Shown: positions 1 through 64,000 of the stretch, piece by piece
How the letters are laid out: each line of letters begins with the position of its first letter
Numbering within the stretch: position 1 is the first letter of the stretch
NCBI GenBank assembly: GCA_014871385.1
Contig: CM026424.1
Location: forward strand, 19,821,945 to 19,885,944
DNA: 64,000 bases
Direction of reading: 5' to 3'
From: Ceratodon purpureus
Taxonomy: Eukaryota > Streptophyta > Bryopsida > Pseudoditrichales > Ditrichaceae
The notes under the pieces: model-generated
Told to the model about the DNA's origin: nothing
Databases searched by the model: none
The model's input: only the letters and a program-made list of their open reading frames with translations
Made by a program: the position numbers and the translations under genes

Positions 1-59
1 ACTAAAAGATGCCAAATTAACTTGGCATATGACATATGACACTTGTCTAATACCGTGCT

Positions 60-930
60 CAAATGGAGACCACTTCATAATCACCAGCTTAGAATCCTCT
101 TTTGTCCGCAAAAAGTATGTCAACCGCAATTGCATACTCTCCAATACATCACTAGCAATAAGAACCTTAGGTTGGAATTATTGATAGATAGTCCAATTGT
201 GATAAGAATCCCTCCAAAAAGCTTTCATCTCTAAATCTGATGATGATTCTTTCACCTGTAAATCAGGAAATGATGCTAGCCCTTCCTTTGCTAGTGAATC
301 TGATGATGATATAACTTCACCATCCTAGGACTGCATACCTCAAAATAATCATAAAATTTGTCAATGTATACATACCATTTTCTAACCAAGATAATTACAG
401 CTCCATAATATTAGCATATGATCCTAAGATATTTAAATAAAAAATAAATTCCAACTATAAAAAATATATAATGATCTAAAAGTTTCACATTGAATCAACC
501 TCTCATAACTAAGTTATCTTATAAAAACAATCCTTCAGACAACAAAACACAAACAACCCTACACATGGACCTTGTACAGGAGCATCCGTTACGAAGGGCA
601 AGAATTGGAATAATGAACTAAAAAACTTACCAAAAAAGAAGAACTCAAATTTTTTGTCCAATCTTTAATGCTTTTTGTTCCATGCCGTGGTTTTTTTATG
701 GAAATGAATGTACTCTCATTGTCCTTGCCATGAGAGAGGAGGTCTAATAACTCCAATGGAGATTCTTGAACATTGAACATGGCATCACTGGGGCCAATTC
801 CATCTGCGTCAAACTTCAAAAACTTTTCGTAACCTTGTTAGATAAGTCTGTCGATACCAGTTGATTCCATAACATCACTTGCTCCCCAAAAACCATAAGT
901 CTAAGTCTCTTCATCAAAACATGATGAATC
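60..930 (-). pseudogene. Decayed protein-coding fragment, family not recognised
   Basis: Read on the minus strand, two stretches look like former protein. One (about 930-640) runs through GFWGASDVMESTGIDRL and later DAMFNVQESPLELLDLL, with in-frame stops before each readable block. The other (about 330-60) contains KAFWRDSYHNW, one TAA, and then VLESMQLRLTYFLRTKED. AT-rich DNA separates them and could be an intron. I do not recognise the family. The stops and lack of a clean start argue for a dead gene copy or transposon-captured exons. Confidence is low because no catalytic motif or domain is visible. Confidence 0.25.
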
Positions 931-1560
931 TAATAGACATAATGAAAAAAATATGATAGGTCACAAACAAACGACATTTGGAGGCTCACCTAATTCACAT
1001 CCTACGACAAAATAATCAATTAGAAAATAACACATCATGATTAGGTGTCAACAAAATCTTGATATGTAATATATTTGGTTTACATCACTCTTGGTTAAGT
1101 AGTACATTGCACACCCTACTTGAAATCTTAGAAGAATTGCTTCTCCAGAATTTTGATTATATACACTTCTCTAGCAGAATTAAGTCGCGACCCTAATGCA
1201 AAATGCAGATTTGATAACCAAATTACGCACCTGACTTGAAACGCTGCTATGAGAGCTGCACAGACGTTCCTAATAATACCAAAAAAATACCAATCAAAGA
1301 AAGACATATCAAAGCGGCTTTGCAAACAAGAAAACTCCAGAGCCTTGCACCACAGAACGCCCACACGGACCTCTACCGCAGACACACTAGCACACATGTC
1401 ATTGAATTCTGAACCCAATAATGACCTAAAATGCTTCTTTCTAATCTATATAGTTTGAATTTTTGTCGTTCTATTCCATTTACCGCTATTATTGTTGTTG
1501 GTTCGTTGTACAAGTCCATTGTCATTGCTATCCATTGAGCGTCATTGCTATCCATTAAGC
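931..1560. other. Intergenic stretch with a 20-bp tandem duplication
   Basis: No coding potential that I trust. At 1521-1560 the 20-mer GTCATTGCTATCCATTGAGC is present twice in tandem with one mismatch. The short open frames around 1128-1555 on both strands overlap one another and show no recognisable motif. Confidence 0.4.
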
Positions 1561-2950
1561 CCCAAATCCCATATGCCTTATAGTTAGTTCAAAAAGGATC
1601 CACAATACTCTGGCATAGGCTTTTTTGAATCAATTAATAGTAGTATGATTTGTTGTTCAATTTGGTTTTCTCATTCCATGATTCCCTTGGCTAGGTACAT
1701 GTTGTCGAAGATATATCCCTCCGGAACGACGAGACCTCTTTGGGTCGGAAGTATTGAATCTTTCAAAAATGATTTCATCTAGTTGGCTAAAGTTTAGTTA
1801 CCATTTTGTACACCAAGCTAAATAGGGTGATTTGCCTGAAGTTTGTGAGGAGTGAAAGTTCTTTTTTTAAGAAATAAGAATTAATTATTTTTCTTATGTT
1901 TAGGTATTCCATGAAGAGTTCTTATCTGAAGGATCCTTTTGTGAACTCTAGAAAGTATTGTTCCACCACATCTCTTAGACCTTAGAGGAAATGACGCCCT
2001 TATTTGGTGCTTTGTTGCTTGATAAGTCTTTGACGGTATTGAGTAGTTCCCCTAATGATATTGGTTGGAGGGGGGCCTCGTTTTGCATTACTGTCAGCGG
2101 CTTGGAAACGCTTTGCAGACACTCCTTTTGTATTTATGTGTTAGATTCAACTTGAATGTCTCTTGTATACAAGTTAGTATAGAAATTAGTGGAAATCTTT
2201 TTGGAATTGGAGCACTATACCTTCTTTGATGAGCTCCTTGCTTTTTGATGTTGACTTGTTTTTTTGGTGGTAGATGGAAAATTGTTTGTTGCGGTGATCC
2301 CCAACTCTAGTCCATTTTACACCAACTTTGTTAGCTTTTCGGATTATTCTCTTTTCCCTTACCTCATGGAGTTTGACTTGTGTAGTGGAGAATTTTTTCC
2401 TTTATTTTTCATTGCCCCACTCATTTTGTAGGTTGATTTTGAATTTTAACATTTATCATTTTTCTTGGTATTATGTTTGTTGCCAGAATCTCTTGGTTCT
2501 GTCGCTATAGGCGTCACTAGTTGCTTTGATGGATCTTAATATGTTTGTCCAAGCATCTTTGATTAGATTTCTCCATCCTATGGTTTGTAGTAGGTGTTTG
2601 TTGAAAACTTAGAATCTAAGAGTTTTGCTTGATTGCATGTTGATTTTAAGTATGTGAGGGATATGGTCCGAGAGTTGACTCAAGAATGCTAGTATTCCAA
2701 CTTAGCCCCCAAGGTTTTGGATTAAGGCGGGGACATAGATTCCGTCAATTCTAGTTGCTACTTGTTCTTGTGCAACCTCTAAATTGTCCCATGTGAACAA
2801 ATTCTTGATAAGGTGCTTGAATTACCTAAGTCAGAAAATGTCATTGACATCAAATTTGAGAAGATGTCTATGCAGGGCTTCATGTTTCAATAGCTGTCAT
2901 TTTGATCTTGCTTGAGTCTCCTAGTTTATCATCTAGAGAAAAAACATCAA
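1561..2950 (-). mobile_element. Degenerate L1-type LINE (endonuclease plus reverse transcriptase relic)
   Basis: Conceptual minus-strand reading recovers LINE ORF2 landmarks in the right order. Near 2945-2850 is an endonuclease stretch resembling the D(F/V)..DDKLGDSS motif. At 2830-2620 the block FTWDNLEVAQEQVATRIDGIY is followed by LSQLSDHIPHIL, the SDH catalytic box. At 2095-1990 the reverse transcriptase finger motif reads LLNTVKDLSSNKAPNKG. At 1760-1600 is the LPTQRGLVVPEGYIFDNMYLAK block, followed by a diverged copy of the (D)F.KAYDRV segment. Frame changes and stops are frequent, so the element is long dead. No ends or target-site duplication could be placed. Confidence 0.6.
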
Positions 2951-3503
2951 CTTTATTTCAATTTCTTCAAACTATATTAGTTGTGATCTTGCAAACCTAT
3001 GCTTTCGAACACATGCTTTCAAAAGATGTGTATTGTATGAAGTTGAGACTTTTGAAAGTGTTTGTAGTTTCTTATCCCTAAAAAGCACATAAAAGCCTTT
3101 GCCTTGTAAATTTTAGATTCCAAGCGCGTCGATTTGCGATTTTATACAAGAGAAGTTTTACCCCAAGTTGTCTTATAGCGTGCAATTCTATAATGTTATA
3201 GTTTTCATGCATATGAAAGATGGCCTTTAATTGGAAGTCAACTTTTCAACTTTATTCTACGTGGAATGTTCTTCTAGGCTATATTCAATACTATTTCCTC
3301 CAAAGATTTGTGAATGGAAGGCCATTCTAGCACTGCTTCTAATAAGCAATGCTACCATAAAAGAAAAATAAGGTTTTCTTTAAAAAAACCAATTTGAGAA
3401 AATTGCATTTTTAATTTTACAACAAAATAACACCAAAAATTGTGTTTTTATTTTTATTGAAATTGTCAGGTAGGAATATTCCTCACAATGCTGACATGTC
3501 ACC
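2951..3503. other. Non-coding stretch upstream of tRNA-iMet
   Basis: AT-rich sequence with no frame or repeat that I can interpret. It ends directly at the initiator tRNA gene. Confidence 0.3.
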
Positions 3504-3575
3504 ATCAGAGTGGCGCAGCGGAAGCGTGGTGGGCCCATAACCCACAGGCCCCAGGATCGAAACCTGGCTCTGATA
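3504..3575 (+). tRNA. Initiator tRNA-Met (CAT)
   Basis: A 72-nt tRNA that matches the plant initiator methionine tRNA almost base for base. The acceptor stem ATCAGAG pairs with CTCTGAT and is followed by discriminator A. The D-arm is TGGCGCAGCGGAAGCG. The anticodon stem-loop GTGGGCCCATAACCCAC shows the three consecutive G-C pairs typical of initiators, with CAT as anticodon. The T-loop reads GATCGAAA, the initiator form with A instead of the usual T54/psi55 pattern. No intron is present. A T-run about 35 nt downstream (around 3609-3613) is a plausible Pol III stop. The gene looks intact and functional. Confidence 0.97.
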
Positions 3576-3901
3576 AAGGCAGAGTAACAGCTTCCAAATG
3601 GTCCGACATTTTTGTCCCTCCGCAAGTCTTGAATTTTGCCTCTACAAATTCGAGCATCTAAACCGGCTCACAGGCCGCGATTGCAGTTTTGCACGGCGGA
3701 GACACCAAACTCCAGCATCCAGGAATATAACTTGAACTCTCACCGTCACCGAAGTTGGCATGAAAATGGCATGTTAATGGCCTTCCGGTGTTCTGTTTCA
3801 AGGAGTCGCTGCACCGACGTCGATCAATCAGGAGTGAGATGTCTCATCCGCAGGTGGTTGCAACGCCACGGCAGCCGTAGCCATCACCTGGTCAACCGGC
3901 G

Positions 3902-4103
3902 TCACTCTTTCCGCTTTTGACTCAGCATTTCTATCGCCTCCCTCGCCCATTTATGATCTAGCGCACGCCCTCCCACCATCGTACACTGTAGCGGCACTTC
4001 TGAATTAATTCTCACTCCAGGACTGCAGCATACACCACCAAACTTTGTCATAAACGTAGTATCCACTGCCGGTGGTATGACCCGGTTACCAGCAACTTAT
4101 TTC
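3902..4103 (-). CDS. C-terminal exon of an unrecognised protein (partial)
   Basis: A minus-strand open stretch of about 65 codons starts in the vicinity of AGNRVIPPAVDTTFM, continues through FGGVCCSPGVRINSEVPL and VGGRALDHKWAREAIEML, and ends SQKRKE-stop at 3902-3904. Codon use is GC-richer than the surroundings, and the composition looks like a folded protein. A second minus-strand stretch at about 4430-4270 (KLTSKLLVDNMVPSDD, then HPTLYLLRQWVADLADN) may be an upstream exon of the same gene. I could not settle splice sites and do not recognise the family. It could also be a gene fragment. Confidence 0.35.
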
Positions 4104-4983
4104 TCTCCAAACAACTTGAAGAAGATAGAGTTCGTCGTTAGCCAAATTTAACCAAGTTTTTTTCATGAAGTGTACGGTAAGAGAAACGTAGACGGTGTGA
4201 GTCATGGAGGACTTGCAGTTACCGAAAAGGATTAAATAATGGATTGTGTGAAGGACTGCAGGGGGAGAAAGAAGTATTGTTGATGTCCGTTCGATCAGGT
4301 TCCATTCCGGCACTGCAGTTGTCCGCCAGATCTGCTACCCATTGTCTGAGCAGATAAAGAGTCGGATGGGAGCTAGCATCATCGGAAGGCACCATATTAT
4401 CCACGAGCAGTTTGCTTGTGAGCTTTTGGAGCTAAGTTATTCTAATTGATTCTGGGCATCGTGTTCCGTGTCAGGCTTTTGTCGACGCGGGTGGAGCTAG
4501 GTAGCTTCAGTGTCGACGGTTTTGTCGTCACGGTGGGCCGGAGCAACGCGGGTACGGCTTGAATTTCTTGTTGGAAATGAGTTTCTAGCTGTGTGGCCTA
4601 GAAGCAAGCAGAGCGTGCATTCTTCTCGTTGTGTAGAAATATCGTAGTGGAAAGGTTGATTGGGATTTTATAAGTGGCTCTTCTGAGCGGAAGGGAGACT
4701 TTGCTGTTTGGTTGCTGTTGAACTGATTGCTTTTCTCTTAGAGCTTTTTCAACCATGCTTCTAGTGTTTTAAATCCTGCGTGGACATGATTGATTTGGCC
4801 ACATTGTTCCACTTTGGAATTTGGAGGAGCTTGAGGTGATCTATATGGAAGTACTGCAGCAGACTTTCAATTCTTATTTCTGACATCATAGCTCTCTGCC
4901 GCCATTTTTGTGTAGATTCTGCAGAGTGTCTTCTAGACTGCAGGATTGTGTGATTCGGTGACACTTAGCAACTGCGCTTGCAA
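4104..4983. other. Possible upstream exon and leader region
   Basis: Holds the possible minus-strand exon near 4430-4270 described with the preceding feature. The rest (4440-4980) is GT-rich and has no readable protein. The layout could be a shared promoter region between a minus-strand gene and the small plus-strand frame that follows, but no core promoter element is clear. Confidence 0.25.
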
Positions 4984-5202
4984 ATGGATATGCTGGCGCT
5001 GTTCCCGCTGGAATTTCTGGCCAATTTTCCTGCGAGCAAGCCGGTGTTGGAGACATCCGGGGCGAAGAAGCGTGTTCCCGCAAAGAGTAGTGGATCGCAG
5101 TCGGTCGAGGACGAAGATGCAAGCGGGGAAATAGATGTGAAGGCCAAGCTGAGATTTGAGTTTACCAAGATACCAGCACTGTTGGCGTTGAAGCCGAATT
5201 AG
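4984..5202 (+). CDS. Putative small protein, 72 residues, unknown
   Basis: The first ATG gives MDMLALFPLEFLANFPASKP, a hydrophobic start followed by a Lys/Ser/Glu/Asp-rich middle (KKRVPAKSSGSQ, VEDEDASGEIDVKAK), closing at a TAG. The stretch is GC-richer than its flanks. However, the opposite strand is also open over nearly the same interval (5168-4965), so the strand is uncertain and it may be an exon of a spliced gene. I recognise no family. No signal-peptide cleavage site or clear membrane segment is visible. Confidence 0.2.
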   Translation: MDMLALFPLEFLANFPASKPVLETSGAKKRVPAKSSGSQSVEDEDASGEIDVKAKLRFEFTKIPALLALKPN

Positions 5203-7030
5203 CAGCTGGGGTTTTGGAGAATCATTTGTCCCACAAGATTTTTCTGGATCTACTTGTACAAAAAACTGGTATGTGGGGGTGTATCATCGGCCATGGCGCC
5301 AAGTTTGCGAAACCAAGTGTACAAGATCTCCATCAGGACATAAAAATTTCAAGGTATTAATTTTAGCTTTCCTCTCTTCTTGCTACTTAGTCCAAATTGT
5401 TTATTTTTTTGAGAATCCTAGTCTGTCTGCTTTTGGTGTATCCAAGTCTGTCTGTAGATCTGTGACCTCAGATTGTTGCACAAACCAAGTTTTCTAGCTG
5501 AGTACTAGTCACGGATCTACTCTTCAGTTGAGGGGTATCACAAGTGATATGTTGGTTAGAAGAATTTTTTGGGGGCATGGAAATCAACCAAACGACACAA
5601 TCTAATTGCAACTTCTGTCACTTCAATAATATTTTCAACATCGACGTCGTCAGTGACTTTTATTATAATGGATTAACAGAGTGCTCTGCGTTTGTCCTCT
5701 GCAAGTTCAAGATCTTATGATGGGACAATTGTGTTTGTGCTGATCATATAAAAATGTGTTGTCTAACTTGCAGATCTAAGATCTTAAATGTTCTTCATGT
5801 CTCGTACGGGTGAAACAAACGAAGACTGTCACGCGCTTCTTGCTTTTGCTACACCAAAATTATGTCGCCCTTTTGGGGCATAGTATGACAGATTGCCATT
5901 AGCCAATCATGTACATAGGGTAACGAGTACTTCCTTGTATAGCAAAATTAACGATTGCGTGTATTCACAAAGTTCCTCTCGAGAGTTGAGAGAGAGCCTT
6001 TAATAATTCAGAGGCAACAATGCACTTGTACATATGTGTACGTGAATCGTACACTTTTTATATGGATGTTAGAGCATTCGCAAGGATTGTAGTACTGCAT
6101 TTCTAATTAAGAATAGACCAACTTGTATCTGCGGTTCTGCACTAGTACTCAAATCGTTTGCGCAGAGTCTTGTTGTCATCAGCTTCAGACGCTAATTTGC
6201 AAGAATGCGACTCTGCTTAAATTCTTTCCAGAGCCTTGTTGTCGGCGATTCAAACAACAAACTCCTTCAACCCGGATTGATCGATTCACAATTTAATTTG
6301 CAGATATTATAATGGCTTAGTCTGGTACCCATGTCGCATTCCAGGAGGACCGGGTACTGATACCTGTCATTTCGATGTCTTAACAATTTTTTGAATTTGA
6401 GACATCTCTTGATCACATCTGTAGGTTGCTTCTGAACCTGAGCAACATCTGTAATTCAGAAGTACAGCTAACATGTGCTTACTTGGAGGGACGATGTGCC
6501 TAGCTCCAAGTTAGATGAAATGTCACTCAGATTATTATAGCTACTCATCTGCTACCAACTTGCAGACACTCGTAGGCAGACAGAATTGCAATTGATACAC
6601 TTTAGTGTCAGCTTGACACAGTCTGTCGGTATTTACATGCTACTTCGAGACCAAAGTACTTCCTGGTTTTCTCACATCGCTTCCTGTCTGACAAGAATGG
6701 TTTTGAAACATACAAGGGCCAGACCTTAGGCACAGCAGGAAAGCAACGATTCGTGGTACATGCAAGAAAAATCTCCTTAGATTAGGTGCATAAATTGTCT
6801 GCTAATCATGTGATTTCAGGTGTTTTTAAATCAAAGATTGCCAGTGGATTTCATGCGCACAGTGAGTTGCAGCTAGAACTTTTGGAAACCATAGCACTTG
6901 TGGAACTTCTCATTTTTTCCAATTTACAAATCCTTGATGTACTATCTATGTAACCTTAGCACCTTTTTCCTACTTTGTACTTTTTTCTCTAATTATATTT
7001 TCTTGAATTACCATAATTTGTCAACTTTTG
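5203..7030. other. Long non-coding stretch
   Basis: About 1.8 kb with only short open frames. I saw no domain motif, tRNA, TIR pair or tandem repeat here. Confidence 0.35.
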
Positions 7031-8002
7031 TTAAATGAAGAAAATTTTCTGATTGCGGAAGTTCATTGAATCCGGGTTTTCAGGACATTCAAGGGCACGA
7101 TGTCCCACCTCTACACAGAAGAAGCACCGCCCAAACCTTTTCAAAGCCTCGACACTTCGATCATCAAGCCCTCTTCCATTTGAGAATTTTACACGAGGTT
7201 TATAACGGCCGCCATTCAACTGATATGGGGTTACGTCCCAGTTGGATGGCCGCTTCTTCTTGTCTCGAGGATTGAAATCTCTAAACTCCCTAATATTCAA
7301 AGGCTCTTGCATTTCACGTTCGGTTGCATTGATAGTGTCACAGCCACTTTGGTTGATCAAAGATACTCTTTTTGTGTGAATTCCATCTTCTAAATCTGAA
7401 AGGAACATAATATTTAAAGAAGAAATTAGAATACAACCTTTGCTATTGTAACCAAGTAATTCAATTTGTAAACAATCTATTTGTATGAAATATTTTTTAT
7501 AACCTTTACCAACAGTAACTAAAGTATTATACATGAGAAAGCTTTCTAAATTAACATTGGAATGTGTTGTATTCAAGTAGATACCTCTTTAAGAATCCAA
7601 ATTGTTGTTTATCATTAGATCAATTGTCTTGTGTATTCTAGTTCATGTAGGTTTCGTTATTTCTTGGCCCCATAATTCTTTACATGAATTTTCAAACAAC
7701 TTAACATTTGCTTCAGAAACTTTAGAATTCAATGCTTCTTTATCATTTCCATATGTGAATCTAAGTACCTTTAAAAAATTCTCCTATGATCTAATGTCCT
7801 TTCCAACTTTTTGAATAATTTTTGAAGCTGATAGCCAATTCTCTACAACAACACAATCTAGGTCTGATCTTGAGCTTTTTAAGTTTGCAATTGTTGATCT
7901 TAATTCTTGTATAGCAGCACCGCCTTCAACTACATGGGTGGCAATTCTGTGTACAATACTTTGCAAAGCTTCTTGCTCTACGTTACTTATTTCCCTTCCC
8001 AT
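7031..8002 (-). pseudogene. Gag-like CCHC zinc-knuckle protein with in-frame stops
   Basis: From the ATG at 8002 one reading frame runs to 7031, interrupted by three stops (TAG at 7786-7784, TGA near 7640, TAA near 7590). The N-terminal part (MGREISNVEQEALQSIVHRI onward) is helical and coiled-coil-like. The C-terminal part ends with a basic stretch and a zinc knuckle, CFFCVEVGHRALEC (C-x2-C-x4-H-x4-C), as in retrotransposon Gag or cellular CCHC proteins. No protease, reverse transcriptase or integrase follows downstream. The unbroken frame apart from three point stops suggests a recent death or a captured gag-like gene. A spliced gene with introns hiding the stops is the alternative. Confidence 0.4.
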
Positions 8003-8742
8003 TGTTTGATAGCCCTATAAAAAATTCTTTTAAAAAAATGAATTCTCAAGAAAACTAAAATGAAATATAAATCTTGTATCATATAAACAACATGATAGAA
8101 AATTAATGGAAAAGTAAAGTAAAAATTTTAATGGAAAAGTAAAGTAAAATTCTTAATGGAAAAATAGAGTAAAATTATTAAACCTATTAATCTCTAAATT
8201 TTGTGAGCTTTTTGAAATTCAAGTACATTACTTCTCTGGTTGACGAGACTTGTATGCGAGCGATGGGGCAAGAGCGGAGAGCTGAGAATTAAGAACATAA
8301 TCCAATTTTTTTTACTAAAATTAAAAAAAAAAATTTAAAACATTCTATTATATTGTAATTAGAAAAAAATCCTAAATTTTCAGTTTTCAACATTCACAAA
8401 AAACAATGATTATAAGTTGATTTTGAAAATTAAGTTGTGAATCATAAATTTTTATTGCATCTATATAATTGGATCTACAATCGTTATAACTCTTTCTAGT
8501 AATTATTTTCTACATTGAATTTTGCATTTATAGAAATTTTGAAAATAATAAGGTCCTTTTAAATCGGAAGTCCGAGGCCTAAGACCGTTTACAACCGAGG
8601 TAATCCGGGTATTACTGTATTCATAGGTCAAAAGAAGCTTGACTACTCTAGTGGTTGGAAAAAGGTTCTAAGGGAGGTGGAGACCCTCTTTGGATTAGAG
8701 TACATATCCATTTCCGCTTTATATACTTGTACCCCTATTTAA
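8003..8742. other. AT-rich non-coding stretch
   Basis: Very A+T-rich. A short tandem pattern built on TTAATGGAAAAGTAAAGTAAAA appears three times around 8104-8178. No coding signal. Confidence 0.35.
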
Positions 8743-8840
8743 GAATTTAAGATGAATGTTTGTATCATCTTAATACGATCTACATTATATGTGTTTACAT
8801 TCTTTTCATACAATGTATAGTTTGAAATTATGTCTTATTA
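8743..8840 (+). repeat. 98-bp direct repeat, copy 1
   Basis: Starts at GAATTTAAGATGAATGTTTG and ends near ATTATGTCTTATTA. It is almost identical to a second copy at 14948-15045, 6.2 kb away in the same orientation, and the two copies bracket the Helitron relic. Inside is an inverted repeat, TTAAGATG with CATCTTAA across a 12-nt loop. It is too short and lacks the TG..CA ends expected of LTRs. Confidence 0.7.
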
Positions 8841-9476
8841 CTACAAAAACTTGACATCTATAAATCATCAAAAAACAAAATTTAAACTTAAACTTTATGT
8901 GTGAATATAGAATTAGTCATATTAACTCAATTATCACATTCAATACTCTACAACAATTTCAGAACATTTCATACAGTTTACGACTTTGAAATGAAGTGCA
9001 AAAATCATATCTATGATCGAGTTACTGCAAATTGTAGAGCACGGTTTTAACCATATGATCATTCTTGGAATGACAAAAATAATTTGAATGAACATTGGTA
9101 AAAAGAAGTTAGAATTTTTTTTGGATCACTACGTTGTTGTGCAATATGTAGTTGATAAATCACAGTACAAACTACAAAATCAAGCCTAATCCAAACGTTT
9201 CAAAAGAAGACTCAAACAAAGGCTGCACACAATATGGATTAGCAAATGCAGTGCTTTCCAAATATACAACTACTTCTGATGATTCACATGTGTATGTCTG
9301 TAAAAACTGTAACGACAATAGCCATAACCGACCATGTGCACCGTATGTTGTGTATCAATCACCGTTTTATTTCAACTCCATAGTGAATTGTCATCCTCTA
9401 TATATTCAGTTACTGTCATTCTTAGACATATACTTTCACATTTAGAATCGTGAGTGGGGTTTTTATACCGGAAAGA

Positions 9477-9550
9477 CAATCCATTATTAAGTTATGATAA
9501 TATTCTTGATCAACAATCCATTATTAAGTTATGATAATATTCTTGATCAA
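9477..9550 (+). repeat. 37-bp tandem duplication inside the Helitron
   Basis: The block beginning CAATCCATTATTAAGTTATG occurs twice head to tail with a 37-bp period. 37 is not a multiple of three, so the duplication shifts the Rep reading frame. It is a likely inactivating change. Confidence 0.85.
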
Positions 9551-11147
9551 GATACTCTACTGGATGAGATTTCAACAAAGATTGGCCCTATTCTAGCTCA
9601 AAATATGTCCACAAATCCTTGGTACAAAACGTACAAATCTATTTTCAAACAAGCAGGAAAAAATACCAGCGTATGTGTACTATCTGCTGACATTGTCTCA
9701 AAAATCATGGAAACTCATTATACCAATTCTCTAACATTCGATACGATGAATGTACCAGAATCAGTTTACAATCTTGCTTTGATGTATAACATGAGTTCAA
9801 ACACAAATATGAAAAAACATGCAGATTATTATACAATTGGCAATGTTTGTAAGAGGAGCAATAACGAAGTCAACAATTGTGTTCCAATTACATTTTGGAG
9901 TAACGAGTTGAATGTGAATAACGAAGACATGACATTGGAATTAGCATTATTCCCATTTTTATTTCCTCATGGACGTGGTTTTTACAATGGAAAAACAACA
10001 TTCAATTAGTACTTGAAATTCAGAATGAAGACATTATTCTCTCCATTCACAATGTACAAACCATATTTGTTATACATATATGATGTAAGGAAATCTTTGC
10101 ATTTCATAAAAGAAACCTCAAAAACATGTCTAGACAAAGACATTAAAAGAACCAAGAAACAATTTCCACTGATGAATGAACAAGAGGTTCTTCAACATGT
10201 CACAAAGTACAATCTACCAAATTTGCTCATAGGCTCACCACGTTGGCACAAATCACAACTCGAAGATATTCTATCAATGGTCTCAAAGTTTGGAATGCCA
10301 CATTTCTTCCTTACACTTACGGCCGATGAAACCAGTTCATTACATTGGAGCGAAATTCAAACAATAGAGGACATCGCAAAAGATATCAATGGATCAATGA
10401 CATGGAAAGATTGTCCGGTTGAATGCGCAACTCTATTCCATGTGAGAGTTCAAAAACTGATGCAACAACTTCTACTTTGTGATAATCCCATTCTTGGTCC
10501 TATTGAATTATGTGATCCGCTAAGAATTCCAAGGCAGAGGGTCCTTACACGCTCACATTATATTATGGATGAGTACTCTAGAAGCTGTAAATAGAATCAC
10601 AAATGAAATTACCGCTATGATACCTGCAGCTTATGATCAAACTATGCAAAAATTCAACAAACCAGTTGATCCCTTGTAACTCAGTCTATGTAAAATGGTC
10701 ATGCGAAAACGATTACACAGATGTGGGAAGCGTTCCCAAAACAATAGGAGCAAATGGAAATATGGATTCCTATTTAACATTCACAATGAAAATCAATCTA
10801 CTATTGATTCTAATTCTAACCTTTGGACCTACTATCATCCTAGATATGAAGACCGCAATGTTGTTCCATACCATGCTACGTTGCTGCTCTTATGGAACGC
10901 CCATTTAAACATACGACATACCACAACCACGTATTGGTTTTACTATCTACTAAAGTACTCAATGAAATGTGAGCCATACGGTACAGTCGATCTAAACACC
11001 AAGAACACTAAAAGATTAGATTCCAAAATGTTTCTACTGCACAATTACAGCTCATTTCCTTACTTATCATTGCTAGACCAGTTATACCTACAAAAGCTAC
11101 AGTTACATGCCTACAAATCCCTACCATTCAAAAAAGCGTTCAAGTAG
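9551..11147 (+). pseudogene. Helitron Rep region (broken)
   Basis: The readable blocks match Helitron Rep. LELALFPFLFPHGRGFYNG and YLKFRMKTLFSPFTMYKPYL are split by a single TAG at 10007-10009. Then come NLLIGSPRWHKSQLEDILSM and FFLTLTADE. After a frame change near 10555, HAHIILWMSTLEAVNRITNE carries the HUH motif (His-x-His) of the nickase. After another change, YEDRNVVPYHATLLLLWNAH and YYLLKYSMKCEPYG follow, the last carrying the paired tyrosines of the Y-x-x-K-Y catalytic motif. The nickase residues therefore survive in pieces, but at least three frame breaks and several stops make the protein unusable. Confidence 0.85.
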
Positions 11148-11206
11148 TTACATATGTTGATACAAAACCACCCATTCTTCGAAGTAAAATTGTTACCAAA
11201 TCTAAA

Positions 11207-13217
11207 GTGTTAGGATTCCATCCTATAGATAAATACGCTAACAGACCATCTCAACGTGAAGAATGCACATTCTATACATATTTCAGCAACTACAAAACCG
11301 ATCGATTTAAAAGACCAAATTCAACTTGTGTTGCAAAAGATAATCTTGGCAACTATGTTTACAAACATAACAAGGTTATTCGATTCACAAATTTCCATCC
11401 GACATATAATAGTGAGGCGTTTTTTTTCAATGTTTTATTGCGTACATTATGCTTTAGAGATGAAAACTGTTTATTATCTACTGACAATAATACAGGAAGT
11501 TATGTGTACGAGTGTTACAAACGCAGATTAATCCACAATATAGATAGTATAATAACATAACTACATCAATATATAGAACGCAATTTGATAGAGACCAAGA
11601 ATTTGTCCCAATTCTTAGAAAGCCTGCTTCAAAAATACCCGTACTTGGATGTAGAACAAGAAACGAATATGAATGATTTCATAACAACCAAGGATGGAAC
11701 ACAATCTCCTGACCCAAGTCAACTACTTATAAATTCAAAATGTCCCCAACACTTTTTTGACATGAATTTCAAAGATATGAAACTAACTGAAGAACAACAT
11801 AACATTTTTGAAATCATGAATACAAATCCTTTTGGACTGCACGTACTAAATGGGACACCTGGAAGTGGAAAGACATATTTTATTCTATATCTTATACTTC
11901 ATTTTCAATCCAAGAATGAAAAGGTTTTACTATGCGGAACAATCGGACCTGCAGCTTTGGGATTGAGCAAATCTGCAAGCATTGCACATACAACATTCAA
12001 AATACCAGTACGTGGAATTCTTTCAAAAGACATGTAATTCTTTCAAAAGGAGTCGTAACATAAAATATTCAAGATCTCTAAGAAATTTCCAAAATATATT
12101 ATTTTTGGATGTTATATTAAGTTTACATTAAATGTTTTTGTAAAGTTTAAACACAAAACAAGAAATCTCAATGATGACAAGTTACATGTTCAGTGCTATT
12201 GTAAATCGCCTTAATCAAACCATGAGAATAAGAAATTCTGATGTTTTCCAAACAAAATTGCTCCTTCTTGTAGGAGATCTCTCACAACTTCCTGCAATAT
12301 GTACACACCGCCTCCGTAGGAGTGACTTAATTTGTAGAACTTGCCACATTGCGAGTAACCCCCTATGGAACATGGCTCACAAGCATGAACTATCAAATTC
12401 CGTACGTCATTCCACTAATCTAGAGTTTCTTCGATTTTTAAATATCGTAAGACAAACTATACCAACACAAAGTGAAATAGATTTTGTTTTATTAGGTTGC
12501 TTCAATACAGACGCTAAAATCGACGATTACATAACTAGTGATACTACCATACTGTGTACACACTGTGAAGATGTAATAAAATACAATAGCTTAGTATTCC
12601 ATAGAAAGCTCCGTCCTTCTGGAACAAGAAAAGTAACCATACTAACCAATGCATCAAACATACCAGACGTTGCAGATTGGTTGAATAATAAAAGACACAA
12701 CAATATAGAAATGGTTGCAATAGGATGTCTGGTTATGTTCACTGAGAATGTAAGCATTAAAAAATGTGCGGTAAATGGAGCTGTAGCCACGGCGGTCTCA
12801 TTATTGGATGATGAATTTGGAAATATTCAAACTATAATAGTTCAAATCCAAAACTTAGATGTCATCATGAATGTGAAGAGAAACACATTTAGAAACAAGT
12901 ACAAAGACAACAATGTTTACTACAAGGCAACATTTCCCATTGTACTTGAATATGCTATTACGGGCCACAAATCTCAAGGCGCTACAATTAGTCAAAGAGT
13001 TCTAATCGACATCAGAAAAGCGTTCGCTCCAGGCCATACATATGTCATGCTCTTTAGAGTAACCAACAGAAAAAACTTGAAAATAAAGGGAACCTTAATA
13101 CCATCCGATTTCATACCCTGCTACCTCTCTGAAGAGGATAGAAATGTGTCAAATGAACCTCCTTTAGACAATGAACTTGATGACTACTTGGTTGGCAAGA
13201 ATTTTATTTTCCTTTAA
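11207..13217 (+). pseudogene. Helitron Pif1-like helicase region (broken)
   Basis: The segment at 11207-11560 (YTYFSNYKTDRFK ... FFFNVLLRTLCFRDENCLLS) matches the linker before the Helitron helicase. At 11585-12037 the helicase starts, with LTEEQHNIFEIM and the Walker A motif GTPGSGKT. At 12171-13217 the remainder includes motif III (VGDLSQLPAI), motif V (YAITGHKSQGAT) and a motif VI remnant (MLFRVTNRKN). Between them about 130 bp of AT-rich non-homologous sequence interrupts the gene. The motif II region reads Q-E-I-S instead of D-E-x-S just before MMTSYMF, so the Mg-binding Asp is lost. The last piece is a long open frame of 348 codons. Confidence 0.85.
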
Positions 13218-14087
13218 TTGGTATTTGAAGTTTCAATTTCTTGGATCCAACTTTCTTGCAATCCACTGTACTTATAATCCGCTGTGATGGCAGACTCATG
13301 AGATTTTCGGCAACAACTAATTGAGAAGCTCGTTTTTACAATCGAAATTGGAAAGTGCGTTTGCAGCACAAGTGATGAACAATCTCACTGAAAATATGTT
13401 CCTATTTGTGCAATTAACACTGAAGACAACATAAGTTCGTCTTTTATAATATAGCCATTTTGGAACCACCAATCCCGATGTTTATATCGGATATCACTTA
13501 AGTTAGTCACTACTACTTTCTCTATACAACAATTTCAATTTCTCTATACACCTGAATCAAAGAGATTAATATGAGCTTTAGGTGTAGGTTATGAACAGAG
13601 CAGAAATGGCGACTTCAGAAAGAATTGCAATTTGATGTATATCGTATGATACACAAGATTCTTATAATTTGGTATTAAAGGTCTTCACATCTTGTCTCTT
13701 AGAGCAGAATGTAAGCACTGGGATAACTTTTGTTTTGTCCATCATCATGGGCTTCTCAAGCCGCAAGGACTTTGATGTACTGTACAACATGCATGTATGA
13801 ACTTTGACATGCATGATATAAATGAAAGAACATTTTGTGGTAAATTACAGATATACTCTGTCCCTGTATCCCATAGCAAATAATGCTTAAATTGAGAATT
13901 TAAATTGTCCTCAATTATTTGATGCAAAGCATTTATTCAATATCAAGTTGTTGTTTTACGAGGTTTTACAAAACTTGCACGACAAGTGCACATGGATTCT
14001 GTTGTGCTTCTAAAGCTTCTCTCTGCTCATATAGAATTCACAACTGTGTGCCTTTCTTCAATCAACGTGAAACTAAACATACAACTT
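13218..14087. other. Region downstream of the Helitron helicase
   Basis: No coding motif. I looked for the Helitron 3' end (short hairpin followed by CTRR) and found no convincing case. Confidence 0.3.
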
Positions 14088-14523
14088 TCAGTGATCCCAA
14101 GACAATTTAGAAGGGTATGACACAAGAGAGACTACATTGTGAATCTGGTGCATGGGCAATCCATCAGCCATTCCATGAGGCCAAGCGATCTGTCTATGGT
14201 TCATGTTGAATGGATAAGCTATGACACCCTCCTGACCAGCCCTATCAAAGTCAATAAACTTAATTTTAAAAACCCCGTCCACGCCTCACCATAATATTCC
14301 CCTCCCAAGCATCTCCATGAATAGAGCGTTGTTTTGGAGGATCGATTACAGACAAAGCATATACTTTCTTCAGCACCTCAAGAATTAACCACCACCTGAC
14401 ATTCTTCCTTCTCAACTTCATCAAACACCACGAATGGCTTCCGCGGAGGCTCCAAATATTCTTCGGAGAGGGAGCCCCATACAGTTGGTGGAGAATTTGT
14501 ACTGAGAGTGGATGCCGGTGCAA
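14088..14523 (-). pseudogene. Protein kinase-like fragment with a frameshift
   Basis: Two overlapping minus-strand frames (14523-14266 and 14282-14088) join to give the core of a kinase-like fold. IHGDAWEGNIMV fits the catalytic loop (HGD-x4-N), and KIKFIDFDRAGQEGVIAYPF fits the Mg-binding DFx segment in the DFD-x-AG form seen in atypical kinase families. The N-lobe, including the glycine loop and the Lys, is not present, and the frame shifts between the two motifs. It is therefore a fragment, probably an orphan left by a transposon or tandem loss. It is not a typical plant receptor kinase. Confidence 0.5.
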
Positions 14524-14947
14524 CTGTGAATAATTTATTGATGCAGCTTTAGATTAGTTCTCGGATTCTTTAGTAGAGTACAAGAATACTCTTGGGCTTT
14601 CTAGTTTTGAATACGTTCTTATATTTTGAAACTTTTGTACTTGAAAACTATATTTTCTACTTCTGAATACCCACAACCAAAATGTTTTTAAATGTTAAAA
14701 GTATGAGAAAAACCATATTTATGTGAAAGATTCTTGACACAAATACAAAATAATGCACGTACTTTTATAACCATGGTTCTGGGTACTCTATGAACTATGA
14801 CTTCTTCATAGATATTTTCGACCACATAACTAATTGAGGAGTTAAAAGAAATATTCTTGCCTACAATTTTTACGTATTCGTCTATATATCCATCACACCT
14901 TTCCATCCACCAACGTGGTGGGGCTCGCCCCACAAGAGGCTAGTTGA
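14524..14947. other. Non-coding spacer
   Basis: No supported gene. The open frame at 14688-14933 (minus) has no recognisable motif. Confidence 0.3.
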
Positions 14948-15045
14948 GAATTTAAGATGAATGTTTGTATCATCTTAATATGATCTACATTATATGTGTT
15001 TACATTCTTTTCATACAATTTACAGTTTGAAATTATGTCTTATTT
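14948..15045 (+). repeat. 98-bp direct repeat, copy 2
   Basis: Partner of the copy at 8743-8840, with a few substitutions (for example TAATATGATC for TAATACGATC). The flanks of the two copies are unrelated, so only this block is shared. Confidence 0.7.
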
Positions 15046-17512
15046 ATTGATGCTCATGTAAGGCCTCTCCAAATGAAAATAAATCCAACATGGGCTCTAT
15101 GTCGTGCATTCTGGACAATTCAAACCAACTTCTTGAAATAGTAACCATAGGTTTCATCCCCTATGTCCGTTGGCCTAGGCCACACATCCAGCCAAAAGAA
15201 ACTCGATCCACACAGTGACCGGCCTCCAAAAAAGAGACCAGAACTCCCCACTCCTTTAATTTATTTTTTTCCTTTTTTATTTTTGATGGGGAATAACCCA
15301 TCTACCACAGAAGCCTGTCAGGCAGCCTGTGCCGCACAGTACAACACCCCCAACAAAGACCCCCCACGCATCCTTCATGACCACCCCTGTGACGTGGAGC
15401 CCCCAAAACGACGTGGCAGCTGAACTGGCACCACCAGAGTAGTTACTCAGGTGATTGAAAGACTTACCAACGCATCAACGCATCTCACATTGATCCCACC
15501 GGCCCCGAAAACCAAAACCAAAAAGTACACTTGCTCATTCTCGTCAACCCAACAATCAAACCAGTTTGAAAAAGAAATGGAATTCTATTCCGTTCTCACA
15601 AGTTGGTGGCCACAGGGAATTGGAAAAAAGAGCAACCCCACTCACCCACCGTGAACAGATCAACCCAAAAGGTCTCCAAAAGGGGGCCACAAGGTCGTCT
15701 ACCCAAATCCGGCACCATCTACGTGTTCTGCAGATTTGAGATTCTACGATGTGCAACCTGACTAGATATCTGATGTTTTAAGTACAGTAACGGTTTTCGA
15801 TACGCCATTTACTGTCGAGCGTTACAGAAATTAGTGTAGCCGGGAAACTGTGGTTGGAGCTGTGTGCCTTAAACCAACATTTTGTACAAAGCGCATAGAA
15901 ACCATCCCCTAAATGAACACCTGTTGTAGATGATATCTACTTCTAGGTGCGGTAACGGTTTCAAACAGCCATCTGCGCGGCCTGCGTTACAGAAATTAGT
16001 GCATCGGGATAAACTAGTCTATTGTACTTGTAAGAATCCAAAACCGCTACAACACCCAAAATCGACATCATCTACCAATCCTCAAAATTTCAAATATCAA
16101 AATCTACAGAATCAGTAGATAATATTCGTTCGACGGTTTTGGGAGTTACAAAAATTAGCACAGCAAAGAAACTAGTATTTCTTCCGCTGCAGAAACGTTC
16201 AAATGGCGCACACACTCAACATTCCCATTTTAACATGAAGTGCGGAGGTCGGAGCGAGGGAGGGTCGGGAATGGGGAGAGAGGAAATGCGAGAGAGGCAG
16301 CCGGGCTCGAACACCAACATCAGCACTCGCGCAGCACAAAAGCAGGGAAAGGCAACAAAAAAAGGGCAGAGAAACTAGAGGGTGGGAGGCTCCTCCGGTT
16401 CCAATAGTGTTGGCACAGCGCACGCACACTGGGGTTGTTTTGTTTTGTTTGCTCTCCGGATGCATCACAGCGTCAGTGCCATCGCCTCACGTGTCATCGA
16501 AGTCCCACATCCGAGTGGTAGCATATGTCGGGACATGGTGTAACTTAGTAGAGAGATTTGGAGTTTGAGAGGAGATGATGTGAAGGATTGGTTAGAGGGG
16601 GTACCGACATAGAGTGGTGGGGGTTAGGGTAAGAGGAGAGGGGGTGTTTGTGAGGGTTAGGTGGGGGGAGGATATGGTGTGAGATCTTGCGTTCATGGGA
16701 GGAGGAATATGTTGTGGGCGGTGCGCACACTGGTATGTGGGAGGGTAGCAATTGAATGGCGTGGTGGGTTTGGAGTATTTTGAGGGAGATCCAATTGGGG
16801 GAGTTTTTCTCAGGCAGGTTTGTGTGTGTTTTTGGTGGGGTTTCAGGAGGTGAAAGGAGGAGGAGGAGTTGCGCGAGTGTTGGGGTTTCCGGCGGTGGGT
16901 GGGGGGAGCGTTGGTGGTGAGTTTTGGGGGGTTTCGTTTTTTATTTTTTCTTGGGTTGTTAAGGGCCGGGTGAAACCCTAACTGTATTGTGGAGGAGCGC
17001 CATTGAGCGTTTTAGGCTGGGAGGGATCCAATTGTGGGGGGTTTGAGTGGGCGTTTTGGTGGACTTAATGTGGCATTTTACGGTCATGTGCGTTGCTGTT
17101 GATGTCGCTGCGTCGTGTCGTACGTTTGGTGAGTTTTGGTTTTAGCGTTCCGGGTTGGGGTTCAATTGGGGGAATTTTGGGCTGGGTGGGGAGTTTGAAA
17201 GGTTTTTAGGTGTGTCTGAGTGGTGAGGAGTTTTGATTGGGAAAATGGCTGCGTTATTTTTATGGAACTGGTTATGGCTAATGTGTCCGACGGGGGGTGT
17301 AGCTTAGACCTGCAATTTAGTGGAAGGTTTGGTGTTGACGTGTTAAGTGGTGATATGTTCTGATGTGCATGTAACTGGTGGCTTTTGTGTTGCTGTGTTG
17401 GATTCCAGAAGTTTGCAGCTGTTACCTGCAGTGTCAAGACGGCGCCTCCTGTGTATCTGGCAATTTCAGCTGTTGTGTACCATTTCTGTGTCTGGAGAAA
17501 GTTTGACTTTGA
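15046..17512 (+). promoter_or_regulatory. Upstream and leader region of the FBL15-like gene
   Basis: About 2.5 kb of increasingly GC- and GT-rich DNA before the FBL15 start codon. It contains three imperfect repeats (listed separately), a palindromic G-box CACGTG at 16488-16493, and a strongly G-rich plus strand from 16560 to 17200, consistent with a long 5' leader. The transcription start and any leader intron cannot be placed from sequence alone. Open frames here on both strands are Pro/Ser/His-rich composition artefacts. Confidence 0.4.
15787..16170 (+). repeat. Three imperfect spaced repeats upstream of FBL15
   Basis: A unit of about 50 bp, bounded by GTAACGGTTT and GCGTTACAGAAATTAGTG, occurs at about 15787-15836 and 15952-16001. 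A shorter diverged third copy (GACGGTTTTGGGAGTTACA...AAATTAGCA) lies at about 16132-16160. Each unit is itself roughly palindromic: GTAACG at the left pairs with CGTTAC at the right. The spacing is about 165 and 180 bp. It could be a series of binding sites or the relic of a tandem repeat. Confidence 0.6.
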
Positions 17513-20500
17513 ATGGCCGCCGATAATACTCTCGGCGGTATAACATGGCTGGCTGATGGGCTACAGATTGGATCCGAAACCGCAAATGGTGGGCATACTA
17601 CCTGTTTCTATTAGGAGCATGAGGGTTCGTGTCAGGTCACATGTTGTATTGTTTCAACCAACAAGAGGGATTTCTCTTAGTCAGAGTTGTAGTAATGGTT
17701 GTCACTAAATTTCTCTTTGAATATGAATCAGCCCGTGCTTTCGAATGAGTTTTTTTGTTGGTTTGGTCCTTCGATGTCGTGACTCTGCTAGAAGTTGCAG
17801 AAACATCCTGGCTTTTCTTTGTGCTTGATGTATTTAATTCGATATGAAATTATTGCAATATAATATGCATGGAACTTCTTCTTTATGGAACTTTTATGCT
17901 ATATTGCAGGTGGTGAACAGCAGCTTCCGTCAGACGTTGATGGGGACGTCAACAGAAACAAAGAAATCAGGGACATGGTCCTACCCGCTGTTAGGCTGGC
18001 TAGAGATCCAGCCATAGTCGCTCGGATACATGAAGAAGCGCTGATGTATTCCGATGTGCCTGATCACTCGACCATTAGCGGGATAGCTAGTAGCTTGTGG
18101 AGGACCTTTGAAGGTCAAAGTTCGTCGGCCCTGTTATCACTGTCGCCGCCTCATAGCCCTCGTTTGTGGAGACATGATACGGACGAACAGTTCAAACACA
18201 GCGAGTCTCCGATACGTGAGGCTGCTGATGTCAATGACACCTTTCTCTCGGGTTACGTAAGCTTTGATGGTGAATTCAAGATTCCAGAGATTCAGCCTGA
18301 AGCACGGGCTTCTGTCATTCCAATTGATTACGTTCCTCTTCAAAAGTTGAAAGACAGATTGACATCTGATGAAGATGATGGAGTTCAGTCTGTGGGATCT
18401 CCTGTAATGGTGAGTTACTTGATAACGTCTTCAATGGTCGGTCTTTGTATTTTTATCTCAAGAAACGCATCTAAATATGGCCAGCACTCTTGTTCCTTCG
18501 GTAGTGTATGCAATGCAATCAGAGGTTTTAACCGCCACTGAAAGATTATTCTTGTCTGACGGTTTTGGCTTCTGAGACATGTTCATACTACAGTTAGCTT
18601 TTTGTTACCTCGCATTTATTTTAGCATCACAAGTTCTGTTCATATTATGCTCAAGAGCCTCACGGAGTCACATATGTCATTATGTATATAAGGATGTGAC
18701 ATATAGTATCTATCGCGTTCACACATGTAGGGAACACTGCAAGCTGGGAACGTACTTGAGGCTGCAGCGGTTCAGGGAACTCCCCTCCAAAGGCTTGAGG
18801 CATTACATTCGCAGGAGCTTCGAAATTTGCGGCATCTGCCGCATGCACGATCATTTATTCAGCATCCGACTACCCCACAGAAAATCCATCTCCAACGGAA
18901 GCGGGCCAAATTTCTTCCTCTCCTCTCGTAAGTACCTGTACTTAACTACTCCTGGTTTAGTCTCCGTTGGCGCAAAGTATGCCAGTTATCTCATGAGTTC
19001 TTTTTTTGAGATCTGGACTCTGGATCAACTTCGGTGTCTGGTTCAAGCATGCGGAGAGTTGAACACACATTCAGTTGTATGTACTGCATATAGTGCGAAT
19101 TCTGTGCAACTGTAGTTTTAGTATTGTCTGAATACATCCGGGTATGTTCAGCAACAGGATATGTGAATGGTAGATACTGCTAGTCTATCCAACATGAAAA
19201 TGAGATTGGTTTCAAATGCAGTCATCTTTGTTTTACAAATACACAGTCTCCTTATCGATGACCCGTGGTTACTGAATCACTTAGACAGTCGAAGCGCAAC
19301 ACTTATGCATTATTGTCTCAATGTCTCTGCGCAGGCGGCATCCTACTAGTTCCTTGGCAGGTGGGTCATCAACTGCCCACTCAGGCTCATCTAGCCGTCA
19401 GTCACTGCACTTTGACGGTTGGGCCAAAGAAGGTTTGTCGTTAGGCCCCCCCTCAAATCCTTCATCGCAGTTGCCTGGTGGAATTGACGGCAACATGGAA
19501 ACTGACAATGCTGGAGACGACGATAAAGAAATGAACAACGACGAGCAAAAAGACAATGAACCACGATTTGATCTGACCGACGATTTGCTCCTCAAGGTAT
19601 GGCAGCAGAGCCAAAGCTAGTTTGATGTTTTTGCTGATAAGGAGCGATTTTATCTCCGTGGGTCCAGAGTGTTCTCTTGAATCGTGCACTTGTTGGAGTT
19701 TTTCAGAAATTTGCCTTAGCTATTATAAGCTTGTGTCCTTACGCAAGGTTTGTAAATTGTCTCTCCCTGTCTAGGTGTTTTCTTTTCTGGACCACGTCAC
19801 ACTCTGTCACGCAGCCATGGTATGTCGACAGTGGCGTGCAGCAAGTGCCCATGAGGATTTTTGGAAATCCTTGAACTTTGAGAACCGCCAAGTGACAAAT
19901 GCTCAAGGTACTATTTACACTGCGTGAAAAACGATTTTTTCTCAACAGCTGTCAGATATGCGGACTGCTCGTGCAGTTTGGCAGACTTTTGTTCCTTTCT
20001 AATTGATGACTTATCTGTTGATGTGTAGTTTCAGCTTAAATGGTTTTAGTTAGTTTTAGTATTTGGATTGCCAGTCCCTTTTAAATACATGTGTTTAATG
20101 CTCAAGCGATGGAGAAAATTAACTATTTTCGTTTTCTACAAATTTATGCAGTTGCGGAGTTGTGTAATCGTTATCCAAAGGCAACAGAGCTACATCTGAA
20201 GAATACAGCCAATGTTGAGGAAGGACGGGTCCGCGATGCCATTTTTTCTCTCAGGTGTGGCTTGTTTATTTTCTAGAAAAAGCCGACAGATTTCATCGCT
20301 ACTTTCTATTTTTCGTTGATGGTTGCCGTGATCTTATTCTTGCCTCAATAGTCAAAATATTTTCTTCTAGCTTATGGTAGCTCTTTACTAGTTCAAGAAT
20401 CTATTGCTGATTGAGTGGGAGTGAAAATAGTGCTAGGGCTACTACAGTTTCAAACGTAGCGAAGGGGCAGGAAATTACTTCGGGTAGTAGTGCTTCTACC

Positions 20501-23500
20501 ATTCTGTCGAGTGTTCCTTCTATTGACGTTTTAGAAATGGTTTAAAAGATAAAGTTCGTACTGGTTAGTAAGAGTCTTTTTCAAACTGACATTAGTTCGT
20601 AATTGATTTTCTTGGAGTTAGCACGCATCAAACTTGTGCCGGTTGACAGGTCATTATCTTTAAATGTTTTCTACTTATGTTTCAGGAAATTGGAGATCCT
20701 CACGTTGGGTCGGAACTTCCTCACCGAGATGTTTTTCCATGCACTTTCTGACTGCGCATCCTTGCGTAAGCTGAATATAACGGATGCTATCTTGGGAAGT
20801 GGAGGTGCTCAAGAAGTGCAACTACGACATGAAGGTCTGCGGTCACTGCAAATCATCAAATGCCGGGTCCTCCGTATTGCGATCAGGTTAGATCTAATTC
20901 ATTCAACCACTTTTAAATTAGTAGTTGTAAATGCGCTACATCCTGAAGTTCAACCTCACTGTAGACGTGTACATTTGGAGTTGCTAACCTGCGATTCTAG
21001 ATTGAAGTTAAGGCCTTCAGTTTGAATTCACTGGTGTTTTGAATGCATTAAAGCTTGACTCAGATTTGAAAACTCACACCCTATGTAGTTTCTTATCCGG
21101 AGTTTTGGGGTTTAATTAACAGATGCCCACAACTGGAGGAACTTTCACTTAAGCGAACTGGGACCGCTTCTGCGATGCTGCACTGTCCTCGCCTCACTAG
21201 CTTAGACGTCTCATCGTGCCACAAGCTTTCAGATGCTGGAGTTCGTACAGCAGCAATAGCGTGTCCACTTCTTTTATCTTTGAACATGTCGAACTGCGCG
21301 TATGTCACAGATGACACTCTTCGCGAAATTTCTCTTGCGTGCACACACCTACAGACACTGGATGCATCATATTGCCCCAATATTTCTCTTGAGGTAACAT
21401 TTATGATTATAGACATTGCATCTCATCTGTTCACATCTTATTCTTTTTGAAATTTTTGGTTCAAGGGAAAGCCTTTTCGTTTTGAAGGATGATATTATGT
21501 ATGATTGGTGATTTAATTTGGCAGGGAGTACGCATGCCTATGTTAACGGAGCTGAGGCTGGAAAGCTGTGAAGGCATCAACTCGTCATCAATGGCCGCTC
21601 TTTCGCATTGTACAATGCTTGAGGTATGAACTAGGCTAATTCCTTGCCCCTGCTTTTATTGTGATGATGATTTTCATTTCCTCTGGGTTATATTTCACAA
21701 ACTAGAAGGAATGACGCTCTTAAACTGTGGCTCACCAGTTCAGTAAGATAGTTCTGCTTATTTCAGTGGTCTCTGTTAATTAACCAATTTTACGCAATTT
21801 TCTAGAATAACAAAGTTATTGATATATTCTGGTTGTTACAGGTATTGGCTATGGACTGCTGTTGGCTGCTTACATCGGTGAATCTGGATCTACCGCATTT
21901 GCGATCGATCAGCTTGGCTAACAATAAAAAGTACTATCTCGTGCTTCTACCACTCAGTGGAGTGGACTCATTGTTCATTATCTGTTAAAAAGTTTCGGAT
22001 GTCTGTTTACGTACTGCGCTTCTAGTTATTTGTTCTTAGATATTATGAAGTTATATTTGTTTGCATTCTCATAAGCTAGAATTTTCGTTTACGGTACATA
22101 TTTGTTTTTTCGCAATTTGGAAGTGAAGATTAATTGCGTGGTTCTTGAGGGCTTATACTTCGTTTTCATCCTTACCAAAAGGATAAAGATTCTTCCAGGA
22201 CTCTTGTTGGTTTTAACCTCTCGAATACGTTGTGACCTAGAAGTATTCATGAAGTTATTGGAATGGTCGTTTTAAATTTTGTATATTTTCATAGGGTGTA
22301 AAGAATTCAATCTCATTGAGAGTTACCTGGCTTGAATTGGGTCTTAGAAACAACTTATGCTCGTATTCATGACCTATCTTCTATGGATTTGCAGGTTGGT
22401 GGAGCTCACATTGCGGAGTCCTTTCCTTGTTTCACTCAACCTCACCAACTGCCCCGCTCTCAATCGCATCGACCTCACTTCCAGCAGTTTGCCGGTAAGT
22501 CTCATAGCCTCGAATTTCATAAGTGGAAAAAACATGGAGCTCAGAACTCAACGTTAGAAGATATGAATCGCGTAAAGCAGACTAAAAGACAATTATACAA
22601 AAGGACATCGCATTTTTGTCTCTTAGATCTCATGACTTGATTGTCGTATTTATCAACAGACTATGGTTCAAGAGTAGAGGGTTCTTTTTTATCACAGCTT
22701 TCGATCGGGTTTGCATGTTTTTATTATTATTATTGGTTTTGGCTTTAGTACCGCCTTTTAATGCACTTGATTAATGTCACACTTGAGGTCGTTTTTAACA
22801 AGCACATGTAGATAACTTATGGCACCTTGTCTGGTTGTGTAAGGCCAGATTGAAGAAAACATTATTGAATTGTGGTTTTGTTGTTGGACTTGACAGAGGC
22901 TAGACCTGAAGCAGCAGTCAGGCTTGTCAAGCATGGCTTTGCATTGCCGCTGGCTACAAGTTGTGGACCTGTCTGATTGTGAATCCCTTACAGACTTAGT
23001 CTGCAACGTTTTCAGCGAAGGAGGCGGCTGCCCAAAGCTGAACACTCTGATCCTTGACAACTGCGATGTATACATCCTCCCTCATGCTTCGGTTTCTTTA
23101 ACTCAATTTGTTTGCTGAAAGAATCGGAGTGAATTACTACTGCGCAAGAATAAACTCTTTTTCGTTTGATTGCTCATTTCTTGTGATTTGATGTCCTGAA
23201 CACCTAACTAGTTTCTTTACGTTTACCTCAAGTAGTCTGGCCACTTTTCTGTTCGCTTTTGCGAATCATTCAGTCGCAACATAAATGAACATGCATTCAA
23301 ATGTTCTTAACGAGTTCTGGACAACATTATGATTGTGTAGGGCCTGGTCAAAGTGAAGCTCTCTACGTCCTCTTTGGAAAAGCTCTCACTGGTATGTTGC
23401 AAAAAGGTCACGACACTTGAGCTGTCATGCCCTGCGCTTCAGCAACTCCACTTGGATGGGTGTGACCGTCTCATAGATGCCTCCTTTGCTCCAGTGGGAC

Positions 23501-25893
23501 TACAATCTCTGAACCTTGGCATCTGCCCTCATCTGACCAATTTGGTCATCAAGGCTGACCAGATGACAGTCTTGGATTTGCGGGGTTGTGGGCTTCTTTC
23601 CCAAACGTCTATCGATTGCCCCAATCTCTCATCTCTAGACGCCTCGTATTGCAGGTAAATGGTGGTCTACATTAAGGACTACTCTGGCTTCTTTGTATAC
23701 CACCTTGGTTACCTTAGTTCTTCAAGTTCTTCAAACTAATGTGATATTTTTGAGATTGAACTTTGGTATCTAGCTAACCATTTGCATCTGATGGTTTTTA
23801 CAGTCAATTGGGTGATGAGTGCCTGACGTCCACAACCTCTGCGTGTCCAGCGATTCAGCACCTTGTCCTGGCTAATTGCTTCTTAGTAGGCCCAGCAGGG
23901 CTGTTGGCTTTGAAGCAGCTGGTTGACCTGACTACGCTGGACCTCTCCTACACGTTCCTTACCGACCTGTCACCAATTTTTGAAGCTTGTCCCCGCTTGA
24001 AGGTATTAACTCACGTTTTTCTTTTTGCATCCTCTGATTTTGTCTTGATTGCAAGGTGTTGGATAATTACACCAGAATTGTTTGTACACTCTTTGACAAG
24101 TTAGATTAGGAAGGGGCGAAGGCAGAATGCTTGTTTCTATCTTACGTGTTCACTATGTAGTATATCCGAATAGAGTGGAGGGCTCATAGTGTCATCGCTC
24201 AAGAAGTTGTAAAACAGGTTGTAGTTGAAACTCACTGTGTGGGGCTTTTGGGTGTGTATCCAGGTCTTGAGATTATCTGCTTGCAAGTATCTCAAGGAAA
24301 CAGCTCTGGATGCTTTGCACGGTGGCAAGAAGCTTCCCGAACTCCAAGAGCTAGATATTTCATATGGGAGTTTAGGTCGGAGGGCCATCGAAGGTGTTCT
24401 CGCTCATTGCCCACACCTGGTTCATATTAGCCTCAATGGCTGTGCAAATGTGACCGATCATTTATGGGCCCACCTTTCTTCCCCGACTGAATCTCTGGAG
24501 CCCATTGATGTGATGGACACTCTTCCGACAGGTGCAGTTTCAACTGACTTGGTCGTAGACGACTCTGACGCAATGGATGCTTCCATCAATCTCAATATGG
24601 TTGATTATGCACTGCAGACGGTTGTTGGAAAAGGGAGTGAAGTTCAAACTTCCACCTCTGAACGAGCACTACAGAGCTTGAGTTGTGTTGGCTGCCAGAA
24701 TGTTCGCTCTGTAAGTATTATGGCAGAGACTTGTCCTCATCTGTCTACCGTCAACTTATCCCTCTCCACCAATATCCGGGAGATTTATCTTGCGTGTTCC
24801 AACCTGACCTCACTCAACTTGAGGTAAAATATCATACCTGCTTTGACATTTGAAGTGCTTATATCTTGTTTGTTACGCACAAGTCTTTGAGAACAGTTAC
24901 AGATGCAGAGTTGTTCCTACAAAATTAAGGAATTTCTACTGCAAACAAGAAAACTACATATTCGTTCATTAGATGTGGAACAGCACTTATTGTAAGGAAG
25001 ATTGTGCACCTGACAGATGGTTAGATTAATGGTTTGAGAGGTCAGGTTTTGTTAGTGATGATTGCTTTTTGTCTTGTGCCCCTTCCAGTAACTGTGCTGC
25101 ACTCTCCGTGCTCAACTTGGAGTGTCCTCGCCTTGCGACTCTCTCTCTCCATGTAAGTTGGTTAATATTTTGTTTGTTTTGAATTTTGCAATGTTGCTGC
25201 ATTATAGTGATTAGTGCTACGATTGGTCACAACATTTGGTCTTTGGCATGCTCAGTCAGTGAGCTTTAACAGAGTACCAATCGTGTCTTGTAAGTGGGTC
25301 AATCGCGTGCACTATGTCCTTACCATCTTTTGACTCTTGTGGTTCTTGTTTATCTGCTACTCTCTACAGGCATGCGGGATTGGGCCTGAGATGCTTGAGG
25401 TTGCCCTTGAGGGCTGTACTATGCTAGAGACTCTAGATCTTCGCAATTGCACTCAGGTATGTTATAATACAACAAAGTCTTCGCTTGCTATTTTATATAT
25501 TTTTCGTAGGATTTTAGTCTCTGGTTTCCGAAGAACGTTAGTCAATCTAATAGCACTATCTTTCTCCAGCGCATTCGTCAATGGACGAAGAGGGCTTCGT
25601 CGTTTGGATTTGACGGTCTTGTTTTTCAAGTTGGCTTATTCAAGTGAAGATTTAACGTAGTTGTGAGGTCACTGTATTTTATTTCGTCCTTTGGAGTTGG
25701 TTAGTGTCGGGGTTCTCTAGTGTATTTATTGGTAGGAATCCGTGTGTTTCCAGTGGATCATGCGATATTAACAGAACTGAGCTGGAATTATGCTTTGCAG
25801 ATTACACCTGCTAGTTTGGCCCCTATTCGTGGTCTCTGCCCCAACATCAAACGCCTCTACAGCACCACCCCTCCAGAATACCGGCTGCTTTGA
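17513..25893 (+). CDS. FBL15: F-box/LRR-repeat protein 15-like (SLOMO-type), 18 exons
   Basis: Probable substrate receptor of an SCF (Skp1-Cullin-F-box) ubiquitin ligase. The Arabidopsis relative FBL15/SLOMO affects auxin homeostasis and meristem output. Exons with consistent GT/AG borders and phases: 17513-17588, 17910-18409, 18731-18927, 19335-19596, 19775-19907, 20152-20254, 20686-20886, 21123-21393, 21525-21623, 21842-21930, 22395-22494, 22897-23067, 23341-23654, 23804-24002, 24264-24823, 25089-25152, 25370-25456, 25801-25893. They sum to 3,519 nt, or 1,172 residues, somewhat longer than I recall for the Arabidopsis protein (about 990). The first 330 residues are low-complexity and poorly conserved. 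The F-box lies at about 337-385 (FDLTDDLLLKVFSFLDHVTL, then VCRQWRAAS) and is split by an intron. Residues from about 400 to the end are Cys-containing LRRs (for example LTSLDVSSCHKLSDAGV, LVSLNLTNCPALNRIDL). The protein ends PPEYRLL. No stop or frame break was found, so the gene looks intact. Confidence 0.93.
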
Positions 25894-28689
25894 TGCGAAG
25901 CTCTGACGCTTAAACCAAGCCTTGGTCAGAGTGATGTTGCAAATCCTAGTGGACACCTGCGATGTGCTGTGCAGCCTTTGTATAAGTAATTTTGTTAAAC
26001 TATCTCAAGAGTATAGCTACGGTATAAAGTTAGGAGAGTTAGGAGTGTTCCTGCAGAGACTAGATTTTTTTCGAAACTTTGATCTTGTCTGAATACATTT
26101 CCTCCATGACAGGAATGACACTGGGACTAAGTTACTATCTGGAAACACATGAGTAGATTCTTGGTTTTCACAAGGAAACAGTTAAGGCATTCTGCAGTTG
26201 TATTTCAATTTTTTTATCTCCATGTACATCCTGCATTTGGCATGAGCAGCGTTCCTCATTATGTTTGTTGTGAAATGGGTGTCTTGAGGCGACAAACTTG
26301 CCTTCTTGCTGAAGCTGTGGCTTCCCACAGTTCTGTGTACAGTACAAACTTTTTGAACAGAAGAATGTCACATGCAGACAATCCGGAGAAGGCCCCTGCT
26401 TATTGCATCCCTATCCCTCAGATTGGGGATCCTCAATCGGAACTTTTGTTTATTTAAAACGGAATGTTCTGCTATCACTTCAGAGTGTTTAACATTAGGG
26501 GTGTTTCCACACAGACTGCTGAAAAATGTAAGGAAAAGGTAATCCAATCGTTGGAATGACGCTTGTGTAACCTCTGCGATCACCCTATCCCTCACCTGGA
26601 CATCGGTCTTGTGGGTTTCCACACACGGAAAATTCTGTAAAGTAATCTTGAACCGGAAGTCCGAGTATATAAGGTGGGAACACACTCTGCACCATTTCTA
26701 ACCCTACTCTGTGAGAGCTCTCCACTTCTCTTGGTGCTCTCTCCAAATCACAAGGTAGTCAAGATCTTCTCACCGCGGAAAATAAAAACACTGAAGTAAC
26801 CTCATTGTTGAACATGGAGGGGCTCGCAAAGTACCGGTGTAACCATGTCTATGTACTTCAAGACTACTCTATGGAATAGTTGCCTTGTTGGAAGATTTAG
26901 ATGTGTGGTTAGAGTTCTGCTAAAAAAGTTTTTATGATGAGTACTAAGTTTGACTTTCATATCTTCCAAAATTTAGTCATTTGGAACCTTTAATTCTCCC
27001 ATAACTCATTCATCTTGAACCATCAACAATTATTTTGTTTGAAGGTGCAACCAACTAAACCCTTATTAATTTTTCAAAAGATTGTCACCATCCATAAAGA
27101 CCATTTTAATCATATATTTGTTCACAATAACAATCACATATATTTTATCTGTTTTTCCATTTTTTCTTATGCAAATGTGCTTCTGTAACAATCATACGTT
27201 TATTGCTGATGTCTACTGCTTGAAACATAATGGTTGACGTCTGGAAAGAACATTTTAAGCACAATACTAAGAGATATTGTTTTAAATCTACATGTGAATT
27301 TAGTTGGCTGTTCTTTATGCATAATAAACCCTATTGAATCCAAATGACATCCATAGTAAACTTGATGGTTTTAGAATACTGAAATATACCATATCTTTGC
27401 AAATTATATCTAGATTTATGGCTTTCAGTATAGAATCCCTTACTTTTAAAGATAACTTGTATACATCTTTAAAGCAAAAGTTTTTATTGCATGCAAATTG
27501 ATGACAAGTAGATTAAAACAACTACAAAAACTATATTGTTTCTTAACATATGCAATCAATTTTCAGTCTACATGCAAAGTTTTTTTTATCGTATATCATC
27601 TAAATGAATAACAAAATACTTCTCTAATAACGTATTTGATCCCAAGACAACTTTCTATTAACATCACAAATATTTTGGCAAAGAAAAAGATTTTATGAAC
27701 TTATGTCAACTATTTATAGCATGCACTAATAACAATTGTTTCAATAAAGCTCACACATTTATTTTGTCAACATTTTATCTCCATCTTAGAATGATTACAA
27801 ATGGAAATAAATACTCGATGTGAGTTTCAAGAAAAATAATTTAAAGCATATCACAGGTATGCATTGATGCATTTGATATGCACTAACTTGATCTCACTCT
27901 TCAAATTGAAGAATTCAAGCTTCATTTTTCAGTCAGGCTCTATTCAAAAAATTTCAACAATGGTTTACATTGAACAAATTCACCCGGTATGTTCCATGAA
28001 GTGCTGAAATATCTAGTCACCTAATCCCACCCAATTCCAAAATAAAAAATCCTACTCTCAGATCCATCGCCAATCTTAGTAATCAAGCTGACATCTTTAT
28101 GCGGTCACTGCTCACATCTCAAGATCAAAACTTCTGGATATACAAGAGATTAGTTCAATAACACCATATCGCATAAAACATGAAATTGTTCTTCTTGATT
28201 AACATCTGTACCAGAGTCTCCATCCTCCTGCCTCGTTTCGCATTGTCTGGGAATTAACTGATTCTGCGCCTGCGTTCTGTGCATAACAAATTGCAACTTG
28301 GTGCGATCTCCCAGACAAAAGTGCTTCCTTACACTTACACTCAACCGTCAAGAAAACTTACAGCACTGATCGAGGCTGGCCATAACTCAATACCTCCATA
28401 TTAAGTTAATCCATTGGCACATGAACCACAATTGAATTACCCGCACCTCGGCTAGGTTAATCATGATTATTTAATGCTGTCTCCAGAGCGGTAACTGGCA
28501 CCAAAGTAACAAAACGCTCACATGCTCCAATGACGGCTGCAGAGCTTGCGTATCTGATTAATTCCTTCATGAACCCATCTTCTCGACTGCAGCGTTTCAA
28601 CAGCATGAACTCTTCAGAAGCTTGGAATATTGATAGTTGATACTTTTGCACAGTTTCGGAACAAAAATGTGTCAGAATAGTATTCTTTG
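25894..28689. other. FBL15 3' region and AT-rich intergenic DNA
   Basis: The first few hundred bases should hold the 3' UTR of FBL15. No single polyadenylation signal stands out. From 26900 to 28100 the sequence is strongly AT-rich with no coding signal. A promoter-like block near 26660 is listed separately. Confidence 0.35.
26640..26830 (+). promoter_or_regulatory. TATA-containing promoter-like or solo-LTR-like block
   Basis: TATATAAGG (26666-26674) is followed by a pyrimidine-rich leader (CTCTCCACTTCTCTTGG, CTCTCTCC) and then an AT patch, the arrangement seen in LTR U3/R regions or gene core promoters. No plausible coding start follows, and I could not find LTR ends or a primer-binding site. 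The assignment is weak. Confidence 0.2.
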
Positions 28690-28856
28690 TATTAGAACTG
28701 GTCTGAATGTTGCTTGGAACTCCATCCCTGCTAACCGTCTTGTAATCTTTTGGTAACTCTCCTGCCCTGGGCTTCCCCCGATGAGGGCTTGTATTTTATC
28801 TCCTTGCAATGAATTTTGCTTCAAGAAAAAAAAATAAAAAATAAAAAATAAAAAAT
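28690..28856 (+). mobile_element. 5'-truncated LINE 3' end
   Basis: The segment ends in a LINE-like 3' UTR (CCCTGGGCTTCCCCCGATGA, then TTGCAATGAATTTTGCTTCA) and an A-rich tail with an AAAAAAT period (28825-28856). The same terminal signature, TGCAATGAATTT..CTTCA plus an A-rich tail, recurs at 35434-35480 and 58375-58440. The 5' limit of the insertion is not clear. Confidence 0.55.
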
Positions 28857-29518
28857 GTGATATAACTATTACAGACCCAATGCAATCTTGGGATTTAATG
28901 AAAACGAATACACCAACTTTTTGATAAGATTGCGGAGCAAATGATTTTCATGACTTTAATGCTGGCACCCAATAATCTTATTCACCTACTCCGCAGCTAG
29001 TCGCGGGATCCGGATGCCCAGCGTTTAAATTACTGGCGAATTTTCGCTAGAAACTTACCTCATTTTGTGTGTGGCTCCTCATACACTAGGAAAATAGAGA
29101 AAAAAAATGGATGAAATCGCCAAAATCTTATGAAAATTTAACCAAATTCGCCACCTTTTGAATGAAAGTACCTTTAAAAAGAAAATTTTATGGATGAATA
29201 TGTTCAAATAGATGATTCCTCTTACTTGGCTTCATTCCAAGGTGCCTGTCGTGCTACATGTGAAAAAACAGAAAATAAACGCTGCGGATGCCTGGACGAT
29301 CACCGACGACACTCGTGCACAGTAAAAAGGACTGGAAATGGATAATACTATATTTGCTTGTCGGACTCATATTCTCTCAATACATTTACCAACAACAAAT
29401 GATTTGCAGAAATTCTTCAGTTAGATGTTCAGGATTCAGTCATCATAGAAAATGCAAATGCAAAGATGCAAAGATTCAAGTACGGATAACTTCTGGACGG
29501 CAGTGCGGGTTTACAAGG
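28857..29518. other. Non-coding spacer before inverted-duplication arm A
   Basis: No supported gene. The short frame at 29288-29521 has no recognisable motif. Confidence 0.3.
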
Positions 29519-29884
29519 TAACTTTGCTCACAATTCCAAGGGCCCGTTCAAAGATCATTCACTGAGATGTTTTAGAAACATCCATTCCATTCTAAGTGTA
29601 GATGGAGGCCAACACAGCTCTATGCAGTTCAATTCTCCAGTGCACGCAGCTCCTGATGATCAAACAAGTATATAACCTTAGAGAGTATGAGCGTACACCG
29701 GCTCTCTACGTACATGTCAGCACAGCGTCCGTGTATGGAGCGGAGGGAGGACCAAAGTCGAGTCAAAAATCCATTTATTTACTGTTGCAGGAATGCCACG
29801 GTCATGGGCCTCAGTTCCAGCGACCGGCCGGGCCAGTCAGATCCACGTGTACAGTCAGCCACGTGGCGTGGCGTGATTTGAGGA

Positions 29885-30248
29885 GCCGTCCTAGCTCAGT
29901 TGGTAGAGCGAACCGGATTAGTTTTTTTGATATTTTGTTTTGGATTGCTTGGGGTTTGGGCGGGGTTATCGCCTGCCCCCCAAGGGGTCTTGTCGGATTT
30001 TAGTTGTCAGTCTCTTGGATTGACTTCGGTTTTGTGTGGGTCCCCCCCCTTGTTGTCGCCGCAGGCTGACATGGCTCTGCCCTGACAGCCGCGTGGTTGG
30101 GCCGCAATGGCGGTTACGGTGGATGATTCTCATTCGTTGTAATTTGTTCGTTGCCTTTAATTTCATCCCTGATTGGGACTTTCAGCTCAGTTGGTAGAGC
30201 GCAAGGCTCTTAACCTTGTGGTCCAGGGTTCGAGCCCCTGGGGTGGCG
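29885..30248 (+). pseudogene. tRNA-Lys (CTT) split by a retroelement
   Basis: Removing the insert and one target duplication leaves a good 73-nt tRNA-Lys: acceptor GCCGTCC pairing with GGGTGGC, D-arm AGCTCAGTTGGTAGAGC, anticodon loop CTCTTAA with CTT, and T-arm CCAGGGTTCGAGCCCCTGG. As it stands, the 5' piece (29885-29910) has the acceptor strand and D-arm. The 3' piece (30184-30248) keeps the complete A box and B box but has GGGACTTTC-derived sequence in place of the acceptor 5' strand. It could still recruit Pol III but cannot fold into a tRNA. A TTTT near 30263 is a possible terminator. Confidence 0.9.
29911..30183 (+). mobile_element. 273-bp non-LTR insertion in tRNA-Lys with an 18-bp TSD
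   Basis: Flanked by perfect 18-bp copies of AGCTCAGTTGGTAGAGCG (29893-29910 and 30184-30201), i.e. tRNA positions 9-26. The insert has no open frame. It is GT-rich in its first half and ends without poly(A) in a small stem-loop TCCC-TGATT-GGGA followed by CTTTC. This ending resembles that of the full LINE in the other arm (ACCCC-GGT-GGGGT, then CTTCAC). I infer a 5'-truncated copy, or a SINE-like partner, of a related element. A SINE using the LINE machinery is the alternative. Confidence 0.75.
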
Positions 30249-30735
30249 ACACGTGTCCTCTCTTTTGGCATTTTGCATCACTTCCCAGTTTTGAGTTCTC
30301 TTCTTTCCTAACATTTTATTCTATATTTCCATTTCTTTCTTTGTAAGATGGAGGGCAAATCCAATCTAAATAATAAATGAGACTTTTTTTCAAACCAGCT
30401 TGGATTTGGACCTAACAATGCAATGGTGGGATTCAATCATAAATTTCTTTAATCATTTTTCACCATAAACACTCCAAAAAACTACCATTTCTAAATCAAA
30501 CACTAAGAAAATCATAACAAAAACTTTCTTTTCATTCCCAACTCTAGAATCTTACCTAAGATTACCAAAAGATCATGCATAAACGATTATAGAATATAGG
30601 GTATAGACTGCATGGATTGGAAAATCATAGAATATGAAGTAAGAAACATTCTCTTTAATATCCACTCCACCTAAATTTGATCAACACAATTTGACTTCTT
30701 TTGGTTTCAATTTTTAAGTAACATATGCTAACAAT

Positions 30736-32663
30736 GACATTTAACATTATTCATGTCCTGATTCTTGCATGTAATAAAGAACAATTTTTTTGCATTAAAA
30801 TTGAGAAGAGAGTGTAAATTAGGTCTTGTCATTTAATGATATATTTGTACCGCAAAAGAATGTTTTTGACAATCTCATTATATATCATTATTGTTACTTG
30901 TTTGAAAACTGCCAAAGGTACCTAATTGTGTGGGAAAATTGTTAGGTTTACATTGCTGCTCAATAACATTATTCATATCTCGACTCAAGGACAACTCACA
31001 GTACAAAGTTTATGGATCAACTTGTATTTTGTTATATTTGCAATTAGATCAAGGATAATGGCAATGGAGAATCGAAAACAATGAGACCCCGAAACCCTTT
31101 TACATCGGCGACACAAAACTAGGATATAGAATCACATTAGCAACGACATCTATAACTTTGTGGCTCACCGATACTTTCCAACACAAAGCGATCCCAAAAA
31201 ACGTACAAGAATAGGTCGATGAGAAGATGTAGAAAGGTAGAAACTCCTTAGAATAGTAGCCATGAATTGGCTAACTATGTAAAGGGGCCTCTCGGTCGGG
31301 GAATAGAGGATTATACTAGAGGATAGATGACAATGCAAATGATACAATATTCATGAGGAAACACTTCAATATGGCCTCATCCAATGCATATAGATGCAAT
31401 ATTCATGAGGAAACACTTCAATACGGCCTCATCCAATGCATATAGATGCAATATTCATGAGGAAACACTTTAATATGGCCTCACCCAATGCATATAGATG
31501 CAATCGGGATGGACCGATTTGAAATTTCAAATACCTAATTATTGTAGCGGTCCTATCAAATTTTTGGAACCTTTCAAACACCCCTAGATGACCAAGAGTA
31601 CACATTCAAATGGGACACCCCAATCAAAATATTCTTCACAGAAGAAACTCTTTAGGAATTACTTCGAGCAAACCTCCTCTGATACATCTGGTGCCAGAAA
31701 TGCCAATATGAACCAAATGACAAACCATTTCAAATTAGGAAAACAATGCTTTCAAGGCTTCAAAAACCACAATACACATTGGCAAGGAAGCCCGGAAAGA
31801 AACAAGAAGGGGACAATGTAAGCCTAAACGAAGAGTGGAGATGAGGACTATTCTAAGAAGAATCTAGACCAAAAGATACATTTTTGGTGCACTAGGAACA
31901 AACAAAATCAAGTGGCACTTAACTTCCCATCCAACATGGTTACCTCAACACCTAGTACATCAGTCCACCATATCCACTCAAGCCCTAGCAACAAATAATG
32001 AAAACTGAGAAGCTAACACTCCAAAAGATCTCCAATTAGATAGATTTTATAGAGCTATATACACGCTATTTGATAAAGTACTCCACGACCCCAATAGAAA
32101 TACATGTAGCAAAAAGAAACCTAGACAACAAAAACCAACGACACACCCCTCATGGCTCACGCACATGATACCAAAACCCGCCGCCCAGGCTGCGCCCCCC
32201 TCCCGCTAAGCCAAGAAGCGGCGCTTCTTTGAGGGCTCGGGAGAGAGGGCTTGCGCGAGGTGCCTGGGCAGGGGGCACAGCTCATCCACAGCCCAGTGTA
32301 TGGGCAGCCACGCTGGGTTGTGGGAAAGGGAAAAATCAACGGGCAGTCCCAAAAGTTTGTGGGCTGCCCATTTGTACCCCTCTGTACAGAGGCAGCTTGG
32401 TTGAGTTTACTGCGAGCTATCTTGTTTGTGTCATTTTTGCAGCCAACATCAAACGCTTTCTACAAGGTGAGTTTCTATGTTTGTCCAATTTCGTTTTTTT
32501 GCATGTGGAAGTTCTTTAGATCTACTTGATATTTAAATGTTCACAATAAAATGAATTGTTGTTATCATGCCTTTTGTCCTAGAAAAGATTTCTTCATATT
32601 TTAGGGTTGCAATTTTGAAGATTTTTCAAATCTTAGGGTTCATGGGAAGAGTTTTTTTGTTAG
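30736..32663. other. Spacer DNA left of the Harbinger element
   Basis: AT-rich, with one clear minisatellite (31341-31496, listed separately). Around 32160-32400 there is a GC-rich patch with repeated GGGCAG/CTGCCC words that might belong to the left end of the Harbinger element. I could not match it to a right end. Confidence 0.3.
31341..31496 (+). repeat. 52-bp minisatellite, three units
   Basis: Three head-to-tail copies of a 52-bp unit that includes CAATATTCATGAGGAAACAC and CTCATCCAATGCATATAGAT, with a few substitutions between copies. There are no spacers between units, so this is a simple tandem array. Confidence 0.9.
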
Positions 32664-33679
32664 ATGGAGGACGAACTGCCAGGGTTGTTCGTGGAGTTTA
32701 TGATGAGAGGAAGTAGTGCTAACGTAGCACATGTGGAGCGCTTCGAACCAGTACATCCAATGGTCTAAGTGACAACTTTGAAACCCTGAAAGATACAACC
32801 CATTTCTAAACCAAAGAAGGCTCAAAAGAAGAAGTTTGTTGTTGCTCCAACATTGGTAAATGACGAAGTTACCGTTGGAGGGCGGTGGAGCAACGATGCC
32901 ATCAACAACATCTTGGACTTGTATCAAGAGGAGTGGCTTTGCATAGACAAAGGTAATCTAAAACCTAAACATTGGACTCACATTTGTACTGAGCATCATA
33001 GACAGATGCCATTAGCCGTGCGTCGTAAGGAAGAACATATCCAGTGGAAGATTGAGAAGCTGAAGGCAGAATGGAGAGTTCACAAAAACTCTCCAGAGGA
33101 GGCTACAGGTGGAGAAGGGTCTTCATGGATTTGGTTTGAACGGATGTCTGAGATACTCACTGGATCAGCAAAAGGAAAAGGAGTTCCTGGTGGGTGTATA
33201 TGGGAACTAGTATGTTACTGTCTGAAGATGAGGAGGATATTGTTGTTTTGGAAGACGGGGAAGTCTCTAAGACACCAATTTCTACAGCTAGTGGAGAACA
33301 TTCTTATAGTACTCCCACAACAGTTACCTCAGAAAATATTGTATCTCCCAAGACTGCTTCATGCATGAAGCCAGGGGTGGATGGGAAACCAAATTCTTGC
33401 AAGCGTGCACTCACTGGGAATGCAGCATATATGGCAAATGCAATTACTAAGTTTGCTGAAGGTTTTGTCCAAGTTGAGCGGCACAAGATAGAGTCCCAGG
33501 AACGGATGCACAATATTCAGATAGAAACCAATAAAGCCATCGCAATGAAGCAGATGGACATGGAGATGGCGACACGGCGTCTTGATATGGAGGGTCGGCG
33601 TGAAGCTGCTATGATGCAACTTAGAATTGCAGAGATGTTTAGCAACAACCTCCGTAGTGCGAGCAATACACCACCTTGA
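32664..33679 (+). pseudogene. Harbinger Myb/SANT-like accessory protein (broken)
   Basis: The start ATG gives MEDELPGLFVEFMMRGSSAN. In-frame TAA and TGA codons interrupt the segment before KKAQKKKFVVAP. The Myb/SANT-like trihelix domain follows: RWSNDAINNILDLY, then KPKHWTHICTEHHRQ, then IEKLKAEWRVHKNS and SSWIWFERMSEILTG. A frameshift near 33200 moves to a second frame with an acidic stretch and a C-terminal helix rich in Met, Glu and Arg (MDMEMATRRLDMEGRREAAM), a probable coiled coil. In active relatives this protein helps bring the transposase to the nucleus and the element ends. Confidence 0.8.
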
Positions 33680-34264
33680 TAGATTTGAAGTTGAATGAGT
33701 TTGTAATTTTGAGTTTGATGTTGAGGTGAAACAATGATCTGTGTTGCACACTTTAGGTTTCATTTATTGGGAAAGATGGTTCTCTCTTAGGAAAATTTGT
33801 GTCAATGAGGTGGTTGACTAACTTGACTTTGACTTGTTTCCAGAATTGTGAGTTTTGGAATGTTCTCACTGCCATGTTTGGTAAGTGGTAAGTTGCCATG
33901 AATAAGGTAATAACAAACTGGGACGCTCTCTTAGGGTCTGTTCGCATGGAGGACCGGACCGGACCTCCAACCGGGCCAGGGGGGGTTCGCATGGCAAAAT
34001 TGTGGGCCTGATTCCTGATATGGAGCTCCAGTCCCTCCCTGGCTCTTCCATCCTTGAATTTAGGATTTGTAAACCCGCTCTCCTTCCCATCAACCCGACT
34101 TACTAAAATAAACTGAGATTATCCTCCACATGTCTCCTTGTCTCACGTCATGCAAAATCTCCCTTGATTTTTGTCTTGTTCCCATGTTCCCAATAATTAT
34201 TTTGGAAAGGCTCTACTAATGCAACTTCATAATCCCTGTGGAGTTTGGTGGCTTGTATGGGAGC

Positions 34265-34460
34265 TTGGAGGAGCCAGGGAGTTGATGGGCAGGAGCTTGG
34301 AGGAGACAGGGAGTTGATAGGCAGGAGTTGATTTGCAAACTGGCAGGAGTTGATATGCAGACAAATTTTGCGAACAGATTGGCAGGAGTTGATTTGCAGA
34401 CTTGTAGGAGTTGATTTGCAGACTGGTAGGAGTTGATTTGCAGACTGTTAGGAGTTGGAG
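34265..34460 (+). repeat. Minisatellite around GCAGGAGTTGATTTGCAGAC
   Basis: Repeated units of about 22-24 bp (GGCAGGAGTTGATTTGCAGACT and variants) occur at least six times inside the Harbinger MITE, with drift between copies. Confidence 0.75.
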
Positions 34461-34766
34461 TTACCAGGAGCTTGGAGGAGTTGAGAGGTCCTGAACTGGG
34501 GTACCTTGTTCACGTATGAATGGAGTACTTGATAGAATAATGAAAACGTATGAATGGAAGGTTGAAGTACAGTTCCAATGAAAAGCTAAACTACCACCTA
34601 AGAGTATAGGCAAGTTAAAATAGAATGGAGTGCCTAAGTATAGTATATGCTAATTGAGAGAATAACTAGCTTGAAACTAATGGGACTGTGCTTCAAAATA
34701 CTAGGAAAACTGCTATGCCAGGGAGAGAAAAACTTGAGCTAAGGAGTTGATCTGGAAGGAAAGATG

Positions 34767-34900
34767 AGCCAGGGAGTTGATGGGAGAGAGGAGAAAAAAG
34801 AAGAGCCAAGGAGTTGATGGGAGAGAGGAGAAAAAAGAAGAGCCAAGGAGTTGATGGGAGAAAGGAGAAAAAAGAAGAACCAGGGAGTTGATGGGAGCCA
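34767..34900 (+). repeat. 37-bp minisatellite
   Basis: Unit beginning AGCCAAGGAGTTGATGGGAG, repeated about 3.6 times with a 37-bp period. The Leu/Ser-rich frames on the minus strand here are translations of this repeat and are not genes. Confidence 0.85.
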
Positions 34901-35486
34901 GAGAGAGCAATTGAAATTGGAGATGAGTGTTCATTAACCAAACTCCCTTTTAAATATACAGAGAGTTCTCAAGTTCCCTCTACAAGTATCTTTCTTGTAG
35001 AAGTATCCCTGCCACATGCCACTCAATCCTAAAAATTTGGAAATATTTTATTTGGAGAACCGGTTGTCATGCGGAAGCTTGATGTGGCATGGACCCGATC
35101 TTCCTGAATCAACCCATGGAGCTCCACCTCTGGTTCGGTCGTCCATGCGAATAGCACCTTAGATTACAGCAGGGTGGCATGGAGAAAAACCTTGACAGCT
35201 ATTAAAAACTTTGAGAACGAATTGCAAGTGAGGGACACGCTAATAAGATTCGACATGACTTGGCTCTTCAGAAGCTTACTTGGAACCAGAACTGACCTCA
35301 AGATCAGATGGAACCTAATTCCTCCAGGTGGTGTGATTCCAAGCTGGCTGTAATTAGTCACTCGTCCTGAAGTCCTTGGTCACCTTTACCACCCTGGACC
35401 CCGGTCCGAAGAGGGTTGGTTGTACCTTTTCTCCTGCAATGAATTTCTTCATTTGCTCCAAAAAATAAAATAAAATAAGGTAATAG

Positions 35487-36035
35487 CACTGTCCATTATT
35501 ACAGTCATGTAGTGACCTCATGGCATGGCTCAAGGTGAAGGCATCATTCTTTTAAAATGCTGCAAGCAAAATGCACGCAGCACATGCCACTAATTATATA
35601 TGCGCTTTTTGTAGACACTTTTATGCAGTCACTGCGAGAAAAGCCTGGATGGATTTGGTTTGCTGACAGATCAAACATTGCTCAGGTGTCATTGCTCAGG
35701 TTTCATTTATATGTTTTTACATCTATACTTTTTGTTTTTCTGGATTTTACCCTTTTATATATATATATATATATATATATGAGCACTACCAATGATATGT
35801 CATTTACAAAGTTTGTTTTAGTTGAGATAGATTTGATAAGGTTTCAAATAAAAATACTTTTCAATAATAATAAAAACAAAAAGTTGCTCATAATAATGAA
35901 GTTTAAAATATTTCAAGGGATTGGTACATTCTTAGGCACACCTAACCAATTTCTATATAAAACATCACGCATTTCTTCTCCTGCCACTTTAGCTGCACGA
36001 CCTTCTCTAATAACTAGTCCTCGGCCTCTCACCAT
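35487..36035. other. Spacer with a TA microsatellite
   Basis: Holds a (TA)n run of about 24 bases at 35757-35780. No supported gene. This is presumably Harbinger interior sequence downstream of the transposase stop. Confidence 0.35.
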
Positions 36036-37232
36036 TTATAATGGAACCGGATCCGTTCTCAGAAGTGGTTTGTTCGTCAGTTGACAGAAGTTGTGTAGAA
36101 CACAACAACCTATAACTATAGAGGGTGCGGTATCTACCCTAGAATTTAGAGAATTAAGAATGCGCCATCCCATTTCCAATAATCCAAAAGCATTCTCAAT
36201 GCTTACTCTACCACCGTTTATTTGCCTATCAAACCTTATTTTGTCTACATCTCCATCTGCCGGCTTGCTATTTTGAAGCAAATAGGTTCTACTAGGGTAC
36301 CCTAAATCACCTAGTAAAAAAGGCTTGATATGTGTTCCATCTACGCTGACCACTGGCGTAGCCAATATTTCTCTCCGTCAAATCTGCTCATAAATATGTG
36401 AGATCTTAAATTGATCTCCATCAGCAGTACCGCCAGGTACCGAGCAACACACATTCCAAAATACCTTGTCCATGTCACAAACAACTTGCAGAACTATGGA
36501 ACTAAAACTTTTCCTTCTACACCAGAAATCTGCCACTACAGTTATTTGACGTTTATCAAGCTTTCTCTGAAGAAGTATGTGGCTTCCATCTATACTCCTG
36601 CACACATTTGGAAATCCACAACTCTCTACATATCCAGCTATAATCCTATCTAAACGAGCACCGGAAGGCACCATAATATACTTCCCAAATAACTTGTCTC
36701 TAGATACTAGAGCATCCAAAACAATTCTCATATACTTACGTACTGTTGAAGCACCTACATTAAACCTATCAGCTATAATTTCTGCAGTGATTCCATGAGC
36801 AAGACGGTAGAACACTATACCGACCGCTTTTCTAATTTCTAAAGGAGCACATACAAAGTAAATAGTAGTAGATTGCAAATAAGGCTCAAGCTCTGAGACC
36901 AAATACATAAAAGATGCATAAGACATACGATATGCTTGTAAGTATTTTCTATCTCTCATCTCTGGTGAAGTGTGCTATACCAAGCCTTCAATAATGTCCC
37001 ATTGTGTTGATTGTCGAGGATCCTTCCACCAGACATATTCAGGTTGCGGCTCAATCAAAGAGAGAATGGCTATAATAATTGGGAATACCCTCACCATGAA
37101 AGGACGTTCTTCCAAAATTGAAGAACTTCCCAAAAGAGCTCTCTTTCTCTTCCTTGACATACACCTTAATGTCACTCCATTGAAAAGAAAAAATGACAAA
37201 ATAAGTGCCCACATCACCTCATGTGTGTCCAT
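36036..37232 (-). pseudogene. PIF/Harbinger (HARBI1-like) DDE transposase, two stops
   Basis: One frame of 399 codons from the ATG at 37232 to the stop at 36036, broken only by TAG (about 36977-36975) and TGA (36380-36378). The N-terminal helix-turn-helix part contains VRKYMRIVLDALVSRD. The DDE nuclease motifs are visible: first Asp in CRSIDGSHI, second Asp in GGTADGDQFKISHIY, Glu in GGRVSIENAFGLLEMGWRIL. A length near 400 residues is normal for the family. Both stops are one C-to-T change away from CAG and CGA, so the gene probably died by two point mutations. It acts in the nucleus with the Myb-like partner. Confidence 0.88.
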
Positions 37233-37911
37233 TTCACTACTCTTACAAGACCCCTTCCCTCTAGTACAACCTAAAACACTAACTAATATAACTAGAAATC
37301 ACCACAACAAAAAAACCATTCAAAACATACAAAATCAAGAATTGGGTGCACTCACAAGTCCTCACAGCCACCCTCCTACTTCAGCTCACTCATTTAGGTC
37401 TGATCAGGTTTAGTTTGCTGCCCCAATTATGGCGGGCAAAAGGCTGCCAAGTCATTGCACTGCCCATGCATGACCATCCATCCGCCACTGGATGGGTCAG
37501 CTTATCCATCCAAGGAGGCATGTGGTTTGGGAGGCTGCGCCCCTCTCCTCAGGCGATCATGTGCGCCCCTCTCCTCAGGCGATCATGTGCGCCCCTCTTT
37601 AGACCCATATCAAACATCCACCTCTAGAACCCCTTAGACATCCTCGAATTTTTCACCTCTCAATCCCATGGATCCTCTAAGTGAAGGAACAACTGATCTA
37701 CTATGTCTAGGGAAGCTTGTCCATGATTTTAATCGGTTTGCCTGGAACAAATAGAGGTTGAGTTGCTCAAACATGTTGTTGGTTATACGTTCGCCGAGTT
37801 CGTTGAGGGGTTGAACACACCGATGGACATTCGAGGGAGTTGTTTGGAGTGCACTGTAGTTATTGAGGATTCCGTTAGTGATACGTCTTTGGATAATTTG
37901 TCCCTGATGTA
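37233..37911. other. Spacer with a 26-bp tandem repeat
   Basis: At 37537-37600 the unit GCGCCCCTCTCCTCAGGCGA plus six bases is repeated 2.5 times with a 26-bp period. No other feature is supported. The right end of the Harbinger element should lie here but was not found. Confidence 0.45.
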
Positions 37912-38233
37912 TGGTGTAAGCACCTAAAGGCGGACCCCCCCCCCCCCCTTAAAGGCGGACACCCCAGATTCTTGCTGCAGTGGAGATTTGATGACCCTAT
38001 AATTACCTATAATGTATCCCATGCGTACGTGGAAAAGGGTGTCCGGCTATAGGTCAACCTATTTTGGTCACTTCCAAAATTTGTAGTAATTATTGTAAGT
38101 GCTTATAAATATTCTAAAAATGGGGAAACTTTGTTTTTTCTTATTGTTAATTACTGTAAAATAGGAAGCCACTCATTCCACCTCCACAAGTATAGTGAAT
38201 TCCTCAAGCGTCCGAAAATAGGTGCTGCTACCA
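37912..38233. mobile_element. Mariner-like MITE with TA target duplication, copy 1
   Basis: 322 bp flanked by TA. The ends are related as imperfect inverted repeats: TGGTGTAAGCACCTA at the left and TGGTAGCAGCACCTA read from the right. It is homologous along its length to the element at 61132-61442, sharing the pattern GCGGAC/GCGGGC near the left end, CATGCGTAC in the middle, GTGTCCGGCTATAGG or GTGCCCGCTTATAGG, and CACTCATT near the right. A C13 run near 37938 is specific to this copy. No coding capacity. Confidence 0.75.
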
Positions 38234-38801
38234 TATGCTCTTTTGGTGCGTCTATGAGGATCCTACTCTTGAAGGGTGTGATGAGGACGATGTTGCCGTT
38301 GTCAGGGTCGAGGCTGATGGTGTTGTTGTTGCTCAGGGTAGGAAGGAGAATGGCCCTGATTGCTTTCTCTTTGAAGATGGAGATTTCTATGACAAGGCTC
38401 CCTTTGATTTTGTCCCAAATGCTTATTGCCCCTCGGCACACTGTGTAGTGTTTTTCTCTAGTGTAGGATGTTGAACAGGATGAGGTTACTGTTGTTCTAC
38501 ATCTGCATTGAATGACTTAGGTTTTTGACACTATTATTCTACATTTGCATTGAGTGACTTAGGTTTGGACACTATTGTACAACATTTGCACTGAGTGACT
38601 GAGGTTTTTGACACTATTGTTCTACATGTGCATCCAGTGACTTAGGTTTTGGACATCTACTTAGGACGGCAGGTTTTTGGATTAGTTTTGAATAGGTACC
38701 GCGTCAATCTAGTTCATCTAGAAGATTAGTTTTGAAGCCACTTGGTGGATCCATAGTTGAACGACTTGTTTGATATAGAATAAAATGTTAGGAAAAAAGA
38801 G
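38234..38801. other. Spacer with a 42-bp tandem repeat
   Basis: About four degenerate copies of a 42-bp unit (TCTACATTTGCATTGAGTGA, then CTTAGGTTTTTGACACTATT) lie at 38491-38662. At 38773-38801 there is a 29-bp block matching 39211-39239, at the inner edge of duplication arm B. No gene is supported. Confidence 0.6.
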
Positions 38802-39350
38802 ATTGTTAGCATATGTTACTTAAAAATTGAAACCAAAAGAAGTCAAATTGTGTTGATCAAATTTAGGTGGAGTGGATATTAAAGAGAATGTTTCTTACTT
38901 CATATTCTATGATTTTCCAATCCATGCAGTCTATACCCTATATTCTATAATCGTTTATGCATGATCTTTTGGTAATCTTAGGTAAGATTCTAGAGTTGGG
39001 AATGAAAAGAAAGTTTTTGTTATGATTTTCTTAGTGTTTGATTTAGAAATGGTAGTTTTTTGGAGTGTTTATGGTGAAAAATGATTAAAGAAATTTATGA
39101 TTGGATCCCACCATTGCATTGTTAGGTCCAAATCCAAGCTGGTTTGAAAAAAAGTCTCATTTATTATTTAGATTGGATTTGCCCTCCATCTTACAAAGAA
39201 AGAAATGGAAATATAGAATAAAATGTTAGGAAAGAAGAGAACTCAAAACTGGGAAGTGATGCAAAATGCCAAAAGAGAGGACACGTGTCGCCACCCCAGG
39301 GGCTCGAACCCTGGACCACAAGGTTAAGAGCCTTGCGCTCTACCGTGAAG

Positions 39351-39363
39351 ACCCCACCGGGGT
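39351..39363 (-). other. 3'-terminal stem-loop of the LINE
   Basis: On the element strand, ACCCC-GGT-GGGGT lies six bases from the end of the element. In some LINEs a 3' stem-loop is the recognition site of the reverse transcriptase, which would fit the absence of a poly(A) tail here. The role is inferred. Confidence 0.55.
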
Positions 39364-39630
39364 TTAAAAAGCATGCGCAAAACGCGCTGATACAAACGGG
39401 CGAACCCGGGCCAGGCCAACAGGCCAGAGAGGGACAGACAGCCACCGGCCCGACAACAGCAAACAGGGCAGCAGCAAAGGAAAACAAAGTAACGAAGACC
39501 CAAGCCTAACCCGAGGAAACCGCAGACACAACTAAACGAAGCGCAGGTTCAGACCGCAGACCGCCAAGTTCGGAGGAGATCGGGACGGAGCGCAGCGCCA
39601 AGCAAAGAAACCTGCAGGAACACAAGCAAA

Positions 39631-42600
39631 CTACCGCGGATGACGACGCCCCAGATTGAAGTACCGTCGGCCTTCCGCCATCCACATGTTGAAGTTGTCC
39701 CCGTCGAGATGCTGAGCAGTCGAAGCGTACACCTCCAACGCAGTGAGGCCGATGAAGTTCGGGTTGGCGCGGGCACGGCGAAGGATATCCGGGAGGTTTG
39801 CGGCCGTGTAAGGAGTGTCGTCCAGAGCCTCGCGGATACGCGTTTCCGCCCGGAGGCGTCGAGACCGGGAAGCTGGAGAGCTGGGGGGCGAGAGAGCAGC
39901 GAGCTCTTGACGACGTTCCAACTCTATATCAGCAAGTAAGGTGTCGATCTCCTCTTGTAAATGAGAGTCAATCAGTCGGGCTGAAGCCGGACTAACCTCT
40001 CTTCTGACGTCCTGTATTCTCTTTGTCACAGTAGTGAGAGAGAAGAGTTCTTCAAGACGGATATGGCGACTTGTGGCATCCGAGTAGGGTTCAGGGGCAG
40101 GATCTGGGACCCCAATCGGAGGCGGAGGAGTATGGGAGGGTGAGTCCTCCGGAGTAGGAAGGTCAGGGCGGTCCAAGTCCGCCTGAACCTCAGCGAATAA
40201 CCCTGTAATGGCCGCATCCAGCACATCGCTGTCCACTGAGAGGATAGAATCCCTATCAGTGTTGCAGGACTGGGTGGGGATTTGCTGTAGAAACCGAGGG
40301 GTATGGGTGGCCAGAGCCTGTGGAAGATAAACCGCGGGAGGTATTATTTTCCAACAGGGTTGGTCACCCATGGTGGCAAAGATTCCATCTCGCGTCCATA
40401 GCTGTTCGAAGTCAGCAAGTAGTTTAGCTTGTCGAACCTCGCTTCGTTTGTGTCTGTGGATGGACCTCCATACCTCCATGCCGACATGGATACAGTCCTT
40501 CCAGGCGAAGAATAGGGCTTTTCCAAGACTGAACTCAATGCCGTTCAACTCCTGCTGGCATTTTTGAACCCAAAGCTGCCACAGGAGTGAAGCCCGCAAG
40601 ATTTCCCATGGAGTGTTAGGATTAACCATAGCGTCACCTGCTATCCAGGGATTAGCATCTTCGATGGTGAGATGTCCTGGAGGATGGCAAAGGCCATACA
40701 AAAGGTCTCTCCAAGTTGAGTAAGCAGCTGGGAGTGAAGCAGTACTGCGCAAGCTCCTGAAATGCTCCCACGCAGCCGAGAGGGTGGGGCAAGATATGAG
40801 TGCGTGCTCGGTATCTTCTGTGGGATGTCCACAAAGTTTACATTGCCCCTCCCAACCCGCTTTTGCACGCCAGTCACCTATCGGAAGACCGCCAGCCAGT
40901 GCGAGCCAATTCATGGCCGCAATTTTGCGGTGCTTCCAGGGGTGCCATATGCGCCGAAATAGTTGCTTGATCTGTATTGTGGTGTAGCCCCTGAGTCGAA
41001 GGTCGCGAACCGCTCGCAGATTGTTTTGAATACGCCTCAAGCCATGTTTATAACCCTGCTTTGTTTCATAGTTGAAGAAGGTGGATTCAGGTAGCACTCC
41101 TATCTTAGCCCAGTTCCAGTCGATAGGATCCCAGTCCAAGGCAATGATAGGTGCGTTACCATACATCCATACCGACTCTTCTTCAAGTGGAGCGCGCGTC
41201 GGGTTATATTCTACAACTTGCTGTTTCAGTCCAACCGTGAGCAGTACCCGAACCTGTTCTAAGCGAAGGTTGGGGATCGGCCGGGGGTGAGAATTATCCC
41301 AGCGAAGCACTTCGGAGGGTAACCGGAAGTACCTCGTGCCCAAAAGACGAGGGGCAGTCTCTTGAATGTGGTAGACGACATGGATTGGACCCGTCGTGTC
41401 TGCTGTGACCCATTCCCCGATAGTGAGCGAGAGGGGCAGTGCAGGAACTCGAGGGATACCTGCTAGCAGGTAGTCTCGTTGTCGGTGCATAATGCGAGAG
41501 TGCGTCTGTATTCGGAGCTGTTCCTCCGATTTCCAGTTGCGCTCCTCTCCATCCCAAATGTCCTGAATAGTGGCCGTGTTGTGTGTTGCCCAGGTACAGA
41601 AGGGGGAGTCTTTCTCTGCGCCGTATAAGAGCCCTGCTGCATCCTTGAAGAGAGGGTTGCCGAAAAGCTGCTGTCTGAGAAATTCCTTGGGATGTGATGG
41701 AGGTCGCTGCACTAAGCCAGTACGAGTGTTGGTAAAAGCTTGGAAGGTGGCGCGCCAAAGCGGTGAGGCTTGGGTTTGAGCCTGTGAGGCATTCATCAAC
41801 CAGTGAATGGACGCCGGCCAGCGCTTTTGATTCGTCATCTTGATGAGGGATATGTGTCGCCGGATGAACGTCTTCCAGGGAGCATAACCCGGTTTCAAAG
41901 CCCGCACTAGAATCTTTGTAAGTAAAGCCGAGGCTTGCATTGTAGGGTCGATGATCTTGACTCCACCCTCCACCACCGGTTGGATTGCATTCTCCCAGCT
42001 TATTTTCGCCCTCGTTTTCTGTCCTGGAGCAGCTCCCCAGATAAAGTTGCGTACTAATGCTCGTGTTTGTCGAAAGACTGCAGCCGTTAGGTTGGCGCAC
42101 GAGCACAGGTACCAAATCGAAGCGAGAACCACTTGGTTCGCAACCATGATCCTGCCAGCGAGAGACAAGGTATGTGCGCTCCAGCTGGTTAGGGCTTTGG
42201 TAATGTTGCTGATGACCTTAGTGTTAAGTTCTTCTGTGGATAATTGGTATCCAATAGGGAAACCTAAATAGGTCGCAGCCTGTCCCGGATTTAACCAGCG
42301 AATGCCCGGGTCCTCTGGCCAGAGCCATGAGCGAGGTGTGAGTGAAGCTCTGATACAGACCGTTTTCCCCCAGTTCATCTTGGCACCGGATGCCTTACAA
42401 AAGAGGTTAAGGATCTGCATAGCGGTGTTGAGATTCTCCGCTTCACCCACTAGATATAGAGAGGTGTCGTCTGCAAACATAGCGTTTGTGGACGTCTCTC
42501 CGTTTGGAAGCCTAAGTCCTTGCAGGTTGCGTGTTGGATCGTCCAACATATGTCCTAGGACATCTGCAATCAGAAGGTAGAGATATGGCGCCAAGGGGCA

Positions 42601-44646
42601 TCCTTGGCGCACAGATCTCTGAAGGTTGAAGGCCTTCCCTGGCTTGCCATTGAGAAGAACGGCTGATGCAGCTTCTGAATACAAGGCCATCGTTAGGTTG
42701 GTCCAGTGACTGGAAAAACCCATATGAGTCATGGTGTCCTTAAGAAAACTCCAGCTAACACGGTCGTACGCCTTTTCAAAGTCAAGGAGTAAGAGTGTTA
42801 ATTTCTGCTTGCTCGTAGTTGCCCAATCCAGCGCCTCGTTTGCCATAATGATGTTGTCAAAAATACTTCTACCTTTCACAAAACCGGTCTGAGTCGGTTT
42901 TATCCATAAAGGTAGAAAAGTAAGCATTCGGCCAGCCATCAATTTGGCTAGAATTTTATATGTTGTGCCCAGTAAGGATATGGGACGGTAATTCGGGATA
43001 AGTGTTTTATCTCCCCCTTTTGGTAGCAAGCTAATCAGGCTTGTGTTTAGCTCCTTGCAGAGAACGTAAGTCGTGAAGACTTCAGTAATCCAGGCAAGGA
43101 GATCGTCTTGGATGTCGGGGAGAGCAGCCTTAAAGAATTCGATAGGAATTCCGTCTATCCCAGCTGCTTTGCCATTCGGGAGGTCTTGGACCGCCTTCTG
43201 GACTTCGAGGAGAGTGGGTGGAGCGTCAAGGATGGTATTCTGTTCGGTTGAGACGCACCTAGGTACGCTGCGAAAACATTCATCCCGTGCCGTGCGCTGC
43301 TCGGTCCCCTCCGGTTCTTGGCTATAGAGCCGTTGATAGAAACTGTCCACATGGTCTTGCATGTCCTCATGTTGAGTGAGAATACTGCCATCTGCTGAAA
43401 GTTCTCGTATGACAATGGGCTTATGCTGCCCCGAATAGTAATCAAAGAAGTCTTTAGTGCACCTGTCCCCCACCCGGGTCCAGGTGGCCATAATCTTGTC
43501 ATACTTGCGTTCTATGCGTCCTTGACGGACGCATTGAAGGGCAGCTTGTGCGGAATTTAATTGGTCCCTTGCAGCCTGAGAGTCCCAGTTAGATTGTAGA
43601 TGTAATTCTGCCTCTGCAAGTGACGAGAACTGCTCCTGGAATGTGTCTTCACGGACTTTCTTCCGGGTTTTAGCCACGGAGTCACAACACGTTCGGACTG
43701 CTTCCAGAGCTTTACTAACTTTGGTGTTCCAGCTATCTGCAGAGTGACGGAGAAGTGCTGATTTCCAAGCGGAGATCATCGCAAGACGAGCCTCCTCATC
43801 TTGAAGAAGGTGACGGTGAAACTTAGGAGGAGAATGTATCCGGGTTTCGAGGTTCCGGATACGCAGAAAGACGGGCGCATGATCTGAGAGATGAGCCGAA
43901 GTTGGAAGAATGCCGGTGAGTCCTCCGAGGTCCCGAATCCCAGGTGAGGTATAGAACTTATCTATCCTCGAAATTATGTTTTCTGGGGGGTCCCTCCGAT
44001 TATCCCAGGTATACTTCTTGCCTTTAGTTTTTCGGTAATCATCTGAAAGATATACATCTTGCAGCGAGTGTTGAAGAACCAAGGCATGCCATGCGTCGAT
44101 TTCTCTTCTGCCCCGTCCTGTTGAATCTGCTCCTCCTAGTTTGTCCGTTAAATTCTCAATCATATTAAAATCTCCGCCAAAAATCCATTGAGCTTCGGGC
44201 AGTGGGAAATTCCGGATGCGGTTCCAGAGTCGAGATCTGGAGCCCGTCTTATTGTAACCATAAATATTAACTATGCCAACTCTGCGTGTGGGCGTCCATT
44301 GGAAGACCACATACTGAGCTCGGCCGGGTGCTATGATGCCATGCTCAATGATCAGATCACCGAGCTTAGGCGAGATGATGATGCCTGTACCGCCCTTATA
44401 GCCATCTGTAGAAGCCGAGTAGTGAGCCGCATTCCACAGGATGGGTCCATGCATAAAATGTAATTGACGGGTTTTAGAAAGGCAATCTTCGTGGACGAAC
44501 TTGTGTTCCTGTAACAGGACAACGTCGGGCTTGGGGTTGAGGTGTTGGAGTAAATCCGCTATGTCTCGCCTCTTCCTCGTCCCTGCAGTGTCTCGCCCAA
44601 GGCACTGCACGTTGTAAGTGACCAGGGCTAGCTGGTCACTGGGCAT
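39631..44646 (-). CDS. LINE ORF2: endonuclease, reverse transcriptase, zinc finger (1,671 residues)
   Basis: Starts MPSDQLALVTYNVQ and is uninterrupted. Residues 1-262 form an APE-type endonuclease (QEHK at 46-49, GGDFN at 157-161, SRIDK at 226-230, LSDHAP at 253-258). Residues 475-750 form the reverse transcriptase (NGKAAGIDGIP, QTGFVKGRSIFDN, DFEKAYDRVSW at 622-632, RQGCPLAPYLY, catalytic FADD at 724-727). A zf-RVT finger lies at 1269-1286 (C-x2-C-x8-H-x4-C, CKLCGHPTEDTEHALISC). It makes the nick in target DNA and primes cDNA synthesis there. After the finger there is an unusually long tail of about 385 residues, Pro/Ser-rich and then Glu/Arg-rich helical, with no domain I recognise. No RNase H motif was noted. 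The start overlaps the end of ORF1 by 19 nt. Confidence 0.93.
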   Translation of the reverse strand: MPSDQLALVTYNVQCLGRDTAGTRKRRDIADLLQHLNPKPDVVLLQEHKFVHEDCLSKTRQLHFMHGPILWNAAHYSASTDGYKGGTGIIISPKLGDLIIEHGIIAPGRAQYVVFQWTPTRRVGIVNIYGYNKTGSRSRLWNRIRNFPLPEAQWIFGGDFNMIENLTDKLGGADSTGRGRREIDAWHALVLQHSLQDVYLSDDYRKTKGKKYTWDNRRDPPENIISRIDKFYTSPGIRDLGGLTGILPTSAHLSDHAPVFLRIRNLETRIHSPPKFHRHLLQDEEARLAMISAWKSALLRHSADSWNTKVSKALEAVRTCCDSVAKTRKKVREDTFQEQFSSLAEAELHLQSNWDSQAARDQLNSAQAALQCVRQGRIERKYDKIMATWTRVGDRCTKDFFDYYSGQHKPIVIRELSADGSILTQHEDMQDHVDSFYQRLYSQEPEGTEQRTARDECFRSVPRCVSTEQNTILDAPPTLLEVQKAVQDLPNGKAAGIDGIPIEFFKAALPDIQDDLLAWITEVFTTYVLCKELNTSLISLLPKGGDKTLIPNYRPISLLGTTYKILAKLMAGRMLTFLPLWIKPTQTGFVKGRSIFDNIIMANEALDWATTSKQKLTLLLLDFEKAYDRVSWSFLKDTMTHMGFSSHWTNLTMALYSEAASAVLLNGKPGKAFNLQRSVRQGCPLAPYLYLLIADVLGHMLDDPTRNLQGLRLPNGETSTNAMFADDTSLYLVGEAENLNTAMQILNLFCKASGAKMNWGKTVCIRASLTPRSWLWPEDPGIRWLNPGQAATYLGFPIGYQLSTEELNTKVISNITKALTSWSAHTLSLAGRIMVANQVVLASIWYLCSCANLTAAVFRQTRALVRNFIWGAAPGQKTRAKISWENAIQPVVEGGVKIIDPTMQASALLTKILVRALKPGYAPWKTFIRRHISLIKMTNQKRWPASIHWLMNASQAQTQASPLWRATFQAFTNTRTGLVQRPPSHPKEFLRQQLFGNPLFKDAAGLLYGAEKDSPFCTWATHNTATIQDIWDGEERNWKSEEQLRIQTHSRIMHRQRDYLLAGIPRVPALPLSLTIGEWVTADTTGPIHVVYHIQETAPRLLGTRYFRLPSEVLRWDNSHPRPIPNLRLEQVRVLLTVGLKQQVVEYNPTRAPLEEESVWMYGNAPIIALDWDPIDWNWAKIGVLPESTFFNYETKQGYKHGLRRIQNNLRAVRDLRLRGYTTIQIKQLFRRIWHPWKHRKIAAMNWLALAGGLPIGDWRAKAGWEGQCKLCGHPTEDTEHALISCPTLSAAWEHFRSLRSTASLPAAYSTWRDLLYGLCHPPGHLTIEDANPWIAGDAMVNPNTPWEILRASLLWQLWVQKCQQELNGIEFSLGKALFFAWKDCIHVGMEVWRSIHRHKRSEVRQAKLLADFEQLWTRDGIFATMGDQPCWKIIPPAVYLPQALATHTPRFLQQIPTQSCNTDRDSILSVDSDVLDAAITGLFAEVQADLDRPDLPTPEDSPSHTPPPPIGVPDPAPEPYSDATSRHIRLEELFSLTTVTKRIQDVRREVSPASARLIDSHLQEEIDTLLADIELERRQELAALSPPSSPASRSRRLRAETRIREALDDTPYTAANLPDILRRARANPNFIGLTALEVYASTAQHLDGDNFNMWMAEGRRYFNLGRRHPR

Positions 44647-47481
44647 ATGGAGTTGGAAATGGGGGTTCTCCCCCCCCCCTGAGTCAATCTAGCTGACTCT
44701 GCACTCGCTTGCTCAAGGAGCCCGCCCCAATCATCGTCATCGGTAGCAGGTTCGATAGGGTCTTCATCGGCCGAAGATTCCCCCAGTGGGACGAATCCTG
44801 TTGGTGGATCATTCGGATCGACTTGCCATGGCAATTCGTTCTCCTTGGGGAGACGAAGAGGAGGGTTAGGTCCCATGAAGTAAACTTTTTCCTCAGGTTC
44901 CAGAACCCAGTGATTCAACCGTACGCTGGCTTGAATTGTATACGGAAACCGATCGTGCAGGGTTTCAGGTATAGCAGTCCATTGGTAGTTGCTCGGGCTG
45001 CGCATGGTGAAGACGGATTTGTCGTAACGGATTAGGACCAGCCAATAGTTGAGTGCTTCCCACTCATTGATCCTATTCATTAGGGGAAAAATCAGGTCTC
45101 CAACGGGCCTTGTAAGACAGCCCGGATTAGGTGAGCTTCCTGCCCGCTGACACTTCTCTTCGAAATCTCATTGGTCGATATCCTGCCCGCTGACAACAAA
45201 ATTCGCCTCGCTGACAGCAGGATTCGCTGACAGGAGGATCCGCTGACAACAGGATCCGGTACTGTCCAATGGGGTGATAGCAGTGGGCACACGGTCGGTG
45301 ACAGTGTCATTACTGCTTATATTGTCCAATGGGGGGGTGGGGTGGGGTGGGGTGGGGAAGGGAAGCGATTGGCTGGACCCCCCAAATGCCAACTGCTGTC
45401 ACTGCTGGCAGCATTTGGCGACCTGCTGGCACAGTTGGTGCCAGCAGGTAAAGTGCACGGGCATGCCCAAAACTTTGGCACGGAAAGCATGGAAAAGGCC
45501 CGTTGGAGACCCCAAACTGCTCCTAATGCCAACTGTATATCCATTGGGCATCTGCCCAGCGTTGAAGCTGATTCTCATGCTGTCGTTTGAGTTTAATGTG
45601 GTCCCTAAGATGCCACATGGTCTGGTTCAGCATGAGTGTCTGTGCTTCAAGAGTCGTCCATTGCCTTGCAGATGTTTCGTGAGAGAGCCAAAAACTAACA
45701 ATGGGGCGTTTCCTTCCCGATGTTTTGTTTTGCAGCGTCTCATACAGATGAGGTTCCTTAGCCCCTCGGAAGATGACCGGGATAACAACAGCTGAGGTAC
45801 GTGTGAACGATGCTATCCAATTCACTTGGAGGGCCTGCCACAAAGCTTCTCGGATGCGGATGGTTCTGTACCCGTGCGGTCCCGGCGGTGTAATTTGGAT
45901 AGGAGCTGCAATGGGAGTGTTCGGCACTGGTTGCCAGACTAATCCTTCTTGAGAGGTCTGTGTTGCAGGCCGAATGGTGGACGGAGAAGGATCAGAGACT
46001 GGAGATGAGGACGTCCTCCGGGCAGTGGGGGGCGTTGCTTTCTTCTTGGTTTTCTCCGCAATTCTTTCTTCGGCCGGTCGTCTCGTAAGAGGGCAGCGGG
46101 ACACCAGGTGATCGAAGGAGCGACAGCGCTTGCACTGTGTGGGAAACCCACTATACTCCAAAGGATACTCCAGGGTACCCTCTGCCCCAATTTTAGGTAT
46201 AATAATGGTTTTAGGCAGCTTGTTTAATGAATCTGAAAGTATCCGAACCCTAGGTCCGGAAAGTTTTGAGATATAAGATTCTGATGTATCTATCGCTAGG
46301 ACTTCCCCCAGGGGACTAAGGGCTTCGGAAAGGAATGCCTTAGTCTTCAGAGGTTGTGGAAGGCCTACGATTTGCGCCCATAGAGCTATTTTGTGTGTTT
46401 CCTGTTGAGGGGCTTCAGGGTCGAAGTATGGGGACCACGCTGAGAACGTGATGATCTGACCATCACAAGTGTATGTGCGATCCGTCAATGTAAGAGTCCT
46501 GCCCTCCTCTTGGGAAAATTGAACTTCAAAAAAGTTGCTGCTGCGCATTGAAAGAGAAAGGAACGACCTGTGTAATCTAGTGCTGGCCCATTTCCTTAAT
46601 CTTCTTGGGCCAGGGCATTTGCCTTTTACCTGACCCAAAACCATGAGATCTGCTGTTTTTGCAAATGTAGTCTCCAGTTCCGCTAAGAGCTGGGCGCTAA
46701 GATTAACCCTGAGAGGGGCTGGAGAATCATCTGCTTCTGCTGCTCCTGTGTCATCTAAGGGTTTCTCCGGGAGCGGAATTTCAGGCTGCTTCAATGCTGG
46801 GGGCTGAGGATAAAATTGTGGAACAAACCTAATGAAATCGGGGGAAACTCGAGATAACATAATCCGGAGGTCCTCCTCTTCCGAGCGGGCCTGTTTAAGT
46901 CCTAGCTCAGCATGCGCTTGAATAAAAGCGGCAGTCCTGTCTCGAGTGAGTTGAACTTGTTGCTGAAGGAGTAGGAAAATGTCGAGGTCGGCGGAGTCCC
47001 AGACTGTCGCCAGGTTGCGCCGAGGTGAGCCCTCCAGCGCCGTGACATTCTGCGCCGCAACGCCAATGTCTAGCGGGACGTCTCCCGCCTGTCTTGATTC
47101 CGGGGAATAAGCATGAAGCACCGAATTGCAATGGGAAGGTACGGGTATTACCTGGGACGGTGCTTCATGCGGAGGTTGAGTTTCCTCTGGGAGACGGAGA
47201 AGGTCCTCTGGCGAAGCGCTGTTCTTCTCCTCTCGGAACGCCGTCGCGGCTGTCAACGTCTGTCCTCTAAGTTGGCCTGAAGCCGAAAACGTTGACGAAC
47301 CTGAAGCGGCTAGCAGCACTTGGCTGCGAGTGCGACTCCGTGTCGAATACGGGGCCTGGTACTCCTGTGAATTTTGCGAATCTCCGCTACAATCTGATGG
47401 CCCGGCTCCAGTCTCAAGTGCAAGCATTTTGCCCTTGAGTTTCTGGGCTTTGGCCCGGCCAGCTCCTCCTTCCGGTGCCAT
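44628..47481 (-). pseudogene. LINE ORF1 (DUF4283 plus zinc knuckle), interrupted by a TIR element
   Basis: RNA-binding Gag-like protein of the LINE. The first true ATG is at 47481 (MAPEGGAGRAKAQ); the open frame extends a little further upstream through a GTG. Residue numbers below count from that GTG: a variable Pro/Ser-rich N-terminus, a DUF4283-like domain at about 285-450 (RSFLSLSMRSSNFFEVQF, then TFSAWSPYFDPEAP, then ALWAQIVGLP), and a CCHC knuckle at 471-484 (CKRCRSFDHLVSRC). A 451-bp TIR element at 45528-45078 then introduces a stop right after QWIYSWH. The remaining C-terminus (INEWEALNYWLVLIRYD to the stop at 44628) follows the insertion. The ORF1 protein is truncated by about 150 residues. 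Confidence 0.85.
45078..45528. mobile_element. 451-bp TIR element (MITE-like) inside LINE ORF1
   Basis: Imperfect inverted repeats of about 34 bp: the left reads CATTAGGGG...GGTCTCCAACGGGCCTT and the right end, read inward, CATTAGGAGC...GGTCTCCAACGGGCCTT. The interior is non-coding, with repeated CGCTGACAACAGGATC-like words, a TGTCCAATGGGG word present twice, and a GGGGT run. No clear target duplication is visible, so the superfamily is undetermined. It must be younger than the LINE insertion. Confidence 0.7.
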
Positions 47482-47630
47482 ATGGAGTCCAAATGGGACG
47501 GGAATTCGTGCAACCTGTGCTCCGAGAGATGCAGGTTGCGCCACTGGCGATTGCGGGAGTAAACTAAAGAATGTCGATAAGAAAACTGGTTGCCTAAAGA
47601 TTCGGATCTGAGAAAAGAGAGAAGAATGTT

Positions 47631-47655
47631 GCGGCTCCGCGAATTGCGGAGCCGC
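47631..47655. other. Perfect hairpin at the LINE 5' end
   Basis: GCGGCTCCGC and GCGGAGCCGC form a 10-bp stem around a GAATT loop, directly next to a C7 run (G7 on the element strand) and the tandem target-site copies. Such a structure in the 5' leader RNA would be very stable. Confidence 0.8.
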
Positions 47656-48098
47656 CCCCCCAGAGCCTTGCCAGAGCCTTGCGCTCTACCCAGAGCCTTG
47701 CGCTCTACCAACTGAGCTAGGACGGCTCCTCAAATCACGCCACGCCACGTGGCTGACTGTACACGTGTATCTGACTGGCCCGGCCGGTCGCTGGAACAGA
47801 GGCCCATGACCGTGGCATTCCTGCAACAGTAAATAAATGGATTTTTGACTCGACTTTGGTCCTCCCTCCGCTCCATACACGGACGCTGTGCTGGCATGTA
47901 CGTAGAGAGCCGGTGTACGCTCATACTCTCTAAGGTTATATACTTGTGGCTTGGTAATCATCAGGAGCTGCGTGCACTGGAGAATTGAACTGCATAGAGC
48001 TGTGTTGGCCTCCATCTACACTTAGAATGGAATGGATGTTTCTAAAACATCTCAGTGAATGATCTTTGAACGGGCCCTTGGAATTGTGAGCAAAGTTA

Positions 48099-50110
48099 TC
48101 TTGTTTTTATAAGTTCCATACATTCATTGTATAAGTGTGGTTACATTGTGTTTTTAATGTTTGGTTGTAGAAATACCGTTAGGGTAGTTTGAGCCGTATC
48201 CAATAGTTTGGATGTTTACAAATTGTTCAAAAAGATGTTTGATGTATGCCTTTGATAAAACAAGTCAAGGTTTAGGAGTGTGGAGTATTATTTATTGAAA
48301 GCTAGATTAATATATTACTATATTAATTACAAATTATGAATATTACATCTTTTTTTAAGAAAGACAAAGAAAAATCTTCTTTAACTTCCAGAGTTCTAAG
48401 ACAACCAAAATGGCCGTTTGTAATTTTGGTTAGGCCACCATGAACGCATTTTATTTTTAGATTTATTGAGACTTTTTTGGGTGGTAGATGTGGATGGTAG
48501 CTTTTCTAAAAGTTGCTACACGCAACATTTGGACTCACGGTTCATGAGTTAGAGCGTTTTAAAGATTTCAGCCGAACTGTGGGCAAGCTCTCGGCCACTA
48601 TCAATGCAGCAAATTCTGCCCAAAACTGCCCAAAACCGCCCAAAATTTCAAAAAAAATCCAAAATCTGCCCAAAGTCAAAACTTTGAAATTCCACCAAAA
48701 ATTGAGATTTACATAATTTTCAAAAATAAAAAATTCTATGTATAGAGAAGGCAGTAGAGCATGTTCCCACCATTCGAATTTTCAATCTAAGAAATTTTTA
48801 ATATGCTATTTTTTTGTCAAAAAACGGCCTCTGTTTGTGAATTTCAGCTTACCTTCTAGCGGAAAATGATATTTTTGGCAACCTTCCACAATGTTATTGA
48901 ATATGATATTTTTTGGACATGTACCTAACTCACTTTGGAACAAGAATATGGAGATACTCATTCCATATCTACTTTAAAAAATGGTTTTTTGGGCCTTCAA
49001 AACTCCGCTGTCATCTTTTTGCGCAGGGATAGAAAACTTGTTTTTCAACTTTGAACGTTACGATCTTGCAATTGGTGAGGAATGAGTGTGTAAGATTTGG
49101 TGGACATGGAGACATAGAAGTTAGCTACAAGATCGTACGGTTAGATGTACTAAAAAAGACCCCAAGTTTGCAAAAGCCACCTTGCTTTGAAGAAGGGCTG
49201 TTTTGAGGAAGTTTTGATGAAAAATACCCTCAGAACTTTAGGGGTTAAGCTTACATTATATGATGCATTTTACAAATACATTACTTTTTAGATTTTTGAG
49301 GTAGACTATTTTTTGTTTCTTCATATATCATTTTGAAGGATTTTAAATCCTACAGGGAAACTCTAAGTTTTTCAAAATGTTAAACATTGTTGAACTGGAA
49401 AAATAATTTTTTTGATGAATAGTGATCTATTTGTACTTTCATTTTAAAAGTCTTTCCAAGTGTCATGGTCCAATACAAATTCAAAATAAATATTAAGTGA
49501 TATCTCGATAGTTTTATGTTTTGTACTTAACTATGTATGTATTTGATTACATAACGTATACCCGTATGTCAGCTTTTGGTAATCACTTACAACATTCTTG
49601 TAAAGTTTCCAAGACTAATCACCGTGACACTGCTACTAAGGTTTAGAAAGCCCCTTGCAACTAGTAACGTACAATAGTATTGTGATGTGTCTTCAAATTG
49701 CCGTTCTCTGCTTTGGAGATCCTGGCTCTTCAATGAATTGCTGCTGCTCCTCACCTGGAGGAGGTAGTGCTTCGGGAGTGTGCCACTCAGGGTGTGCAGG
49801 CACTTAGTTAGGCCGATCTAGTCAGAATATAGCCCAACTGGGTACTGGCTGTAAGTGACGATTTCTGTCACAGAAATGAAAATTTGATTGAACTGCTACA
49901 GGAAGCAAAGACCTTGAAACTCAGTTAGTTTTCTTTCTTTTTTAAAAGTTTTACACACTGATTAATTCAATAAATTCAGTTTTTGATAAAAAAAAAAAAA
50001 TACAAATTAAATTTTAGAAATCTAACTAATATATTTGTGATTATCAAAAATAAAAAAAACTAACTTGATTGGATTAAGTGATCAATATGTGATAAATGGT
50101 TTCATATAAA
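48099..50110. other. AT-rich non-coding stretch
   Basis: About 2 kb with no supported gene, TIR pair or tandem array. Confidence 0.35.
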
Positions 50111-51325
50111 TATTTTTTGCATCCTAATTCTTTGGTTTTGATAATTTTGAGTTTTGTTTATTTTTTACATTGTTTTGATGATAAATTTGGCTATAAAACC
50201 TGAAATTTAATGAGATCAACCCTAGCTACCTTGCTATCGTTATTTTGAGAGAACCCTAAAATTACTTAACGGACAACGGGTCCTACCGGACCCATTGCCC
50301 ATATTCAAAGGGCACAAGCATGGTAAAGTGGACCACAAAAGTGCTTAGCTATTTGCCAGTTTCAGCCCTTTTGCAAAAATTGCACAAAAGTGATGGAAAG
50401 ATGTAATTGAAGTCAATTTTTTTTGTTAATATGGATTCTCAACTTGTTTTTCTACAACTTGGAAAAGTTTCGTGCAAAGTAGACACTTTAAAGTTATTGT
50501 ATGAAGGCTTTAAATCCAAGTAAAGTGAATGCAGTCATTTGGAAAAGTGAACATAACGGTTTAGGGTTTGCCCGAAATCACTTTTGATTTTGCGGTGCCC
50601 TTTGTATGTTTAAGAGGTATTCTAAAATAGTCAATTCATATATTCATTAATTGATTTAGCGTTCCAAAAGTACCGCAAGGATGTTTTTTAAGAGGGTCAC
50701 TTCCACGGTACTTTTTGTGCATTTTTTTTCATTGATTATTGTTTTTTTAAATTGAAAAAAACATCCTCTAAAGACAATAGAGGGCACCAAATGAAGAAAT
50801 CAAGACTTTGGAAAAGTTCATTTTCATGATTTAAAACTAGTGGTCAAATTTAGTTTCAATTTAGAATGTTCTTCTTATAAAGATGTGTATAAGATACCTT
50901 ATGACACCTTAGAAAGTGACCAAAATGCTCAAAAACTACACCAAAATGCTTAAAATCAGCTTTGAGCTTTAAAAAACAGCACACTTCATATTCACTTGTT
51001 AGTGATCACATTTTGCACTTTGTGGTCCACTTTATTGTGCTTACACCCCAAACCCTTCTTGCTCCGCTCGATGGATTTGAAGAGCCTTATATTTTTGCAT
51101 CCTAATTCTTTAATTTTGATAATTTTGAGCTTTATTTATATTTAACATTATTTGGATGATAAAATAAGGGCTATAAAACCCAAAATTCAATGAGATCAAT
51201 CCTAGCTATCCCGCTGTCGTTGTTTTGAGTGAACCCTAAAATTACTTAACGGACAACGGGTCTTACCGGACCCGTTGCCCTTATTCAAAACCTTCTCGCC
51301 CCACTTGATGGGTTTGAAAGGCCTC
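50111..51325 (+). repeat. Tandem duplication of a 235-bp unit, first copy split
   Basis: The unit starts at TTTTTGCATCCTAATTCTTT and includes GGCTATAAAACC, GAACCCTAAAATTACTTAAC and the near-palindrome GGGTCCTACCGGACCC. Copy 1 covers 50111-50309 and resumes at 51053-51090 after an insertion. Copy 2 covers 51091-51325. The break is clear because the second copy runs straight through the corresponding point (ATTCAAAACCTTCTCG). Confidence 0.8.
50310..51048. mobile_element. 739-bp TIR element inside the tandem duplication
   Basis: Starts GGGCACAAGCATGGTAAAGT and ends with the inverted counterpart (read inward GGGTGTAAGCACAATAAAGT), the two arms then sharing GGACCACAAA. A short direct CAAA lies at both borders (50306-50309, 51049-51052), a possible target duplication of 3-4 bp. 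There is no coding capacity. The superfamily is not determined. Confidence 0.65.
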
Positions 51326-51676
51326 ATAATTAAATAATCTTCCTAATTCAATTAATTCATTTTTCTAATTCAATTAATTTAGTTTCCTAATTCAATACAT
51401 TCATTTTCTAAGTTCTTAATTCAACTAATTCATTTTCCTAATTAAATTTATTTATTTTTTAATTCATTTTCCTATTTATTTTTTCATAAAACAGGAACAG
51501 TAACAACACATGATCAAAAACTGTATATTTCGTTTAAACTGCATGAATGTTGGTTTCCATCCCACTTGACAGTTAACTGTGGGTGATTTTCTGAATTAGA
51601 ACCTGTCAGCTGACAGCCTACTCACACTCCGAGTGGCACACTCCGAGTGGCACCTGGAGCTTGGAAATGATAGGGA
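51326..51676. other. AT-rich spacer with short tandem words
   Basis: From about 51335 to 51480 the words CTAATTCAATTAATTCATTT and TTCCTAATT recur about six times. At 51625-51654 the 14-mer CACACTCCGAGTGG appears twice. No gene. Confidence 0.5.
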
Positions 51677-51685
51677 TGTGTGCAC

Positions 51686-52018
51686 CCCTTGTGATAAACC
51701 TCGCCCTCATCTTAATGACGAGGGCCCCCCAACCAGGGCTGTCATTGGAGGGGGCAAAAAGCCCCCTATATTTTGCATGTTGATGAAAAAAAAAATTAAA
51801 ATTTTAAAAAATTTTAAAAAATATATAAACTAACTAAAATTAATCTAGTGGGTCCCCCTTAGGCTAATTTGGGGTCCCCGGTTTCATTAAAAATAAAAAA
51901 ATTACTAAAAAAGGGCCGCAGGGCCCCTAAAAATAGATCAGGAAGGAAAGGAGAAAGGGGAGGAGGAGGGGGAGGGCCCGCCTCGTCATTAAGACGAGGG
52001 CGAGGTTTAGAGCGAGGG
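51686..52018. mobile_element. MULE-like MITE (333 bp) with a perfect 9-bp target duplication
   Basis: Flanked by TGTGTGCAC on both sides (51677-51685, 52019-52027). Long inverted repeats of about 45 bp: the left starts CCCTTGTGATAAACCTCGCC, and the right, read inward, CCCTCGCTCTAAACCTCGCC, both continuing with TCTTAATGACGAGG. Each arm contains its own small palindrome (CTCGTC-TTAAT-GACGAG). The interior is A-rich and then purine-rich and non-coding. A 9-bp duplication plus long TIRs point to the Mutator superfamily. Confidence 0.88.
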
Positions 52019-52027
52019 TGTGTGCAC

Positions 52028-54112
52028 TAGGTGTGTAATGTACTGTACACTAACGCCTGGTTAAAACTAGTGAGAAAAATGACTTCTTGTGTTCGTACTG
52101 TGCAGAAGAATTTTTACTTAGCATTGAACTCCTCAATCTAATTTTGAGATTAATAGGATCGCAGTCGATTCTCTCGTTTTATATTAAATCCAAGGAAAAA
52201 CAAAGGAAGGCAAATTGAGTAAAAGAGAGAGAGTTCTGGATCACAAAATCTCATTCCTATCTGCGAATCTACTTTTGAATCCTCCCTGTATCAGATGCAT
52301 TTATACTGATCCCTTGATTAGGACCCCATGTGGTGAACTTGGCAGATACTGAAGGAGCAGCTCACCTGTATCCATTACGATCGGATCATTTTAATTTTTG
52401 ATCACGAGTAGTTTTCAAAATGACCTAGAACAACTCCTAGGAATACATCAATTCTGCAGCTGTTGCTTTATGAGGCTGTTGTGAAACTTAGTACACTTAT
52501 GCAGGAGCAACCTAATATGTAAAAGTAGACTTGTAGTTTATACTGTATATTATCTTTCATATCAAGGAGGAGATTTAACCAGGCTTTTACATAAAGTTGT
52601 GAGATAGAAGCTGAGTTTCTTCGAAGGCGAGATGCTCTAATCAGAGTTGTTAACCTTCAGATTTTGTCATCAGCAAACGGCTGGTGTGCGTCCGTTATCA
52701 ATCGTCCATTGTGAAGCTTGCAACTCGCTGCTGACCAGTGCTATCTTAGTACTTTCTTCCAGTCATGGTGTCTCGCCTCCGGTTCGATGAATATGCAGAG
52801 ATCAGCTTACCATTCAGTATTGCTAACAGAATCTATATTTACAGAGGTATTACCAAAATAAGTGAAGTCAAGTAATGTTAGAGCTTGTGTATTGCTCCAC
52901 TGCTGATTAATTAATGTACAGAAAATGGAACTTGCAGGAGATTGAAACCCTGTTACAATTTGAAGTGGACCACCGAATGCTGGGGTGGACTGAATTCCAC
53001 TCCAATGGAACTGAGCACCCCGCCTCACTTACGAAGTTATCACTCAGTGTTCACCTTACTGTTCCGGAAACGGTATCGCTTATCATTGACCTGCTCACCA
53101 TGCTCTAATAACTTTAGGAACTGGAATAAGTATGACGCACGTAAGGCCTTGATACGAGTTGCTAGTTCAAGGCTGCTTGACTGAACAAGATTCACCTGTA
53201 CTGAGGTAGGATACGAGAGTGCCTCGGAAAAGTATGTGAACAAGATTGGCAAATGATTCACAGGCTAGAATGAATATTAATTCGAAGTTATAATTGGAAG
53301 TACTCACAAAAAATTGGAAAAACGAATTCAGAGTAGGGAACCTGAAACATGCAAATCTTTCTAATTTCCAACCGTCTGTAACGACACGGAATAACCCCCG
53401 AAGTAACGTCCGGTGAACAGAAGAACACACAAGTGGACACACCGCTGTCAATACCACGATCACGAATTGAACAAGGTGTAAATTAAAGGAAGAAGTAACA
53501 GGGCATGAAAATCCATACATATGTGCAATGAGTGTATAATATTAATTTTTTGCTATCTCTTTACAATGGAGAATGGGGAAGGTTGTACAACGTCAACCAT
53601 GTACCTCCTGGACTCCCGGCCAACAGCGTGGTCACAACGTATATTTCGTATCATGATATCAGAATTACACGATGATAATTCAGAATCATGACTGAGGTAA
53701 CCACTATCGTGCACCACACAATTATAATCTAAATCTGCTGGAAGACTGAAGATTACGCAAGACGACTTACGAATTTCAGCATTAGCAACAGCGGTTAAGA
53801 TTTACCTCCTGAAGATCGTCTTTGTGATTATTGACTACGTCTTAAGCCGCATTGGAACAAATATGTGTCCTCGCCTACCCTCAGCTACCATCATCCAAGG
53901 ACCAACATGTCACATAAAGTCGGGTGCCTTAGGATTTGAGTGGTTGTGTAGTGTCAAGTGTAAGACGAGAATGGAGGCGAATCTACCAAAATACCTGAGT
54001 TTGTGTACGATCTCGAAATTGAAGCTGGATTAAACAAACATTCCTTGGATTCAAGGTACGATGCAGATGGTTCCGGTGTAATCCCAAGGCAGGAGCAGCA
54101 TGAATTCGAGCT
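52028..54112. other. Region downstream of the ERF gene
   Basis: Contains the presumed 3' UTR of the ERF gene near 54112 and otherwise no supported gene. The 117-codon minus-strand frame at 53520-53167 is hydrophobic and Phe/Leu-rich with no recognisable motif; I treat it as chance. Confidence 0.3.
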
Positions 54113-55741
54113 TCAAAAGCCAAGCTGAAGATCGAGCTTCACACTTGAATCGGTCCGGTTCTGGAGAAGAGTCATTGTGCTTTGCAATGGAACTCCTTTC
54201 TTCGGAGGGTGGGTCATGAATTGCAAAGTTCTCACTTCGTCACTTACACGCACTGCCGGAAATTTCGTCAGTTTGGAGCCCCTGGTGCTCTTTCCAGTAG
54301 CTGAATAGTTAATGATATCAGATCGTCTTTGCGTTGTACTAGAGGAAATATTTCTCATAGTATTCTTGAAACGAGATGTTGCAGACTTTGGTGACAAATT
54401 TGATACCTCCGCTCCTCTCAGTTCGTTATTGAGTGGGCATGTGAAGTTGGTTTTCGCTTTGGCACCTCGAAGTGCTCTTGCAGCTGGAGTGCCAGACAAT
54501 AGAAATTAGTACATATGTATGTTGGAACTAGAATAGCTTTTGCAAGTAGTAGATCACTTCAAAGAAAACCTAGTGTAGCACATGAGAAAGCTTTGGCAAT
54601 TTCATCATGCTCAGTACTGGTTTCATTTGTTGCACTCACCACTGTCATAAGCCCGGGCAGCATCTTCAGCCGTGTCGAAAGTGCCCAACCAGTGTCGACA
54701 TCTTCCGATCCGGTCACGAATCTCGGCAGACCACCGACCCCATGGCCGCTTCCTCACACCTCTGTAAGATCGACCTCCGGGTAGTGCAGTCCCGACAGCT
54801 TTATCAAGTCTAATTGCTGCATTCCCTTTGGTCACTTGATTCGGAACCCTCTGAGTACGGGACCTTGATGACTTCTCCACCCGTGGTACGATAGTGAGAA
54901 TGTTGTCAGGTGTAGGTAAACTGAAACTATTGATTGTTGATACATAAACACGAGGATGAGAACATTGGACTGTCCCTGACAAGCTAAGCATGCTCAAGTT
55001 CTCAAGCTGTGAGTCCTGATGATTTATCTGCAGATTCTGGTGGTGCATCTCTCGGTAGCTGTCGAGGAATGAGCCCGGAGAAGTACTACGATCATGTACA
55101 GAAACAAAATTTCGATGAGCTGCAGCTTCGAAGCTTTGAGGGTTCCCGTACAAGGTGCTCTGCCCCACGACCGCCGCAATGCCATCGAGATCTTGCACGT
55201 CCACACAAGAGCTCTTGGGTGAATCATCGTAGTCCACAGCCTCAACTAAACGCGCAAGGGATGGAAGCCTATCATCTCTACTATTCTCAGCTGCAGAGTC
55301 ACCGTATTCGGCGAGGAAGAAGCTAGGGTCCAGCTCATAGTGATTTTCCCAGTAGAATTGATCATCAGCTGATAATCGTCCGTTGTAATGGACGGTGACT
55401 TTCTCCACCGAAGAGACGATGGAGTTGCCAGCAGATGACTCCACAATGGGCGAGAGATCGCATACATCGCACAGATGGTGCAATGCAGGCCCTAAGCACC
55501 GCAGACAAGTGTTGGGCCAGCCTCGTCCATCTAAACAAGTCGGCTCAGCGCTGCTATGCAACTTTTCCCTCTTCAGGGACCCGTAAATCTCAGATGTACT
55601 TGCGTCATGCCATTTACGCTTGACAAGCAGCTGGGTGTCACACAACACTGCATCCAGCATAGCCATAAGTGAAGTCCCAAGGCCTACAACGTCCACTTGA
55701 TTATCAGAATCTTTGTAGCTGAAGGGGTTACTAAGTTCCAT
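54113..55741 (-). CDS. AP2/ERF-domain transcription factor, ERF subfamily
   Basis: Two exons on the minus strand, 55741-54640 and 54483-54113, with a 156-nt intron (GTGAGT...CAG) lying inside the AP2 domain after ARAYDS. The protein is 490 residues. The AP2 domain spans about residues 325-385: [18 protein letters not shown], then [17 protein letters not shown], then [14 protein letters not shown]. Ala at position 14 and Asp at 19 of the domain mark the ERF rather than the DREB subfamily, so a GCC-box target is expected. The match to the [11 protein letters not shown]...A.RAYD pattern recalls group VIII (ESR/LEP/PUCHI-like, including moss STEMIN), but I cannot confirm this. The N-terminus is acidic and Ser-rich with a Cys/His-containing stretch ([16 protein letters not shown]). 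It acts in the nucleus. The gene appears intact. Confidence 0.93.
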
Positions 55742-58089
55742 AGTCCTTCAGATCGCATCAATTGGCTCTCTAAGAGAGCAGGCGCAGTTACCAATTCTGA
55801 CAAACAATATTCGTGCAGTCGACTAACCTCTCCCTTTCAGCTTAAAACCTGAAACCAACCCAGCTATCTGGTTTATCACCACGATCTTAGAGACTTCATC
55901 CTCCGAATACTAGGGTGAGGACCCCGGTGAGGACAAGCATGCATTGTGTGATGCGACTGTAGTCAAGCGCAAAGAGCATCAAGCTGATCTTACTTAGAAC
56001 GCTAACACCGTCCTGGTGGAATGTTATATTCATCATGTCCCTAATTTCGCATCTTCGCGGACGAGTGAGGATGCAACCATCGAGAGGAATTAGGCACCGG
56101 TGAGGATGCAACCATCGAGAGTACTTATCCTTCAACAAAGGACTTCCAACGGCTCAGTCGCACACTAGATACACAGGCAGATTCTCCGGACGAGTAAGCA
56201 ATGAGCATGAGTTGCGGTACTAACTTAGTAGCAGCTAGAAGATGCTGCCAGGAATAGAACAACTGCAACGAAACAGCCAGATTCCCGGCAATCGAATGAA
56301 CCAGCCACACATGCAACCTGCATGTAACCTCCGCATGTGTGCTTCAGGGCGTAATTGGTTCGAACAGCCACACGCGTAGGCGCAGAAGGAGAGGCAATCG
56401 ACACTGCTGCACCTGCTCAACGCCCACACTGAAGAGTGGTGACCTGGTGGCCAACACACAACTTACAAGCTGAAGGTGGGTAAGTGCAAGCCACAACAGC
56501 TACACACTACTACTCCTGTACTGTAGTGATATGTTACACATCAACTGCAACTAGAGCACTTGCCCTTGTATCATATATCTTTGTAGAGCAGGGAGCAATG
56601 AAGAATCATTAATATTTCTTCTAATTCTGCATTATCATCTCAGGATTTCCTTTTGATCTGCCTCTAGGGCCTTTCATTGTAACTTAGCAGGGGCTAGCTC
56701 TTCAACTGCAGCAGCTAACAAGATGGCTGACTGCAATCCAATAGCAGGCGGTTTAACAGGATTGTTGCGTAGCTGGAGGTTAGTGTGCTGGTAGACCTAG
56801 CACTAGTAGCAAACCTGTCGTTTTCGATCCCAGAGTTTGCGGTACATTGAGCAATCAACTAATCCGAGCAGAGTAAAGGGGCCCGCAAAGTTGTCTCTTG
56901 TGACGGATTCGACTGGCAACTGCTTCACGTAAGAGTGGTGCGATTTGATTGCTTTTTCAAATAAAAAACGACGCATTTGCCTGCAGTGTAGCATCATCAG
57001 AAGGCTATATGAAGGGGAACTATCTAGATCCCCCATCAGGCGTGGCTCGGAGCCTCGGTTCACGGGTCGGGTGGGTGGCCGGTGGGCAAATGAGTGGAGC
57101 CCTTCTTGATCTCAAGACACCTTCCTAGAGTAATTTGGGGATAGTGGCCTTGAATTTAGCAAAAAAAACTTTAAAAGACCTTGAGATGCCAAAATGGAGA
57201 GGATTAGAGAAATTGATCTAACCGAGCCTGACATCCAAGCCATGCTCATTAGGGAGAAATAAAGAGACTCATATGAAGGTGATTTAGCATGGTCTTCATC
57301 ACCTTTGATAGATTGTAGACATGACAATAGTTGCGAGAGTGCATGAAGGTTTTCATGAAAGTACAATCATTTCAAGATTAAAGTAACGTTGAAATGCTTA
57401 TATTGTAGGAGATCACTTGCATGTGTTTGGAATTTATAATTGTAAAATTTATTCAAGAATATGTTTTGATTTTAATCTATATATACCTAACAAGTATTCT
57501 AATCCCTAAAGTTCTTTGGAATCATATTATGGTCGGAGCACATCGTGACATGCTATATTTATCTCTATTTTTAGAAAAATTCAAAAATTTACCACATATA
57601 TGTTTTACATGTGGCTTTTCAATAGCACAGTTTTTGAAAGATTTGAAGTTACAATGCAAAAGCTATAAATTTTAGAAGGATTTTTTCTAAATTTGGGCAA
57701 TCTATAACTTATCACAATTCACCATTTTTAACCCGTGTTGCCGGATATTCACAATGGCAAAAAGGAACAAGACTAATTATATTTGACAACATAATGGGCC
57801 CAATATTTTCTCATTTATATACATTGATGAATTTCCTCATTCAGTAGAACATTTTTATCTAGCAAAAATTTCATTCAAAAGATGGTTTCCATCCATAGGA
57901 TAATTTTCATCTAGTGCAAATTTTTCATCTACATGGATATTTTGATCTGCCTTGCAATTTTTAGTTGGAGCTAATACATCATCCAGCTTGTGTGATATGG
58001 CATTGAGTCCATCCACAAGACCTACAATTAAAACATGAAACAGTAGATAGATAGAACATATCTACTGTTTATATTTTCAATTGGACATG
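55742..58089. other. Upstream region of the ERF gene and intergenic DNA
   Basis: The first kilobase should hold the ERF promoter and 5' UTR. The 20-bp word TGAGGATGCAACCATCGAGA is repeated at about 56065 and 56101. From 57100 to 58000 short unrelated frames and AT-rich DNA follow. No other gene is supported. Confidence 0.35.
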
Positions 58090-58545
58090 AAAGAGTGACC
58101 CATTTGAGAGTTTTGAATTTGAAGAGTGTAAGGGAATTTGAGCACACCTCCTATGCCAAAAGAAAGACTTCTCATTTGTCCCAAGTATGCATAAGGCTTA
58201 AATTTGGTGAGCAAGGAAGTAGTACTGGATTTAAGTACAAATCTTGTAATAGATATGAGCACTTCTTTGCATGTGCCATGGCCTGTTGGTGGAAGTTTGA
58301 ATGGCATTCTCAAGGTGAGGCTTGAACTCAAAGAAATGATGTGCTTGTCCGCTGAGGGTTAGTCGTTCTTTCTCTGCAATGAATTCGCTTCATTTGCTCA
58401 TAAAAAAAAGAAAAACAAAAAAAAAACAAAAAAACAAAACAAAACAAAACAGAACAAGAAGAAAAGAAAGGAAAGAAAGAAGAAGGAAAAAAGACAAAAG
58501 AAAAAAGAAAAAAGAATAAAGAAAAGGAATGATGTACGGTGTACC
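58090..58545 (+). mobile_element. 5'-truncated LINE 3' end with a long A-rich tail
   Basis: The terminal signature CTGCAATGAATTCGCTTCAT matches two other LINE tails in the window (28804-28824, 35434-35460). It is followed by about 140 bp of purine-rich tail (AAAAC, AAAG and AAGAA words) that has expanded by slippage. The upstream limit is unclear; the frame at 58095-58325 may be LINE-derived, but I could not identify a motif in it. Confidence 0.5.
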
Positions 58546-61131
58546 TGAAGCTTGGGTCTAGATTAATGCAAACAAAACTAGTTATGAATGAGATCTGGAG
58601 ACTCAGATTTGCTGAGTACACTTTAAAGTTATGTACTGAATTTCGACTCACTAGTTTACTCAAAAGTTACTGAACAATGGCTTAATCTGAGAGAGTTGCA
58701 TTGGAATGACCTTCAGTTAGTGTTCAACACAAGAAGTTTGGTGGGGACTCATCAGCATCTGTCCTTTGGGGGTTTAGCTGCAGGTGATAATGCCGCAGGT
58801 GAAGGACAATTTATAGCTTACAGGGCTCCACCTGTAGTTACAGGTGTGTGTTCTTTCAAGGAGGATACATAATTTTCCTTCTCAAAGAAATAAGAAAAGG
58901 ACAATTCTTGGCATACCGGACACAGCCTGGGCAGTGAGTTAGTGGCTGCTGCACAGTGCAAACTGAGATACCAAACAATGAGGTTGTGGGAAATGGGAAA
59001 TCATTCTTACTTGGACCCTCTTCAGTTTCTCAAAGTTGGTAGAGAGAGAAACTATGGTCTCCGTAGGAGACGGAAGTGAATTAAGTGTCTGTTCGATCCA
59101 CCCCCAATCCAATGCCCACATGACAAAGGTATGGAATCAAAGTTGGTACAGTATATATAAGTTGAGCTATCATCATCAGGATTCAAATCTAACTTTAACC
59201 CCTAAAATTCTAGGCCCGTTTTTGCCAATTTTCACTTCTAAAATGCTGAAAATTTCAAAAAAATCCCTATTTGTTTAATTTATTTTTTAAATGCTGAAAT
59301 TTCAACCCCATAAAGATTATGATTTACAATGTTCACTAAAAATATCTTGTCAAAAAATATTAAAATCCTAACTCTGGTAGCTTGCCGAAGTTCCTCCAAC
59401 CCACTTTGGGTTTTGTGGAATTTTAGGGGTTAAGAACGACACCATGTTTCCACCTTCTTCCTTGAAACCCCAACCGGACATTCATTCTTCCTTTCTTCCA
59501 TAACCTTAACCTCCATAGGATGTTGCAACCGGCTTTGGGTTGCTGATGAGCGTATTCCACTAATATCGCAATGCTCCTTATTGTATTCGCCATTCCCCTG
59601 GAAAACAAAATGTAGGCCATGATTTGCACTTGCTCAATATATATATATATATTTTAAATTTTAAATTAAATTCCGCCCTATAGAGACCACAGAATGTCGT
59701 ATTCTATATACAATATGTGGAGACGCGGCATGGACAGCGCAATGTACAGTAGCCTATGTACCTGACAGTGCGTTTGCCAGCATGGATATGGTGACCGGCT
59801 GAGCAGGAAATAATTTAGTTACCCTACTCTAGTGGCGCGAGGCTTAGAGCATTGGATCCAACAGTCACTTGAGTTTTCGACTTCAAGAGTGGGGATTCGC
59901 GTGGCATGAACTGAGGTTTCAATTCATTGTGGAGATTCAGCAATTGACGGCAGGGAGTTGTCACACCGAGCGATGGCGACTATTCATGAAGAACTTGTCT
60001 TCAATGAGGGGGGGGGGGGGGGGGGGGGGGGGAGTGTTGGGATTCGGAGGGGAGTTTGAGAGAGGGGCTGAGACATCGAGGCAGCGGGAAGCCACGATGG
60101 TGGTCTTTGAATTTTGCAAAGCAATGCAGGGTAAGCGCTTGATGGAGCCGGGATTGCTCACCGAGGTCCATGCTGATCAAATTCGTGTAGATGTTGTAGA
60201 GGCCCTGCGGGATTGGATGAGGGGACAAGGGAGATCAGAAGCCACTGAGTTGAAGTCTCCGAAAGGTCAAATAATAGACCTAGTGGATGATGTTGAAGGA
60301 TCCCCTGGATTTTGTGGCGAGAGAGGCAAAAATGGTTATTTCATTGCCAAAAGAGGAGACCATAGATAGCAAATGTTCTCTTCATATTTTAAATTTTGTT
60401 TTTGACAGGCTACCAATGTTCTACAAGTGTTGTTAATAGGTAATCACTTAAAAATCAACACTCTCACTTTTGATCAGTACACAGTCATTCCTCCTGGTTT
60501 AAGTTCAATCTACACTTAGTGAAAGGCCGAAGGACTTTGGAAATTACATTTTTCTGAAATGTGACCATGAAAGTGTGACCGCAAAGTGTGACCATGGAAT
60601 AAATCCATTTTCCTTGGTCATGGCTCTTGGTCCATGGTGTAAACTGCTCCTAAGACCAGAGACAATTATTCCCACATCACAATTTTGGCCAGACATGCAG
60701 TCTTGTCAAAAAGGCCTGTCGAGTACTTATTTTTGCTAGCTGCCGTCGGAGGCATGTTTACAAGATGGTGCATAAAAGTGTAAAATAGCCTTACAAATGT
60801 AGAGAAATTCTAAAGCACAACTCAAAACCAAGCCTTCATTGTAAGATTTTCGGACAGCAGTTCAGCAAGAAACTGAATCGAGTGTATGATTTGGCACATG
60901 AAACTACAAAACCATAAGAGGAAGTTTTACACGTTTGAATCACAGGATAAGGGTTTACAAGGTTTCATAACTTCACATTCTCTGCCATTAATTACAAACA
61001 TTACATACAGGAGGAATGCATCTGTAAATACTACATTTGCTGCTTTACATTGAACGGTTACTCTCCAGAAGCTTTGTTGTGCCTTCAGCTGGGATTGCAG
61101 AAACTTCTAATTCTCATCTGCTACTGTACTA
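58546..61131. other. Intergenic stretch with a G25 tract and an unexplained open frame
   Basis: A plus-strand open stretch runs from about 59869 to 60369. Its second half (VVFEFCKAMQGKRLMEPGLL, then RVDVVEALRDWMRGQG) looks protein-like and is GC-richer than the flanks, but its first half crosses a 25-base G homopolymer (60008-60032) translating as poly-Gly, so it is at best one exon of an unknown gene. A TA-rich run lies at 59638-59651. Nothing else is supported. Confidence 0.3.
60008..60032 (+). repeat. Poly-G tract of 25 bases
   Basis: An uninterrupted G25 homopolymer, rare in plant DNA and able to form G-quadruplexes. The true length may differ because such tracts are hard to sequence. 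Confidence 0.8.
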
Positions 61132-61442
61132 AGGTAGAACCACCTATAAGCGGGCACCACCCCATGGGCGTGCCCTAAGATTCTTGCCTTTATAAAGATA
61201 TGACCTTCCTTGCATGTGCCTCATGCGTACATAAATAGGGTGCCCGCTTATAGGTTTCCACTTCTCAAGGCTTTGAAAATTTGTACTTAATTATGTGTGT
61301 GCTTTAAAATATCAAAAAAATAGGGAAAACTTGTCTTTTCCTATTCCTTATCCCTGAAAAATAGTAACCCACTCATTTCATCACCCAAGAATATAGATTC
61401 CTTACATAATCCTTAAATGCACGAAAATAGGTGGTTCTACCT
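61132..61442. mobile_element. Mariner-like MITE with TA target duplication, copy 2
   Basis: 311 bp flanked by TA (61130-61131, 61443-61444), with perfect 16-bp terminal inverted repeats AGGTAGAACCACCTAT. Next to the left repeat is ATAAGCGGGCACC, and its inverted counterpart GGGTGCCCGCTTATAGG lies inside the element at about 61239-61255, so it can also form an internal hairpin. It is homologous to the copy at 37912-38233. No coding capacity. The TA duplication suggests the Tc1/mariner (Stowaway-like) superfamily. Confidence 0.85.
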
Positions 61443-61798
61443 TAGAAGCATATGGAAGTGGACGTCTTGTTTTGCCCACCAAAGATGCGTCACAAGTATG
61501 GAACTGAGTTTCAATGAGAACCCCTGAATGTTTTCAGTGATAAAGGTGTACTTCAGGTTTTGAATAACAAAAAATTATCTGCCAAAGCATCAAGCAGTAC
61601 GCGTTAGAACAAGAATGTGACCTCATTGACTCAGATTCCACAGCCGCTTTCAACATACTCACAAACAATCAGCTTACAAAGATCTCTAGGTCAAAATTCT
61701 GAGGCCATTACAGTCGCTTCTGATTCTATGAACACATCCTAAAAAGATGACGAATTACAATGCCAAAACTTGCAAATTTCAGAAAAGAAGCAGTCTTC
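61443..61798. other. 3' flank of the WAT1-related gene
   Basis: Presumed 3' UTR and downstream region of the minus-strand transporter gene. No separate feature is visible. Confidence 0.35.
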
Positions 61799-63672
61799 TT
61801 ACGCTAGTAAAGGCTCGACCAAGAGTGAAGTTGGTTCCACTGTATGTGCATTGTGTTTCCCACTAGTCGGGATTTGAAGTGAAAGCTTTCTCAAACGTAG
61901 AGCTTCTCGTACCCCCCAAGTCACAAAGAACACCCCACTCAGGATTGCAAAGGCACCAAGCAAACTGCCATAAACACCGTACGTTGGATGTTAGATTAGA
62001 GAAGATCTGTGTTCTACTCAGTCCTCTACCAATTATGAAAAAGCCAATATGAGCTCAAGCTAAGCAATCGTGACGACATTTCTTCTTTACCCAGAAAAGC
62101 TCGCAACGCAAAGTAATCAGCTAAATCGAAGTGCTATACTAAAATCAAAACCCAGAAGTTCGCTACGCCGTTCATCCTCAACTTACAGTAAGTGAGGGCT
62201 AAACTCCAACGGGAACTCCAAGTTCCTGGCATCACAGTTTGCATTCACAAGGAACACAATAAAGCCACTATATCCTACCTTCCAAGATAAAGCGCATTGC
62301 CGAGAAAGAGAATGCCGAAAATCGTGGAGAAAATGCTCTGTGACGGGGTGTAGGCTGCCACTAGAATTGGACCACCTTTGTGGTTGGCCCAACAACTCAA
62401 CATGAGGCAGATCCCTGACGCCATTACTCCCTGCAAATCATAACCAAATTTATAAATTGCAAACGCCGGAGTTCTCTTCCAGTTCAGTACTAGATGTATA
62501 TGCGATATAGCTTATTTAAACTTAAATAAGCTAGCATATGCTGTGTATCTTTCATGGCGGATGTGATTTAGGGTGCATTACCTAGATTAAGAACTAGCTT
62601 ACCATAATAGGCTTACACGTGAATTTGATGAAAAAACAATTCTGAAATACACGAAACGTACCGCATATATGGCTGCAAAGAGGTCTGGTCCAGGAGGAAG
62701 AATCCACTCCAAGGGGTCTAATCCCACCCTGAAGAAAGCAGTGGTTGCAAACATGGGAGTGCCTACCAGAGCTGAAAGAGCCATCAATGTGAACGGAGCA
62801 GGGAATCTTTTCAGTGCTGGAACCTGTCATAATGACCCCCAAAAAGCACTAAAAATGTGAGGCATACACGATGGATTACAATCATTATGACTTTGTCATA
62901 GCTCTACCAATTTTGAGAACTTCTAATATCATCAAGGCAATGGGAAGTTTTGTTGAATGCAAAAAAATCCCATCTTATCAGGATGGTCCTTGTTCGCTAC
63001 AGGTTCACGTTGAGTTTACGATGAAGACTACTGAACACATCAGATGCAGAAACATGGTCGATAAGGACTCACGTTCTGCTAGTAATTGAAGTGATTGGGG
63101 CTAAGAGGCACCTGTATGTTAACAAACAGTCCGATGCAGGAGCAGCAGCCGATCAGACAGAGTGCACCAAGTTTCCACTCATCAATTTCCCACCCTCGCA
63201 AATTCGATAACAAAGAGCCACGAGATACGTCAGGAAGTGGAGACTTGGGTGTAGAATATTCGTAAACGACGGGGCCCTGGTAAAGAGTCAGGACAAAGGC
63301 CCCGACGACGCAGAATACGATTCCCAGCATCTTGGCTTGTCCATCTCTCCTACGGGCAAGAATTTGTTCGTGCCTGACCAGCGACATCATCACATGTGGG
63401 TTCTTAGCTGTAAAAAGATTCCGAACGTGCAACTGCATATTTACACCATATTTGAGCAGTAGATTTCTTATCCAGCTGCTCTGACTACAAAAAATGAACA
63501 GCAAGGAGATGCTCAACAATAAGGAAACCAAAACTCACAAAGTTGAAGAACTTACCCGAAAAGAATTGCAAAGAGGAATGTCGAGACTGGAATGCAGTTC
63601 AACACGAGAGAAGAGAATATCACGTTTGTGTATCCTAATCCAAATAGGAAAAGTGCCTGCTGCATGTAAATT
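61799..63672 (-). CDS. WAT1-related EamA-family transporter, 5' end outside the window
   Basis: Membrane protein of the plant drug/metabolite transporter group (WAT1-related, EamA domains), a family that includes vacuolar auxin and amino-acid exporters. Five exons with consistent phases on the minus strand: 63672-63556, 63373-63112, 62823-62662, 62430-62279, 61964-61799. They encode hydrophobic helices typical of the fold: ALFLFGLGYTNVIFSSLVL, then KMLGIVFCVVGAFVLTLYQG, then LGALCLIGCCSCIGLF, FTLMALSALVGTPMF, GVMASGICLMLSCWAN, and the closing SLLGAFAILSGVFFVTWG. The C-terminal tail is short and polar and ends VEPLLA. The acceptor for the second listed exon is the least certain; an upstream AG would add about 36 residues. 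N-terminal exons must lie beyond 64000. The substrate cannot be read from the sequence. Confidence 0.85.
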
Positions 63673-64000
63673 CTGCAGCATAGACAAACACTCAGCTGAG
63701 CTTTAAAACAAAAATATATACATGAATACCAGCAAAACCCATGTGCAAGTTCATGTGCAAGAATCCTAGAGCAGGTTACTATCTTTCCAGTCATCGAGTA
63801 GACAGTACAAAAGCTGAATTAGGGATTACTCAACAGATAACACAAGATACCGCAACGACTAAAACGACGACGGTATGCTCCTCTGGGCAGGACTACAACG
63901 AGGCTACTGTTCATACTTCAAAACCTATAAATAAAGAACGCAATCTGTGTAAAAAATGTGTTGCAGCATTTCAAGCGTCGACTGAATGTGAAGAACAAAG
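63673..64000 (-). other. Probable intron of the WAT1-related gene
   Basis: The acceptor CTGCAG borders the first visible exon. No further exon is recognisable before the window edge. Confidence 0.5.

Follow-up and report, generated by a model that had tools for sequence, protein, structure and literature searches.

We find that the genome of the moss Ceratodon purpureus contains a LINE that splits a tRNA-Lys gene, and that this element is very probably a member of a diverse L1 lineage of the plant type whose insertion targets lie inside tRNA genes. Because the family is found repeatedly at fixed positions in tRNAs, this insertion is no accident but one case among many. Fixed positions, target duplications, enrichment at tRNA genes and dependence of position on clade are all observed in the assembly (362,488,568 bases, 151 contigs). 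The window, the whole 64,000-nucleotide stretch analysed, is C4:19821945-19885944.

The window insertion

On the minus strand, a tRNA-Lys(CTT) gene (47726-47692) gives way to the LINE (47661-39345) and is then resumed (39344-39289). The 18-mer GGTAGAGCGCAAGGCTCT flanks the LINE on both sides in the same strand, at 47692-47709 and 39327-39344, and from the two tRNA parts the duplication is therefore tRNA nt 18-35, in agreement with the initial annotation, which had placed an 18-bp target duplication wholly inside the tRNA at positions 18-35. The 5′ part (47692-47726, minus strand) holds nt 1-35 and ends in the 5′ duplication copy, with a flank like that of an inverted duplicate of the locus up to position 29910; the 3′ part (39289-39344, minus strand) holds nt 18-73 and begins with the 3′ duplication copy. 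Further copies of GGTAGAGCGCAAGGCTCT lie at 47673-47690 (minus strand) and 30193-30210 (plus strand), and shuffled controls gave no matches with up to two mismatches allowed. The copy at 47673-47690 is part of a run of extra target sequence at the 5′ junction (47662-47691, minus strand), which reads G, the full 18-mer, GG and nine nucleotides of the 18-mer, and which may have arisen by the reverse transcriptase copying the target overhang repeatedly.

The element itself (39345-47661, minus strand) is an L1-type LINE of the D-loop (nt 18) subfamily. Its ORF2 (39631-44646, minus strand; 1671 aa) has an N-terminal APE-type endonuclease, a reverse transcriptase (RT) and a zf-RVT domain (Pfam PF03372, PF00078 and PF13966); Pfam listed no nuclease domain besides the APE-type at E <= 0.1, and the best match among solved structures (PDB) is human L1 ORF2p. 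ORF1 (45523-47544, minus strand; 673 aa as read) has DUF4283 (PF14111, 2.1e-12, above the cut-off) and a weak zinc-knuckle match below the cut-off, and stops inside an insert of about 450 bp (45078-45528, minus strand), which is bounded by imperfect inverted repeats of 34 nt (79%) and apparently disrupts ORF1. A 150-aa ORF (44628-45080, minus strand) is probably the detached C-terminal part of ORF1. Judged by predicted domains, ORF1 and ORF2 together have the make-up of a plant L1. Domains and junctions thus confirm that an L1-type LINE with an open ORF2 of 1,671 residues splits a tRNA-Lys(CTT) gene; its earlier description as full-length holds for its extent, but not for ORF1, which is not intact in this copy owing to the insert of about 450 bp.

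The element ends in a 3′-terminal hairpin, CCCCGGTGGGG, followed by TCTTCAC (39345-39362, minus strand), and poly(A) is absent. No run of A was present at any fusion that we read, contrary to the plant L1 clade. When 17 element tails were folded, the terminal hairpin was the best structure in 13, the exceptions being L043, L051, L052 and L058. We found no relatives in viral contigs.

A second insertion in the same window

The window also contains an inverted duplicate of the tRNA-Lys locus with an insert of its own (29513-30742, plus strand), the two loci forming inverted repeats with both flanks 99% alike. The 5′ part of this second tRNA-Lys copy (29885-29910, plus strand) ends with the 5′ duplication AGCTCAGTTGGTAGAGCG (29893-29910) and is followed by a 5′-truncated LINE of 273 bp (29911-30183, plus strand), assigned to the position-10 subfamily and 72% identical to the 3′ end of two other genomic copies, L054 and L055, over 262 nt. 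The 3′ part (30184-30248, plus strand) begins with the 3′ duplication (30184-30201). In tRNA numbering, the 18-bp duplication AGCTCAGTTGGTAGAGCG sits 9 nt upstream of that of the window LINE. Between the RTs of L054/L055 and of the window element, identity is only 49%, and since the 273-bp insert resembles L054/L055, two subfamilies have struck one recently duplicated tRNA gene. ARAGORN called a tRNA-Lys at 30177-30248, which we rejected as a gene because the duplicate tRNA is split by the 273-bp element, so that the call is chimeric, joining the element's end to the 3′ part of the tRNA.

tRNA targeting across the genome

Searching the genome with the RT domain gave 88 scored matches among 1024 first-look candidates. 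We read the 3′ flanks of the best 20 of the 88, window copy (L039) included, which are the most similar matches and not a random sample. In 15 of these 20 the element end is fused inside a tRNA gene. Leaving out the window copy, 14 of 19 others are so fused, which supports the targeting that the initial annotation had raised. A strict detector requiring both T arm and anticodon arm found 13 of the fusions (Lys-CTT 6, Ile-AAT 2, Ser-GCT 2, Lys-TTT 1, Leu-CAG 1 and Leu-AAG 1), and two that it missed were added by eye, L051 (Thr-TGT) and L056 (Lys-TTT), giving seven tRNA kinds. The remaining five of the best 20 comprise one doubtful tRNA-like site at the element end (L049), two copies with no tRNA fusion within 7.6 kb (L044 and L045), and two with N where the 3′ end is expected (L048 and L050). 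The “open frames” at L048/L050, 3072 and 6595 aa long, were set aside as probable artefacts because of this N. The chance of 15 fusions among 18 readable matches is p ~1e-42, on a guessed and generous 5000 tRNA genes, with the window copy counted and with independence assumed, an assumption that array copies weaken. Four more RT matches (C2:23987780, C8:2989094, C9:10268268 and C8:2731733) are linked to tRNA junctions by position only, the last through a 5′ junction only.

The same picture emerges from the element's 3′ end. The 15-mer terminal hairpin CCCCGGTGGGGTCTT occurs exactly at 14 genome sites, one of them the window copy, and the reversed sequence used as a control occurs at none. Eight of the 14 continue into a tRNA 3′ half (Lys 4, Ser-GCT 3, Ile 1); L063 continues into 19 nt of tRNA-Lys and diverges afterwards; and at five (L059, L060, L061, L062 and L064, with L060 and L061 forming one inverted duplicate pair) no recognisable tRNA follows the exact hairpin. 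A Leu-type junction pattern has six sites genome-wide and none in the control; as the pattern includes tRNA sequence, it is not an unbiased sample.

From the target side, a tRNA-Lys(CTT) 23-mer starting at nt 18 has 71 sites with at most one mismatch, and none in the control. We read the upstream 40 nt at 64 of the 71, omitting seven units of one array: the 5′ half is intact at 46 of the 64, and a LINE 3′ end interrupts the gene at 18, two of them within the window. The interrupted share of the sites read is about a quarter. By type, the 18 comprise eight nt-18 insertions, nine at position 10 and one of a third type (L081); L081, L101, L103 and L105 were classed as “other” by the census regex and recognised as LINE ends by eye. 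An Rfam tRNA search of the genome, which scored 63 of 18,830 candidates, was unusable as a census. In none of the RT, hairpin and target samples do most copies sit at random, non-tRNA sites.

Empty sites, paired junctions and arrays

The precision of insertion can be read from a natural pair of empty (L001) and filled (L002) sites, 4 kb apart and inverted relative to each other. Around a truncated element of 532 bp, the two loci share one flank at 99.75% identity (401 bp) and the other at 99.87% (767 bp); the overlap of these flanks is 19 nt long and consists of the 18-mer and a single chance base. An nt-18 5′-junction pattern, defined as the exact 18-mer followed by a non-T base, occurs at six places in the genome and nowhere in the control, the next base being G in five of the six. 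Four of these six 5′ junctions pair with 3′ junctions carrying the identical duplication, namely the window element, L002 and two C5 elements of about 7.9 kb; for the other two, both on C8, we saw no 3′ partner. The position-10 5′ junction occurs at three places, two with 3′ partners, and at none in the control, and this search found no 5′ partner for the position-10 copies L054, L055 and L084. The predicted 18-bp 5′ junction of a tRNA-Ile insertion had no match in the genome.

In tandem arrays, the sequence beyond the junction matches the next intact array unit at 600 of 600 nt for L041, L043 and L055 and at 599 of 600 for L042; beyond the junction of L052, just 301 of 600 nt match the next tRNA-Lys(TTT) in an ungapped comparison. 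As the post-junction sequence is the next array unit, the tRNA in arrays is the target of the element and not its tail. L054 and L055, whose RTs are 99.8% identical, may represent a single insertion amplified together with the array.

Insertion position in relation to RT clade

In an RT tree of 30 loci, those with a known target cluster by insertion position, with groups at nt 18 (Lys, Ile and Ser), at position 10 (Lys and Thr) and before the anticodon stem (Leu). Position 10 is also used with Ile in a separate branch, and so occurs in two branches. A gene split at position 10 retains both its A box and its B box. RTs that are 96% identical occur in genes for different tRNAs, Ile and Lys. Insertion position tracks RT clade more closely than it tracks tRNA kind.

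A broader reading, which we hold to be evenly balanced between true and false, is that the whole L1 radiation in this genome has specialised on tRNA genes, with each clade holding to a single position (before the anticodon stem, at nt 18 or at about nt 10) but moving freely among tRNA kinds. On that reading, the elements would seem to recognise either the A-box/D-arm that tRNA genes share or the Pol III complex, and tandem arrays may serve as both a refuge for the LINEs and a buffer for the host.

A model for insertion

In the model that we propose, insertion starts with a nick made by an element protein in the non-coding strand. The nick would fall at a fixed D-arm position, at the left edge of the later duplication: before nt 18 in the window clade, at about nt 10 in others, and in the Leu-tRNA clade directly before the anticodon stem. 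From this nick the RNA of the element, with a short 3′ hairpin in place of poly(A), would be copied by target-primed reverse transcription. The second strand would be cut 18 nt downstream, which for the nt-18 type is in the anticodon loop, and the 5′ end would be closed by copying of the single-stranded 18-nt overhang. For the window copy, more than one round of such copying would have taken place, with the reverse transcriptase probably jumping repeatedly onto the overhang while it was free. This would leave a tRNA gene interrupted by a LINE that points the same way. This order of nicks and the template jumping are what the junctions suggest.

Alternative explanations

That an ordinary dispersed plant L1 simply landed in one tRNA gene is next to impossible in our judgement. 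Five of the 14 hairpin sites do lack a recognisable tRNA, and among the 18 readable RT matches two have no fusion and one is doubtful, but chance would also have to account for the fusions at the other 15, for interruption of 18 of the 64 tRNA-Lys sites, for four copies with identical duplications at both ends, and for a duplicate locus in the same window that was struck again by another subfamily. The tRNA half might instead be the element's own tRNA-derived, SINE-like 3′ tail and not a target at all. tRNA-derived sequences are common in retroelements, and the fusion is both precise and recurrent; yet elements with 96% identical RTs carry different tRNA kinds, the sequence beyond the tRNA is that of the neighbouring intact array unit (600 of 600 nt at L041), the 5′ part of the same tRNA lies upstream with the duplication, and an empty site exists, all of which makes a tail extremely improbable. 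It is also very unlikely, if a shade less so, that the elements insert widely and survive selection only in redundant tRNA genes: tRNA-Lys(CTT) genes are indeed multicopy, some of them in arrays, but selection would hardly be expected to yield a base-exact position that depends on RT clade, and other safe DNA should abound in a genome of 362 Mb.

How the site is recognised is a closer question. Pol III factors, such as TFIIIC on the A box, could guide the element, in the way that TFIIIB works with ORF1 of TRE5, rather than an endonuclease reading the DNA directly; we regard this as a serious possibility, though one falling somewhat short of an even chance. Lys, Ile and Ser tRNAs share the insertion position at the D-loop GG, the insertion positions lie within or near the A box, and TRE5 is described as using TFIIIB (PMC5911963). 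Against this, the four paired nt-18 copies are base-exact and inside the gene, which brings them closer to direct readers of DNA such as Dada, as that element is described (PMC3706591). Either route would operate in a LINE lineage aimed at the inside of tRNA genes, the reading that we prefer.

Relation to known elements

The window family shares with plant L1-clade LINEs the APE-type endonuclease, RT and zf-RVT, and an ORF1 in which DUF4283 is accompanied by a weak zinc-knuckle match; it differs in having no poly(A) at the fusions read, mostly hairpin tails and fixed positions in tRNAs. Our searches of open-licence papers in PMC turned up no plant LINE inside tRNA genes. The family behaves as a target-specific non-LTR retrotransposon, with fusions in 15 of the 18 readable RT matches and four identical duplications, the five hairpin sites of 14 being the exceptions.

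The dictyostelid elements TRE5/TRE3 and NLTR-A/B are described as L1-clade non-LTR elements directed to tRNA genes (PMC5911963, PMC5006619), and one of these two papers on tRNA-directed retrotransposons does not contain the word “plant”. By these accounts their insertions lie beside the gene, 2-150 bp away, whereas those of the window family lie inside it with base-exact duplications. The window LINE does not keep a set distance outside the tRNA gene but sits within it, with nt 18-35 duplicated. Elements of the NeSL clade carry a C-terminal restriction-like endonuclease, lack an APE domain and belong to a different RT clade; the window ORF2 has an N-terminal APE-type domain. The NeSL families described, NeSL-1_TV (tRNA-Pro), LIN15_SM (tRNA-Arg) and LIN25_SM (tRNA-Glu), are each named there for one tRNA (PMC4640811), whereas here one clade uses several. 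The initial annotation was right that tRNA targeting is well known from Dictyostelium, to which these published tRNA-specific NeSL-clade elements need to be added (PMC4640811).

Dada DNA transposons are reported to insert inside tRNA genes, both at the A box and in the region of the anticodon (PMC8869645, PMC3706591). As described, they have a DDE transposase and 6-7 bp duplications, and only their target choice is convergent with that of the moss LINEs; the window ORFs are LINE proteins and not a DDE transposase. The zebrafish non-LTR element Dewa is described as directed to the tRNA-Leu spacer (PMC3706591), and so shares a target in the tRNA gene region but differs in using the spacer and not the inside of the gene.

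Implications

If our interpretation is true, plants and the classic L1 type would join the few LINEs known to seek out tRNA genes, in this case by inserting within the gene and with a separate position for each of several clades. With this family one could test directly how sequence specificity arises in an APE-type endonuclease and how target position evolves separately from target gene, and its natural pairs of empty and filled sites could be used to study closure of the 5′ end. It also supplies enzymes that are candidates for directing insertions to redundant sites. For the moss itself, such elements would bear on tRNA gene dosage and on the evolution of tRNA gene arrays.

Genomic context of the LINE copies

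LINE insertions are present in tandem tRNA arrays of C. purpureus: an array of Lys-CTT and Ser-AGA genes with an 856-bp unit (G000, C5:18191520-18203504), one of Ile-AAT genes with a 627-bp unit (locus L041, C11:7691194-7698194), and one of Lys-CTT genes with a unit of ~1725 bp (C8:2951216-3010996). Separately, several tRNA-Lys loci show close inverted duplication, namely 29513-30742 and 38795-48104 of the window, the empty and filled pair L001/L002, and the pair L005/L006. The window also has degenerate, Helitron-like open frames at 9494-13217, which we take to be Rep/helicase-like, and a 193-aa ORF at 36378-36959, presumably similar to a Harbinger-type transposase.

Internal features and possible subfamily recombination

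The window LINE carries a perfect 10-bp hairpin, GCGGCTCCGC-AATTC-GCGGAGCCGC, at its extreme 5' end (47631-47655), and its ORF1 holds an insert of ~450 bp (45078-45528) that is rich in CTGTCAGC-like repeats and ends in imperfect inverted repeats; no clear target duplication flanking this insert was found by eye. The LINEs at L044, L046 and L047 contain, within their long 3' region, a segment that resembles a tRNA and has motifs similar to the A and B boxes (GGTTCGAAACCG); in L046 and L047 this segment lies about 640 bp upstream of the element 3' end.

Between the LINEs at L041 and L042, reverse transcriptase protein identity is 96%, whereas the downstream DNA as fetched (ORF2 end and 3' UTR) is only 82% identical; this disparity hints that LINE subfamilies may have recombined with each other.
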